Shown piece after piece: positions 1 through 64,000 of a DNA stretch of 64,000 bases. This stretch comes from Brachycybe producta. Lineage: Eukaryota > Arthropoda > Diplopoda > Playtdesmida > Andrognathidae. The stretch spans positions 3,103,501 through 3,167,500 of the forward strand of contig JAUPFP010000014.1 in the NCBI GenBank assembly GCA_036925085.1. Direction: 5' to 3'. Under the pieces are notes generated by a model that worked only from the letters and a program-made list of their open reading frames with translations, was not told the origin of the DNA and did no database searches. The stretch's first letter is position 1; each line of letters opens with the position of its first letter. The position numbers were made by a program, and so were the translations under genes.

Positions 1-840
1 AATTGTGAATTTGTGAAACGTGTCCTTTACAGTGCTCCGTAGAATTCACTTGTATTACAATACAAGACTTGTACTTTTGAAAAACAGGCCCCCTCCTGGT
101 CTTGCTATCTGATGGAAAAAGGCCCTCAAAACCCTAGTGATTTTTATGAGAAAAAAAAAAGTCCAGCTCATGGGGGGCTATGCGGGCCTTAACATGCTTG
201 CTCAGTCGAGCCCAAGCCTTCATTGTTTTCTACAAAACAATAGATCCAGGCACCAAATATATATGTATTTTCAGAATTTATTCAGAAGAAGGGGAATTTT
301 CAGGAAAATATATGTTTATATGTGTGGGTGGAGTGAGGAGAACCGGTTAAATAAACGATTAGCCACACTGCCATAGATTATTTAGTTAATATCACCCTGT
401 ACACAACACACCATACAATGTTGCCATTATTTTTTCTAAGAAAACGAAAATTAGCCTCCACCCACCCCCACCCTCTTAGCATCTGCCCCCTTTAAAACTC
501 TCACCTCACCCTAATTCAAAAGGTACGCCTGAAATTATCTCTAGTTATATCATTTACAACACATTATTAATATAATATGAAATCAATGATGACGAAGCAA
601 GAGAGATTACAGAAACACCCTCCTCCTCCCCCTTATATCCCCCTAAACAAGAAAAGTGAACCCCGTTCCCCCTTAACCCATCCCACCCCACTTTTACAGA
701 AAACTAAATTAAAATTCTTTTATTTTCTTTTAAAAGATTGCAAAATAATTAAAACTTCTTTGTTATAAAATGCAATTAATTAATTAATAAACACATTTTC
801 GAATGTCAAAAGGGGGCGGGGCAAACAGAATAATGCGATT
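1..840. other. AT-rich non-coding stretch
   Basis: No gene is visible. Bases 19-43 carry a GTCCTTTACAG plus CTCCGTAG motif that recurs at the edges of other repeats (29864, 34849, 42989). The remainder is pyrimidine- and purine-rich runs; the short open frames have no recognisable domain. Confidence 0.6.
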
Positions 841-848
841 TGTTAGTC

Positions 849-1411
849 AAAAGAACCTGGTTAGAGGCTAGAAGTCATAATAAAGCGGCAGTCACACTAT
901 AGGCTGGTTTACAAGCCGCTGGTTGCTGCTGGCTATTAGCAGCAACAGCAAGCAGCAGCTGCTTTGGGTTCACACTTGTCCAGTCACTGCTGGCATTAGC
1001 AGTGCAAGTCATCCAATCACCGTCTTGCAAAAACACAAACTGTAACAACAACCAACCCAAGCAGTGGAGTTTCAACTACCACTAGTGACACTACTAGCAA
1101 CAAAAAATTCACACTAGATGGCAGCAGCAGGAAGGGAGTCATATGACCAGCTGGTAGCTGCTAAAGTTGGACATGTCCAACTTCACCAGCCGCTGTTAAA
1201 ATCATTAGCCCGCTGGAGAAAGCAGCTGCTAGTAGCAGTTCAGACTATGCTGCTAGAGCGCTACAACCAGCCAGCAGCTGGGAAACCAGCCTAGTGTGAC
1301 TGCGGCATAAGCAATATCTATAACTAGCGAAGGGCTACTATTAAAGCTGTAATAAGAGATAATAGTTATTCCAAATATTTCAAATTCTAGCCTCTAGCCC
1401 AGGTTCCCCTT
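849..1411. repeat. Inverted pair of PalF-type arms around another element
   Basis: AGAACCTGGTTAGAGGCTAG at the left is answered by the reverse complement TTCTAGCCTCTAGCCCAGGT at the right. The arms match the PalF repeats at 33090, 50945, 51108 and 55960. They enclose the element at 885-1306, so this is probably an old PalF copy split by a later insertion. Confidence 0.6.
885..1306. mobile_element. Palindrome-ended non-autonomous DNA element (~420 bp)
   Basis: The ends are an imperfect inverted repeat: GCGGCAGTCACACTATAGGC at the left, and the reverse complement of CCAGCCTAGTGTGACTGCGG at the right. The interior is rich in CAGCAGC and GCTGCT tracts and has no open frame of note. The flanks, ATAAA and ATAAG, may be a short target duplication. 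The superfamily is unknown. Confidence 0.6.
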
Positions 1412-1478
1412 TCACTGAAAAACCGGTTATTTTTTACTGATTGCCTTGTGAAGGTGTTTTAGGAACGGCTGATTAATC

Positions 1479-1661
1479 ACAGGCATCGGTAGATGGCTTC
1501 AGAATTTCTTTGGCTCCGCCCTTTTATAAGCGTCATCAATTTATTAGTTTCTTATTGGGTCCCATGTCCCGCCCTTTTTATTTCTAATTGGTTTATATTT
1601 GGTCTGACGCTTATAAAAGGGCGGAGCCAAAGAAATTCTGAAGCTGTCGACAGCTGCCTGT
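1479..1661. mobile_element. PalB copy, relative of PalA
   Basis: The ends are ACAGGC and GCCTGT, with internal TTTGGCTCCGCCC arms shared with PalA. The arms otherwise differ: CTTCAGAATTTC replaces the PalA AATTAGAAATCGGG. An exact 9-bp target duplication, TGATTAATC, lies at 1470-1478 and 1662-1670. This is best read as an older or sister family of PalA. Confidence 0.8.
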
Positions 1662-1672
1662 TGATTAATCTT

Positions 1673-2130
1673 GTCTTTCAGAATAGCAAAATAATAGAGA
1701 AAACTAGAAAGTGTTTTATAGAAACTAGAAGGGTAGCTCAAACACTTCAGGTTACAGGCATTTAGAAATCGGGAAGAACTTCAGTTGGCTCCCGCCCTTT
1801 TTTATGACGACCGGCAATTTCTAATTGGTTGGTTATGTAGTCTGACGTCACATGCTCCGCCCTTTTCAACGTCGAACCACACAACAAACCAATTAGAAAT
1901 TGCCGGTCGTCATAAAAAAGGGCGGAGCCAACTGAAGTTCTTCCCGATTTGTAAACGCCTGTCTTTAGGTTGTATTCTCATGTTTGATATCTTTCAAAAT
2001 AAACTTTGGATAATTTTCAAACCCAATATAAAAAGCTTATTTTGAAATATATCAACATCAAATAACTCTTAACCCTTCTAGTTTCTAAAACAATTTCAAA
2101 TGTCTTTATTTTGCATCTAAAGAATAGAAG
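1673..2130. mobile_element. PalD copy interrupted by PalA
   Basis: The left arm runs from CTTTCAGAATAGCAAAAT through GAAACTAGAAGGGTAGCTC. The right arm reads CCCTTCTAGTTTCTAAAACA, then TATTTTGCATCTAAAGA. Between them are the typical PalD inner sequences ATCTTTCAAAATAAACTTT and AAAAGCTTATTTTG. PalA 1754-1962 sits inside the left half, so PalD is older here. Confidence 0.75.
1754..1962 (+). mobile_element. PalA copy (loop forward)
   Basis: A 209-bp near-perfect palindrome with ACAGGC and GCCTGT ends. The arms carry GGCTCCCGCCC and TAATTGGTTGG; the loop carries TGACGTCA. The 9-bp flanks CTTCAGGTT and CTTTAGGTT match at 8 of 9 positions. It is inserted in the PalD copy 1673-2130. Confidence 0.9.
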
Positions 2131-2980
2131 GGCCAGTTTACACTTTTATTTTCGCGTCAGTAGCCCTATAATAATAGGTCTCGAATTATAAAACTAAAAA
2201 TCTATTTGAGTATTCTAACACCAGATGGCGCTTAATAACCACAACAAAACTTAAAACCCTTATTTACTTAGCTCCCTCCATCTCTTATTAGTTCTAGAGC
2301 AACACTTCTGGATGTTTTATTTTTCACCATCATGTATTCAAAAGAAGAAAGACTTGAGTCCAATCAAGGACCTCCCAAAAAAAAAAATCCCCTCCTTTTT
2401 TATAAGGGGTTTTTTGGTCCCCTTTAATCTTCATCCTTTTTCTTTTGAAATTGTATCCAGATATATGTATACATCTTCACAATCGGATTGTGAAAAATAA
2501 AAGAGAGCTGAATTGAAAAGAAGGGGGGAGGGGGAGGGAAAGGGTAGGGTTAAGGTGGTAGGGGGTGGTGAATCCTGAGTGAGAACGGTTCGTTAAGTCC
2601 CGTTCGAAGCCAAATTCGAATCAGAAGTACTAACAAAAAAAAAGACCTACTGTGAAAATTGTCAAAAGTATTTTGTGTAAATGAGGAAACAGAGAGAGAA
2701 AACGTTTTCATGGCCCAATTCATCCATCAGTTTGATCAGAAGAACAGCAAAAAAAAAGGACTCCATTCAACCTTTTATTCTTAAAAATTTGGCTGATTTT
2801 TGTCTTCTTCTTGTTTGCTGATATTTTTTTACCTTTTTTTTTTATTTAGGGCCTTTTTAGACCCCCCTCCTCCTCCTCCCTCCTAACCCTCAATTCTAGA
2901 TTCTTAAGATATTAAGGGTTGTTTTTAAAGGCTACAACGTTCCACACCCCTCCCCCACCCTCAAAACTCTGGGTTATAAA
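2131..2980. other. Non-coding, homopurine and homopyrimidine runs
   Basis: No gene or recognisable element. It contains a CAGATGGCGC motif at about 2222 and several A, G and C homopolymer tracts. Confidence 0.5.
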
Positions 2981-3041
2981 ACCCCGTTTTCACGATGATA
3001 GTTGCTGTCATGAAAGCAGCAACTATCGCGGAGAACTATCA
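2981..3041. repeat. PalG fragment
   Basis: CCCCGTTTTCACGATGATAG followed by a small GTTGCTGTCATGAAAGCAGC hairpin. The same sequence stands at 9772-9817, where it is also followed by a PalA insertion. It is cut off at the right by the PalA array. Confidence 0.6.
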
Positions 3042-3752
3042 TCTGACCGGCAACTTCTAATTGGTTTGTTGTGTGGTTCGACGTTGAAAAAGAGCGGTAG
3101 CATGTGACGTCAGACTAACATAACCAACCAATTAGAAGTTGCGTTTCGTCATAAAAAGGGCGGGCGCCAACTTTTGTTTGTCCCGATTTCTAGTTGCGTT
3201 CGTCATAAAAAGGGCGGAGGCCAACTTTTGTTTTGTCCCGATTTCTAATTGCCTGTGGGTGGACTGGGGCTCAAAATGAAAGATCTCTTTTTTTTACACA
3301 GGCAATTAGAAATCGGGACGAACAAAAGTTGGCTCCGCCGTTTTTTATGACGAACGCAACTTCTAATTGGTTGGTTAAGTAGTTTGACGTCACATGCTCC
3401 GCCCTTTTCAACGTCGAACCACACAAACCAATTAGAAGTTGCGTTCGTCATAAAAAGGGCGGAGCCAACTTTTGTTTGTCCCGATTTCTAATTGTCTGTG
3501 GGTGTATTGGGCTCAAAATGAAAGATCTCTTTTTTTACACAGGCAATTAGAAATCGGGACGAACATCAGTTAGCTCCTCTCTTTTTTATGACGAACGCAA
3601 CTTCTAATTGGTTGGTTAAGTAGTTTTGACGTCACATGCTCCCGCCCTTCTTTCAACGTCAAACCACACAAAAAACAATTTAGAAGTTCCCGGTCATCAT
3701 CATAAACAAGGGCGGAGCCAACTTCTGTTTATCCCGATTTCTAATTGCCTGT
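3042..3752. mobile_element. Tandem array of PalA copies with a shared spacer
   Basis: One left-truncated copy (3042-3257, with a partial internal duplication of its right end) is followed by two full copies, 3298-3499 and 3539-3752. A ~40-bp spacer containing GGGCTCAAAATGAAAGATCT lies between successive copies. The first copy has its loop reversed (TGACGTCAGAC after the GC box). The other two have it forward. The repeated spacer shows that copies 2 and 3 arose by duplication of a copy-plus-flank unit, not by separate insertions. Confidence 0.85.
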
Positions 3753-4329
3753 CCTGGGTTCTAGTTTTCTAACATCCTTTTCCAATTTCTTCTTTAAAAT
3801 GTCGCTTTTTGTTTTTCAAAATAAAATAAAGAATAAAGTACAGGATGTTCCATAATAAAAGTGATTATTTAAGGGTTAATTTAAGTGAGAAACACACCCT
3901 GTACAATGGTGGTAGCTTTTAATATGTTTATCTTGTAAACAATGAAAATTCTTCCCCTAAAAACCTAACCCCAATAATGGGGAAAGGGGGGGGGGGGTGT
4001 GTTATTACATGTAATAAAAACAAACAAATGCCATCAGGAAAAAATGAAGAAGTTATGCAGGAAAACACACAACAGAAGAAAAATTAACACAGATAAACAA
4101 TTTTCAACCATAAAAAGTGGAAAAAACGAAAAAGCCCTCCCCCCCCCCCCAACTCCAAAAATTTTTTTCCTAAATTATTAAGTTGAAAATTAGTTTTTAA
4201 AAAAATTATTAAAAGCAAATATTTTCCTTTTCATATTAAGATAACATAGAAAGCCACCGTAAAAAAAACTGACCACTAAAACTCACCTCTGATGCAAAAC
4301 AACGTCATAAATACATATTTACTAGTAGA
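3753..4329. other. Non-coding with a PalD half-arm
   Basis: GGGTTCTAGTTTTCTAAC at about 3765 resembles a PalD arm. The rest is AT-rich with G and C runs; no gene seen. Confidence 0.5.
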
Positions 4330-4880
4330 ACACCACCTGGTGGTGTAATTCAGAACTTTAAATGTTGCCTTACATCGCATAATAGACATTTAAATAAAAG
4401 CAGACAGTGTAGACACCTGATGGAGCATTGCAGAAACTTAATTGTCGCCTTTTATCAAAGGAGATAGTGGTGACACCAGGTGGAGCATTGCAGAACCATA
4501 ATTGTTGCATTTTATTTTAAAATATCGGCATTTACATCAAAACAGACGGTGTTCACACCTGGTGGACCATTCCAGAACCTTAAATGTTGTCTTAGATCTC
4601 ATAAATAAAACTTAAGATAAAAGCAGACAGTGTTGACACCTAGTGCAGCATTGCAGAACCTTAAATGTTGTCTCAATCTCATAAATAAACCTTAAAATAA
4701 AAGCAGACAGTGTAGACACCTGGTGGACCATTCCAGAACCTTAATTTTTGCAATAAATCTCATTATATGTATTTAAATCAAAATAAGACAATTCAGACAC
4801 CTGGTGGTATTTCTCAGAACCTTAATTTCGGCATAACAATTCATGCAAAATATTTAACTCAAACCTAGACACCTGGTGTT
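4330..4880 (+). repeat. ~80-bp tandem repeat, about 8 diverged copies
   Basis: Each copy opens with CACCTGGTGG or a near variant, followed by an AGCATTGCAGAACCTTAA-type segment and an A-rich part ending AAGCAGACAGTGT. Copy starts lie near 4335, 4414, 4475, 4556, 4636, 4719, 4799 and 4869. Most spacings are 79-83 bp. Divergence between copies suggests an old array. Confidence 0.85.
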
Positions 4881-4900
4881 GACTTTAGAAACTTTTGAAG

Positions 4901-5105
4901 ACAGGCAGTTAGAAATCGGAAAGAACTACAGTTGGCTCCGCCCTTGTTATGACGAACGCAACTTCTAATTGGCTGGTTATGTAGTCTGACGTCACATGCT
5001 CCGATCTTTTCAACGTCTAACCACACAACAACCCAATTAGAAGTTGCCGGTCGTGATAACAAGGGCGGAGCCAACTGAAGTTCTCCCCGATTTCTAACTG
5101 CCTGT
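4901..5105 (+). mobile_element. PalA copy (loop forward)
   Basis: Full palindrome with ACAGGC and GCCTGT ends. The flanks TTTTGAAG repeat on both sides if one T is shared with the element end. The GC box in the loop is altered to CTCCGATC. It lies just after the 80-bp tandem array. Confidence 0.9.
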
Positions 5106-6567
5106 TTTGAAGTTATTAAATAAGATGGCGCTGCTGCCTGAATTCCAATTGCTACATAAACAACAACTGGCGCCATCTGGTAACAAAACAGAAGCAGATA
5201 TTTCACCTGAAGAAAACATGTACAGGACAAGTACATGGCAGCAACAAAAACAATCCCAGATAGAGATAAAAGGAGGGAAGGAGGGAGGGAGGGGTATGAC
5301 CCAATGCCCTTCGGTGTCGTGTCAAATAGGGGGATTTTCTTTTCTTGAAAGAAAAAACTAATTATTTGACACCCATGGCGCACAATTTCATGCAGGAGGA
5401 GGAGAAGAAAGGGGGCGCTCCCTTCCACCTACAAAAAAAAAGTTCATTCTCTTTCATTGTAAAAAACAAATCTTCCTCCTCTCAGAAAGATAAACAACAC
5501 GCCGTTAAGAGGCGCTGCAAACGCATTTTTATAATCACTTTAATAAAAATGTAAAAATTAGATTTTTTGATTTATTTAATAAGAAAAAAACTGGACTCTG
5601 TGAGAATTAAATAAATCAAATATCCAATTAGAAATCTCCAAGTTTTTTGTTTTACATACAAATTAAAATTAAAATAACAAAAACAGTTTCAATTTTTTGT
5701 GTTCATGTTTTTCCTGTGTGTTTTTTTTTTGAAAGCCATTTCAATCTATATGTTAATGTGTATGTCCGCAATTGAATGGTCTCACCAGAGGGCGCGCAAT
5801 CAAAACACAACCAAATTGGCTCATCCAGTTTGATGATGATGACGTCACACATACAACCAAGCTATATCAAAAAACCTTGCTATGACGTCATGAAACTTAA
5901 AATTTATCCTCCATCTTTCTTCACCCTCCTCCTCCGCCATACCCTCAAATCAACCCCCCTCCTTCCTCTCTTCTAAAATGCATTCATTCAACTTGAATGA
6001 AGTCATCAATCATTTTTTGTTTCAACCATTTTTGTTACTAATTACACATCAATAATGGTGTTTCAGGTTGTGAAATTGGGCGGGAAGAGACTATTGAAGG
6101 GAGGGGGTTGAGAGGGTAGAAGGGTGTCTCAGATTAATATTTTTGATATAATTTTCGTCATTTTTGTTATTATATTTGATTTCCTCCCCATTGTTGTCTT
6201 TCCCCCCATTTATTTCAAGTTCCCCCCTCCATTCATATTCTATATTCAATTAAATTACCCCTTTTCTAGCCTCTAACCACCCCCCCCCCGTCCCTTCCTT
6301 CTTTTCCATTATTCTCATCATCATCATCATCGTCACCAATCCTCCCTTATTTTTCCCTTCATCTGTTTCTCATTTGAGATCATAACTCATTTCCGATTGG
6401 TTACACGTTGAACACATGATCAGTGACGTCACCTTATGTCAGTTTCTTGATGGATTTCTCCCCCCCCCCCCTTTCTTAAGTAAATACTTTTTACTTGATG
6501 GATAATTTTGAGTTTAGGCTTAAAATGAAAACAACGAATTATACCCTTTTTTTAAGAAAGGGCTAAA
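5106..6567. other. Non-coding, microsatellite-like
   Basis: No gene seen. A small inverted pair, GATGGCGCTGC near 5125 and GGCGCCATC near 5169, flanks 30 bp. CRE-like TGACGTCA sites occur near 5841 and 5883. The rest is C, T and A runs. Confidence 0.5.
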
Positions 6568-6739
6568 TTCAAGAAAGAACACTTGACATTAACCTTCAAC
6601 TTGAACCCTCTCAACAGGGTTCCAAAAAAAAAAAAAACTCAGTTCAATGGTATATAATAAAACCGAGGTTTTCTACGTTGGAACCCTGTTTAGAGGGTTC
6701 AAGTTTGAAGTAAAAACATAAAAGATTCCTTCTTGAATC
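6568..6739. repeat. Palindromic element, ~170 bp
   Basis: ATTCAAGAAAGAA and AACTTGAACCCTCT, then AACAGGGTTCCA, at the left are mirrored by TGGAACCCTGTTTAGAGGG and TTCCTTCTTGAAT at the right. Between them is a short A-rich loop. It is a foldback or MITE-like sequence of no recognised family. Confidence 0.7.
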
Positions 6740-7241
6740 CTGTTTATTCTTCTCGTTCTTTTATTCCTCATCTTATGTGACATCAAACACTAAAGATAAA
6801 TTACATTTTTGCTTAAAAGTTACAAATTGTTGAGCTTGTCATAGAGGGCGTTACTGTCAATGCAGAAAAATATATAATACAACATTTCTTTAGAAAAAGA
6901 GAGACGAAAAAACGTCTATTGAATTTTATAAAACTGGTTCTTTTCTGTTAAAAGTTTTTAGTTATATCATATACTGGTGGCTTAGAAAAGAAAATTTTAT
7001 TATGGATCCATCCAGATGGCGCCACTTAATGTGAATATACGGTTCATAAATTGCAAAATATGCAAATTAGACGAACAATCGTACCGAACTGTGTGATTAT
7101 TATTCTACATTTCAGAAGCAAAATTGCAGAAGAAACGTAGGTTTTGTTAGAAACTAGAAACATGTTAGGATATAATTGATAAGTCGTTCAAGTGGCGCCC
7201 TCTAACGACAACATCAATAACATTCTGAAAGTGTGACCATT
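6740..7241. other. Non-coding with GATGGCGCC motifs
   Basis: No gene seen. CAGATGGCGCCAC near 7014 and AGTGGCGCCCTCTAA near 7190 are isolated copies of the motif that forms the core of PalC. Confidence 0.5.
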
Positions 7242-7548
7242 GGATGGTTTACGAAAAGCTAAATTTAGAATTTCTTTCAGAAGAGCTAAATAAAAAAAAA
7301 CTAGAAAGTGTTTTTAAAAACTAGAAGGTTAATACATTTAGTTTGACCGTGTTGTGCTAGATGGCGCCACCATCTCGCCATAGAAATACAGTGTGATGCT
7401 GTTAATGTATTTTCTCTGGCGAGATGGTGGCGCCATCTAGCACAACACGGTCAAACTAAATGTATTAACCTTCTAGTTTTTAAAAACACTTTCTAGTTTT
7501 TATTTAGCTCTTCTGAATGATATTTGAAAATCAGCTGTTCGTAAACAA
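7242..7548. mobile_element. PalD palindrome carrying a PalC core
   Basis: The arms run from TTACGAAAAGCT through TTCAGAAGAGCTAAATAAAA and CTAGAAAGTGTTTTTAAAAA at the left. The right arm mirrors this with TTAGCTCTTCTGAA. The centre (7336-7466) is a PalC palindrome, so the whole 305 bp is one long hairpin with ~140-bp arms. Confidence 0.8.
7336..7466. mobile_element. PalC copy
   Basis: The arms read GTGCTAGATGGCGCCACC, then TCTCGCCATAGAAATACA. They are mirrored by GGCGAGATGGTGGCGCC and CATCTAGCACAACACGG. The same palindrome occurs at 13050, 43996 and 48272. Confidence 0.8.
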
Positions 7549-7630
7549 GCCCTTTTTTTTTAAGTTTTTACGGTTTTCATGTTGATAACTTAAAATAAAC
7601 TTTTTTAAAAAATTGCGTCATTTTTCAAAC

Positions 7631-7797
7631 TTTAGGCCTTGTTTCCACTGGGGTGAAAATTTCAACTGGTGAAAGGTAGAAGAAACATGGCCGCCACCCA
7701 TTCACTATCAAAGGCAAAGGTCACGTTTGTTCTATTTTTCACCAGTTGAAATTTTCAAAAAGTTCAAATTTTCATCCCAATGGAAACAAGGCCTTAA
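7631..7797. mobile_element. PalK copy
   Basis: TTTAGGCCTTGTTTCCACTG at the left is mirrored by CAATGGAAACAAGGCCTTAA at the right. The second pair of arms reads GAAAATTTCAACTGGTGAAA and TTTTTCACCAGTTGAAATTT. A second full copy is at 56957-57150 and a fragment near 43860. Confidence 0.8.
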
Positions 7798-7939
7798 CAT
7801 AAAAAGCTTATTTTAAAAGATATCAACATGAAAATACTCTTAACTGATTGAAATACCCCTTCTAGTTTCTAAAAGACTCAACTTTTTATCTTTTATTTTG
7901 CTCTCCTGAAAGACAAAGCTCGAGAGACCCCGTTTAGAC

Positions 7940-8152
7940 ACCGGCAATTAGAAATCGGAACAAACAGACGTTGGCTTCGTCCTTTTTATGACGATCTGAC
8001 AACTTCTAATTGGTTGGTTATGTCAGTCTGACGTCACATGCTCCTCTCCCCCTTTTCCACGTCGAATCACACAACAAACCAATTAGAAGTAGTTGTTCGT
8101 CATAAAAATGGGCTGAGCCAACTTCTGTTTGTCCCGATTTCTAATTGCCTGT
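7940..8152 (+). mobile_element. PalA copy 1 of the 8-kb array (loop forward)
   Basis: The left end is changed to ACCGGC and the right end is GCCTGT. The loop reads TGACGTCACATGCTCC, with the GC box altered. It shows the original 9-bp target duplication CGTTTAGAC and CGTTTACAC. Confidence 0.9.
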
Positions 8153-8233
8153 CGTTTACACTGACCCATGTCCAGAAAAGAGTCCAAAACCTTAATAATT
8201 GTATAATTTCGTGGGTGGGTGGTGGTGGGTCAG

Positions 8234-8446
8234 ACAGGCGATTAGAAATCGGGACAAACAGAAGTTGGCTCCGCCCTTTTTTATGACGATCGGACAACTT
8301 CTAATTGGTTGGTTATGTTAGTCTGACGTCACATGCTCCTCTGCCCCTTTTCAACGTCAAACCACACAACAAACCACTTAGAAGTTCCCAGTCGTCATAA
8401 AAAGGGCGGAGCCAACTTCTGTTTGTCCCGATTTCTAATTGCCTGT
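8234..8446 (+). mobile_element. PalA copy 2 of the 8-kb array (loop forward)
   Basis: Full palindrome with ACAGGC and GCCTGT ends. The loop orientation is the same as in copy 1, including the shared GCTCCTCT change. This supports copying from copy 1 or the reverse. Confidence 0.9.
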
Positions 8447-8517
8447 CGTTTACACTGACCCATGTCCAGAAAAGAGTCCAAAACCTTAATAATGGTATAA
8501 TTTCGTGGGTGGGCCAG

Positions 8518-8721
8518 ACAGGCATTTAGAAATTGGGACGAACTTCAGTTGGCACCGCCCTTTTTATGACGAACGCAACTTCTAATTGGTTTGTTGTGTG
8601 GTTTGACGTTGAAAAGGGCGGAGCATGTGACGTCAGACTACTTAACCAACCAATTAGAAGTTGCGTTCGTCATAAAAAGGGCCGAGCCAACTTGTGTTCG
8701 TCCCGATTTCTAATTGCCTAT
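8518..8721 (-). mobile_element. PalA copy 3 of the 8-kb array (loop reversed)
   Basis: Full palindrome followed by the same spacer in the same direction as copies 1 and 2. Its loop is in the opposite orientation: GGCGGAGCATG, then TGACGTCAGAC. The loop must have inverted relative to the flank. Confidence 0.9.
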
Positions 8722-8793
8722 CGTATACACTGACCCATGTCCAGAAAAGAGTCCAAAACCTTAATAATGGTATAATTTCGTGGGTGGGCCAGA

Positions 8794-9768
8794 GGGTGAC
8801 ATTGAAAAGACACACACAAAAAAAGGTGTCAATAATGACCAATATTCAAAACATGGAAGGGTGGACCCAACTTTAAAAAATATTTTTAAAAATAAAAAAG
8901 ATAAATGAGTCTTTTTGTTGTTTTTTTTTTTTTTTTTGGACCCTCTTTTTTTTTCTTCAGAAAAATAATAAAAAAATGGGCGAGAAATCAATAAAAGAAA
9001 AATACTAATAATGTGTTTTCCTGTCGAAATAATTGCATGTTTCATGTCATCTCTTTAAACTTAATTAAGAAGAATAGACTTTAAGTTATTTTTTTTGTTT
9101 TAAAAAAAAAGGAAGACTCATCATAATGCCAATTACATCCACCCAATCATCATCATCATCACGAATAGAGAGAAAAGAATAGCAACAAAAAATACCTCTT
9201 TAACATTTCAAAACACACCTGAGTTAGAGGGGATTGTGTATGGGGGGGAGTGGGGGGGGAGAGGGAGAAAAAAAACCCCGAATTTACGACCAAACTTAAA
9301 CGTAGATAATTGACCATTAAAAAAAAGGTGAATAAGATACCCATATGATGAGGTAAAAGACCCACAAACTCCCCCTTTACTAGCCTCCTCCTCCTCATCA
9401 TCATCATCATCCTAACCTCCCTCTCAAACCCCCCCCCCTCAATATTCATTCCCTATTTACTAATGATCTCTCTCTCTCTCGTTCTGTCTCTCCATTTAGG
9501 AAAAAATAGCTAAAAAATGAATGGCCACCATTTTTTTTTTGTTTCTCTTTATAACAAAAAAAATGGCCAAAACAAAACAAAAAATCTTCCCCTCATTAAA
9601 AAAAAATTGAGAAAGGTGTAAAGTATTTTGTTAGAACAAGAATTTAAAACTCTCCTCTTATTATTTTTCTTTAAAAAAAAATGTATTGTTTGTTGTTACT
9701 GAAGGCAATTTATTGACCGTTTATTAAGCTAAGGAGGAGGAGGAGACAACAAAAAAAGCTGCGGAGAG
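8794..9768. other. Non-coding, homopolymers and short tandem runs
   Basis: Long A, T, G and C runs and a CATCATCATCAT tract near 9147 and 9393. No gene or element recognised. Confidence 0.5.
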
Positions 9769-10440
9769 AAAACCCCGTTTTCACGATAGTTGCTGTCATG
9801 AGAGCAACTATCGCGAGACAGGCATTTAGAAATCGGGACGAACACAAGTTGGATCCGCCCTTTTTATGACGACCGGCAACTTCTAATTTGTTGGTATCTA
9901 CCACCCACAGGCAATTAGAAATCGGGACCAACAGAAGTTGGCTCCGCCCTTTTTTATGACGACCGGCAACTTCTAATTGGTTGGTTATGTAGTCTGACGT
10001 CACATGCTCTCCGGCCCTTTTTAATGTCGAACCACACAACAAACCAATTTAGAAGTTGCCAGTCGTCATAAAAAGGACGGAGCCAACTTGTGTTCGTCCC
10101 GATTTCTAAATGCCTGTTTATCGCGAGAACTATCATCATGAAGACCACGTGATAGTCACTTTCACACTGTTGCGATAGCACTATCACAACTATCTCGTTT
10201 GACTAGATAGTTGATAGTCGCAATAGTAATAGTTGTTGTGTGACCGGCGCTTGTAGGGAAAAATATCCACTTTGTAGGGAAATTGGGCTTCTGATGGAGG
10301 GAGAGAGAGACAACACTGTGTGTTGTTGACTCAATGATATCCTGTGAAGTAGACGTCACACTGTCATGTGACAGGGAACTATCACGTTACTTCAAGACAT
10401 GTATAGACAGTTGCTATCGTGAGAGTGAACTATCACAAAA
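9769..10440. repeat. PalG region split by PalA insertion
   Basis: CCCCGTTTTCACGATAGTTG with an ACTATCGCGAG segment precedes the PalA composite. AACTATCATCA follows, then repeated ACTATC and GATAGT motifs (10118-10440), including TAGATAGTTGATAGTC. It is an older palindrome-rich repeat whose right end I cannot fix. Confidence 0.55.
9818..10117 (+). mobile_element. PalA composite: truncated plus full copy
   Basis: A left-end fragment (9818-9894) is followed by a 12-bp link and a full copy, 9907-10117 (loop forward). The outer flanks TATCGCGAG occur on both sides with one extra T at the right. The two therefore share one target duplication, and the fragment is a partial duplication of the same copy. 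Confidence 0.8.
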
Positions 10441-11290
10441 GGCAACAGGTAAGTAAAGACAGGAACACGCAGACGTTTGCTCCGCCCCTTTTATGACATC
10501 GGACCAAGTAACAAACCAATTAGAAATTGATGGCGTTAATAAAAGGGCGGAACAAACGTAATTTTAGTGCTGCGCTGAACTGCCAGTGTTGTACACAGCA
10601 CTAAAGCCTCGTTTTCACGGCCAATTCGTTGCTTATGGTTTACGTCCTTTATGGAAAGGCCCCCATATATATATTAGCTCACGGCCCCCCATGTAGGCTG
10701 ATCCGGCCCTGCAAATGAAACAATCAAAAAGTTTGAAAGGCGCGTTCACACTTTAAAAACCACTTTTAAATGGTTCAGTTACTCTTCTAGTTTTTTAATT
10801 GTCTGTGTTTTTAAAAACCGCAGAGAATAAATAACCTTTAAGAAGAACTTTTTTTCGTAAATTATTATAAAAGATAAAAATCCATTTCTCATTTTTTTTT
10901 AGAAGAAAAAAAAATTGTGGAAGAAGGGCGGTCCGCCAGTAGGGGGCGCTTTTTCTTTCTCTATCCATCTCTAATGAGGAGCGTTGGGATTAGACCCTGA
11001 AGGGATGAAAAAATGTGGAAAAATCGGAGTAACGAACCTCTTCTTGTCTTGAAACCTCTAAACGCACATCAGACCTCAACAATCAACCCTCTTACAAGGG
11101 GCTCTCACCCTCCCCCTCTCTCCTTTAAAAATCCATCTCCACCCTCACTTTTCTTTCCCTTTCTAGTCTCTTGATTATCATGTAGACATAAAAAGATAGA
11201 AGACAAAAACCAAACAAGCATATAATATATGTGTTTGTACAATTGGAAGCTGATTATAATCGTTTGTGATGTAATCAACACAAAAAATAC
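10441..11290. other. Non-coding with a PalB-like remnant
   Basis: At 10455-10565, GCAGACGTTTGCTCCGCCCC is answered by AAAAGGGCGGAACAAACGT across a CCAATTAGAAATTG segment: a shortened PalB-type palindrome. The rest is pyrimidine-rich with no gene. Confidence 0.55.
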
Positions 11291-11375
11291 TAGTCAATCT
11301 GCGGTATCAGTCAATCTGCAGATTGCCTAGGCAATCTACAAAACAACCAACCTTCTAGTGAATCTAGAAAATTCA
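11291..11375. repeat. PalE left half
   Basis: GTCAATCTGCGGTATCAGTC and GATTGCCTAGGCAATCTA match the left arms of PalE at 21431 and 44596. The right arm is absent; PalA follows directly. Confidence 0.65.
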
Positions 11376-11581
11376 ACAGGCAATCAGAAATCAGGACTAA
11401 CACAAGGTGGCTCCGCCCTTTTTATGACGACCGGCAACTTCTAATTGGTTTGTTGTGTGGTTCGACATTGAAAAGGAGCGGAGCATGTGACGTCAGACTA
11501 CATAACCAACCAATTAGAAGTTGCTTTCGTCATAAAAAGGGCGGAGCCAACTTCTGTTCATCCCGATTTCTAATTGCCTGT
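11376..11581 (-). mobile_element. PalA copy (loop reversed)
   Basis: Ends ACAGGC and GCCTGT. The flanks GAAAATTCA and CAAAATTCA match at 8 of 9 positions. It lies between a PalE half and a PalB half, so it entered an already rearranged repeat. Confidence 0.9.
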
Positions 11582-11590
11582 CAAAATTCA

Positions 11591-11690
11591 ACGAGTCATG
11601 TGACATCAGACCCAGTAACAAACCAATTAGAAAATGATGACACTCATAAAAAGGCGGAGCCAAATAAATTCTGAAGCTGTCTACAGATGA
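11591..11690. repeat. PalB right half
   Basis: CCAATTAGAAAATGATGACA, then AAAGGCGGAGCCAAATAAAT and TCTGAAGCTGTCTACAG, correspond to the right half of PalB 1479-1661. Confidence 0.6.
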
Positions 11691-12514
11691 CTGTGTGTTA
11701 TTCACAGTTTCAACTACGAGTAATCTGACAACACTGTCCTGATCTCAGTCTTGTTTCCATGGCAACAACACCTGCAGATGACACACACCTGTTGCGGCTT
11801 TTTTTTCAGTGAATGACAAATGCGGCAAACACACTCAAAAGTCAATCACGTGGACCCCGCTTAGCTGATGAAAAAAGTGACGTCATTGTTGTTTTACCGC
11901 TTAAAATTATCATTGCCGCTAACTTAGCAAGTTGTTCGGTGATCGAGCACATGCGCCTGTCCCATATTTCTCTCTCTCTCCTTAAAAACCAGGTTTTATA
12001 TACACACATTATTATGTGATGTGTGTGTAGAGAAAAAGAGAAATAGCAAATTACAATTGACGTGAGAGTTGGAATGTAAACTCCCTTAACTGACGTCGTC
12101 GTCGTCGGCATGCAATTATTACACAATCGCTTCCAACATCTGAATGTTGGCTAATTATTTACGAGCCCCTCCGCTTAATCTTTATTGGAATCTGAATGAT
12201 GAAGAGGTGGATGGTGGGAAAAAAAAAATATTCATGGAAGAGAGGAGGGGGGGGGGGAGCGGGCGGGAAAGAAAAAATTCTAAAGGGAGGGGGTGGGGGT
12301 GTAGATATAACAGCAAAAAGGGGAGAGAGGGTTGCCCTGGGTGGGTCACAATTAACTGGTAACACTGCCAACAACAACAGCGGTAAAAAAACGTCTTTAT
12401 CTAACTTACCAGATGATCAAATGGAAAGAAGCTTCATAGATTTTCTATGCGTTCAGTTTCAAAGCGCTTTCACAACACTTTTGTGTTAAAGTACTTAGAA
12501 AAGACAAAGAAAAG
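11691..12514. other. Non-coding, purine-rich
   Basis: No gene seen. It contains GTCGTCGTCGTC near 12094 and long G-rich runs between 12230 and 12330. Both strands are open for ~70-90 codons only because of composition. Confidence 0.5.
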
Positions 12515-12710
12515 ACATTTAGAAATCGGGACAAACTTCAGTTGGCTCCGCCCTTTTCATGACGACCGGCAACTTCTAATTATGTTAGTCTGACGTCACA
12601 TGCTCCGCCCTTTTCAACGTCGAACCACACAACAAACCAATTAGAAGTTGCCCGTTCGTCATAAAAAGGGCCGAGCCAACTTGTGTTCGTCCCGATTTCT
12701 AATTGCCTGT
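12515..12710 (+). mobile_element. PalA copy, left part of a composite (loop forward)
   Basis: The left end is worn (ACATTTAG), the left arm lacks part of the TAATTGGTTGG segment, and the right end is GCCTGT. It is followed at 12711-12784 by the spacer also seen three times at 8153-8793 (GTATACACTGACCCCTGTCC). Confidence 0.85.
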
Positions 12711-12784
12711 CGTATACACTGACCCCTGTCCAGAAAGATTCCAAAACCTTAATAATGAATGGTATAATTTCGTGGGTGGGCCAG

Positions 12785-12992
12785 ACAGGCATTTAGAAAT
12801 TGGAACGAACTTCAGTTGGCTCCGCCCTTTTCATGACGAACAGCAACTTCTAATTGGTTGGATATGTTAATCTGACGTCACACGCTCCGCCCTTTTCAAC
12901 GTCGAACCACACAACAAACCAATTAGAAGTTGCCCGTTCGTCATAAAAAGGGCGGAGCCAACGGAAGTTCGTCTCGATTTCTAAATGCCTGC
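12785..12992 (+). mobile_element. PalA copy, right part of a composite (loop forward)
   Basis: Full palindrome with ACAGGC and GCCTGC ends. The flanks do not form a simple 9-bp duplication. With 12515-12710 and the shared spacer it forms the same copy-spacer-copy unit as the 8-kb array, 4.4 kb away. Confidence 0.85.
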
Positions 12993-13049
12993 CTCTGCGC
13001 ATGCGCATTGCAACTCAAAACATTGTATATAGCAGGCGTATATATAGTA

Positions 13050-13162
13050 TATAGTAGTGCTAGACGGCGCCACCTTCTCGCCATAGAAACACATTGTGAT
13101 ATAGTCAATGTATTTCTATGGCGAAACGGTGGCGCCATCTAGCACTACACGGACAAATTAAC
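13050..13162. mobile_element. PalC copy
   Basis: GTAGTGCTAGACGGCGCCAC and TCTCGCCATAGAAACACA are mirrored by TGTATTTCTATGGCGA and GGTGGCGCCATCTAGCACTA. A TATATAGTATATAGTAG stretch lies at its left edge. Confidence 0.8.
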
Positions 13163-14084
13163 TCCAATTTTTGCAGTTAAACCTATCAAATTTTGAAGCT
13201 CAATTTTGTTTGTTTAGGGGGGTTTAGGGGCGGGGGGGGGGGGGATATTAAATATTATAAAAACCCCTTTCCCCCTCTCCCTCAATATTTATCCACCTTT
13301 CTTTCTTTCTCAAGACTAGACTATCAAAAGACACAAAGTGTAATCTATTTGCAGTTTAAAAAGCCTTTCAAATTCAATAAATATAAATGGATCCTCTTCT
13401 CTTTTTTTTTTTCTGACCACAAAAAAAAAACAGCTAAAAACTTTGTAATTTTTCGTCAAATCATCTCCCAAAAAAAAACAATTCTCACTTTGGAAACAAC
13501 AACCACCAAAAAAAAAGCAAAATTATCTATTTTTTAAACCCCACCCCCCCCCCCACCCCATCACTGCCATTTTCAATTACGTCACAATATCAAGAGAAAA
13601 AAAAAACACAAAAAATTTTCAAAGTTGCTTTATTTTTTTTTCTCGTGTTAATCAATGGGAAGAAGAAGAAGAAAAGAAAAAAGTTCCAAGAAAACGAGTT
13701 TCTTCTCTCCAACTAATGCAATGATTTTTCTCTTTTTTTCCACCCCAACCGTTTTTATTCACGTCGCCATTTAAACACCAGTTTATTTTATTTCCACCCC
13801 TAAACCCATCACCCCCCCCCCCCTTTGCCTTACTTTTGTTTAGAAAGACACCCCTCCCCCACCCAAAAAAAAAAGGTGCTGCCAAAACTTATTGGCTTTT
13901 AGCAAGATGAAAAATATATAAAAGTGCATAAACACACTGAAATAACAATAGAGAAAAGAAAAATGCAGCGCCATCTATTGAATGAAATGCACTAATATGT
14001 GTAGTACATATTCAGTTTGTACTGATGAATTTTCTGTGTATGTTAACATTTTTTTTTTACTCTGGTTTGTGTTCATAATTTCAC
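13163..14084. other. Non-coding, homopolymer-rich
   Basis: Many A, T, C and G runs of 8-12 bases. No gene. The open frames on either strand are composed of Lys, Phe and Gly runs. Confidence 0.5.
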
Positions 14085-14670
14085 AACGTTTTTCTCCATG
14101 CTTATGTGTGTTCACAACGTTTTTCTGCTTGCTTATTCATTTTCACAACGTTTCTCAGCTTTTCTGCATGCTTATATGCATGTTCACAACGTTATTCTGA
14201 ATGCTGATGTATGTTCACAACGTTTTTCTGAATGCTGATGTGTGTTCACAACGTTTTTCTGCATACTGATGTATGTTCACAACGTTTTTCTGCATACTAA
14301 TGTGTGTTCACAACGTTTTTCTGCATACTGATGTGTGTTCACAACGTTTTTCTGCATACTAATGTGTGTTCACAACGTTTTTCTGCATACTAATGTGTGT
14401 TCACAACGTTTTTCTGCATACTAATGTGTGTTCACAACATTTTTCTGCATACTGATGTGTATTCACGTTTTTCTGCTTGCTTATGTGTTTACAACGTTTT
14501 CTGCTTATGTGTGTTCACAACGTTTTTCTGCATACTGATGTGTATTCACAACGTTTTTCTGCTTACTGATGTGTGTTCACAACGTTTTTCTGCTTGCTTA
14601 TGTGTTTACAACGTTTTCTGCTTGCTTATGTGTGTTTGCAACTTTTGTTCCGTGTCTCTTGTTTGTGTGT
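14085..14670 (+). repeat. 31-bp minisatellite, about 18 copies
   Basis: The unit centres on GTGTTCACAACGTTTTTCTG followed by CATACTGAT or CTTGCTTAT. Spacing is about 31 bp, with shorter variants near the right end. The 133-codon open frame across it is a by-product of the repeat. Confidence 0.9.
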
Positions 14671-15194
14671 TCACAACATTTGAGTTCTTGATAAAAAAAC
14701 GCGTAAAATTCACAGGGATTGACTTGTTTTACTTTCAGAGAGATGACTTTTTTTGTTGTTTACTGCTCCATAAAGCAAACCTCAATTTTCCGCAGTGAGT
14801 GGTCCACTAAACCCTGTGGTCCACTTATACCGTTGGTCCAATTAAGTAAAGCCAACCTCTGAAGTCATTAATTTACTCTTCTAGTTTCTAAGTCAATTTG
14901 CTCTTAAATGTTTCATATTAAAACACATGCAGAAAACGCTTAAGACACAAAATGCAACAGAAAACATAATTTAATTTAAATAATTCTATTAATTTTGTTT
15001 GTTTTTTTTTTCTTCTGCTGAAATAGATATTTAAGAAAAATTCTATTTTCAGTCGCATTTTCAATTTTTTTTTCTGCATGTGGAACCTAATCCTAAAGTA
15101 CAAAAAAAAACACGTGCAAAGACAGAGAGAAAGAGAGCGAGAGAAAGAAAGAGCGAGTGTTTGTATGTATGAGAAGCAATCATTTATTTTTCTT

Positions 15195-15230
<36 letters not shown>

Positions 15231-16507
15231 AAGTGATTGGAAATTTTGAAGTATAAATTTCATCCTCCTCCTCCTCCTCCTCTTAACTCCTGTTAGTTCT
15301 CTGGATCCTTTTTGGTGGCTGGCGGAAAACGTTGAAATTAAAACAACTTTTCAGTTTACGGAAAATGTAACAGTTGCCAACAAACCAAATTCTAGTGTTT
15401 TTTTTCATTTCAACATCTCTCTCTCTCTCTCTCTTTAGCCTTTCACACTCTTTCATTCCCTCTCTCCACTCTTCACTATCTCTTTCATTCTCTCTCTCTC
15501 TCACTCTTTTCCATCTTTCAAAGTGAAAAACTTATAATTTAAAATAGAAGAGAAAAAACCCCTCCATTTTAACCAATAAGATCCTCAGCATCAAATATAC
15601 AGAGTGTGACAAAAATAAAGATGAAAAATCCATCAACGTGTAAACTTAAAATTTCATCATGTCCTCCGTGTTTTAAATTTTGAACTCATCCTGTAATTAG
15701 CAATGAAGAGATAAAGAAAAAACCCCTTTGAACCCGCTGTTTTTTTTGTGTATCCCCCCCTCCTCTAATATATTAGAGTATAGGAGGGGCCTCATCTTCC
15801 CCCTTAAGGACCCCCCAAAAAAGTTTTTTTTCATCTTTTCAACTGATTTAACTTACATTTAACGTTTTCCACGTTATTAACCGATCTCAACCGATCCCAC
15901 CCCCTCACCCACAGCTTCCCCCCCTTTCTATCTCTTTCTCGGCCAACATTTCAATATATATGGTAATATTACCTCTAAGAAAAAAGGGGGGGTGGGGGTG
16001 GATGGGAGGGTACGAGTCCGGCACCTGCGTAGTACATCACACATATATATGTATATCTTTATCCACCGTCAATCCATTTCGGTTTATTCAATTCAAGACG
16101 CATTAACAAATAAAATTGACGCTGATGGTCCCAGAAAAACCATAGGGACTCAAGTTAAGACCAAAAGCGGGCTTCGAATCCTTCATTTGTGGTCCGCGCA
16201 TTCATTTTAAAAAAATGAAAAACGGCGTCTATTTGAGACTGTTGCCATGGTTACTAAGAAGAAGCATTCCAAGTAGATAACAACACCCCCACCCCAAGTC
16301 TCTGGGAAAAGAGGCGGAGAAAAGGAAACGTCTCTCGTTCATCATCGACGACCAATCATGGTTGAAGAATGATAAGTCATGACGTCACTATCGAAATTGT
16401 CAACAAACCCACGTGTTTCATTTTATCTTTTTAGCTGGTGGTGTGGATTCCATAATATATTGATGAAAGTTGACTGGGGAAATAGAGGTTCCTGAAATAA
16501 AGAAGGG
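14671..16507. other. Non-coding, CT microsatellites
   Basis: (CT)n tracts at about 15195-15230 and 15415-15510, plus CCTCCTCCTCCT near 15268. No gene seen. Confidence 0.55.
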
Positions 16508-16610
16508 CCCTAATACGTTGTACACACATGAGTTAAATGAATTCAAATTAAATGTGTTTAGGGTGAATTATACGGAATCCAGTTAAGGACATTAACCAAA
16601 TAAAAATTCA
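16508..16610 (+). repeat. PalI left end
   Basis: TACGTTGTACACACATGAGT through GAATTATACGGAATCCAG and AATTCACTTTATTATTAA matches the left arm of the large palindrome at 42755-43510. No matching right arm follows; the 16.6-kb minisatellite begins at once. Confidence 0.75.
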
Positions 16611-16628
16611 CTTTATTATTAATATTCT

Positions 16629-17150
16629 AAAAACCGAGAAAAATCGGAAAAAAACGAGAAAAATCGTAAAAAAAAACGAGAAAAATCGGAAAAAAAACGA
16701 GAAAAATCGGAAAAAAAACGAGAAAAATCGGAAAAAAACGAGAAAAATCGGAAAAAAACGAGAAAAATCGGAAAAAAACCGAGAAAAATCGAAAAAAAAA
16801 AACCGAGGAAAATCGAAAAAAAAACCGAGAAAAATCGAAAAAAAAAACCGAGAAAAATCGAAAAAAAAAACCGAGAAAAATCGAAAAAAAAAACCGAGAA
16901 AAATCGAAAAAAAAACCGAGAAAAATCGAAAAAAAAAAACGAGAAAAATCGGGGGAAAAAACCGAGAAAAATCGGGAAAAAAACCGAGAAAAATCGGGAA
17001 AAAAACCGAGAAAAATCGGGAAAAAAACCGAGAAAAATCGGGAAAAAAACCGAGAAAAATCGGAAAAAAAACCGAGAAAAATCGGAAAAAAACCGAGAAA
17101 AATCGGAAAAAAACCGAGAAAAATCGGAAAAAAACCGAGAAAAAAATCGA
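16629..17150. repeat. 19-21-bp minisatellite, about 25 copies
   Basis: The unit is CGAGAAAAATCGGAAAAAA, with a sub-block in which CGG becomes CGA (about 16785-16930) and another with CGGGAAAA (about 16945-17060). Blocks of like variants show local expansion. The 215-codon Phe-rich minus-strand frame is an artefact of the unit. Confidence 0.9.
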
Positions 17151-17990
17151 AAAAAAATCTTTAAAAAACGAGAAAAACCCGAGAAAATTCGAGAAAAATA
17201 AAAAAACGAGCATATTCGGGAAAAAAACCCGAGAAAAATCGAAAAAAAACAACAAGAAAAATCGAAATATCGAGGAAAAAAAAGGAATATTCGATTTTTT
17301 TGGTCTTTTGATTTCTGTCCATTTTTCGATATATCAAGTAAGATTTTTTTGAAAAAAAAAAAAAACTATCGTACGATATTTTAAAATATCGATATATCGA
17401 AATTTTTGCCAGCCCTAAAATGTTTCATTCAAACCGTAAAATGTAAATTGAAATAGAAAAAAAGGTATGAAAATCAGTGACTGGATCCCATCATCCCCAA
17501 CTTTTGAAATCGTAAAAAGACAAGTGTTTTTTTCGAAGGAAGATTTCAATGTAAAAAAAATTGCGTTCGTTGACCAATAAGGTCCACAAAAAATACGGCA
17601 GAACAGGAAAAACACCGTCAAAATGTAATCATCATATTGGCTTCTTTTTCGTCCATGTCCCAAAAAAACATTCAATTTTCTGTTATTTTTAAAAAAAAAA
17701 AAAAAAAAGGTTTGAAGGAATCCTTCAAAAAAAAAAATAATTCCGGGTTTTTTTTTTCTGGTCAAAACTTGAAAAGAGAAGAAGAAAATCAAATAATTTC
17801 TGACCAAGTTGCATAAATCTAAACCATTTCAAACATTTACGTCAAAAACAGCTTCCAAAACATTTTCATCAGAAAAATATGTAAAGAAAAAGGAAAATAT
17901 ATTTATACAGAGTGAGTGAGAGTAACTAACAAACGAACCCCAGTTCGGTTCCGAGTTTATGAAAATAAATTTCGCGAAAAATCTCTACCC
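17151..17990. other. Degenerate AT-rich flank of the minisatellite
   Basis: Up to about 17410 the sequence is built from TCGAAATATCG and ATATCGATATATCG pieces, like those at the right end of the 40.7-kb array. From 17410 to 17990 no element or gene is recognised. Confidence 0.5.
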
Positions 17991-19095
17991 GGTAACTTTA
18001 AACTTGGAAACGAAAAACCTGTCAAGTGAACCAAACCTCTTCAAGTCCCTTCTTAGGAAACGAAACTCTCAGCTGAAATGCCTGTAGATCACTCCTTTGA
18101 CAGTAAACTCTCAGAAAACTCTTCCAGTACCATCTAGAAAAATAAACTCTCAGTTGAAAGTCAGCACATTACTCCGTGGACAGTAAACTCTTAGAAAAAC
18201 CTTTCAGTGCTTTTCTAAAAAAAAGGAAACTCTCAGCTGAAATGTCTGTAGATTACTCCTTGGACAGTAAACTCTCAGAAAATCCTTCCAGTCCCATATA
18301 GAAAATAAACTCTCAGTTGAAATTTCTGAAAGCTCACTCTTTGGACAGCAAACTCGCAGAAAAAACTTTCAGTCCCTTCTATTAAAAGAAACTCTCAGCT
18401 AAAGTCTGCACATCATTCCTTGGACAGCAAACTCTCAGAAGAAGAAAAAAACCCCTTCAGTCCCTTCTAAGAAAGGAAACTCTCAGCTGAAAGTCTGCAC
18501 ATCACTCTTTGAAAAGCAAACTCGCAGAAAACCCTTTCAGTAACTTCTAGAAGAATAAACTCTCAGCTGAAATTTCTGTATATCACTCTTTGGACAGTAA
18601 GCTCGCAGAAAACCCTTTCAGTCCCTTATAGGTGAGCAAACAATCAACTGAAAACCACCTTTCAGGTACTAATAGGACTAGAAACTCTCACATTTGTCTA
18701 AAAAGCCATTTTTTGAACAAACCGAACAAAAAACTTTCACAAAAACCCATTCCTGAAAATTTCAGGTGGAAGTCTATAAATCACTTCTAGAACAGTAAAC
18801 TCTCAGTAAACCATTTTCAGTGACAGATAACTCTCTCTCTGAAAATCCTGTTCCGCTCCGGAAATCCTTTAACAGGAAACTATGTAAACCACATTCAAGA
18901 TACTCTCTCTCTTAGGACAGGAAATAATTCAAGTTGATACCTTTTAACATAGAGAGAAGAATCACACGTGCTGAAAAAGCACAAGAAATTAAGACACAAG
19001 AAAATCAGAATATTTTTATGAAAGATAGATGGCGCTTCTCCTAAGACAGTAAACTCTCAGTCAAATCCTTTCAATCTCTTCTAGGACAGAGAAAG
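17991..19095 (+). repeat. Dimeric ~82-bp tandem repeat
   Basis: AAACTCTCAG recurs about every 41 bp at first (near 18063, 18104, 18143, 18184, 18227, 18267, 18307). It is followed alternately by CTGAAATG and AAAAC types, giving an ~82-bp two-part unit. The array decays beyond about 18660. Stray units recur near 20245-20300. Confidence 0.85.
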
Positions 19096-19374
19096 CTTAG
19101 TAAAAACCCTTCTTAGTTCCATACCTGAATACCACCACTTACAGTATTTACTGGACCATACTCAATGTTTTCTAGAAACGGTCAGGAATGACCAGGAAGA
19201 ATCACACATACTGAAACTGAAATAAACTCCCACTGAATTTGACTTAGTAAAACATTTGACCAAAGAAGCGCCATTTTTTTCTTTCAGTGCAAAGGAACAC
19301 AGAAATTTTATTTCTAATTCTATTTTCTGTCTGTTTTTCAGCTTGTGTGTTTCTTCTCAAACTGAAAAGGGTAA
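19096..19374. other. Non-coding, short
   Basis: Decayed AAACTCTCAG-type units and AT-rich sequence; no gene. Confidence 0.45.
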
Positions 19375-20147
19375 AGCCTGGAACACACATGCGGAATTCC
19401 ACTGAGAAAATCACAACAGAATATTTAAATGAGAAAATATTCCATAAAAATTGAACGAAAAATTCATTAAAAATGTGTAGAGAACAAAGCTCAACTTTTT
19501 CTGTTCTGAAAATATTCAGTTTAAATTCCGACCAATCAGAAACAAGTATAAATACATCACAAAAAAAAAAATAAATATATTGTTTATTTTCTTGCTCAAT
19601 AGAGAGTGCGCACAACTTTTCCACAGGCAATTAGAAAACGGGACGAGCAGAAGTTGGCTCCGCCCTTTTTATGACGACGGGTAACTTCTAATTGGTTGGT
19701 TATTTAATCTGCCGTCACATGCTCCGCCCCTTTCAACGTCGAACCACACAACAAACCAATTAGGGCGGAGCCAACTTCTGCTTGTCCCGTTTTCTAATTG
19801 CCTGTCAACTTTCCCCGTTACTTTTCTGTTTTTATGTGTAAAAGCCTGGAACACACACGCGGAATTCCGCCAAGGAAAAAGAAAATGACTTTTTTTCCTT
19901 TTCCTATTGAACAACAAAAGAAACATTTATTACCAAAATGTGATTCCATTTTGATTTTTTGTGATGTCACATGCTTCTTTCTGATTGCTGAAAATTTAAA
20001 CGGAGTATTTTGAGAACGGAAAAAGTTGAGCTTTGTTCAACTCATTTTTAATGAATTTTCCGTTCATTTTTTATGGAAAATTTTCTCATTTAAATATTCT
20101 GTTTTGATTTTCTGAACGGAATTCCGCATGTGTGTTCCAGGCTTAAA
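19375..20147. mobile_element. Long inverted-repeat element with ~190-bp arms
   Basis: The left arm (19375-19562) begins AAGCCTGGAACACACATGCG and includes AACAGAATATTTAAATGAGA. The right arm (19958-20147) is its reverse complement, roughly 85 percent alike by eye, and ends TGTGTGTTCCAGGCTT. A PalA copy (19623-19805) and the left arm of a second pair (19842-19925) lie inside. I saw no open frame in it. Confidence 0.75.
19623..19805 (+). mobile_element. PalA copy with shortened right arm
   Basis: Ends ACAGGC and GCCTGT, using the GAAAACGGG arm variant. About 25 bp is missing from the right arm between CCAATTAG and GGCGGAG. The flanks AACTTTTCC and CAACTTTCC are a 9-bp duplication with one shift. 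It is nested in the element at 19375-20147. Confidence 0.85.
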
Positions 20148-20243
20148 CAACAGAAATACAGAAAAAAGAAAATGACTTTTCTTTCCCTTTTTTCCTATTT
20201 TCTTTGGCGGAATTCCGCGTGTGTGTGTGTTCCAGGCTTTAAA
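19842..20243. repeat. Second inverted pair interleaved with the first
   Basis: AAAAGCCTGGAACACACACG with CGGAATTCCGCCAAGGAAAA at 19842-19925 is mirrored at 20146-20243. The terminal ~27 bases are shared with the arms of 19375-20147. The order along the DNA is arm 1, arm 2, arm 1 reversed, arm 2 reversed. Confidence 0.7.
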
Positions 20244-21430
20244 ACTCTCAAGTTAGAGAATCTTTCCCGAAACTCTTAAGTGCAATAAACTCTCAGAATT
20301 TTCAGTGTGAAAAGTTGAAACCCCTTTTTTTTTAAAAAAAATCTAAGCTTCATTTGTGTCCAATAGATAATTTTTCCAGTGAAAAACGGGAAAACAATTT
20401 CGAAAGCTTAAGAGGAAAAAGGCCTTTTTATCACAAGAGGAGGCGAAGCATCAAGCGGCTCATTAGGAACCAATTGTGTCACACAAGACAACTATAAAAA
20501 AATCGTGACGTTGTGATTACAGGAGAGAACCAGAGAGAGAGAGAGAGGATAAGAAAAATCCTCCCTGAAAACCCCCTCCCACTCTTTTAAAATGGCCGCC
20601 ATTCTCTCATTATGTTGTTGTCATCCATCACGCCTAGTTGGTCAAGAAGAGAGAACGAACAAATTTGTCTCCGTCACACGATTTTAATCACCGGAATAGA
20701 AATTAAACAAGAGACGAATTAATTGTATACACCTAATTAATTTCTCTCATTCTCTCTCTCTCTCTCTCTCTCTGTGTGAAATGCTGATACACAGTTACCA
20801 ATTTAAATGGAAATGTTCAGTTAAGGGGTGGTTCGAGGGTAGAAAATGGAGGAAGAAATGAAATTTCAACAATTTCTCACCCCCCACTCCGACCCCTAGC
20901 CTCTCTCCCACCCCCCTCTAAACCCCCTCATTCATTCATATAGTCTTGAAATTATTATTATCATTATGCACAAATGAATGGGTCAGAGTCACGCCATTCA
21001 TAAATGGTCCAATAAACACACACACACGCAAAAGACATAAGGGGGGGCGGGCCCCCCACCTTCTACATGTCCATACATGCATGGCATGACACCTTCATAA
21101 AATGGTTCCTATATGTATCACACACCCCTTATTTTGGAGTTTCCGTTTTTGCTTTTTTGCTTTATGTCCAATCTCCTCTTGTTTATGCTCATTTAGCTTT
21201 TTTTTTTTTGGCTTGATGTGGACCATCGAGCCCTCAACCTCCAAAACCACCCTTTTTTAAAAAAAAATATCCCCCTACACCTATATTCAACCCCCTCCCC
21301 CACCCCTCCCTCCTCCTTGTTACGAATGATCGACAGACCTTCAAATACGAATCAACTGTGGAAATAAACCCCGAAAACAAAAAAAATTGAGATAGTAAGG
21401 GCTAAACTTATTCCAATGGCCGATCTTGCA
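20244..21430. other. Non-coding, microsatellites
   Basis: A (CT)n tract near 20743-20772, a (GA)n tract near 20531, C-rich runs and A or T runs. No gene recognised. Confidence 0.5.
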
Positions 21431-21650
21431 TTATTATATATGTTATACTGTCAATCTACGGAATCAGTCAATCTATAAATTGTCTAGGCAATCTGCAAAA
21501 CCAACCCAACCTGTAAAAAAAAAATTCAACAGCTTCAAATGTATTGAATTTTGCAAATTCACTACTAGCAGGTTTTGGTTTGGTTTTGTAGATTGACTAG
21601 GCAATTTGCAGATTGACTGATTCCGTAGATTGACAGTAACATATATAATG
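21431..21650. mobile_element. PalE copy
   Basis: The arms start at ATTATATATGTTA and run through CTGTCAATCTACGGAATCAG to GTCTAGGCAATCTGC. They are mirrored through GACTGATTCCGTAGATTGAC to TAACATATATAATG. The inner part has TTCAACAGC and GCAAATTCACTACTAGC. Related copies are at 11291 (half), 44596 and 45549. Confidence 0.8.
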
Positions 21651-21990
21651 ATGACTCAATGAGAATTTTAGAAACAACACACAAAAAATATGGCCACCAT
21701 TTGTGTGACTTGTGACCAAAAGAAAGTCAAGAGAAAAGAAAAAATTTTCACACAGAACTTTGGTTGAGGAACAATGTGACCAAATGAAGGAACAGCAGTT
21801 TAATGTAAAACATGTCTTGTATAATCAAGCTAACAATTTTTAGGCAGCATTAGGCCCTACTAGACACTGGCAATTGTGCCCATTACTGCTGCTTTGGGGG
21901 GGAATGTATGGATAAATCAAGTAATCCCTGGCAATTCAAGTCTTAAGCTTATTGCAACACAAAGCAACAATCAAGCAACAACACTAGTTG
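21651..21990. other. Non-coding, GCAACA-rich
   Basis: No gene. GCAACA and CAACAA motifs from here to about 22690 suggest an old repeat interrupted by PalA 21991-22193. Confidence 0.45.
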
Positions 21991-22193
21991 ACAGGCAATT
22001 AGAAAACGGGATAAACAGACGTTGGCTCCGCCCTTTTTATGACGACCGGCAACTTATTGGTTGGTTATGTAGTCTGACGTCACATGCTCCGCCCTTTTCA
22101 ACGTCGAACCACATAACAAACCAATTAGAAGTTGCCATTCGTCATAAAAAGGGCGGAGCCAACGTGTGTTTATCCCATTTTCTAATTGCCTCT
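21991..22193 (+). mobile_element. PalA copy (loop forward), exact 9-bp target duplication
   Basis: Ends ACAGGC and GCCTCT, GAAAACGGG arm variant. The flanks CACTAGTTG at 21982-21990 and 22194-22202 are identical. This is one of the clearest cases for the 9-bp duplication. Confidence 0.95.
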
Positions 22194-22202
22194 CACTAGT
22201 TG

Positions 22203-22749
22203 TAGCAACAGTAGTTTGCCCATTTGTTGCTAGCAACACCTATGATACACATGTAGCAACTTCCATGAAACTTACTACTTCAAATCTTATTTCATTTTTG
22301 AAAGCAACAACCAATGAAAACAGTCGTTTACTTGTTTGATATCTTTAATTATAAAGCAAAAATCCTATGTGGCCTGCACATGCGCAGATTGTTCTGATCC
22401 TTTATCTTGCGCCATCTGAATCGATGATCCCAGGTCAATCCAAGCAATGAAGCATTCATTCCCTGCCTGAAAGTGGTTGCTTTCAACTACTTGGCATGTG
22501 CTGCAAAGCAACAGTCGACGCCACACATTCAGCAATTTCGGAGAAAACTGTTGCTTTTGTTTGCTATTATTAGTCTATAAGATGCAACAGTTGCCGTTTT
22601 GCGAAACTGTTCTTTACAACTGTTGTTAATGTGTTGCATTGTTAGTCAGCTGTTGGATGCATCGATGTTGCCTGATTAGCAAAATTCTGACATTTTGCAT
22701 TATTGCCGTTTGAAGAAAATCGCCTGATCTGAACCATCTACGAATCTTA
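22203..22749. other. Non-coding, GTTGCT and AGCAAC repeats
   Basis: Scattered inverted GCAACAG and TGTTGC motifs; no clean element limits and no gene. Confidence 0.45.
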
Positions 22750-22950
22750 TCTTAGAAATCGGGACATACAAAAGTTGGCTCCGCCCTTTTTATGACGACC
22801 CGGCAACTTCTAATTGGTTTGTCGTGTGGTTCGACGTTGAAAAGGGCGGAGCTTGTGACGTCAGACTACATAACCAACCAATTAGAAGTTGCCCGGCGTC
22901 ATAAAAAGGGCGGAGCCAACTGAAGTTCGTCCCGATTTCTAAATGCCTGT
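22750..22950 (-). mobile_element. PalA copy (loop reversed), left end lost
   Basis: It starts directly at TTAGAAATCGGGAC, without the terminal ACAGGC, and ends GCCTGT. The loop reads GGCGGAGCTTG, then TGACGTCAGAC. Confidence 0.85.
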
Positions 22951-23117
22951 CTATGAGGTAAGGTAATGAGTCTCAAAACCTCAAACCAGCCGCACTCCAA
23001 AAATCAGTTATGACGTCATTTCATTTTTGAGTTATAATCAGAAAATGAAAAGAAAAAATGAGTTTGACCGATAGTTTTGTTATTAATCCAGACATAAGTA
23101 ATGCTGACCACGTCATA

Positions 23118-23161
<44 letters not shown>

Positions 23162-23797
23162 ATCCATATTATGACCACCACCACCACCACCACCACAAAA
23201 AGCAACTACCACCCTCCCTCCCCCTCCCCCTCCCCCTAAAAAAACCATTTTAGAGAAAATTTCAATTTGAGAGAAACAGGGAGAAAGAAGAAGAAAAAAA
23301 AATGGCTCCCTTATATGTATGTATGTCCACATGTTATATATATGTAGAAAGAGAGAAGATATCAATCACCATTTCGATCAAGTTACCATCGAATTATTTA
23401 CGTGTTACCCCACCCCCACCCCTCAAAAAAAAAGTAAATGACATAGAGACTAGAAAAGCTCCCCAAAGCATCGGTCCAACCACCCAAATTTCTAATCAAA
23501 ATCGACCCCACAAAAAAAAACGTATATAGAAGAATATATTGGATGGTCACTTTTTATTAGAACACGTACAACATTTGGGGGGGGGGGGATAAAGGGAGGA
23601 CGGTAAGGGGGCCCTTTCCCCCCACTACCTTTCAATACTAAAAAAATTTCAAAAACAAAAAAAAAATGGAATCCGTGCGTAAAATACAATTTTTGTTTTC
23701 TTTTGACATGTTAATTCCATCTCTCTATTCTCGCCCTTCAGTCCCACACACCCCCTTAAACTGACCCAACTGGACCCTCCTAAAACCTCCCCTTTAT
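22951..23797. other. Non-coding, CT and CCA microsatellites
   Basis: (CT)n at about 23118-23162, (CCA)n at about 23175-23196 and a G run near 23577. No gene. Confidence 0.55.
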
Positions 23798-24002
23798 ACA
23801 GGCAATTAGAAAACGGGATAAACAGAAGTTGGCTCCGCCCTTTTTATGAAAAACGCAACTTCTAATTGGTTGGTTATGTTGTCTGACGTCACATGTTCCG
23901 TCCTTTTCAACGGCAAACTACACAACAAACCAATTAGAAGTTGCCGGTCGGCATAAAAAGGGCGGAGCCAACTTGTGTTCGTCCCGTTTTCTAAATGCCT
24001 GT
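23798..24002 (+). mobile_element. PalA copy (loop forward)
   Basis: Ends ACAGGC and GCCTGT, GAAAACGGG arm variant. The flanks CCCCTTTAT and CCCTTTTAT match at 8 of 9 positions. Confidence 0.9.
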
Positions 24003-25095
24003 CCCTTTTATTTCTATATTTTATTTTTTTTTTAGGAATATTACAAATTTTGAAATCTCAACTTATAACTTTTATGACAAAATTGCATTTTAAGTTTTAA
24101 ACAGTGATTTTTTTTTACTTTGACCAAGAACCCCCTTAGTCAAAGTAAAAAATGTTAATTTTGCACAATTGCAAATACAGACATACCTTGTTTAGCGTTC
24201 CTGAAAATTGTATCGTTAAAAAACGCGCATCAAAAATGTCCTTTTCTTATACCGATCTGCCTCAAGTTAAGAAATCTATCAAGCAGAAAACGCCCGACTG
24301 AAAACAGTTTCTCGAAATTAAATAATTTAAATTTATTTTGCCTTTTTTTCTGTCTAACTTTCTGTCAAATAATTAGAAAATCTATTTATTTTCTATTTGA
24401 CAGAAACTTATGACAGAAAAAAAGGCAAAATAAATTAAAATTATTAGAAAAATGTATTTTTCAGTCAAGTCAGCATTTTCTGCATGTGAAAAGGAAGTTA
24501 CCTAATTTGACTGGCTGAAAATAAACAGAAAACTGAAACTTCTTTCTGCCAAATAAAACCACATTTTATTAGCCAATAGGAAGGCGTCCTTAAAACGCAT
24601 CCATTCCTTTTCTATAAACTCAAAAATATCCTTGAAATGTTATCTGTGTTAATTGTGAAAAAATATTCTAACGCAACGGAAAGCAGAAATAATAGCTGAA
24701 ATTTTTATTTTTCATTTCTATTTTCTGCTTCTTTTCCAGTCATAACCAACATCGACCTAAATACATAAGAGGGCGCTACAAGCAACTTGTACCAAGTGAA
24801 TCAATCATGGAATAAGATCAATATCAGACCTATTCGTTCTGTGATTGGTCAAATGTCTGATTTCGTGCGTGTGACGCACAAGAAAACAACATTTTTGCTG
24901 TTCTCAGTGAATTTTTCAAAATTTAATAACAATAAACAAGGAAATATTTACATTTTGTATTATTTTTTATTATACATACTTTTAATTACAGGAAGAAAAT
25001 TAATTAAGTTTGCTAGAAGCTAATTTTTTCAAGGTAATTTGTTTTACTACACGCCTCAATATTAAGAAAATTATATTTCGTCAGAAAAAAGAGGA

Positions 25096-25098
<3 letters not shown>
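24003..25098. other. Non-coding, one small palindrome
   Basis: At 24321-24447, TTAAATTTATTTTGCC with TTTCTGTCTAACTTTCTGTC is mirrored by GACAGAAACTTATGACAG and GGCAAAATAAATTAAAA. The rest is AT-rich. AGGGCGCTACAAGC near 24770 is the only GC-rich spot. No gene. Confidence 0.55.
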
Positions 25099-25130
<32 letters not shown>

Positions 25131-25131
25131 A
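25099..25131 (+). repeat. Poly-G run
   Basis: About 32 consecutive G following GAGGAGGAG. Runs this long are hard to sequence, so the length may be inexact. It could form G-quadruplexes. Confidence 0.8.
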
Positions 25132-25304
25132 GGTGGAGATGGAGGAGAAGAGCCTCTTCACCAATGACGTCATTGTCCGAGTCAATCCTTTTACTCAAAA
25201 AAGCTAAAAGAAGTCGTTTCTAAACTAGAAAATGTCTTCTATTTGGATTATTTTGACGTCACTGCTTTTGCTCAACTGTGGATTGCAACCGTTTCTAGAC
25301 AGAC

Positions 25305-25672
25305 AACAGAATCATTTCTAAAGTTTCTGTTCGATTTGTTGTTTTATCGTGACGTCATTGATGGCTGAAAGCTGTTAAAAGTACAGGCTGTTAGAAATCG
25401 GAGAGAACTTCAGTTGGCTCCGCCCTTTTTATGACAAACCGGCAACTTCTAATTGGTTTGTTGTGTGGTTTGACGTTGAAAAGGGCGGAGCATGTGACTT
25501 AAGACTAACATAACCAACCAATTAGAAGTTGCCGGTCGTCCATGACAAGGGCGGAGCCAACTGAAGTTATTCCCGATTTCTAACTGCCTGTGTTAAAAGT
25601 ACAGCTTTTAGCCATCAATGACGTCAAAATTAACAAATCGAACAGAAACTTTAGAAACATTTCGCGGTTGAT
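25305..25672. repeat. Palindrome interrupted by PalA
   Basis: The left arm AAAGTTTCTGTTCGATTTGT with TGACGTCATTGATGGCTG (to 25382) is mirrored by CAGCTTTTAGCCATCAATGA and CGAACAGAAACTTTAGAAA at the right. PalA entered close to the centre. Confidence 0.75.
25383..25591 (-). mobile_element. PalA copy (loop reversed), exact 9-bp target duplication
   Basis: Left end ACAGGC, right end GCCTGT. The flanks GTTAAAAGT at 25374-25382 and 25592-25600 are identical. The CRE octamer is altered (TGACTTAA). Confidence 0.95.
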
Positions 25673-25820
25673 CTCACTCTGAATTAAGTTTATGAATTTA
25701 AGAAAACAAAAAACTAGAAAGTTTATTAGAAACTAGAATAGTTAGTGATAATGCTAAATTGCTTATTTCTTTATGTTTTAATATTTTTTTTTAAATAAAC
25801 TTTTTATGCTAATTTGAGAA

Positions 25821-26205
25821 AGCTCCATAGAAAAATACTTGTGTAAATTGCAAGGTAGATGGCGCCTGCAACCCCTCCATAGGGGTGGCCAACTACACTC
25901 GTGGCCAATTAGTTGGAATCGAATGCACCCTTTTAGCTCTAAAAGCGCCTCCAAAACAACCTTAATTATCAGAGCACGTGGACAAACTTATACCCAGAAC
26001 ATAATATAAGTGAAGAGAGAGAGAGCACGTGTAGAGGTAAATAGCGGATGACGCAAATTAAAAGTTTGCCACGTGCATAAAAAAAAGGAAGGTGATGAGT
26101 GTCAGCAGTACATTTCTATGGGAGGGAGGGCTAGTGGCGCCATTTTACGCTACACGGACAAAATAAATACATCTACGCGCATTCTTAATGCAAAGAAAAA
26201 CGTTA
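25821..26205 (+). repeat. RepJ copy 1
   Basis: A ~330-bp non-palindromic repeat shared with 55123-55460. It contains TTGTGTAAATTGCAAGGTAG, GATGGCGCCTGCAACCCCTC, CTAAAAGCGCCTCCAAAACA and CTTATACCCAGAACATAATA. The two copies differ by indels, mainly in a GAGAGA tract and a CACGTG-flanked part. Its tail (GTGGCGCCATTTTACGCTAC) resembles half of PalC. The family is unknown; I see no A or B box, so I do not call it a SINE. Confidence 0.75.
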
Positions 26206-26693
26206 AAATGTGTCAATTTTCATAAAATTGCCATAAAAGATTAACGATAATGATTATCATCATTATTTTAGCATATTCTAGTTTTTAAAATAAAATAATT
26301 CACTTTATAATAAAATCCTCTTTCTAAATTCGAATCTGTACACCTGTGTGAAGTTTTGTGATCACCCTGTAATAATCTGGTCAGAATAAAATTAAAACTA
26401 GAAGGGTCAAGAAAATCCACCCCATCATGTTTTTTTTTTAAAAATAGGAGGCTTTAAACCAATTAAACGGTTGTCAAATTAGGTCATTTGTAAGTTTAAC
26501 CCCCCCCCCCCCTTCCCTTCTCTGTGAAAAGTTCGATAAACTCATCTATAATTTTTATATGATTATAAAAAAAACACAAATTATTGGTATTCTTTATTAT
26601 TACAACGCCACCTTGCGTTATAAAAATGAACTCACCTGACTCCAAGGGGGCGGACATTGGGAGCGGGGTGAATCTCGTAAGATATGTCAAGCC
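26206..26693. other. Non-coding AT-rich
   Basis: A TAATGATTATCATCATTA hairpin near 26250 and a C run at about 26500. No gene. Confidence 0.5.
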
Positions 26694-27000
26694 ATTTGAG
26701 TTTTTATCCGCGTTTTACTACAGGCAATTATAAATCGGGACGAACTTCAGTTGGCTCCACCCTTTTTTTATGACGACCGGCAACTTCTAATTGGTTTGTT
26801 GTGTGGTTCGACGTTGAAAAGGGCGGAGTATGTGACGTCAGACTAACATAACCAACCAATTACAAGTTGCCGGTCGTCATAAAAAAGGGCGGAGCCAACT
26901 GAAGTTCGTCCCGATTTCTAAATGCCTGTCGTTTTACTGAATTTTCAGATTTTAATTCTATTCTGGAAATCCAGTCAAATGCGGATAAAAGATTCAAATG
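26694..27000. repeat. Palindrome interrupted by PalA
   Basis: ATTTGAGTTTTTATCCGCG at the left is mirrored by GCGGATAAAAGATTCAAAT at the right, with the PalA copy 26720-26929 between. Confidence 0.6.
26720..26929 (-). mobile_element. PalA copy (loop reversed), exact 9-bp target duplication
   Basis: Ends ACAGGC and GCCTGT. The flanks CGTTTTACT at 26711-26719 and 26930-26938 are identical. The loop carries TGACGTCAGAC. Confidence 0.95.
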
Positions 27001-27090
27001 GATTTCATTACGTACTGTATCTGCTGTGAATCTGGGTGAATCTTAGTGAATCTCGTACATGATTTTCTTCAATGTCGTTCCTCTCTCTCT
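27001..27090 (+). repeat. Dispersed repeat with GTGAATCT units
   Basis: CTGCTGTGAATCT, then CTTAGTGAATCTCGTA and ATGATTTT, recur at about 53660-53720, and part recurs near 26667. Limits are uncertain. Confidence 0.5.
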
Positions 27091-27540
27091 CTCTCTCTCT
27101 CTCATATATGAAAGAACGTGAAGATGTGGAAATGAAACGTCAATTAACATAATGAAACGGAACTTTCCTTCAGTGAATCCCACCCCCACCCCCCCTGAAT
27201 CCCCTTAGAAAATCCCCTCACCCACCCAACCACCCTTAATTCCGAAATTTTTATGACAATAAAAATTTCTCTTAAATCTGTTTTCATGAAAAAGCTAATA
27301 ATATAAAAACAATTCATTTCATTAAACGTATTAATTTATTATAATATTAAAAAAAGTAGAACAATCACTCCCCCCTCTCACATTTTTATATAAAAAATGA
27401 AGTGAAAAATCACGACCACACCCAAACGCACATTAGATTTAATTGATAGGACCTCCTAGTGGCGCCCTCTAACGAAACGCCCTCTTTGGAAACTGTGACC
27501 AATGGTCATCGCTTATATTAACAGCTGATTGTAAACTTTT
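27091..27540. other. Non-coding
   Basis: C-rich runs and a TAGTGGCGCCCTCTAACG motif near 27456, also seen near 7190. No gene. Confidence 0.5.
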
Positions 27541-28620
27541 GTTTTAGTATTTCTCTTTTTTTCAGAAGAGAAACTAGAAAAGTGTTTTTAAAAAACTAGA
27601 AAAGTGTTTTTAAAAACTAGAAAAGTGTTTTTAAAAACTAGAACGTGTTTTTAAAAACTAGAACGTGTTTTTAAAAACTAGAACGTGTTTTTAAAAACTA
27701 GAACGTGTTTTTAAAAACTAGAACGAGTTTTTAAAACTAGAAAAATGTTTTTAAAAACTAGAAAAATGTTTTTAAAAACTAGAACGTGTTTTTAAAAACT
27801 AGAACGTGTTTTTAAAAACTAGAACGTGTTTTTAAAAACTAGAACGTATTTTTAAAAACTAGAAAGTATTTTTAAAAACTAGAAAAATGTTTTTAAAAAC
27901 TAGAAAAATGTTTTTAAAAACTAGAAAAATGTTTTTAAAAACTAGAACGTGTTTTTAAAAACTAGAACGTGTTTTTAAAAACTAGAACGTGTTTTTAAAA
28001 ACTAGAACGTGTTTTTAAAAACTAGAACGTATTTTTAAAAACTAGAAAGTATTTTTAAAAACTAGAAAAATGTTTTTAAAAACTAGAAAAATGTTTTTAA
28101 AAACTAGAAAAATGTTTTTAAAAACTAGAAAAATGTTTTTAAAAACTAGAAAAATGTTTTTAAAAACTAGAAAAATGTTTCAAAAAACTAGAAAAATGTT
28201 TTTAAAAACTAGAAAAATGTTTTTAAAAACTAGAAAAATGTTTTTAAAAACTAGAAAAATGTTTTTAAAAACTAGAAAAATGTTTTTAAAAACTAGAAAA
28301 ATGTTTTTAAAAACTAGAAAAATGTTTTTAAAAACTAGAAAAATGTTTTTAAAAACTAGAAAAATGTTTTTAAAAACTAGAAAGTGTTTCAAACAACTAG
28401 AAGGAGTAGCCGCCCAATACATCATGTTGATTATCTTTTAAAATAAACTTTTTATAAACAAAAATTAAAAAATACCATCTGCTTAAAAGCTGAATTGGTT
28501 TTCAAACCGAAATAAAAAGTTTATTTTGAAAGATATCAACATGAAATTACGCTTAAGTGATTACTGATTAAGTTAGCCTTTCTAGTTTTGTAAAAACACA
28601 CATTCAACTTTCTCTTAACT
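27541..28620. mobile_element. PalD copy with a minisatellite in its left arm
   Basis: It begins with TTTTTTTCAGAAGAGAAACT and, after the 27575-28395 array, continues with AACTAGAAGGAGTAGCC, TTTTAAAATAAACTTTTTAT, AAAGTTTATTTTGAAAGATA and GCCTTTCTAGTTTTGTAAAA. This order is that of PalD, so the array is an expansion of its arm. Confidence 0.75.
27575..28395 (+). repeat. 20-21-bp minisatellite, about 40 copies
   Basis: The unit is GTTTTTAAAAACTAGAACGT, or the 21-bp variant in which AAAAATG replaces ACGTG. The order of variants (several ACGTG, one ACGTA, one AAGTA, then several AAAAATG) occurs twice, near 27780-27940 and 27940-28100. This is a higher-order pattern. The 123-codon frame with repeated KMFLKTR is an artefact. 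Confidence 0.9.
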
Positions 28621-29264
28621 TCGCACCTGAAAGAGATAACGACGACTAAAACAAGAGAGTTGGAGAGGTGTTTTCACTTTCAAACCACCTTAAGGGGGAG
28701 ATAGGGATACAGGGGGAGATAGGAGGAGGGTTAGGGGGGGAGGCTATATTTTATGGTCAGTCAATTAAAGCTGATTTTCAACTTTTCTTATCTTTACGTT
28801 TTTCCTTTTATTAATAATAACTACAGCCAAATTACCGACCATTTAATAAGAAATAAAAAGAGACGCCATTTTTCCTCTCTTCATTTTCCCTTTTTTTCCT
28901 CTTTTCTAATCTGAAATCGGTTTACAAACCAATTAAAAATAATTGCTACATTTACCGTTAAGATATAATTTAGAAATCGGGAAATGGACCGAACGAATCC
29001 CGCTTCTGAAAAAAATGATAAAATCATTAAAAAAATAACTGGAGGGTGTTGCGCGCGTTCAGTATCTAAGCTCTTTTTTTAAGCTGCTACTAAAAAAAGA
29101 GCTTTATATATCTATGAAACGCCGTTTGTTTAAAAGTACTATCAAATTGATCACATATTGAACTGGTAAATTGGTATAATATTGACATAAAAGGCGCTTC
29201 ATACCGTTTGCAAGTTCTTCTTGAGCTGCTTCAAAAGCGCTTAGAAACTGAACGCATCCCTCCG
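28621..29264. other. Non-coding
   Basis: G-rich runs near 28730 and AT-rich sequence. AATCGGG near 28976 is a short PalA-like fragment. No gene. Confidence 0.5.
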
Positions 29265-29690
29265 ACATGTCGACTTTTTCCAGAATTTCGACTTTTAATC
29301 TCGACATGTCGACTTTAAATCTCGACATTTCGACTTTTAATCTCGACATGTCGACTTTTAATCTCGACATGTCGACTTTAAATCTCGACATTTCGACTTT
29401 TAATCTCGACATTTCGACTTTTTAATCTCGACATTTCGACTTTAATCTCGACATTTCGACTTTTTAATCTCGACATGTCGACTTTTAATCTCGACATGTC
29501 GACTTTTTAATCTCGACATGTCGACTTTTTAATCTCGACATGTCGACTTTTTAATCTCGACATGTCGACTTTTAATCTCGACATGTCGACTTTTAATCTC
29601 GACATGTCGACTTTTAATCTCGACATGTCGACTTTTAATCTCGACATGTCGACTTTTAATCTCGACATGTCGACTTTTAATCTCTTTCAT
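29265..29690. repeat. 20-21-bp palindromic minisatellite, about 20 copies
   Basis: The unit is TCGACATGTCGACTTTTAA with an extra C or T. CGACATGTCG is self-complementary, so single strands can form many small hairpins. Some copies have TTTCGAC in place of TGTCGAC. It adjoins the PalH element 29690-29890, whose right side carries the same CGACATGTCGA motif. Confidence 0.9.
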
Positions 29691-29890
29691 TCGGCCATGT
29701 TAATTATGCCATGTTGTGCGCAACATACTCTAATAATAAAATTATTGCAAGCGCCCTCTTGTAGCAGCAATAATTTAATTATTAAAAGTATGGTGCGCGC
29801 AACATGGCCGAATAAAAACAAATTATAAATCGACATGTCGAGTTTTACAAAAAAAAAATCTCGCATGTCCTTTACAGAGTTCCGTACAAA
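29690..29890. mobile_element. PalH copy
   Basis: ATTCGGCCATGTTAATTATG and TTGTGCGCAACATACTCT are mirrored by GTATGGTGCGCGCAACATGG and CCGAATAAAAAC. Next come TCGACATGTCGAG and the edge motif GCATGTCCTTTACAGAG. The second copy is at 34655-34873. Confidence 0.7.
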
Positions 29891-30479
29891 ACTCATAAAT
29901 CTAACCTTTCAATTTTTCCTCCCTCCGTCAATCTCTCATCTTATCACCAACACCCTCTTCTAAATCCAATATGGCCGCCATTATAACACACAATCTCATA
30001 TATACAGCAATAACTTAAAAAAAGAACTCCCCCCTCCCCCTCTCTCCCTTTTTTAATATATTTTTTTTTCCAATTTTCTCTATTCATAAATAAATTCATA
30101 AAAATAAGAAATTAAGAACAGAAAGAAGAATGTTTTTCTCTCTCTCTCTCGTTCTGTAAATTATAAATATGAAAATCAAATTAATTTTAAAAAGGGGGGT
30201 GTGTGTTGTCCCCCCATAAATATTCTAGTGGTGGTGGTGGTGGTCAGATTATGAGTCACATGAGACAATAAATGACGTCACTTTCGTGGGTCCTTTTTGT
30301 GGTGACTCCTCTTCCTCCTCCTCCTCGTCCCCTTAGGAAATTAATCCATTATGTGATTTTGAGAACCAATGACGACGACGATGTTGTTCTCAACTAAAAA
30401 TCGTCGAAAACAAATTACGTAAAAAGCTTTTTTTTTACGTTCTGTTTCAATAGTATTAAATTAAGGGGAGAAAAAAAGG
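29891..30479. other. Non-coding, GGT and CTC microsatellites
   Basis: (GGT)n near 30229-30244, TCCTCCTCCTCC near 30312 and GACGACGACGATG near 30371. No gene. Confidence 0.5.
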
Positions 30480-30676
30480 ACAGGCAATTAGAAATCGGGA
30501 AGAACACAAGATGGCTCCGCCCCTTTTTATGACGACCGGTAACTTCTAATTGGTTTGTTGTGTGATTCGACGTTGAAAAGGGCGGAGGATGTGACGTCAG
30601 ACTAACATAATCAACCAATTAGAAGTTGCTTTCTTCATAAAAAGGGGCGGAGCCAACTTCTGTTCGTCCCGATTTC
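30480..30676 (-). mobile_element. PalA copy (loop reversed), right end lost
   Basis: Left end ACAGGC. It stops at CCCGATTTCC without the terminal GCCTGT. The loop carries TGACGTCAGAC. Confidence 0.85.
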
Positions 30677-30889
30677 CGACAAACGGCTTGATTAGTTGCT
30701 TTGTTAGAAAATGTCATAAAAAGTCTCTTCAGAAGTTGAACACGTGCAACTCATGAGTCTCAACAATTAGTCGAAAAGAAAGTTTTATCAAGTTGCACGT
30801 TGCATATCAGACTATAAACAAAGAAGTTGCATGTCACATTGCAAGTTTTATTGCATTAAAGTTTCATCGAAAGTTCCTAGTGTGATAGG
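30677..30889. other. Non-coding, AAGTTGC motifs
   Basis: AAGTTGCACG, GAAGTTGCATG and similar words recur; a short old repeat with unclear limits. Confidence 0.4.
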
Positions 30890-31700
30890 TTCTAAAACAC
30901 AGCCCAATAGCTCTCCTAGTTTCTAAAACACATCCAATTTACTCTCCTAGTTTCTAAAACAGATCCAATTACTCTCCTAGTTTCTAAAACACGAAATTTA
31001 CTCTCCTAGTATCTAAAACACGAAATTTACTCTCCTAGTATCTAAAACACGAAATTTACTCTCCTAGTATCTAAAACAGATCCATTTACTCTCCTAGTAT
31101 CTAAAACAGATCCGATTACTCTCCTAGTTTCTAAAACAGATCCATTTACTCTCCTAGTTTCTAAAACACACGAAATTTACTCTCCTAGTTTCTAAAACAC
31201 ACGAAATTTACTCTCCTAGTTTCTAAAACACACGAAATTTACTCTCCTAGTTTCTAAAACACACGAAATTTACTCTCCTAGTTTCTAAAACACACGAAAT
31301 TTACTCTCCTAGTTTCTAAAACACACGAAATTTACTCTCCTAGTTTCTAAAACACACGAAATTTACTCTCCTAGTTTCTAAAACACACGAAATTTACTCT
31401 CCTAGTTTCTAAAACACACGAAATTTACTCTCCTAGTTTCTAAAACACACGAAATTTACTCTCCTAGTTTCTAAAACACACGAAATTTACTCTCCTAGTT
31501 TCTAAAACACACGAAATTTACTCTCCTAGTTTCTAAAACACACGAAATTTACTCTCCTAGTTTCTAAAACACACGAAATTTACTCTCCTAGTTTCTAAAA
31601 CAAATCCAATAACGTTTCTAGTTTCTAAAACACATCCATTTACTCTCCTAGTTTCTAAAACATCCATTTACTCTTCTAGTTTCTAAAACACTTTCAATTT
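30890..31700 (-). repeat. 29-31-bp minisatellite, about 26 copies
   Basis: The unit is TCTCCTAGTTTCTAAAACAC followed by ACGAAATTTAC. Some 14 successive 31-bp copies from about 31146 to 31590 are essentially identical. Earlier copies are more variable (ATCCAATTAC or ATCCATTTAC). CTAGTTTCTAAAACAC is the arm of PalD read in the opposite sense to the 27.6-kb array. The near identity indicates recent growth. Confidence 0.9.
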
Positions 31701-32121
31701 CTTCTTAAAAAGTTGTTTTCAAAATAGAAAATAAGAGACGTGAAATAACTGTTTAAATGTAGTAAATTTTAAAAGATTTTCTTTCTTTCTTTCTTCCAAT
31801 TGATTGAAAAATGGAGTTTAAAAAAGATTGCATTTTAATCCGCAGATCAAACGAAATAAAAGAGGGGGGGGGGGGGGGAAGGATGGGTAATTCCTACTCT
31901 CTACCCCCAGCCCCTCGCCCCCCCCTCCCCCCACACACTCAATACCCTCCCTCCTCCTCCTCCTACAATGTGATCTTGGTTTAATAATGTATAAGGAAGA
32001 GATAAAAAGGAATCAAATCTAGTTTAAATTGGCACTTAAAACAAAAACCTCAAGAAACATCGCGACCCAATCTGCGCGTGCGTACAAGGAACTAAGAATC
32101 ATTCAAGTATTATGTCCATAG
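31701..32121. other. Non-coding
   Basis: A G run near 31865, C-rich runs near 31915-31965 and the target-site sequence of PalA 32131. No gene. Confidence 0.5.
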
Positions 32122-32130
32122 GTGGCGCTT

Positions 32131-32337
32131 ACAAGCATTTAGAAATTGGGACGAACTTCAGTTGGCTCCGCCCTTTTTATAACGACCGGCAACTTCTAAT
32201 TGGTTGGTTATGTTGTCTGACGTAACATGCTCCGCCCCTTTTCAACGTCAAACCACACAACAAACCAATTAGAAGTTCCCGGTCGTCATAAAAAGGGCGG
32301 AGCCAACTTGTGTTCGTCCCGATTTCTAATTGCCTGT
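32131..32337 (+). mobile_element. PalA copy (loop forward), exact 9-bp target duplication
   Basis: Ends ACAAGC and GCCTGT. The flanks GTGGCGCTT at 32122-32130 and 32338-32346 are identical. The CRE is altered to TGACGTAA. Confidence 0.95.
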
Positions 32338-32724
32338 GTGGCGCTTTTGGTACGTCATACCTTTGATCTGTGAGGCCGCCGCCGAGTGAAAACGCCGCCT
32401 GGCCTTTTTTTAAAAACAAAAACCGCCGCCGATATGTGACTGGCGGCCGCCGAATTCAATTATTTTTTTCGTTGCTTTTGTTACAAAAACAAAAGTTGCC
32501 GGTCGTCATAAAAAGGGCGGAGCCAACTTGTGTTCGTCCCGATTTCTAATTGCCTGTGTGGCGCTTTTGGTACGTCATACCTTTGATCTGTGAGGCCGCC
32601 GCCGGTGTTTTTGAAGCTGAAAACGCCGCCGCCTTTTTTTTAAAAACAAAAACCGCCGCCGATATGTGACTGGCGGCCGCCGAATTTAATAATTTTTTTT
32701 CGTTGCTTTTGTTACAAAAACAAA
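32274..32724 (+). repeat. ~220-bp tandem duplication joining half a PalA to GCC-rich flank
   Basis: The segment from GGTCGTCATAAAAAGGGCGG (32281, again at 32501) to GTTACAAAAACAAA (ends near 32493 and 32724) is present twice with minor differences. Each unit holds the right third of PalA and a GAGGCCGCCGCCG and GGCGGCCGCCGAATT flank. The break therefore lies inside PalA. Confidence 0.85.
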
Positions 32725-32843
32725 CCATAGAATGAAACGATAATAATAATTTTATATTTATCAATTTTAATTTATATCGATATTTACTATATTCGATATA
32801 TAGATATATTAGATCGATATGTACAAGTCTCGCTTTCATAAAT

Positions 32844-33051
32844 ACAGGCATTTAGAAATCGGGACGAACACAAGGTGGCTCCGCCCTTTTTATGACGACT
32901 GGCAACTTCTAATTGGGTTTGTTGTGTGGTTCGACGTTGAAAAGGAGCGGAGCATGTGACGTCAGACTACATAACCAACCAATTAGAAGTTGCCGATCGT
33001 CATAAAAAGGTCGGAGCCAACCGAAGTTCGTCCCGATATCTAATTGCCAGT
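32844..33051 (-). mobile_element. PalA copy (loop reversed)
   Basis: Left end ACAGGC, right end GCCAGT. The flanks TTCATAAAT and CAATCCCAA do not match, so the target duplication has decayed or the ends were rearranged. Confidence 0.85.
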
Positions 33052-33089
33052 CAATCCCAATTAGGATCAACCAACAATTTTTTTTAATT

Positions 33090-33182
33090 AAAAAGGCTGG
33101 TTAGAGGCTAGAACTCTCCAGTCGATAACTGATAGTAACCAGACATCTAGCCTCTAACCAGCCTTTTTAATTAAAAAAAAAA
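33090..33182. mobile_element. PalF copy
   Basis: TTAAAAAGGCTGGTTAGAGG and CTAGAACTC are mirrored by CATCTAGCCTCTAACCAGCC and TTTTTAATTAAAAA around a short GATAACTGATAGTAACC loop. Confidence 0.8.
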
Positions 33183-33239
33183 AGCATAATTGGGTTCTTG
33201 GACCACAAATTGAGAAACATTTGCTTTGATATTTTTTGG
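33183..33239. repeat. Fragment shared with 56100-56150
   Basis: TTGGACCACAAATTGAGAAA and TTTGCTTTGATATTTT match the right arm of the palindrome 55825-56150, which also encloses a PalF. Confidence 0.55.
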
Positions 33240-33330
33240 CGACGAATGTAGTTTGGCCACCTATGTGAGATTGCAGGCGCCATCTACCTTGCAGTTACAC
33301 AAGTATTTCTCTATGGAACCCTTCAAACAA
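33240..33330 (-). repeat. RepJ fragment, inverted
   Basis: GCAGGCGCCATCTACCTTGC with ACACAAGTATTTCTCTATGG is the reverse complement of the left end of RepJ (25821, 55123). Confidence 0.7.
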
Positions 33331-34424
33331 GTCTTTTCTGAAACACTTTGTATCTTTGTATATTTCAATATTTTAACCCTTTTTATTTTTCTAGTATTTT
33401 ATATATTGAAAATAATACTTAAAAATCAATGTATTTAAAGAATGAAAAAAAAAGTAGAAAAATAAAATTTATGTAAAACTCAAAAAAGATTTCAATCTCA
33501 AGTGAAAAAAGCTTAAAAATTATTTCTCTCAGCTCCAGCTCTCATTCTCTCTTTCATTCTCTCTTTCATTCTATCTCTCTCTCTCTCTTTCTCTCTTTCA
33601 TTCTATCTCTCTTTCTCTCTTTCATTCTATCTCTCTCTCTCTTTCTCTCTTTCATTCTATCTCTCTCTCTCTTTCTGTCTCTCTCTCTCTATATTTCTCT
33701 GTCTTTTCTCTCTCTCTTTTATTCTCTCTCTATATTTCTCTCTGTCTTTCTATCTCTCTCGCTTTCTATCTGTCTCTCTCAGCTAGCTATCTCTTTCTCT
33801 CTCTTTCTATCTATCTATATCTCTCTCTGTCTATCTCTCAGCTAGCTCTCGCCCTCTCTCTCTCTCTCTATGTCTTTCTTTCTATCTCTCTCTCTCTCTC
33901 TGTCTTTCTATCTCTCAGCTAGCTCTCTTTCTCTCTCTCTCTCGAAATAAGAACTCTCAGATAGAAATAAGCACAAAAAAAAACCTATTTCGAACTTGGA
34001 CGATTTATCTATTTTTTAAGACCCCCCCCTCAACTTTTCTTCAATTTTTCTTTTAACCCACCACCCCCCCCCCTTTCCCATCATTTCCCCCACAATCCAT
34101 TTAAATAATATTATTACCTAACCTCTTCAAAAATTCCTCCCCTTTCTACCCTCTATTCACGTACACACACACACTACTTACTACTTCAATCTCTTTCTTT
34201 ACTAAAACTTTTCATCTAAATGTAAAAGCAAATGCAATTACATTGTAGATATAAACCAATTTGAAGAACGATTTTTTCTCTCTCTTTCTATCTCTCTATA
34301 CCTTCTTATGTATGAGAGAGATAGATAGAATGAAAATTTTAATCTTTTAAATAATTTTAAAACAAGTTCACAAAAAATTTCACTACAAAAAGAGCCACCT
34401 TCATATGGAGCCCTGCTACACAAG
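33331..34424. other. Non-coding with a long CT-rich microsatellite
   Basis: From about 33530 to 33945 the sequence is almost wholly CTCTCT, TTTCTCTCT and TCTATCT units with AGCTAGCT interruptions. The flanks are C-rich runs. No gene. Confidence 0.65.
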
Positions 34425-34633
34425 ACAGGCAATTAGAAATCGGGACATACAGAAGTTGGCTCCGCCCTTTTTTATGACGACCAGCAACTTCTAATTGGTT
34501 GGTTATGTAGTCTGACGTCACATGCTCCGGCCCTTTTCAATGTTGAACCACAAAAACAAACCAATTAGAAGTTGCCGGTCGTCATAAAAAGGGCGGAGCC
34601 AACTAAAGGTCGTCCCGATTTCTAATTGAATGT
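34425..34633 (+). mobile_element. PalA copy (loop forward)
   Basis: Left end ACAGGC; the right end is changed to TTGAATGT. The flanks GCTACACAAG and GCTGCAGAG are only partly alike. Confidence 0.85.
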
Positions 34634-34654
34634 GCTGCAGAGGACTTTTGAAAA

Positions 34655-34873
34655 AAAATTTTTTTTTTAAATCTCGACATGACGACTTTTAATCTCTATC
34701 ATTCGGCCACGTTAACAAGCGCCCTCTTGTAGCAGTAATAATATAAGTATTAGAGTATGGTGCTCACAACATGGCATAATTAACATGGCCGAATAAAAAC
34801 GATTAAAAAAGTCGACATGTCGAGATTTTTTTAAAAAAAAAACATCTCGCATGTCCTTCACAGGACTCTGTAC
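34655..34873. mobile_element. PalH copy
   Basis: AATCTCGACATGACGACTTT, CATTCGGCCACGTTAA and GCGCCCTCTTGTAGCAG are followed by TAACATGGCCGAATAAAAAC, GTCGACATGTCGAGAT and GCATGTCCTTCACAGGACTC. It is like 29690-29890 but without an expanded minisatellite. Confidence 0.75.
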
Positions 34874-34939
34874 TTTTTTCCTTTGTCATAAAGGCTCATC
34901 TGAGAGGCTCATCCTGTAAAACCCTTCATAAAATTATTA

Positions 34940-35640
34940 ATTGATTCTTCCCTACTAGTCGCTGCTTCAATAGTCGCTTCACCCTTGATAGTCGCTTCAT
35001 TCCCTAATAAGTCGTTTCTTCCCTGACAGTCGCTTCACCCTTGAAGCTGGAAATTCATACCTTGATCGTAGCGTCTGCGACTAGCAACTAGTGACTAGCA
35101 TAACGACTTGAAGTTGCAAGTCGCTAGTCACTGTCACACACTACATACGTGCTGCACCTACAAACGTTTTGGGCGTGTCTTCATAGTGTGGTGATGTCAT
35201 ATAAAAATGGCGTCGAAGACACCATATGCAAACAAATCTGGTCTCTGATTGGTTGTTGGGTAGCAACTTGAAACGTTTGCGACCTGAAGCTTCTGTTTGA
35301 ACAGAAGCTTGGCGACTGAGTAGCAAGTCGCGACGCTTTGAAAAGTCGCTAATATTTGCTTTGTATATGGTATGAAGACGAGCTGATGCTCGCTCGACGT
35401 CGCGTTAATGAAGTTTAAGCTTGACAGTCGCTTCTTTCCTGAAAGTCGCTTCTTTCCTGATAGTCCTCGCTTCTTTCCTGATAGTCCTCGCTTCTTCCCT
35501 AATAAAAGTAATAACCCATTCTTCCCTTATAATCGACTCATCCCTAATAATCGATTCAAACCCAATAATCGATTCATCCCTTATAATCGATTCCTTCCCT
35601 ATAATCGATTCATCAGTGACTTTCCAATCACAATCACCCC
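34940..35640. repeat. AGTCGCTTC repeats around a palindromic core
   Basis: TAGTCGCTTCACCC-type units (34955-35040) and TCGCTTCTTTCCTGATAG, then TAATCGATTCATCCCT units (35425-35620), flank a core rich in ACTAGTGACTAGC and AAGTCGC motifs. The core includes a GAAGCTTCTGTTTGAACAG hairpin near 35285. No gene; the 75-90-codon frames are repeat artefacts. Confidence 0.65.
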
Positions 35641-37388
35641 TATTGTAAACTTCCAGGTGGAGTTTCTTTTTCTCCCATAAATACCTAATTTTTTTTCAAA
35701 AAAAAAAAACCTTCAAAAAACCTACTTTTTTCCTGAAAAAAAAAACCTGAAAGAGAGAGAGAGAGAGATGATGATGATAAAAGTAAAATAAAACAAAGAT
35801 GCTTGAAGGGAATACAAATTATTCTACTGCCAAATTACATTGATAACACCTACCACCAACCACCACTTTGTAACTGATTAAATAAAACAAAAGTAGAACA
35901 ATAGGAACCTCTCTCATTCTCTCTCTCCCTCTCTCTCTCTTTCAGTCTCTCTCTCTACTTTTCAGTCTCTCTCTCTCTCTCTTTCAGTCTCTCTCTCTCA
36001 TTCTCCCTTTCATTCTCTCTCTACTTTTCAGTCTCTCTCATTCTCTCTTTCAGTCTCTCTATTTCATTCCCCCCTCTCTCTCTCTCTCTCTTTCATTCTC
36101 TCTCTAGAGAATGAATGATTCCTAAAGTCAGTAATATGCTGTAAAATACAACTGGACGTTTCATGCATATTAATGACCACTACTTCTCTCTCTCTCTCTC
36201 TCACTCTTTCTATTATTATTATTATTAAATTCAATCAACACCATAAAATGTGTATTGAAAGCCAGAAAAAAAAATTATTAACTTCAAAATTTCTCTCTCT
36301 CTCTCTTTGAAGACATTTTTTCTATTCAAACTTTTACAACAAAAAACCCAGCTGCCAAAAAAAAAAAAAAAAAACCAACCCCCTGTTGAGTAGAGCAAAA
36401 AACATCCCACCCCAAACATCTGGAGAAACCGGAAAAAGACAACAGGGGGCGCCACAAACCCTCCTCCTCGTCTTTTCTTTTTAAAAACCTGATTTGTATC
36501 TGTTTAAAAAATTGAGGAATTTTTCTCACTTTGATGTCTAAAATATGTACCTAAATTAAAACACATTTCTCTCTCTCTCTCTCTCTCTCTTTCCCCCCTT
36601 AAAACACACTCTTGTAATCATTTACAAATTCAACTTGCAACACTGATAAGAAAAAATGGTACCCAAAGGACAAAAAATGTCACTCAAAAACAAAACTCAA
36701 CACCAATTTAAGAAAAATAGGTTGGAGAGAGGGAGGGGGTCACAGTTGCCCACAAAAACCCCATTGAAGCGACCCACTCCTCCCTCTCCTCGAAGTGACC
36801 CACCCACTGAGACCCAACCCCATTTGCAATAAACATCAAGGTCAAATAAAACTTCATTGGTCCATTTAACTTTTGTTTTTTCAAGATGGCCTTCGTTAAT
36901 CATTTTCTGAGGCCCTCCTTCCTTTTTTTTTTTACAAAAAACATACCCTGGACCACTTTTTTTTTTTTGCTTTCTGGTTCTTCTTGTGTTTCTCTTACCC
37001 CATAATTAGAAGAAATTTGTGAAACAACAGTTTTCGGGTTTTTTTTTAAAGATTTTTGTTGGTTGTTCTCTTATTTGTTGATGCCTTCTGGAGATTTTTC
37101 TCTTTTGTTTGAAAACCAGTTAGGAATTTTATTTAAGGGAAAGGGGGGGTCCCTCTTCCTCGAGGTAAAGTAACCCCCCACCCATTTCTACCCCACCTCT
37201 CAGTCAAATCTAAATGGTTAACTGTCTATACCAGGTAGTAGTTAACATTCATCACTGTTAACCATGATCAATTACCTGTAGAGCACAATAGACATGTTTC
37301 GCAACGCAAACAAGTGAATCCGCTGCTATCGAGAGTGGTTACGACTCTCCTCCGAGAAAATAAACAGTACGAAAGATGGAGCTTTTAC
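35641..37388. other. Non-coding, CT microsatellites; probable intron of the LMO gene
   Basis: (CT)n-rich tracts at about 35905-36110, 36185-36205, 36290-36308 and 36565-36592. No second LIM-domain exon is recognisable on the minus strand. By position this is intron sequence downstream of the exon at 37389-37798. Confidence 0.55.
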
Positions 37389-37798
37389 CTTATGTAGTCG
37401 TTCTTGCAGAGTATCATTCCGGCCCTCGTAAAACAAGAGCTTCCGATGTCCGCCAAAGTGGCACCGCAACACGAACACTTGAGACAAGCCGTGTGCCAAT
37501 ATCCATCCAAGGCATGCAACAGAAAACGGTCGATGATCTTTCCACCGCAACCGGCACAGAATCGAACATGTCCACCGTTCAGTGGTACACCTATTATCCC
37601 ACCACCTCCACCTCCTCCGCTTCCACCGTTCCCACCTCCGTTACCATTACCACCTCCTCCGACACTTCCCGGTCCACCAAGAGGCGTACCAGGACCGGAT
37701 CCAGGAGGTGGTGGTCCTCCTCCATTTGCCATGCCCGCGTGCATCAGAGGCCCGTGGCCGTGCCCCGTAATTAGGGCTTCGGCCGGGTTATGGTTCAT
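37389..37798 (-). CDS. LMO4: LIM-only protein, LMO4-type, first coding exon (partial gene)
   Basis: LMO proteins are nuclear adaptors of two LIM zinc-binding domains that bridge LDB/CLIM and transcription factors. This exon encodes 136 complete residues. Residues 1-78 are Gly/Pro-rich with long Gly runs. LIM1 follows, with Cys81, Cys84, His102, Cys105, Cys108, Cys111, Cys131 and Asp134, the full set of ligands. CAGCGGKI, DRFLL, YWH, CLKCSCC, DIG, GMILC and NDYI match vertebrate LMO4 better than LMO1-3. The start is the first ATG after an in-frame TAA near 37860. The exon ends AAG before GTAAAAGC, splitting the Arg codon (phase 2). The vertebrate N-terminal tail is about 22 residues, so this one is expanded. 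LIM2 should lie on a lower-coordinate exon that I did not find. Family assignment is firm; paralogue assignment is by motif memory. Confidence 0.9.
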
Positions 37799-38007
37799 GC
37801 CTCCGCCGCGGCGATTTTTTTTCTTCGTCGTACCGATTGTGGGGCCGAAACGAACAATTTAGAAAAATTAAAATCCTCTCGTTAAAGAGAGAGATATACA
37901 AATCACGCGCACGTTTACCTTGCACGCGCACACACACACACACCCGGATAACGGAGAGAGGGAGAGGGTAAACCAAAAAAAAAATTCCGGAACCGCGTAC
38001 GATGATT

Positions 38008-38044
<37 letters not shown>

Positions 38045-38220
38045 CGTCACGGTTTCAAATTCGGATCCGAAAAGTAAAGTTTATTCAAACGACCGAACTT
38101 CGGTTTCGACATTTGTAACGACGAATCGTAACACGAAAACATTAAGTTACGACGACGACGACGCTCTATCAAAAGGAGCTCTTCTCAAGCTAGATGGCGC
38201 TGCAGTTGTACTCTTCATAT
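37799..38220 (-). promoter_or_regulatory. CpG-containing upstream region of the LMO exon
   Basis: It is richer in CG than its surroundings. It holds a (GAT)n run at 38001-38043 next to a TGACGTCA (CRE-type) site near 38043, a GACGACGACGACG tract near 38148 and a GATGGCGC motif near 38193. It is probably 5' untranslated or promoter sequence. No TATA box or transcription start can be fixed. Confidence 0.4.
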
Positions 38221-38919
38221 GAAACTAGTTAGAAAAAAATTACAGAAAACAAGTTTTTTAAAACAAGAATTTTTGTTAAAATATATTTTTTTTTTAGTTA
38301 AAATTCAGTTTACCTGAGAGAGAGAGAGAGAGAAAGAATGAAAAAAAAAAAAGCCTCGAAACAGGTTTCACATTCACGCAAATGATGGATTTCACTCTTT
38401 TTTTTGTTCGTGTTTCTTTTTTTTCAACCTGAAGAAGAAGAAGAAAAATGAATAATAAATAATAAGCGATTTTTATAAAGGGATTGAGAGAGAGAGGGAG
38501 TTGTTATACAGAACGTAACGCGTTCCAGAGTGTGGATAATTACAGGATAAATATAAAACACGCTGAATGAGGTGATTAATTGATATCTAGGCAGCTTTAT
38601 ATTATTATTATATGGATTTCTTATATTATTTGAAAGAGAGATCCATAACCCATAGCAACAGAAAACACACCACACAAGACAACTTTTATTTCAGGTCCTA
38701 TTTACTTATAACAAAAGTTCTGCCCCCCCCACCTCCCTCCTTTGCCCCTCCCAACCACCCACCCACCCTTTGCCCCTCCCACTAAACCTCAAACCCCTCC
38801 CCTCACCTCCTACTAATGTTCATTTTCAGATATATGAAAAAAAAAAAATCAAAATCCCTAGCACGAATTACAATAAATCGAACTTTAAAACGACTGCTTC
38901 ACACGGAACTAGAGACATC
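38221..38919. other. Non-coding
   Basis: A (GA)n tract near 38318, GAAGAAGAAG near 38434 and C-rich runs near 38724-38810. No gene. Confidence 0.5.
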
Positions 38920-39096
38920 ACAGACAATTAGAAAACGGAATAAACAGACGTTTGCTCTGCCCTTTTTTTAGGACGAACGGCAACTCTTAATTGGTTTGTT
39001 GTGACGTCAGACTTCCATAATCAAATAATTAGAAGTTGTCGTTCGTCATAAAAAGGGCGAAAAAACGTCTGTTTATCCCGTTTTCTAATTGCCTGT
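38920..39096 (-). mobile_element. PalA copy, short loop
   Basis: Ends ACAGAC and GCCTGT, 177 bp. The loop lacks the GC-box part but keeps TGACGTCAGAC. The flanks AGAGACATC and AGAGATGTT match at 6 of 9. Confidence 0.8.
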
Positions 39097-39127
39097 AGAG
39101 ATGTTAACAGTAGAAACAGTAGGGCGC

Positions 39128-39334
39128 ACAGCCAATTAGAAATCAGGACAAACAGAAATTGGCTCCGCCCTTTTTATGACGAACGGCAACTTCTAATTGG
39201 TTTGTTGTGTGGTTCGACGTTGAAAAGGGACGGAGCATGTGACGTCAGACTACATAACCAACCAATTAGAAGTTGCCAGTCGTCATAAAAAGGGCGGAGC
39301 CAACTTCTGTATGTCCCGATTTCTAATTGCCCGT
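39128..39334 (-). mobile_element. PalA copy (loop reversed)
   Basis: Ends ACAGCC and GCCCGT. The flanks TAGAAACAGTAGGGCGCA and TAGAAGCAGTTGGGCGCA are alike over ~18 bp. This is longer than the usual 9 bp and points to an insertion within, or duplication of, another repeat end. Confidence 0.85.
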
Positions 39335-39344
39335 TAGAAGCAGT

Positions 39345-39485
39345 TGGGCGCAGTCAGAAAAGTTTGTTCTGATTGGTTATTTAGGATTTGTTACGTGTTT
39401 GATTCTGTTTCTTATGGGTTTCTTATTGGTCTGATGCTCATAAAAGGGCGGGGCTAACAGATTTTTTTCTGGCTGCGCACAACTG
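39345..39485. mobile_element. Short palindromic element related to PalB
   Basis: CAGTTGGGCGCAGTCAGAAA is mirrored by TTTTTCTGGCTGCGCACAAC. Inside are TGATTGGTTATTTAGG and TCATAAAAGGGCGGGGCTAA, which recall PalB. Confidence 0.6.
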
Positions 39486-40195
39486 TCTCTGTGTCAACGG
39501 TTCGGAACTGGTCGCCAATTACGAGAACGGATAAAACCGGTTTGCTAATGACTGAAACTGATGAAACCAATTTCGTCAATATAAGTCGACCTGATGTTCC
39601 GAACCGAGTAGATTCGGTTCGGGTTCTAACCTTTGACACCTCTTAACTAATGTGCTGCGCAAATCTGCTAATGAATATTGAGAAACTGTTCTGCTAAGTT
39701 CGTCGATCTGTGACGAAACCAGTTCAAACGTATTTAGTACATTAGACTAATGTACACTAGCATTAGCTCATTAGTATTAGCAGAGCGCATGCGTATTGCC
39801 ATCTTATCGTTTTATATAGGATTTTATATAGGTTTTCTACAGTGAACGTCTCATCGGCAGTTTCCATTGGTGATCAATAGATTGCGCTGCGAACGCAAAT
39901 CTGCAATCACTTTCCTATATAAAACGATAAGATGGCAATACGCATTGCGCTCTGCTAATACTAATGGGCTAACGCTAGTCTAATGTACTGCAGAAATCTA
40001 CGCAATATTGCGCATAATTTGCTGCAGAAATCTGCTAACTCATATCGGGAACCGGTTCATCAAGATTTTCACAAATTGATCAAAACCCGGTTTTCAAAAA
40101 AATCGCTAACCGCGAACCAATTAAACCGGTTTCGAACCGAGTACAAACGGTTCAAGTTCTATACGTTGCTACCTCAACACAGAGGCCACTTTTAG
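39480..40195. mobile_element. Large nested palindrome
   Basis: The outer ends CTGTCTCTGTGTCAACGG and CTCAACACAGAGGCCAC are inverted. Subterminal GGTTCGGAAC and GAACCGAGTA motifs recur on both sides. The inner palindrome (about 39765-39985) has GCATTAGCTCATTAGTATTA, GATAAGATGGCAATACGC and TTATATAGG arms. The inner part shares a GCATGCGNATTNC theme with the palindrome at 48490. No open frame of note. Confidence 0.65.
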
Positions 40196-40690
40196 TGGTC
40201 GATTTCGACAGTAAAATAACACAATTACTTGTAATATAATAAAGATGAGATAGAGGCTAGAAGTTATTAGTAACATTATTATTATTATTATCCAATAATC
40301 TGACTATAAAATGCGACACAAGTTTAATGAAATATGAGCCATTTACTTTCTTTATGGCCAATTCAAACAAATTGCTACCCGACAACAACAACATTTTACA
40401 CAAAAACAGAAACAAAAAACACTCCTTAAGGAACCACCATATTTTATTAGAAACTTCCCCCCCCCCTTGATGACGTCACCACAACACTTGATTATCTCCA
40501 GTAAGAGACAATATTTTTTTTTTGTTTTAAAAAAAGTTTATTTTGAAAGACATCAAATTAAATAAGGCATTTTTAAATGAACACATTGCTCATTATAGCC
40601 ACTCTTTTGATTATTCTGTCTTAATTAAGAACTAAATTAAAAGAAACTAGAAAGTGTTTTAGAAACTAGAAGGAGGTAGCTCAATCAAGG
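40196..40690. other. Non-coding with a PalD part
   Basis: AGAGGCTAGAAG near 40253 is a PalF arm. From about 40530, AGTTTATTTTGAAAGACATC through AGAAACTAGAAGGAGGTAGC is a PalD half that leads straight into the next array. Confidence 0.55.
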
Positions 40691-41330
40691 CTATTTTTCA
40701 TGTTAATATTTCGATTTTTTTTAATATTCGATTTTTTTTTTAATTTTTCTATTTTTTTAATTTTTTGATTTTTTTAATTTTTTGATTTTTTTAATTTTTC
40801 GATTTTTTTAATTTTTTGATTTTTTTAATTTTTTGATTTTTTTAATTTTTTGATTTTTTTAATTTTTTGATTTTTTTAATTTTTTGATTTTTTTAATTTT
40901 TTGATTTTTTTAATTTTTCTATTTTTTTAATTTTTTGATTTTTTTAATTTTTCTATTTTTTTAATTTTTTGATTTTTTTAATTTTTTGATTTTTTTAATT
41001 TTTTGATTTTTTTAATTTTTTGATTTTTTTAATTTTTTGATTTTTTAATTTTTTGATTTTTTTAATTTTTTGATTTTTTTAATTTTTTGATTTTTTTAAT
41101 TTTTTGATTTTTTTAATTTTTTGATTTTTTTAATTTTTCGATTTTTTTAATTTTTTGATTTTTTTAATTTTTTGATTTTTTTAATATTTCGATTTTTTTA
41201 ATTTTTTTAATATTTCGAATTTTTTAATATTTCGATTTTTTCATTTTTCTTTTTTTTTTTAATATTTCTATTTTTTAATATCTTTCGCGATTTCTTCAAT
41301 TTTTAGATTTTTTATCGATATATCATTAAA
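40690..41330 (+). repeat. 16-17-bp minisatellite, about 35 copies
   Basis: The unit is TTTTTTAATTTTTTGA, with TTCGA and TTCTA variants. It starts after PalD sequence and ends in ATCGATATATCATTAAAATC, similar in kind to the right edge of the 16.6-kb array. Confidence 0.9.
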
Positions 41331-42754
41331 ATCGATTTTTTTTAAAATATCGGACCGATTTTGATTTTTCCAAAATATGACCACAGTCCCTATTTAAACC
41401 CCGGTTTTTCTGTTATTATAAAGATTTTGTCACCTGATACCCTTTTAAAGCAAAAAAAAAAAAGTGGGATTTTATTTACCCCCCTTCCCCCCTTATTCCC
41501 CCACCCCCACATTTCTTAATATGTAACCTAATCAGTGTAAATAGAAGACATTTAAGTAGGGATCCCATTAACATACGACAGCTGTTAGAACAATCCATTT
41601 ACAAACTCCCCCCTCCCACCCCCCCTTATACTTCCCTCCACCCCAAAACAAAAGTTATAATTAAAAAATAACAAAGAAAAAGGGAGAGCGAGGAGGAGGA
41701 AGGGAGAGAGGGAGGGAGGGGGAAATAAGTCCAAAGAGGGGTGGAAGGAGGGAATATTTAAAATTAAACAAGGGCTCGAGTTACCAACGGATCGATTGAA
41801 CGCGGTTTACCGATTCGCATCGAATTAGAAGAGTCCAATTAGACGGGGTGGTCAATAGGAAAGAGAAGAGGGGGTCCTAATCCCCCACCCCCTTAAATAA
41901 GGGAAATGTTAACCCTGACATCCAGGAATGACTGATCGACTTTACAAGAAATAACTGTTCAACATCAAATTAAACAAAAAGAGGTCCTTAAAAACCAGTT
42001 GGGGCACAATCATAACCAAAAAAGAAGGAAGGGGGGATTAAAGTGGGGTATTTTACCCCATTCACCCCTTATCTACACTTCCAAAAAATATGAAGAAAAA
42101 AAAAGGATCTCAGAATACAAACAATTAAAGGTCGAGATCAAATGGGCCAGAACAAGAAAAGAGGGACACAGTAGAGTCCCTCCCCCCACCCCACCGTCCC
42201 AATGGGACATTTTTAGTGAATTGGACCCACGAATTTTAAAAGATAGGACAAGGTCACACCAATACATAAAAAGACCTTTTGTGGGTAAAAGAAAAAAAGA
42301 TGACTGAATAGGACTTTTCAAAAGATAAGAGGGGCCCTAAGAAGAGGAGGGATATAGAAAGAGATGGGTGGGGCCTCACATACACAAAGGTGTTGGTGGT
42401 GGTTCCTCCTCCTCGTCCCTAATTATACTTGATCCAACTTTCCCCCCCCCCCCTAAAAGGATAATAAATCAAAGAATCTCTCTTTTGAATGTAAAACTCA
42501 ATCTAAAAATCAGGTTTTCTTTTTTTTTTCCGAAATCTATTCAGAATTATTTTCTTATTGTCATTAAATTTGTTTCAGAAAGAAGAGAAAAAATGTTATT
42601 AACAATTATTATAATGGAGTAAACTGAACAATAAATTTCAGAGGTGTCACATTTTTGTTTAGAAAACACACTTGAAGAGAGCGAGAATGACACCCAAAAA
42701 AAAAACTGTCAAAGCGATGTTACACACCAGGTTCACACATAAACTAGAATGAAC
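41331..42754. other. Non-coding, purine-rich
   Basis: GAGGAGG and GGGAGAG runs near 41685-41760 and C runs near 41610 and 42442. Open frames of 80-100 codons on both strands lack domains. No gene. Confidence 0.5.
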
Positions 42755-43510
42755 AAACCTTATATACGTTGTACACACATGAGTTAAATGAATTCAAATT
42801 AAATGTGTTTAGGTGAATTATACGGAATCCAGTTAAGGACACATAAACACCAAATAAAAATTGACTTTAATTATTAATATTTTAAATTGAAATACTAAAT
42901 CAATAGTTTATATATTTTATATTTAAGTTAATTAACTCAATATTTTCAAGATTATTAACTGAATAAATTGAATTCGACATATTGTTCGTGTCCTTCACGG
43001 GGCTCTGTAGAACACGTTTATTATTTAAATGCGTTTAAATTATCAGGTGTGTGTACTAGGTATTAGATCCAAATTCAAGAATGAAACTTATTCTAATTGG
43101 GTTCTTTGAAAGGGGCACCATTTTAGATGGGGCTCATAAGAGGAATCAGGCGTTGGTTGACATCTTCTTGCTTCAGGTAACAAAAAACCCTTATACCTAA
43201 TACACACAGCTGATAATTTAAATACATTTAAATAATAACCGTGTTCTACAGAGCCCTGTGAAGGCCAAACAAACAATATATCGAATTCAATTTATTCACT
43301 TAATTAATCTTGAAAATATTGAGTTAATACTTAAATATAATCAGATAAACTATTGACAAAATATTGATTTAGTATTTCAATTTAAAATATTAATAATAAA
43401 GTGAATTTTTATTTGGTGTTCATGTCCTTAACTGGATTCCGTATAATTCACCTAAACACATTTAATTTGAATTCATTTAACTCATGTGTGTACAACGTAT
43501 TAGCTGTACC
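42755..43510. mobile_element. PalI: ~750-bp palindromic element
   Basis: The left arm begins TACGTTGTACACACATGAGT and runs through ACGGAATCCAGTTAAGGACA to GTGTCCTTCACGGGGCTCTG. The right arm mirrors it and ends CTCATGTGTGTACAACGTAT. The arms are ~260 bp and the centre ~220 bp. The left end also stands alone at 16508-16610. It contains the GTCCTT edge motif at the arm tips and inside. No transposase frame. Confidence 0.8.
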
Positions 43511-43547
43511 ACTGCTTGAACTCCTTTGAATATTCAGGGTTCAAGTA

Positions 43548-43755
43548 ACAGACAATTAGAAAACGGGATGAACAGAAGTTGGCTCCGCACTTTTTATGAC
43601 GAACGCAAGTTCTAATTGGTGGTTGGTTATGTAGCCCGACGTCACATGTTCCGCCCTTTTCAACGTCGAACCACACAACAAACCAATTAGAAGTTGTCGT
43701 TTGTCGTAAAAAAGGCGGAGCCAACTTCCGTTCATCCCGTTTTCTAATTGCCTGT
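43548..43755 (+). mobile_element. PalA copy (loop forward)
   Basis: Ends ACAGAC and GCCTGT, GAAAACGGG arm variant. The flanks GTTCAAGTA and GTTCAAGTG match at 8 of 9. The CRE is changed to CGACGTCA. Confidence 0.9.
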
Positions 43756-43859
43756 GTTCAAGTGTAGGCCTATTCAATAAAATACTTGTTTTTCCCTTAA
43801 CTCAGAGGGTTCAAAGTTTAAGTTCAAAGTACCAACCAAGTTCTCTACTTGAGTAAAGG

Positions 43860-43955
43860 TTGAAAATTTCCCCTGGTGAAAAATTGAACAAACGGGCCCC
43901 CTCACATATGGGGCAACGTTTCTTCTATTTTTCATCCTAATGGAAACAAGGCTTT
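43860..43955. repeat. PalK fragment
   Basis: TGAAAATTTCCCCTGGTGAA and CCTAATGGAAACAAGGC are parts of PalK (7631, 56957) with the rest lost. Confidence 0.55.
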
Positions 43956-43995
43956 TGTTTTTAAAAACTGTTTAAGTTAGGTCTTCAAGGGTCTT

Positions 43996-44136
43996 GACAC
44001 ATTTAATTTGTCCGTGTAGTGCTAGATTGCGCCCCTGTCTCGCCATAGAAATACATAAGACATCATCACAATGTATTTCTATGAAGTCGGTGGCGCCGCC
44101 TAGCACTACACGAACAAATTAAACGTGTAAACAGCC
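43996..44136. mobile_element. PalC copy
   Basis: CACATTTAATTTGTCCGTGT and TCTCGCCATAGAAATACA are mirrored by TGTATTTCTATG, GGTGGCGCCGCCTAGCAC and CGAACAAATTAAACGTG. The left GGCGCC is altered. Confidence 0.75.
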
Positions 44137-44595
44137 TTCTGAAATCACTATTAAGAAGTAGCATCAGGAGACTTGGAGAGCGCTCGACTACGAGTCATCT
44201 TCATGCTGACAGTCTTTAGGTTAGGTTGTTACGTTACACACCAGATGGCGCTGCGAAATTATGAAGACGACTCCAACCCAACCTTAGAGGTCAGTTAAAG
44301 ATAACCTTGCAACAGAACAGATGTCATTGAGATCACTCTAAAGTGTCTCTAGAGGCATTTTAAAAATCTAACAACTGAACTGAGGGCAACTTAGATCACT
44401 CTTAGTGTTGTTTTAAGTGACAACCAGAATCATTATTTGGCCGTTGGCGCTTTGTCACAACATGTTTCACTCCACTCTATAGAGAGTGAAGTCAAAAACT
44501 GTCGATTACTCAATATATAGAGTGAAAATCTACACTGATCAGTGTGATCTTATTCACTCTGTGCAATTTGTATGTGTGATATCACTGATATGTAA
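44137..44595. other. Non-coding with a weak palindrome
   Basis: ACGAGTCATCTTCATGC near 44200 is partly mirrored by TATGAAGACGACTCC near 44260 around ACCAGATGGCGCTGC. No gene. Confidence 0.45.
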
Positions 44596-44790
44596 ATAAA
44601 CTGTCAATCTACGGAATCAGTCAATGTGCATATTGCCTAGGCAAACTGCAAAACCAAACTGCTAGTAAATCTGGCAAAATTCAACACCTAAAATGTATTC
44701 AATTTTACAGATTAACTAGTATTTTTTGGTGGTTTTGCATATTGTCTAGGCAATATGCACATTGACTGATTCTGCAGGATTGATAGTAAG
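44596..44790. mobile_element. PalE copy
   Basis: CTGTCAATCTACGGAATCAG and ATATTGCCTAGGCAAACTGC are mirrored by GCATATTGTCTAGGCAATAT and GACTGATTCTGCAGGATTGA. Confidence 0.8.
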
Positions 44791-45548
44791 GGGGGGGGGG
44801 AACAATAACGTTTTCTCTTGGGTTTTCGTGCGACATTGCAATAAATTACGTTGAAATAAAAATTTTGTTTTGCAAAAAAAAAAATCTTTGAATAGGAGGA
44901 CGACTAGGAGAGTAGGACGCGATAAAATTTAATTATCGCGTAACGTGAACGAACGAAAGAGAGAGAAATCATTATTATTTAGGCACAAAAGAGATAGATA
45001 GATAGAGAGATGTCTCTCTCTCTCTCTCCCTTAAATGAATCCATCCCCATCCCACCCCATATACACACACCCCTCTTTTTTCCAAATTGCATTCACATTG
45101 AAACGTATTCATTATAAAAGAAGAGACGGAGAGAGAGAGAGAGAGAGAGATCTTGGATAATTACGTTTTTAATCATCAACGATCGGACCGAAAATTAATT
45201 ACGAAACACACATTTGCAGAAACCACCTCACTTCACCCCTTTAAACCCTTCTCCCCCCCTCCCTATTTTTGTAATAAGAAGAAAACAAATAATAAGTTTG
45301 GTTTGGGGGTGGGGGGTTGAGGAGGACATTTCGTTTCACCCACCCCCCACCCCTCCCCTTAATCATCTTCTTTCAGAGATTAATTAATCCAAACAAAAAA
45401 AAAACATCTTTCAAAACTAAATTAAAATCACATTTTTTTGAAACTTTTTCATTTTTTTTTTTTTTTGCAAATCAAAGAGACTGGTTAGAGGCTAGAGGTC
45501 TTTTTATTATTAAAATACTGCTCAATTAAGATGGCTTTATAGCTGTTA
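44791..45548. other. Non-coding, GA and CT microsatellites
   Basis: GATAGATAGAGAGA near 44993, (CT)n near 45013, (GA)n near 45129 and an isolated PalF arm near 45480. No gene. Confidence 0.5.
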
Positions 45549-45720
45549 CTGTCAATCTGCATATTGCCTAGGCAATCTGCAAAACAACCAAACCTTCTAG
45601 TAGTGGAATTTTTGCAAGAATCAATATCTAAAATGTATTGAACTTTTTAAAGTTTCACTAGTAGTTTTTGGTGGTTTTGCAGACTGCCTAGACAATTTAC
45701 AGATTCTTATATTCTACCTT
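45549..45720. mobile_element. PalE copy, worn
   Basis: CTGTCAATCTGCATATTGCC and TAGGCAATCTGC are mirrored by GCAGACTGCCTAGACAATTT. The outer right arm is lost. Confidence 0.7.
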
Positions 45721-46284
45721 TCAGGAGAGTAAAATTTTAATATTTAGCCTCTACATCCAACCTTCAATTCCACTCCATAATTCATTTATGAATTAAGAAA
45801 GTTAAAGGATTTTTTTTTTTTCAAATATAAATTTTGCGTTTTTTTTTTTTGGAACCACAAAATAATAAATTACTAAAAGTGAAAAACACATAATAATAAT
45901 AATAAGATAGTTAATTTTGTAAAATATCTTCAATCTTGAAAGAGGAGGAGGACTTGAGTAAAATTTAAATTAACAATCATGTTGATCGTAAAGAAGAAGA
46001 AGCTGCCCGGGTCGGTCGGTCGGTCGGTCGGCCACTAAACTATGAGAAGAATAACTTCAAGGAATGTAATTTTTACGATAAGCCAACGAACTGACCACAG
46101 GTCAAGCCCTTCTAATTTGAAAACTAAATATTAAAATTAACGAAAATTTCTTTTTTTTTTAAAAAAACCTCTTTAAAAATAGGTTTCAAATTCAAGAAGA
46201 ATTACTTACGACTTGAACTCTCTCTGAACAGGCGCCTCAACAATTGAACAAAGAAGACTAGAAGAGGAATTTCAGTAATTTCTC
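45721..46284. other. Non-coding, GGTC microsatellite
   Basis: (CGGT)n at about 46012-46031, A and T runs elsewhere. No gene. Confidence 0.5.
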
Positions 46285-47175
46285 TTTCAGAATTAGTAAA
46301 ATTAAGAAAGAAACTTGAAATTTGTTTTAAAAACTAGAAGGGTATATAGTTCAATCACTTCATGTTTGCTATATATCTTTCAAAATAAACTTTTTTGTTT
46401 ATAAAAAGTTTATTTTCAAAGATATCATATGTTTGTACATGAAGAAAATACCCTTCTAGTTTCTAAAACACTTTTCTAGTTTCTCTTTCAAATTTTTTTT
46501 ACTCATCCTTGAAAGACAGAAATAAACAAAAAAGTTCAATCTTTCAAAATAAGCTTTTTATGTTAAGTTTGAAAATGACCCAACTTTTAATTTTTTACAT
46601 TTTTTTTTTCTGTAAAAAGTTTATTTTGAAAGATATCAACATGAAAATTACCCTTAAGTGATTACGCTACCCTTCTAGTTTCTAAAATACTTTCTAGTTT
46701 CTCTCTTTAATTTTGCTCTCCTGAAAGATAGAATTTATGGAAAGTTTATTTTGAAAAATTATCAAAAATATATTTTAGTAAATCGTTTCAAGAGAAATCT
46801 AGTTTTTAACAAACTTTACCTGTTTTATGACAAACTTCGATGTGTTTTAGAAACTAGAAGGGTATAATAGTACAATCACTTCATGTTTGCTATATATCTT
46901 TCAAAATAAACTTTTTTATTTAATTATTTTGTTTATAAAAAGTTTATTTTCAAAGATATCAAAAATCAAACAAACATGAAGAAAATACCCTTCTAGTTTC
47001 TAAAACACTTTTCTAGTTTCTCTTTCAAATTTTTTTAACTCATCCTTGAAAGACAGAAATAAACAAAAAAAAAAGTTCAATATTTTCATATTTGATATCT
47101 TTCAAAATAAGCTTTTTATTGTTAAAAGTTTGAAAATATTCTTAAATGATTGTATTACCCTTCTAGTTTTTTTCT
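46285..47175. mobile_element. Cluster of PalD copies
   Basis: Palindromes at about 46285-46515, 46545-46735 and 46845-47055, plus a part at 47080-47175. Each has AACTAGAAGGGTA and ACCCTTCTAGTTTCTAAAAC arms around ATCTTTCAAAATAAACTTTT. The first and third are closely alike in order and detail about 540 bp apart, so part of the cluster is a segmental duplication. Confidence 0.75.
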
Positions 47176-47854
47176 TTCTAATATTTTTTTTTCCTTAAAA
47201 ACAAGAATGAAAAATCAGCTGTTTATATAAAAGAAAGCCTTAAAGTTAATTATTTTTTTTAAGTTTAGCTTTGTTTAAAGCATAGTTTTAAGAATTACAA
47301 ACCTATAAATAAAATTATTTTACCGGAACCGAGTAAAAAAGAATAAAGGAGGACGGAGGAGGAGGAGGAGAGAAGATTCCGAAAACATTCTGAAAATCAC
47401 CGGGAGATTTGAAGTGTTGAGGGGCCGAAGGATTGGGGAGTTGACTGGGAAGAAAAAAATGGGAGGAGGTTAGGGTTAAGGACCCCATGTGGTGAAGAAA
47501 CTTGGTGTCTTTTCAAATAAGACAGAAATTTACGCAGAAAATTGTTGAAAGATAACAGAAAATGGAAAAAAAGGGGGGGGGGGGATGTAAAAATCAGAGG
47601 GGATAATATAGAGAGGAGGGGGGAATACCCTTTTCTAAGATAAAAACCACCCCTTTCGATAAGAAAACCCCCTTTAAAAGTGAGGGGAGGAAGACAATAG
47701 ATAAAATAATGGACTCGCGAGCCACTCGTTGATCACCTTCATATTGCCATTGTTTCTCTATGGCAGTTAAATGTTATAGCAATCACGCTATTGTTACTTG
47801 AAGACATGATTTTTTATAATAATTTAAAAAAAAAAACATTAATTGTAAAATTGA
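47176..47854. other. Non-coding
   Basis: GGAGGAGGAGG near 47358 and a G run near 47575. No gene. Confidence 0.5.
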
Positions 47855-48085
47855 AAAGTGTGTTAAAAACTAGAATGGTTAACTGTGTATCATTAGCATT
47901 AAAATTCAATGCAGAAATCTTTCAAAATAAACTTTTTTATAAACGAAAATGACAAAAATAACGTCTACTTAAAATAGGGAACCATCTTAAGCCACCATAA
48001 AAAGCTTATTTTGAAAGATATTAAATATGAAAATACTTCTAAAGTGATTGAAATACCATTCTAGTTTCTAAAAAAACATTTCCAA
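47855..48085. mobile_element. PalD copy
   Basis: GTGTGTTAAAAACTAGAATG through TCTTTCAAAATAAACTTTTT is mirrored by AAAAGCTTATTTTGAAAGAT and CCATTCTAGTTTCTAAAAAA. Confidence 0.7.
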
Positions 48086-48271
48086 GACAAGAATTATAAT
48101 CAGAATTCGAGAGGCGTTTACACTTCAATAACTTAAGTATCTTTATATTGCTTTTCTAATTTGTTGTCCCTCTGCCATAGGTCATTTGAGCTGCTTGTTG
48201 AGTATTAATTCAAATTCAAACGAAGAAGAAATTAAAAGATGTCGTTTTGCTTTAAGATGGTGGCTATTTAA

Positions 48272-48389
48272 ACATTTAATTTGTCCTGTGTAGTGCTAGA
48301 CGGCGCCACTGTCTTCCCATATAGAAATACAATGGGAAGACGGTGGCGCCGTCTAACACTACATAGACAAATTAAATGTTTAAACAGCG
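48272..48389. mobile_element. PalC copy
   Basis: TTTAAACATTTAATTTGTCC, then GTAGTGCTAGACGGCGCCAC, are mirrored by GGTGGCGCCGTCTAACACTA and GACAAATTAAATGTTTAAAC. The central loop is shorter than in the other copies. Confidence 0.8.
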
Positions 48390-48489
48390 TTTTTAGAAGT
48401 TGGGTCATTAACTCATTATTCAAAAAGCTTATTTTGAAAGATACGAAAAATACCTCTTAAATGATTATTGAGCTACCATTCTAGATTTT

Positions 48490-48680
48490 TGGTGTGAGCA
48501 TGCGCATTACAGTTTATTGTTTTCCATAGGAAAGCATGTTAACATTAGCAGCGTCATCTATTGCTTAATGCAGGAAGTTTACTGTAAAGTCGACCAATAG
48601 ATGGCGCTGCTAACATTAATCTGCAATCGCCTTCCTATGTAAAACAATAGACTGTAATGCGCATGCTCACACCAAGTTAC
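48490..48680. mobile_element. Palindromic element ~190 bp
   Basis: GGTGTGAGCATGCGCATTAC, TTGTTTTCCATAGGAAAGC and AACATTAGCAGCGTCATCTA are mirrored by TAGATGGCGCTGCTAACATT, CCTTCCTATGTAAAACAATA and GTAATGCGCATGCTCACACC. Arms of about 85 bp, no coding content. Confidence 0.75.
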
Positions 48681-48725
48681 AATGCTCAAACGCTAGTTTA
48701 TTTTGCTCCTCAAAGTCTTTGAAAG

Positions 48726-48934
48726 TGAGGCAATTAGAAATCGGGACAAACTGAAGTTGGCTCCGCCCTTTTTATGACGACCGACAACTTCTAATTTGGT
48801 TGGTTATGTTAGTCTGACGTCACATGCTCCGCCCTTTTCAACGTCAAACCACACAACAAACCAATTAGAAGTTGCCGGTCGTCATATAAAAGGGCGGAGC
48901 CAACTTCTGTTTGTCCCGATTTCTAATTGTCTGT
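48726..48934 (+). mobile_element. PalA copy (loop forward)
   Basis: The left end is changed to TGAGGC; right end GTCTGT. The flanks CTTTGAAAG and CTTTGAGAG match at 8 of 9. Confidence 0.9.
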
Positions 48935-49334
48935 CTTTGAGAGAGAGAGGGAGACATTTTGCATTTTAAAAGAGTGAGTACCTATGTGTGTCGGAAATTA
49001 AAATGTCAACTTTTAATTTAATATTTAGGTGAACTTTAAAAGGTCAAAAATAAAATCAAAATCTTGTTAAAACAGCCATTAAAAAAGGACAAGTGACACA
49101 CTTTTTATAAAAAAAATGAGACCCTGAGAGCAGAAAACAATAGAAAAAACACTCAAAAAGTAGAAAAATCCCTCGCATTTTGGAGTGTTGCCAAATGGGT
49201 TAAAGAAACTTTTCACCAGGTGGCGCCACTTACACTTAAATTCAGTAAAATATAAGCAACACAGATAAGAGACAGACAATAAGCGCCGCCAAACATCATA
49301 AATTTCAAATACGAGAAATACTGTTTTAAACAAA
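48935..49334. other. Non-coding
   Basis: AT-rich, with CACCAGGTGGCGCCACTTAC near 49216, the best CTCF-like match in the window. No gene. Confidence 0.5.
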
Positions 49335-50170
49335 CTTAAAAGAATTTTCAAGATTTATTTAAAAACTAGAAGAGTAAATGAAGATTTTATAAGTTAAGTT
49401 TAATTATAGATTGTTAAAAATAAACTTTTTTATCAAAGTTTTAAACCTTTCGTAGTTTTTGTTTCAACCAGTCATAAAAAAAAGTTATAATTTAAAAATA
49501 TTCATTATGCAAATTAGCCCTTCTAGTTTCTAAATAAATCTTTGAAGTTCTTTCAGATGCAAAATAAAAATAAACCTGAAAGTGTTTTAGAAACTAGAAG
49601 TGCAACTCAACCAAATTGAGGGTTATTTTTATGTTTAATATCTTTCAAAATAAGCTTTTTATGAGAGTTTGAAAAATGTCCCAATTTTTGTCTACAAAAA
49701 AAAAAGCTTATTTTGAAAGATATCAACATGAAAATACTACAAGCAATTATAAATCGGGACGAACATGAAGTTGGCTCCGCCCTTTTTATGACGACCGGCA
49801 ACTTCTAATTGGTTGGTTATGTAGTCTGACGTCACATGCTCCGCCCCTTTTCAACGTCGAACCACACAAACCAATTAGAAGTTGCCAGTCGTCATAAAAA
49901 GGGCGGAGCCAACGTCTGTTTGTCCCGTTTTCTAATTACCTGTACTTCTAATTGGTTGGTTATGTAGTCTGACGTCACATGCTCCGCCCCTTTTCAACGT
50001 CGAACCACATAACAAACCAATTAGAAGTTGCCGTTCGTTATAAAAAGGGCGGAGCAAACGTTGTTTGTCCCGATTTCTAATTGTCTGTGAAAATACACAC
50101 TCTCTCTTGTGATTGAGTTGCCCTTCTAGTTTCTAAAACACTTTCTAGTGTTATGAAAGCTAGAATACTC
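49335..50170. mobile_element. Two PalD copies, the second interrupted by PalA
   Basis: The first spans about 49335-49560 (AAAAACTAGAAGAGTAAATG to GCCCTTCTAGTTTCTAAATA). The second starts near 49565 (GTGTTTTAGAAACTAGAAG), is split at GAAAATAC by PalA and ends near 50160 (GCCCTTCTAGTTTCTAAAAC). Confidence 0.75.
49739..50088 (+). mobile_element. PalA copy plus partial tandem repeat (loops forward)
   Basis: A full copy, 49739-49943, is followed by a second lacking its left ~50 bp (49944-50088). The outer flanks GAAAATACT and GAAAATACA match at 8 of 9, so one insertion was later partly duplicated. Confidence 0.9.
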
Positions 50171-50944
50171 AATCAAGAATTCGAAAAATCAGCTTTTTAT
50201 AAACCATTTTAAAACGAATTTCCATTAAAGATGAGTTTTAAAAAATGTCGTTAGAGGTCGCTGTCATCTCCTTTTGCTTACAACTTCCACCCCTTCCTCC
50301 CCCCTTTTAAAATTAGTTACCAAATTCCCCTCCCAAAAATCCCCTTTTTCTTTTAGTTAAAACTGAAATTGCGTCGAAATAAAAAAAACAAGCTTTTCTA
50401 GAAGAAAAAGGAGAAAGAAAAAAATTCAATAAATGTTTTACTTTTAAATAATTAATGATTTCAATCAATAACAAGAGTTCCGTTTCTTTTTTAGTTTCGG
50501 AAATTAAATTCCCGCCCCTTTTTTCTCTCTCTCCCCCCCCCCTCTCTGTCTATCTTTCTCTTTTATCGGACAACCTACTCATTAACATAAATGTCACTTA
50601 ATATAATATATATAAAACAATATAACCTAGGGATAATTAGCGACATGATAGGGAAAAAACGAAGCTCATGTTTTGGTTAATAATGTTCACCTTACTTCCT
50701 TCCTCCCCTCTTACTAATGCCCTTAATGTTAAACAACTAATGGACTGATCCACACCACCTACTTTAAACCCTCCTCTCCTCCCTTTCGCTTGTGACTCGC
50801 TCTTTCCCTCAACTGTCCATCATCATCATCATCATTATCGGCCTTTCTAGCCTCTAACCCTCTCCTCGTTAACGTCTAATTTAAACGAATCTAATCTCCC
50901 GCACATTCTCTTTCAATCATTAACCAGAAAAATACGTTTTTCAG
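50171..50944. other. Non-coding
   Basis: C and T runs; CATCATCATCATCAT near 50820; CCTTTCTAGCCTCTAACCCT near 50843 is a PalF-type word. No gene. Confidence 0.5.
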
Positions 50945-51030
50945 TCAAAGAACCTAGTTAGAGGATAAAGTTATAGTAATAGCTTTAGATGCTAGCTTGA
51001 ACTTTAGCCTCTAACCAAGTTCTTTAACTG
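50945..51030. mobile_element. PalF copy
   Basis: TCAAAGAACCTAGTTAGAGG is mirrored by CCTCTAACCAAGTTCTTTAA around a TAGCTTTAGATGCTAGC centre. Confidence 0.75.
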
Positions 51031-51107
51031 TAAAATGCATTTTTTTTTTCCTTCTGGTTGCTATAATTATCATTACGGTAAAAAGAATTACGCTTTTATG
51101 CAAACAA

Positions 51108-51192
51108 AGGTTAGGCTGGTTAGAGGCTAGAATACTTCCGAAAATTAAAACACTGCATTGTATGTTAACTAGCCTCTAACCAGTCTCTTTTA
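51108..51192. mobile_element. PalF copy
   Basis: AAAGGTTAGGCTGGTTAGAG with GCTAGAA is mirrored by ACTAGCCTCTAACCAGTCTC and TTTT. It stands 50 bp from the start of the 51.2-kb array. Confidence 0.75.
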
Positions 51193-51239
51193 ATTGCTAA
51201 AAATGATTCTTTTTGCATAATTCATTAACATTGTCATTA

Positions 51240-52240
51240 GCCCTTTCTAGCCTCTAACCTTATTAATGTCTAATTTAAACGCGTCTAACACGTCTTTCAA
51301 ACACTGATTATCCGTCTGAAGCCTTTCTAGCCTCTAATCACCCTCATTAACGTCTAATTTAAACATGTCTAGCCTCTCTTGCTCGCGCTCTTTCAAACAC
51401 TGACCATCTTCGCAATAATCATCAACCTTTTTAGCCTCTAACCTCCTCATTAATGTTAATTTAAACGTGTCTAACACGTATTTCATTCACTGATTGTCCA
51501 TCATTTGCCTTTCTAGCCTCTAATCGCCCTCGATAACGTCTAATTTAAACATGTCTAGCCTCTCTTGCTCGCGCTCTTTCAAACACTGACCATCTTCGCA
51601 ATAATCATCAACCTTTTTAGCCTCTAACCTCCTCATTAATGTTAATTTAAACGTGTCTAACACGTATTTCATTCACTGACTGTCCATCATCTACCTTTCT
51701 AGCCTCTAATCGCCCTCATTAACGTCTAATTTAAACATTTCTAGCCTCTCTTGCTCGCCCCTCTTTCCCTTTCAGTCACTGACCATCTTTATAATCATTA
51801 TCATCAGCCTTTCTAGCCTCTAACCTTATTAATGTCTAATTTAAACGCGTCTAACACGTCTTTCAAACACTGATTATCCGTCTGAAGCCTTTCTAGCCTC
51901 TAATCACCCTCATTAACGTCTAATTTAAACATGTCTAGCCTCTCTTGCTCGCGCTCTTTCAAACACTGACCATCTTCGCAATAATCATCAACCTTTTTAG
52001 CCTCTAACCTCCTCATTAATGTTAATTTAAACGTGTCTAACACGTATTTCATTCACTGATTGTCCATCATTTGCCTTTCTAGCCTCTAATCGCCCTCGAT
52101 AACGTCTAATTTAAACATGTCTAGCCTCTCTTGCTCGCCCCTCTTTCTCTTTCAAAAACTTGACCATTTTTACAATTCATCATCATTAGCCTTTGTAGCC
52201 TCTAACCTCACTAATTAACGTCTAATTTAAACGAGTCTCT
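51240..52240 (+). repeat. ~186-bp tandem repeat with a 566-bp higher-order unit
   Basis: CCTTTCTAGCCTCTAATC recurs at about 51321, 51507 and 51692 (spacing 186 and 185). CTCTAACCTTATTAATGTCT at 51253 recurs at 51819, 566 bp later, followed again by the same order of variant units. Each unit holds several TCTAGCCTC words and GTCTAATTTAAAC. CTAGCCTCTAA is the arm of PalF; two PalF copies stand just upstream. Confidence 0.9.
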
Positions 52241-52930
52241 GTTTCGCGCTTTCTTTCTCTCTCTTTCCCTACAAGCCGAGTTCATTTTCGGCTGAGAGGG
52301 AGAGAGTAGAGGCTAAGGTTTGTGTACTCAAGTTCTTTTTTTTTTTTCAAATATATAAAAAGGCAGGAGAAAAAAAAATCCAGACATAAACAATAGAAAA
52401 ATATCTCTGGAAAAGAAGAGAGAAAAGTAGGCCACGGTCCACCCCAATTAAAGACTTCTCTCTCTCTCTCTTTCGCGCGCGCGCCCGCCCGCCCGCCCGC
52501 GCTCAAGAGTCGCTTTCTTTCGGAGGGTTTTTTTTTTTCAGATCAAGACACACAAAACTGTTTTCTCACCTGAAAACAAAGCACAAAAAAAAACCTCCTC
52601 CTCCTTCTCGAATAAAACTTAAATAAATATTAATAAAAATGACACATTTGTTTTAGACGTTTGTCATTCATCAAATACTTAAAAGACAGTTTTTTTGCAG
52701 CTGTCAAAATATATATATTTATATTTGGTTTTCAACAATATTCGTAAAAAACTACAGAGAAAACAAGAAAAATAATCGATTAGTCTCTCTTGGAAACAAA
52801 CAAAAAAAAACCCAGAGCAACAGAAACGCATCCGCAAATACATCCACAAACGCAACCCCTTTTATCCGTGTTTAAAACAATATAAATATTTTAAATTAAT
52901 AAAAAAACAGCATTATTTTTTTTTAGTTAA
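52241..52930. other. Non-coding
   Basis: (CT)n then (GC)n and (CCCG)n tracts near 52458-52502, then A and T runs. No gene. Confidence 0.5.
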
Positions 52931-52956
52931 AAATGCTGCTGACCCGTTTTGTTTAG

Positions 52957-53142
52957 ATGATTCCAACGGCGGCGGTAACGGCGACCGATGAAGACAACAA
53001 AAAAAGTACGGTTTTTTTTTCGGAAATCAAATCGTACGTAAAATCAGCTTTTAGCGGTAAAGAAACGGCGCGAAAGCGGCCAAACATAGACGCTAGAAAG
53101 GCGGAGTGGCGGCGGCGACGACGACGACGACGGCGCTTTTAG
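52957..53142 (+). CDS. Short CpG-rich open frame of unknown status
   Basis: A 61-codon frame that is GC- and CpG-rich compared with both flanks. It reads as an acidic start (TATDEDNKK), a middle with FFSEIKSYVKSAFSGKE and an Arg-rich end (nine Arg in a row). A TTTTGTTTAG just before the ATG could be a splice acceptor. I do not recognise the protein. It could equally be a CpG-rich promoter or 5' leader on either strand; the Arg run comes from a GGCGACGACGACG microsatellite. No conserved domain is visible. Confidence 0.2.
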   Translation: MIPTAAVTATDEDNKKSTVFFSEIKSYVKSAFSGKETARKRPNIDARKAEWRRRRRRRRRF

Positions 53143-54884
53143 TTATCTTATTTTTACTATTTTTAAGTTCAATTCTCTCTTGTTTTGTTGGCCATTCTCT
53201 TCTTAAACACAAAAGAAAACACAAAACAAGAAGAATCCCTCGTTATTAAACTTATCACAACTCACACACACACGCATTCAAGATATTCCATGAAAAAAAA
53301 ACCATCAAATTTGGAAACAATTCCGTAAAAGACAAAAACGTAGATGCGTACAAAACACACCGGACTCAAAATCACATAATTTTCTTCGGACAAAATACAA
53401 CAAACACGCTTTTTTAACTCATATTAAACTCCTCAACCAATAGCTGAACAATGCCGACACTACGCGGCGCTCGCATCGCTCTCATGTATCGAAATACTAA
53501 GAGGAACGACATAGGAGAATAAATCTCAATATCGTATTCACAAATAATTTTAAGTTTTATTCGTATTTTTTTTATTGAATTTCAATACTTCGATTCTATT
53601 CTTATTATCAAATAAAACGGAGATTAAAAGTAAAATTTGCTTCTCAATGTTCTCATATATCAACTCTGCTGTGAATCTTAGTGAATCTCGTAAATGATTT
53701 TGTCATCTATGTCGTCTCCTTTGAAGAAAAAAGAAAAAAAAGACGGATTCATATTTTTTAGATCCGCAAACCGCAATCGAGTACAGTAACGCCATCTATA
53801 CCAAAACTACGACTCTATTTTAATAACTTTCATTCATGTATTTAATTTGTTACACAAAAAACACATAATGAAGTAGCCATTTTGTGTCATTATTAAATTG
53901 GAATATATAATTTAAAATTTTATATTTTCTTTTGTTCTTAAAATTTCATAATTATTAATTAACTAATATAACCTGTTTCTCATTTAGTTTAAACTAAATA
54001 TTTATACATTACCTTATTAAACAAAATTTAAAGTCATTTATATACATTTATAGTGAAGTAACATTAGGACACAAAATGGCAATATTAGATTAAAGATTTT
54101 TTTTTATAAATAATATTATATCTCATGAAACTTTTTTTTATAAATAAAAGTTTTAATACAATTTTAATTAACTTTTGAGCCCATTTAAAGCGTCAAGATA
54201 ATTAAACAATTCAATTTTTCTTTTGCAAATGAATTTTTTTTTTCAAAATCTTTTTTACATTATTGCAACCATAATATTAAAAAAAACTCAAATACATGGA
54301 GAAAAAAAAAGTTCTAAAACGTAACGCCATCTATTGGTGATAAAATGAAACTGTTAATAGAAATCTTTCAATAACATGTAATATGTGAAGAATGGACGCG
54401 GGGGCCAAGCCACATGGCACATATTACACTAATAAGTTATCGATCGTAGAAATAAAGGGGGGGGGGGGGTTGGGGGGCCGACGTTGAATGTAATACGTTT
54501 TCATCCTACAAAATAAAATGTAATAAACCTTTCGTTACTGAATCCCTGCATCTCTCTTTCTACACACAACTCTATTTAATTGAAAACCGTCAGGAAAAAT
54601 GCACATTTTTTGGCGGGATGAAAAGAGAGAGTTAGGGGCCCTCTTTCTCTGCTTTTAAATGTGGGCCACCACTCTATACGCCCACATACATTGGCCCTCC
54701 TTCTTTCATATCATTGTGTGTGTGTTTTTTGTTGCACTTATCAGAATAAAAATAAATAAATCTTTTAGAAGAAGAAAAAAAATAAGATGAAATAAAACCA
54801 CTTAAAAAAGGACACTTTTTTAAGTGAAAAATGAAAAAAAAAAACGTCTCTATAGAATTCAGAACATAAAAGAAATAGTATTTA
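53143..54884. other. Non-coding AT-rich
   Basis: TGAATCTTAGTGAATCTCGT near 53672 repeats the sequence at 27020. A CGCCATCTATTGG motif near 54323 and a G run near 54458. No gene. Confidence 0.5.
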
Positions 54885-54990
54885 GATAAACTTGAAAGTG
54901 TTTTTAGAAACTAGAACAGTAACCGGATCATTTAAGAGTAATTTTATGTTATTAATAGGCCTACTTGTTATCTTTCAAAATAAACTTTTT
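54885..54990. repeat. PalD half
   Basis: ACTTGAAAGTGTTTTTAGAA, ACTAGAACAGTAACC and TCTTTCAAAATAAACTTTTT are the left half of PalD. Confidence 0.65.
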
Positions 54991-55122
54991 ATGGCAACTC
55001 TCTCTCAACATTTGGCTGTTTTTTTTTTTGGACCTTAGTTTTTATTTTCTTCGCATTTTTGTTTAGCCCAACTTCAAGTGAAAAATGAAAATGTAAAATT
55101 CGAAATTTGCTATTTTTAAGAG

Positions 55123-55460
55123 GGCTCTCCATATAAAAATACTTGTGTAAATTGCAAGGTAGATGGCGCCTGCAACCCCTCCATAGATGGCCAAACTACC
55201 ACTCGTCGCCAATTAAGATGAAATCGAATGCAGCCTCCTTTTAGCTCTAAAAGCGCCTCCAAAACAACCTTAATTATCAGAGCACGTGGACAAACTTATA
55301 CCCAGAACATAATATAAGTGAAGAGAGCACGTGTAGAAATTGCTGAACTAATTAAGAGTTTGTGTCAGTATATTTCTATGGGAGAAGGGCCAGTGGCGCC
55401 ATCTTACGCTACATGCACAAAATAAATGATCTACTTGTATTCTTAAGCGAAAAAAACGTC
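55123..55460 (+). repeat. RepJ copy 2
   Basis: Same order as 25821-26205: TTGTGTAAATTGCAAGGTAG, GATGGCGCCTGCAACCCCTC, CTAAAAGCGCCTCCAAAACA, CTTATACCCAGAACATAATA and GTGGCGCCATCTTACGCTAC. Both copies lie downstream of PalD material, so the pair may have spread together. Confidence 0.75.
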
Positions 55461-55479
55461 TCTATAGAATTACTAGTAT

Positions 55480-55590
55480 AAGTGATAAACTTGAAAGTAT
55501 TTTTTTTTAGAAACTAGAAGAGTAATTTTACGATTAAAAAGTAACTTCTTCTATTTCTTCTTATTATATTTCAAAATAAACTTTTCATGG
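55480..55590. repeat. PalD half
   Basis: ACTTGAAAGTATTTTTTTTT, AGAAACTAGAAGAGTAATTT and TTTCAAAATAAACTTTTCAT. Confidence 0.65.
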
Positions 55591-55824
55591 CACTCTGAAA
55601 AATGACTAAATTTGAAGTTTACTAGGCAATTTTTCTTATTTTCTTCGTATTTTTGTCCAACTTAAAGTGAAAAATGCAAATTTTATTTAAACTCTTGGGT
55701 TGTTATGGAGACTCATTATAGAATAATAATAAGACTATCATATGACTGTAAAATTGTCATATCTACGTCAGAATAGTGTAAAAGTCACCAAAGCAAATTT
55801 TAAAATATTATTATGACTAGGTGT

Positions 55825-56150
55825 TCAGATTTTTATGCAAAATCAAGCAAAATGTTGCAACGGATTTTTATGCAAAATATCAAGCAAAATGTTTCTCAAT
55901 CTGTGGCCCAAGTGCTAATTGTGAAGTAATCATCATTATCCTTTTTCTAAATTCTAATAAAGGTTGGTTAGAGGCTAGATGTCTGGTTACTATCAGCTGT
56001 CGACTAGAGTTCTATCCTCTAACCAGGTGTTTTTGATTGAAAAAAATCATAATTGTTCCTGATCTAAACGGGGGGAGGATTGTTACTTCACAATTGGCAC
56101 TTGGGCCACAGATTGAGAAACATTTTTGCTTGATATTTTGCATAAAAATT
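55825..56150. mobile_element. Palindrome enclosing a PalF copy
   Basis: TTTTTATGCAAAATATCAAG with AAAATGTTTCTCAATCTGTG and GCCCAAGTGCTAATTGTGAA are mirrored by TTCACAATTGGCACTTGGGC and TGATATTTTGCATAAAAATT. The centre (55960-56034) is PalF: GGTTGGTTAGAGGCTAGATG and ATCCTCTAACCAGGTG. Confidence 0.75.
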
Positions 56151-56245
56151 CGAGCCCTAATTATGACAAATAATGGTGTACAACATAATATAACAGTCAT
56201 AAGTTCACAAGCAGTGACATCATAAGGTATGACTGTCACAATTAA

Positions 56246-56306
56246 AAAAAAGAAACTTGTTTAGAGGCTAGGAGGTCCAATAGCCTCTAAACAAGTCTTT
56301 TTTTTT
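56246..56306. mobile_element. PalF copy, short
   Basis: AAAAAGAAACTTGTTTAGAG with GCTAGGAGG is mirrored by AATAGCCTCTAAACAAGTCT. Almost no loop. Confidence 0.7.
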
Positions 56307-56956
56307 TTTTTGAACTGAAAAATAAACTCATAAAATCTGAATGTCTCAATTATACAAGATTTAACTGAAACTCATGAACTTAACAAATTGCTAATTATGA
56401 AAATATCAAATTACTAAACATGTAATATAATTTGAACCGACATTTAAAGAGTAATTTGTTGAGTTTCTCTCTGAAACAAGGAAATTGTTTCAACACGCCA
56501 ACGCCCTTTCCCCCCTTATAATAAAATAATTCATTCTCTCTCTCTCTCTCTCCCACCATTTTGCACCCACTCTCTATGTCTCTCTCATTCACTCACTCAT
56601 TTAATTTGACCGCCCAAATTTTTATGAAAAATAGAACCAAAAAAAAATAACAGAGAGAAAGAGAAACCCATTACAGTATATTGGTCATTCATTTCCATTG
56701 TTTTCAATCAATTCAAAAGATTTTTCTCTTTTTCCGGTATAAAACACCGGAAATCCTTTTTGCCAATATCAGAATACAAATAAAACAAGTCAAAATTTTC
56801 AAGTCAGAACTTATTACAGAATATTAATTGCATTATTTCAGAGTAGGAGGGTTTTTTTAAAAAGAAAATCTATGATAGGCCTATATTATAATCTATATAT
56901 AAATGAGGAGTTCAAATAACTGCGGCCCGCGAGCCACTCCACCTCCAAAATCTAAT
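56307..56956. other. Non-coding
   Basis: AT-rich; (CT)n near 56535. No gene. Confidence 0.5.
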
Positions 56957-57150
56957 CTTAAGGCCATGTTTCCATGGGTGTGCAAAATTTGAACTTTTTG
57001 TGAAAATTTTAACTGGTCAAAAATAGAACGCACGTGACGTTTGCCCTATGATATTGAATAGGCGGAAGGGGCCACGTTTCTTCTATGTGTCACCAGTTGA
57101 AATTTTCACAAAAAGTTCAAATTTTTGTTCCAGTGGAAACAAGGCCTAAG
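56957..57150. mobile_element. PalK copy
   Basis: CTTAAGGCCATGTTTCCATG, AACTTTTTGTGAAAATTTTA and ACTGGTCAAAAATAGAA are mirrored by CACCAGTTGAAATTTTCACA and CAGTGGAAACAAGGCCTAAG. Longer and more complete than 7631-7797. Confidence 0.8.
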
Positions 57151-57214
57151 TTTACGTTTTCATTAAGGTGGGTTAATTTAAAAAAGAACCCACTCTAGAA
57201 GCAACTTTTTAAAA

Positions 57215-57420
57215 AAAAACTTGAATGTGTTTTAGAAACTAGAAGGGTAGCTCAATCATTTCATAATGATATCTTTCAAAATAAACTTTTTTATAGACCA
57301 AAAAAGAACTGTCATTTTCAAACTCACAGAGAAAGCTTATTTTGAAAGATAAAAACATGACAATACTATTAAGAGATTCAGAGTTACCCATTCTAGTTTC
57401 TAACACATTTTCAATTTCTT
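57215..57420. mobile_element. PalD copy
   Basis: ACTTGAATGTGTTTTAGAAA with CTAGAAGGGTAGCTCAATCA and TATCTTTCAAAATAAAC is mirrored by AAAGCTTATTTTGAAAGATA and TACCCATTCTAGTTTCTAAC. Confidence 0.75.
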
Positions 57421-57762
57421 ATTAGTATATTTTCATGTTAATATCGTTTAAAATAAGCTTTTTATGTCAGTTTGAAAATGATCACAACTTTAAACAAGAC
57501 AATTTTTTTTAATATCTGTCTATGAAAAGTTAATTTTAAAATATATCAACGCGTAAATACACTTAAGAGGCTACATCGCAAAATTACTTTGAAAAATCTC
57601 CACAATGAGCGCTAGCATCGTTTTTTTCTATTCAGCCCATAGACCCGATGTTAAAGAAGAAACGTTAATTTTTAAAATACACAGCAGTCGCGGCGGCAAT
57701 ATGTTCATTTTTCATATTTAAAGTTGTCCAATTTTGATGGTTCAAAGTGCAATGTGCACCTT
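57421..57762. other. Non-coding; possible outer part of the next palindrome
   Basis: GCGCTAGCATCG near 57608 and GTCGCGGCGGCAATATG near 57685 are the only GC-rich spots. The sequence GTCCAATTTTGATGGTTCAA near 57727 may be left-arm sequence whose partner is displaced by the LTR element. Confidence 0.45.
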
Positions 57763-58183
57763 AAATATATGCTGATCGAATGATAGAATGACAAAAAATT
57801 GGTAAGTGCGGTTCTATTTTTAAAAACTATTTCAAAATCGCGAATTTCTAACTTTTATGTTAAACTCCATTGAGTACGCGCGCTCATAAGCAAAAAAAAA
57901 CATCCATTAAAATGTCGATAAAAATACGTAAAAATAATTTTTAAAAAACCACAATTAAACCACAGTGAAACCAACACATTGGCGCACGTGCTGAATTTTT
58001 TTCTGGTTTTTTAAAATTATTTCTACGAGCATTTTAATGGGTGTTTTTTTTTTTCTTATTTTGCGTACTCAATGGAGTTTAAACATAAGAGTTAAAAATT
58101 CGCGATTTTGAAATAGTTTTTTTAAAAATAGAAACACACTTTCAAATTTTATGTCATTATATCACTCAATCAGCATATATATT
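57763..58183. repeat. ~420-bp palindrome abutting the LTR element
   Basis: AAATATATGCTGATCGAATG, AAAACTATTTCAAAATCGCG and AACTCCATTGAGTACGCG are mirrored by TGCGTACTCAATGGAGTTTA, CGCGATTTTGAAATAGTTTT and CACTCAATCAGCATATATAT. The inner part has AATGTCGATAAAAATACG and a CCACAATTAAACCACAG loop. The right arm ends where the LTR appears to start. Confidence 0.75.
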
Positions 58184-59081
58184 GAAACGATACGTCCAGG
58201 AGCGATCCTGGCTCGTTTAGTTATTTTTGGATCGTTTGTTTATTTTTAGAGTGGCCTGGAACTTTGTCAACCCTCTGTACTCACGTACAGAGGATTGACC
58301 CAGTTCCATCAGCTGATGACGATGCCAATATCCTGTCTTGGGTCTTGGGTCCCTTTTTCCTCCCAGTCCCACCCCTTAATACAAAGAGATCGACTTGATA
58401 AGCCTCAGCATTGGGTCTATGGGGTGAAAACTTTCTTTTGTAATTTTGTTTTGATTACGATGAATCACTTGTCTATATTTTAGTGACCACTGGTCAATCA
58501 TGTTGATTGGCCAGTTTGGTTTTTAAGTTTGATTTTGCCCAATCAGAGAATACTGAGAAAGTGTTCTCAGTATCCTCTTTTTGGGTATAAATAACCATGT
58601 ATTTTTGTGTAAAAGAGACTTGAAGAAGCAGTCTCGAAAGCAATTATTTGGACACAGACATTATGCCCAAATTTGCCTAGAGATGATGAGATGTAAATAA
58701 ACTGGAAATTATAGTTAAAAAGTTGTTGAAGTTATTTTTATCTTTTAAAAACAAAACGAAGGACTTCAACATTTTGTCATCTAGCACTGTCAACCCAGGT
58801 GTAAACCTGGCTCTCCAGTACTAGATGAGACTTCTGAAGACAGCACGATCAACCAGCTTTTTACGGGCGAAAGCCCGGGGAGTAGCAGACAACAAAAGAT
58901 CCTTAAAACTGTAAAGGTTCTTGAAAGAGGAACTTGTGAGGAAACGTATGGGACTAATTTGTTCCCTTCCTCCCGAACCATAATAGAATTAGTGGCCTAG
59001 CCAACCACTTTCCGATCGCCCGAAAGAGCGCTACGATACTTTTTGATAATTCTATTAGGCCCCTGAATGTGGTTCGTTACA
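58183..59081 (+). repeat. Probable 5' LTR
   Basis: It begins TGAAACGATACGTCC and ends GTGGTTCGTTACA, so TG and CA limits with a loose inverted match (TGNAACGA). Inside are a TATA box (TATAAAT, 58586-58592) and a polyadenylation signal (AATAAA, 58696-58701) about 110 bp apart, giving a U3, R and U5 order. The right end is well supported by the primer site. The left end is an inference; a start near 58266 (TGTCAACCCTCTG) is an alternative. Confidence 0.5.
58586..58592 (+). promoter_or_regulatory. TATA box of the LTR promoter
   Basis: GGGTATAAATAACC is a strong TATA context, with a CCAATCAGAG (CCAAT-type) site about 50 bp upstream. Transcription would start near 58615. Confidence 0.6.
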
Positions 59082-59085
59082 AATT

Positions 59086-59104
59086 TGGTGGAGGCGCCGG
59101 GTAG
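59086..59104 (+). other. Primer-binding site of the LTR element
   Basis: TGGTGGAGGCGCCGGGTAG begins with TGG, the complement of the tRNA CCA tail, 4 bp after the LTR end. The tRNA species cannot be named with confidence from the sequence alone. Confidence 0.7.
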
Positions 59105-59182
59105 TTGAATACCTTGTTACTCCATAAGCTACAAAGATCGTGTTGAAAAGCACGCGGCATAGAGAAAACATCGACGTCAGAA

Positions 59183-60604
59183 ATGACCAGTCTACAGAAA
59201 CTACTCAAGGACTTGAGGGATCTCGAGAGACTGAGGGAGGAAAGACGTCGAAAGAAGAAGACTGCCGCGTTGAAGAAGATCGTGAAGAGGCAACGTACTC
59301 AACTGGAGGAGGCCAAGGACGAAGCTAATGTACTTCCACCGACTCCTGTTGCTGTCAAGCCTGAGGTACAGTCCAACGATGGAAGCAAGACGCCAGAACA
59401 CGCCGCCATTGCCGACATCATTGGGAAACTGTCTAAAGAGAAACAAGATGAGTTGGTTCGTCAGATTATGGGCGACGAACGGAGCAGAGCGGGCTCAATC
59501 AACACTGAATTGGAATCGATTGAACCCGGGCAAAAGCCCGGTCCGGATGAAACTACCAAATGGACACCGGACCTGGGACCTACGCCATACTCTGAGAGAA
59601 ATTCGTTACATCCTCTGCAGGGATTCTCGAAGTACGACGGTGATGACAACATCCTCCTCTACATAGAAGAATTTGAAGACATCGCTACGGCGCACGACTG
59701 GAACTCCCTGCAGAGATGCAGGCACTTCGCAGGGCTCTTGAGGAAGCGTGCAATCAAATGGCTCGCACACTTCCGCTCTGCTTATGAGGGAAAAGAGATT
59801 ACGTGGACGGCCATGAAGGAGGGAATCATTGCTGAATTCCTCCTGCCTGACCAGAAGGTCCGCATGAGTCGAGAATTGGTGGAAAGGCGTCAGCAAGACC
59901 ATGAAACTTTCAGGGTCTATGCTGAAAAATACGCCGAGATGTATCGAAGAATTCATCCACATGACGATGAATCGTTGCTGATAGCTACGCTCCGAAAGAG
60001 TCTGCTACCAGCACTAAGAAAACATTTGTATGGAGCACCAAAAGATCATTACCATGAGTTTGTGCGCTTCAGTACTCAAACTGAAGGGGAACTGGTGGAT
60101 GAGAGAGAGTTGGTTTACAAAACATCGGCTGGGACTACAACCAAAGCGGGCGTAAGCCAGCCGAATCAAGGAAGTCAACCAAAACAGCAGAGTCAACCTA
60201 GAACTTCAAGCGGACAAGACAAGATGTCGAACCCGCCTGAAAAGGCTTACCAGGAATCGAAACAGACAAATGAGCATCAAAACAAGCAGAGGGCTCCTTG
60301 GCGAAATCAATACCAAGGGCCGCTCACCTGTTACCGATGTGGGGAGGCGGGCCACATTGCACGTGCTTGCCCAAACCCCGGAAAACCAAAGACTGAACAA
60401 AGGAACGTTCCAACGGCAACATCGACCACTGTAAGCAGGATCGACGAACCGTTGGCAACGACGGCAACGAAGTTCTCAAATACTGTTGAGGTTTTTGAAA
60501 CTCACGTCCTGCCGAATGGTATGAGAATGGTGCCTGTCGATATCAATGGAGTGACACACTATTTTCATGAGGAAAATCTAACAGAAGAGGCTTTAAACTG
60601 CTAA
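59183..60604 (+). CDS. gag: Gag polyprotein of the LTR element
   Basis: 473 codons. Residues 1-50 are a charged, helix-prone segment (KLLKDLRDLERLREERRRKK). Residues ~130-320 match the retrotransposon gag fold in style: GFSKYDGDDN, YIEEFEDIATAHDWN, AIKWLAHF and FRVYAEKYAEMYRRIHP. A Gln/Ser-rich linker follows, then one CCHC zinc knuckle (Cys383, Cys386, His391, Cys396) for RNA binding. It assembles the particle in such elements. It starts about 80 bp after the primer site at the first ATG and ends 23 bp before the next ORF, which is in another frame. The frame is open throughout. Ty3-like assignment rests on layout and gag style. Confidence 0.9.
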   Translation: MTSLQKLLKDLRDLERLREERRRKKKTAALKKIVKRQRTQLEEAKDEANVLPPTPVAVKPEVQSNDGSKTPEHAAIADIIGKLSKEKQDELVRQIMGDERSRAGSINTELESIEPGQKPGPDETTKWTPDLGPTPYSERNSLHPLQGFSKYDGDDNILLYIEEFEDIATAHDWNSLQRCRHFAGLLRKRAIKWLAHFRSAYEGKEITWTAMKEGIIAEFLLPDQKVRMSRELVERRQQDHETFRVYAEKYAEMYRRIHPHDDESLLIATLRKSLLPALRKHLYGAPKDHYHEFVRFSTQTEGELVDERELVYKTSAGTTTKAGVSQPNQGSQPKQQSQPRTSSGQDKMSNPPEKAYQESKQTNEHQNKQRAPWRNQYQGPLTCYRCGEAGHIARACPNPGKPKTEQRNVPTATSTTVSRIDEPLATTATKFSNTVEVFETHVLPNGMRMVPVDINGVTHYFHEENLTEEALNC

Positions 60605-60627
60605 GGGCGCCACTCAGCCCCAAAGTA

Positions 60628-63600
60628 GTGATGCCCGAAGTAGTTGTGAATAAGGAAGAAGAAAACGATGTCATTTTGGAGAGACTTCAAGAGGTTCAGG
60701 CTGCTGATCAACAAGAGGAAATTTCTGAGCAACCAAGGGTTATGTGCATCAAGGTCCGACAGGGAGGAAACAAGGCGGAGTCCAAAGGTCTGTGTCAATG
60801 GAAACGACAGCTAGAGACGTCCGAAAAATCCACAGCCCTGTGCCAAGATGATCGACATACGGCGGAAGCAACGATACAAAGGAGTTGGGGCACAGCAGAA
60901 CAAGAAGAATCAACAAGGCTGACATCTGGGAGAGTTGCAGTTGGAATCCGAAGTCAAACCATCCAAGGGGAAGGTCAACTAAAGAAACCACTGCAAAGTG
61001 GGAAAGCCAAGATGGATTTCGAGGTTAAACCCATGGTGAAGAAAATGCAGGTTGAAGCGAAATTTGGAGTAACTTCACCTGAAAAGGGTAACTTTGTGAG
61101 TGAAGGGTTTCAGACTATTTCTGGGAAAGGTCAGCAAACAGTGCCACTGCAAAGTGAGTTTACTATGACATCCAAAACGGATATCGTACCAAAACTCGGT
61201 GATGATCAGGTGATGGCGAAATTTGGAGTACCCATCCCTGTGGAAAATGATCAGGTGATGGCGAAATTTGGAGTACCCATCCCTGTGGAAAAAGATCAGG
61301 TGATGGCGAAATTTGGAGTACCCATCCCTGTGGAACATGATCAGGTGATGGCGAAATTTGGAGTACCCATCCCTGTGGAGCAGGTGGCGGTGAAATCTGG
61401 AGTAACCACCCCTGTGAAAATTGGAAATGAGATGACGGTGAAATTTGGAGTAACCGCCATTGAGAAAAAAGAGTTTCAAGAAGAAACTGTGGATCTTCGA
61501 AGGAGAGGACTAATCTCAGTCAGGATTGACCGAAATAATCCTCATGAAGATAAGAGTAAAGAAGGCCTAGCTGAAATCACTGTCGACAAACAATCCAGTG
61601 AAATTTCGGAAGAAACTTCAGTGAAAAAGGAAAGAGAGGAAACACATGGGATGGCCAAAAATGTCTCTAAGAAAGAGACATCTACAGCTTCCCGTGTGCA
61701 GACACGTGTAGGACCTGGAATAGATGATAGAAAGCATCATTCAGGAGTGGGGAAAAAGAAATCCAGCGCTAAAACCATCTTAAAAGATGAATTAACGTCT
61801 GAATTGGATGTAGAAACGGCAAAAATTCAAATTTGCCGCTATACGGAGCGCCGCCTAGTGAGGAAAAAAGAGGAGAGAGAATTTTCTAAGGAGAAAAGCT
61901 CCTCCCACTTCCGGCCGGAAATTGAAAGTGAGAGCCCCACAGGATCACGTGAGAAGACGACCGCCATTTTTGATGCCACTTCGAATCTTCATTCTGCAAA
62001 GAATAGTCGCGGTTTGAATTTTGTCAAAGAAAAAAAAGTGTCAGCGTTTAATTTGGATAAATTTGAAAAGAGGATGGCTGAACCTAATGGCAGTGGAAAG
62101 TCTGGAAGTGAGGAGATGTTTGAAGTGGAGCAGTTTTTGGAAGCCGGTGAAATGACACCGGAGTGGTTGAGGCTGCTTTTTGGAGAAGAGGATGACGACA
62201 ACGCCATCGCTGCAGGGGTTTCCTCCGGCAGCAATGCCGCGCCTTCGATGCCTTCTACGGAAAAAGCCTCAGGATCTGCTCAAACGAAAAAACGGAAACA
62301 ACCCGAGGGTGAGCCAACTAATTTCGTTCCTCTTGTTCATTCTCCTCCGGAGCGACGCCGAAATGTCAATCCGGAGCCAGATACTGTATATGATGGGCCA
62401 GCAAGGGATCCTAAGTTGCAGTTCCCAAGACCCCCTGAGGAGATGGATACTCCTCCAGGTAGCCTCTTGGATGGATGTCTGCCTGCAGAGATGGGAGGAT
62501 CCAGAAGAAGCGGCCGAACGAAAGGCGAAAGAAATGCGGACAAACTGGCCATGAAAGAATGGGTCGATGGCCAGAATCGAGAATTGGCAGCTCGAGGGCG
62601 ATCTCCGATAAGAGTTCCGGAGGTAGGAGAGACGTTAACGAAAAGGAAATCGTCAAGGGAGGTCTCTCCGTCCAACAGCTGGGTCACCGTGGACCAGCCA
62701 ATCGTCCGTGGGTATGTTCACCGGCCTAATAAACCTCTTAACTTACCCACAGCAATGGAGAAGGTCTCCATTTCCTCAAAAGTCGTGGTGCCTACGAGAG
62801 ACACTCGCCCGCCTGCGGCGAGCAATCCCGCTAGGGCCCAGCGAGATAAATTCGTCAGTGAGAGGCCTACGGATCCCAGACGCCAGCCAGATGTCGTCAG
62901 GAGCCGACCTCATGAGGAAACAAGAAGGGAAACGAGATACGAGCAGCCAAGGATCGAGACATCCAGAAGCCATTCAGGTCGTCATCCTCACATCCCGGGA
63001 CAACCCCGGAAAGGACAAGGCGCCACAGAGAGGAGGAGGCAGCGACGAGATGCGATCTTCGAGGGAGAACGTGGTCATCCCAGCAAAGCAACGTCTGGAC
63101 CAGCCACGGGAGCGATCCCGAAGATCTCACCACCGCCGCCCCCGCAACAATGGCCGAAAGGAACACTGGACATGTCCGATGGGAAGTTGTCCAACCGGCA
63201 ACAGTTTCGGCTGTTGCGTAACGGTTTGGTATCTTTTAGTCGTCGTTGGGGCAGAAATTCATTCCGATATTTAGGTTTCTTCCATAGCAACGATGGGATC
63301 AAGGAAGACAGAATCCGTCCGCGATTGGACAGGCCATGGACAGCGGTGATCATCCAGGTGTTGGATCACTGGCCCGTCGTTGTACTTCACAACAACGCCG
63401 AACCAGGGACCCTTCAGCTAGTATATCCACAACCATGGGATAAATCAACGTGCGGCATTCTGGAGGTGGTTATCTCGTCGATGGTGGCCACCTTGATTCC
63501 GAGCAGCAGAGGACATAGGAACGTCGTCCACAACCGATTGACCGAGCAGGATGGAAACGCTCACCTGGCTACACAGCAGCTTGACTTTATGGAGTCCATC

Positions 63601-63726
63601 GTTTTGGGAGCAATCCCACGGTCTCAAGTCGTCCCGCTGCGTATGCTGGAAGACCTGAACATCTTGACAACGGAGGCAGAACCAGGAGCCAGGGACCAAC
63701 AGGGCCATCTGGAACCGGATCATTAG
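60628..63726 (+). CDS. Second ORF of the LTR element, unknown function
   Basis: 1032 codons with no recognised domain. The N-terminal third is charged (Lys, Glu, Gln). Residues 193-252 are four 15-residue tandem repeats (DQVMAKFGVPIPVE plus one), with weaker relatives on both sides. Then come a Lys/Glu-rich stretch, an acidic patch (LLFGEEDDDN, near 525), KKRKQPEGE resembling a nuclear localisation signal, a long Arg/Pro-rich part and PPPPPQQ near 855. The last ~160 residues look more folded (SFSRRWGRNSFRYLGFF, AVIIQVLDHWPVVVLHN). There is no DTG protease, YxDD polymerase or integrase motif and no clear membrane segment. It occupies the place of pol. Expression might use reinitiation or splicing, as other elements of this kind do. 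It may be a captured or newly evolved gene. Confidence 0.75.
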   Translation: MMPEVVVNKEEENDVILERLQEVQAADQQEEISEQPRVMCIKVRQGGNKAESKGLCQWKRQLETSEKSTALCQDDRHTAEATIQRSWGTAEQEESTRLTSGRVAVGIRSQTIQGEGQLKKPLQSGKAKMDFEVKPMVKKMQVEAKFGVTSPEKGNFVSEGFQTISGKGQQTVPLQSEFTMTSKTDIVPKLGDDQVMAKFGVPIPVENDQVMAKFGVPIPVEKDQVMAKFGVPIPVEHDQVMAKFGVPIPVEQVAVKSGVTTPVKIGNEMTVKFGVTAIEKKEFQEETVDLRRRGLISVRIDRNNPHEDKSKEGLAEITVDKQSSEISEETSVKKEREETHGMAKNVSKKETSTASRVQTRVGPGIDDRKHHSGVGKKKSSAKTILKDELTSELDVETAKIQICRYTERRLVRKKEEREFSKEKSSSHFRPEIESESPTGSREKTTAIFDATSNLHSAKNSRGLNFVKEKKVSAFNLDKFEKRMAEPNGSGKSGSEEMFEVEQFLEAGEMTPEWLRLLFGEEDDDNAIAAGVSSGSNAAPSMPSTEKASGSAQTKKRKQPEGEPTNFVPLVHSPPERRRNVNPEPDTVYDGPARDPKLQFPRPPEEMDTPPGSLLDGCLPAEMGGSRRSGRTKGERNADKLAMKEWVDGQNRELAARGRSPIRVPEVGETLTKRKSSREVSPSNSWVTVDQPIVRGYVHRPNKPLNLPTAMEKVSISSKVVVPTRDTRPPAASNPARAQRDKFVSERPTDPRRQPDVVRSRPHEETRRETRYEQPRIETSRSHSGRHPHIPGQPRKGQGATERRRQRRDAIFEGERGHPSKATSGPATGAIPKISPPPPPQQWPKGTLDMSDGKLSNRQQFRLLRNGLVSFSRRWGRNSFRYLGFFHSNDGIKEDRIRPRLDRPWTAVIIQVLDHWPVVVLHNNAEPGTLQLVYPQPWDKSTCGILEVVISSMVATLIPSSRGHRNVVHNRLTEQDGNAHLATQQLDFMESIVLGAIPRSQVVPLRMLEDLNILTTEAEPGARDQQGHLEPDH
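61204..61383 (+). repeat. 45-bp tandem repeat inside the second ORF, four copies
   Basis: GATCAGGTGATGGCGAAATT recurs at 61204, 61249, 61294 and 61339. The period of 45 keeps the frame. Copies are nearly identical; the only visible codon differences are at the junction residue (Asn, Lys, His). Confidence 0.95.
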
Positions 63727-63989
63727 AAACGACCAGGAACGACAACGGATTGACGTGGACCAGTTCCGACCCACGCCGAAGAAACCGGAGGAACGGGATG
63801 CAGCGAGGAAGCGTATCATTTCATTTATTGATAAATATTTTTAATTTTCGTTTTCTTGAGGGTTAAAAAGGGTTTTTAACTTGGGTATTTTAGTCAAAAT
63901 TGTGGTCAAAAAAGGGTTAATTTAATGAACAAAATTATTTCTCTTTTAAGCGTTTTTTTTATTATTTAGTCAGATCTGCCTTAAAGATT

Positions 63990-64000
63990 AAAGAGGGGGG
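63990..64000 (+). other. Polypurine tract at the window edge
   Basis: AAAGAGGGGGG closes the window. In LTR elements such a tract lies directly before the 3' LTR and primes plus-strand synthesis. The placement fits an LTR starting at the next bases. Confidence 0.55.

Follow-up and report, generated by a model that had tools for sequence, protein, structure and literature searches.

A putative LTR retrotransposon of Brachycybe producta with a long second open reading frame behind gag and no detectable pol in the window

Most known non-autonomous LTR elements are deleted copies or gag-only elements. The TR-GAG elements are defined as non-autonomous and containing gag only, and in PEG10 the second frame is a remnant of the protease. 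Autonomous Ty3/gypsy elements that use a -1 frameshift have a pol of the PR-RT-RH-IN type. Additional coding sequences within LTR elements have been described in several systems, given here as they appear in excerpts of the cited sources. Bs1 of maize contains foreign coding sequence (PMC11963269). Cer1 of C. elegans retains pol and has a large ORF without known relatives, CERV, whose C-terminal half is encoded between pol and the 3' LTR and which is produced from a spliced mRNA (PMC10309623). LTR elements of bdelloid rotifers keep both gag and pol and have acquired a captured ORF3 in addition to them (PMC5408684). The Ty3/gypsy-derived gag of PEG10 frameshifts into a second frame (PMC5009743). 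Among excerpts of the open-licence literature searched, including PMC7264820, PMC8220671 and PMC3726574, no animal LTR element was found in which gag is joined to a long ORF of unknown kind that replaces pol.

The window, which is the whole stretch of 64,000 nucleotides that was analysed, contains an element visible from 58183 to the window edge at 64000. Only the 5' LTR is inside the window, and the 3' LTR and the target duplication fall beyond its edge. The features of the element are given below; the LTR features, the primer site, gag, the open ORF2, the overlap, and the phase and sequence of the heptamer are direct observations.

58183..59081, plus strand: 5' LTR of 899 bp, TGAAACGATACG...TGGTTCGTTACA, with TG...CA ends
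58255..58312, plus strand: long hairpin in a 58-base stretch of the presumed U3 of the LTR, -31.1 kcal/mol, z -7.9
59086..59101, plus strand: primer binding site TGGTGGAGGCGCCGGG, 4 bases 3' of the LTR
59183..60604, plus strand: gag, frame open from 59147, first ATG at 59183, stop codon at 60602-60604
60571..63726, plus strand: ORF2, 1051 codons from stop to stop, first ATG at 60631
60592..60598, plus strand: slippery heptamer TTTAAAC in the phase of gag (GC T TTA AAC TGC TAA), within the overlap of gag and ORF2
60605..60636, plus strand: stem-loop, a possible frameshift stimulator, 6 bases 3' of the heptamer, -12.3 kcal/mol
61202..61379, plus strand: four near-identical in-frame 45-base repeats in ORF2 (DQVMAKFGVPIPVEx)
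62074..63726, plus strand: C-terminal half of ORF2, from the ATG at 62074, richer in G+C, P and R
63668..63844, plus strand: coding-like open stretch of 58 codons in another frame, extending past the ORF2 stop
63990..64000, plus strand: AAAGAGGGGGG, a purine run reaching the window edge and a candidate polypurine tract

With autonomous Ty3/gypsy elements of the -1 frameshift type, this element shares the LTR, the primer site, the zinc-knuckle gag and an overlap with a shift heptamer, but it has ORF2 instead of their PR-RT-RH-IN pol, of which none was found up to 64000. As far as the accounts of the following systems extend, it resembles the plant TR-GAG elements in having LTR and gag, in showing no pol up to 64000 and in a presumed need of help in trans. 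It differs from them in its animal host and in a second long ORF linked to gag; with an ORF2 of 1051 codons, gag is not its only gene. Like Bs1, it would carry foreign coding sequence within an LTR element; it differs in that no relative of ORF2 was found in Pfam or PDB, the two collections compared. With Cer1 it shares a large ORF lacking known relatives, but the position of the extra ORF is not that of Cer1, since no pol was found before ORF2. The rotifer elements likewise acquire extra ORFs but differ in the gag and pol that they keep beside ORF3. PEG10 shares the shift from gag into a second frame but is a fixed host gene.

We favor the reading, with a probability of about one half, that this is a non-autonomous LTR retrotransposon in which Pol has been replaced by an unrelated ORF2 protein fused to Gag. 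RNA starting in the LTR would be translated as Gag, and some of the ribosomes would slip back by one base on TTTAAAC, where gag ends, and continue into ORF2. The product would be a Gag-ORF2 fusion instead of Gag-Pol, and its Gag part would bring ORF2 into the particle. Reverse transcriptase, protease and integrase would be supplied in trans by a pol-bearing relative, a helper that would recognise this element's primer site and LTR ends as its own. That ORF2 has any function in this scheme is something we infer. The preliminary description of this DNA had proposed a non-autonomous, gene-carrying group of retrotransposons. The features seen fit such an element, whereas a group is beyond what one cut copy can show, and one end of one element cannot decide between a real lineage and a one-off.

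The LTR end, the primer site, gag and the large second ORF were all found where that description had placed them. The LTR carries TATAAA at 58586 and AATAAA at 58696. Its ends are imperfect inverted repeats (TGTAACGAACC, the end read backwards, vs. TGAAACGATAC at the start), and these were used to place the left edge because no second LTR is visible for comparison. The stability of the hairpin in the presumed U3 was equalled in 0 of 200 shuffles. A second very stable hairpin is present in the presumed U5 (58778-58832, z -4.8), and the structured leader at 58716-59182 folds better than 100 of 100 shuffles (z -3.6). By position and by sequence, 59086-59101 is a tRNA primer site as expected of an LTR retrotransposon; with up to 3 mismatches allowed, it is the one match in the whole window, and such a match is present in 5 of 100 shuffles. 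The primer may be tRNA-Ala, which a site of this sequence would fit. The stretch from the presumed transcript start to the gag ATG at 59183 contains seven further ATGs, which were counted against the favored reading.

Four viral contigs matched a DNA pattern made of the LTR end and the primer site. Their ORFs read as prokaryotic or phage-like and one of the matches lies inside a predicted tmRNA gene, so we took these contigs as unrelated. Next to the element, a foldback repeat of 416 bases (57765-58180) ends 2 bases upstream of the LTR. It is 79% identical to its own reverse complement over 438 columns, and short relatives of this region were found elsewhere in the window.

The gag product passed the curated Pfam cut-offs for Retrotrans_gag (6.5e-07) and for zf-CCHC (6.9e-07), and it matched Ty3_capsid (0.0011) below the cut-off of that family. 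Pfam thus finds the capsid and zinc-knuckle nucleocapsid that characterise the gag of an LTR retrotransposon, and we read the element as a gag-bearing LTR retrotransposon, probably of Ty3/gypsy-like kind; an RT, on which trees of the Ty3/gypsy clades are built, was not found in it.

ORF2 is in the -1 frame relative to gag, and the two frames overlap by 34 bases (60571-60604). This overlap with its frameshift signal is absent from the preliminary description, whose reading is possible and is sharpened by it. The sequence has the arrangement expected of a -1 frameshift site: an X XXY YYZ heptamer phased in the overlap with a stem a few bases behind it. According to excerpts of a review, 28 of the 51 animal LTR elements surveyed read pol in -1 relative to gag, and U_UUA_AAC is among the most shift-prone heptamers (PMC5009743); on this basis ORF2 occupies the slot expected for Pol. 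Judged from this arrangement, the ORF2 protein is probably produced fused to Gag, by the device that makes Gag-Pol elsewhere. An alternative is a restart of translation at the ATG at 60631, 26 bases past the gag stop. Two more heptamers of the same phase occur in gag, at 59788 and 60370, both outside the overlap. The z score of the stem-loop at 60605-60636 is -2.5 on 37 bases, -1.9 on 62 bases and -0.8 on 89 bases, and 25 of 643 tiles across the gag-ORF2 stretch are as stable. At z -0.8 the stem-loop is unremarkable in the longest fold, which counts against the favored reading.

A frameshift signal joining gag to ORF2 makes an accidental neighbourhood less likely. The copy could be broken or misjoined, with ORF2 coming from another repeat or a host gene and lying behind gag by chance; a single copy and a coding-like frame that switches near the end of ORF2 are what such an accident could leave. 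However, any in-phase heptamer appeared in the last 12 codons of gag in 1.8% of 20,000 codon shuffles, and TTTAAAC appeared there in phase in 0.025% of another 20,000. The 200-base segments flanking the joint are also alike in G+C content (0.46 and 0.48), without a break. We regard a chance joint as very unlikely.

The ORF had been described as 1032 codons long, which equals the 1031 sense codons plus stop counted from the ATG at 60631, and its openness over about 3.1 kb is far beyond chance. Across 300 base-shuffled versions of the stretch, the longest run without a stop in the three forward frames was 103 codons on average and 188 at most. The five other frames across the ORF2 stretch have 26 to 65 stops each.

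The absence of protease, polymerase and integrase motifs from this ORF, also claimed previously, was confirmed by Pfam profiles and by pattern scans. A pol domain in ORF2 would speak against the earlier reading, and the profile search for one was negative. The search covered whole ORF2, six pieces of it and the 11 further ORFs listed with 100 or more codons in this stretch, with curated cut-offs. Neither ORF2, its six pieces nor the 11 other ORFs had any match above cut-off, whether to protease, RT, RNase H, integrase or another family. Below the cut-offs, whole ORF2 matched Gal_mutarotas_3 (17.1 bits, cut-off 27), one of the six pieces matched SRP72 (15.9, cut-off 25), and the 11 other ORFs gave three matches in total (GDH_ACT2, COX8 and DUF6287). 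Scans of ORF2 with patterns for the protease, YxDD, CCHC and HHCC motifs found none. There is thus no detectable pol between the primer site and 64000.

ORF2 had no match up to E 1 among the PDB sequences. Scans of the viral_contigs and genome_contigs proteins, each with several exact peptide patterns from a single protein, found no relative; this null says little, because such scans reach close relatives only and animal genomes are absent from these collections. Single-sequence fold models had a mean pLDDT of 34.9 for whole ORF2 and 50.0 for its last 201 residues (63121-63723), where helices and strands are predicted at this low confidence. In a Foldseek search, the low-confidence model of the last 201 residues had no match at E <= 0.001 among PDB and viral models. 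Models with mean pLDDT of 50.0 and 34.9 are too poor for structure to decide on pol in ORF2.

We also considered ORF2 as an export factor resembling Rev or CERV. LRMLEDLNI fits the leucine-rich export pattern, KKRK fits a nuclear signal and ERRRQRRD is an arginine patch. Matches as good were found in 23%, 59% and 12%, respectively, of 500 ORF2 shuffles, and the candidate was rejected since motif matches at shuffle frequency are no evidence for it.

The preliminary description held that this copy has no room for pol. No pol was found up to 64000; with the 3' LTR beyond the window edge, the remainder of this claim depends on the purine run at 63990-64000 being a true polypurine tract. The run is indistinct, being one of 25 plus-strand purine runs of at least 11 bases with GGGGG in the window. 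A complete element with the order gag, ORF2, pol, in which ORF2 had been inserted between the two other genes and pol lies 3' of the window, would be compatible with this indistinct tract and with the lack of a 3' LTR before 64000. However, 156 A+T-rich bases separate 63844 from 64000, as between the last gene and the 3' LTR. The frameshift signal, moreover, leads into ORF2, so a Pol beyond the window would need another route of expression. We consider this order quite unlikely.

The coding-like stretch at 63668-63844 matched no Pfam family. At its end, at 63844, the G+C content drops from about 0.6 to 0.17-0.35. Because a coding-like frame continues past the ORF2 stop, the 3' end of ORF2 may be damaged and its frame lost in this copy, a point that weighs against the favored reading.

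The two halves of ORF2 differ in composition. K is more frequent in the first half, P and R in the second, which also has the higher G+C content. The best break in amino-acid composition is at 62329 with a log-likelihood gain of 37.1, compared to at most 25.3 in 100 shuffles; these shuffles destroy local repeats, and the break is overstated for this reason. Near 62150 the G+C content of 75-codon blocks climbs from 0.42 to 0.53. The ATG at 62074 is preceded by AAGAGG and followed by G. The break, the rise in G+C and this ATG would all be accommodated if pol had been deleted from an element of the order gag-pol-ORF3. The present ORF would then be a remnant from downstream of the frameshift site fused to the old 3' ORF, and the fused frame would have been kept by luck or selection. 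The old 3' ORF would have the position at which Cer1 encodes the C-terminal half of CERV, as described in an excerpt (PMC10309623).

Several observations weigh against such a deletion. Besides the overstatement of the break, no trace of pol was found on either side of it. Repeats and an old duplication of its own are present in the N-terminal half, which is therefore no short leftover. Finally, 1051 open codons in the frame of the frameshift demand that the frame was retained, which has a chance of one in three. We regard the deletion as somewhat unlikely.

The four 45-base repeats of ORF2 are flanked on both sides by diverged units, and the N-terminal half also contains an older internal duplication of about 52 residues. 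The duplicates have a pN/pS of 0.57 (bootstrap 0.38-0.88) over 50 aligned codons; the corresponding values of the other two frames are 0.94 (42 codons) and 1.26 (39 codons). Because the choice of a protein alignment favors low pN/pS, neutral copies of equal divergence were simulated and aligned in the same way as the real duplicates. A pN/pS as low as 0.57 was obtained in 4.3% of 1873 neutral simulations, after 127 of 2000 with fewer than 30 aligned codons had been dropped. Taken alone, the protein similarity of the two copies is unexceptional, since neutral simulation reached it in 265 of 2000 runs. When the duplicates are aligned as DNA, the best alignment contains gaps of 9, 2 and 4 bases, which are not all multiples of three. 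Both results weigh against the favored reading. The openness of ORF2 had been read in the preliminary description as a sign of present or past selection; the evidence for selection is weak and comes from this one duplication in the N-terminal half, at about 4% under neutrality.

The G+C content by codon position, a sign of coding, is similar in ORF2 (0.573/0.441/0.474) and gag (0.554/0.414/0.516). The correlation with the synonymous-codon use of gag is 0.29 in the ORF2 frame, 0.42 in the next forward frame and 0.34 in one reverse frame. It fails to pick out the ORF2 frame, and this counts against the favored reading.

A further-reaching version of the favored reading is that a Pol-less lineage loads its own ORF2 protein, which lacks known relatives, into particles by the frameshift, with ORF2 maintained by selection, and uses the polymerase of a relative. 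ORF2 would then be a self-packaging passenger gene, a proposal that we consider unlikely. The favored reading, if true, would mean that the particle slot of Pol is open to takeover by a different cargo, and it would raise the question of what benefit the protein brings to a Pol-less parasite. If other copies confirm the arrangement, the element would be a new variety of non-autonomous LTR element, with another protein in the slot of Pol.

Other sequences were noted upstream of the element. A LIM-domain exon lies on the minus strand at 37388-37858 behind a glycine-rich stretch. Its LIM domain matched Pfam at 1.2e-13, its best PDB matches are LMO4 chains (5.2e-27 to 1.2e-24), and this LMO4-like exon indicates that the host is an animal. 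It is the one host gene seen and is not diagnostic of a phylum, and a nematode host, at first suggested by base composition, was abandoned. Upstream, 73 ORFs of 75 or more codons were listed; ten of them, this exon included, were scanned with Pfam, and it alone matched above cut-off. An interspersed short repeat containing CTCCGCCCTTTTTATGACGA and TGACGTCACATGCTCCGCCC occurs in both orientations from about 1800 to 50060, with 15 to 23 copies in each of the families listed (D11, D13, D14 and D18). An array at 16567-17365 is built from units resembling AAAAACCGAGAAAAATCGG, each about 22-23 bases long, and several frames are open through it on both strands. Long G runs are frequent in the window, one of them about 31 bases long (25099-25129).
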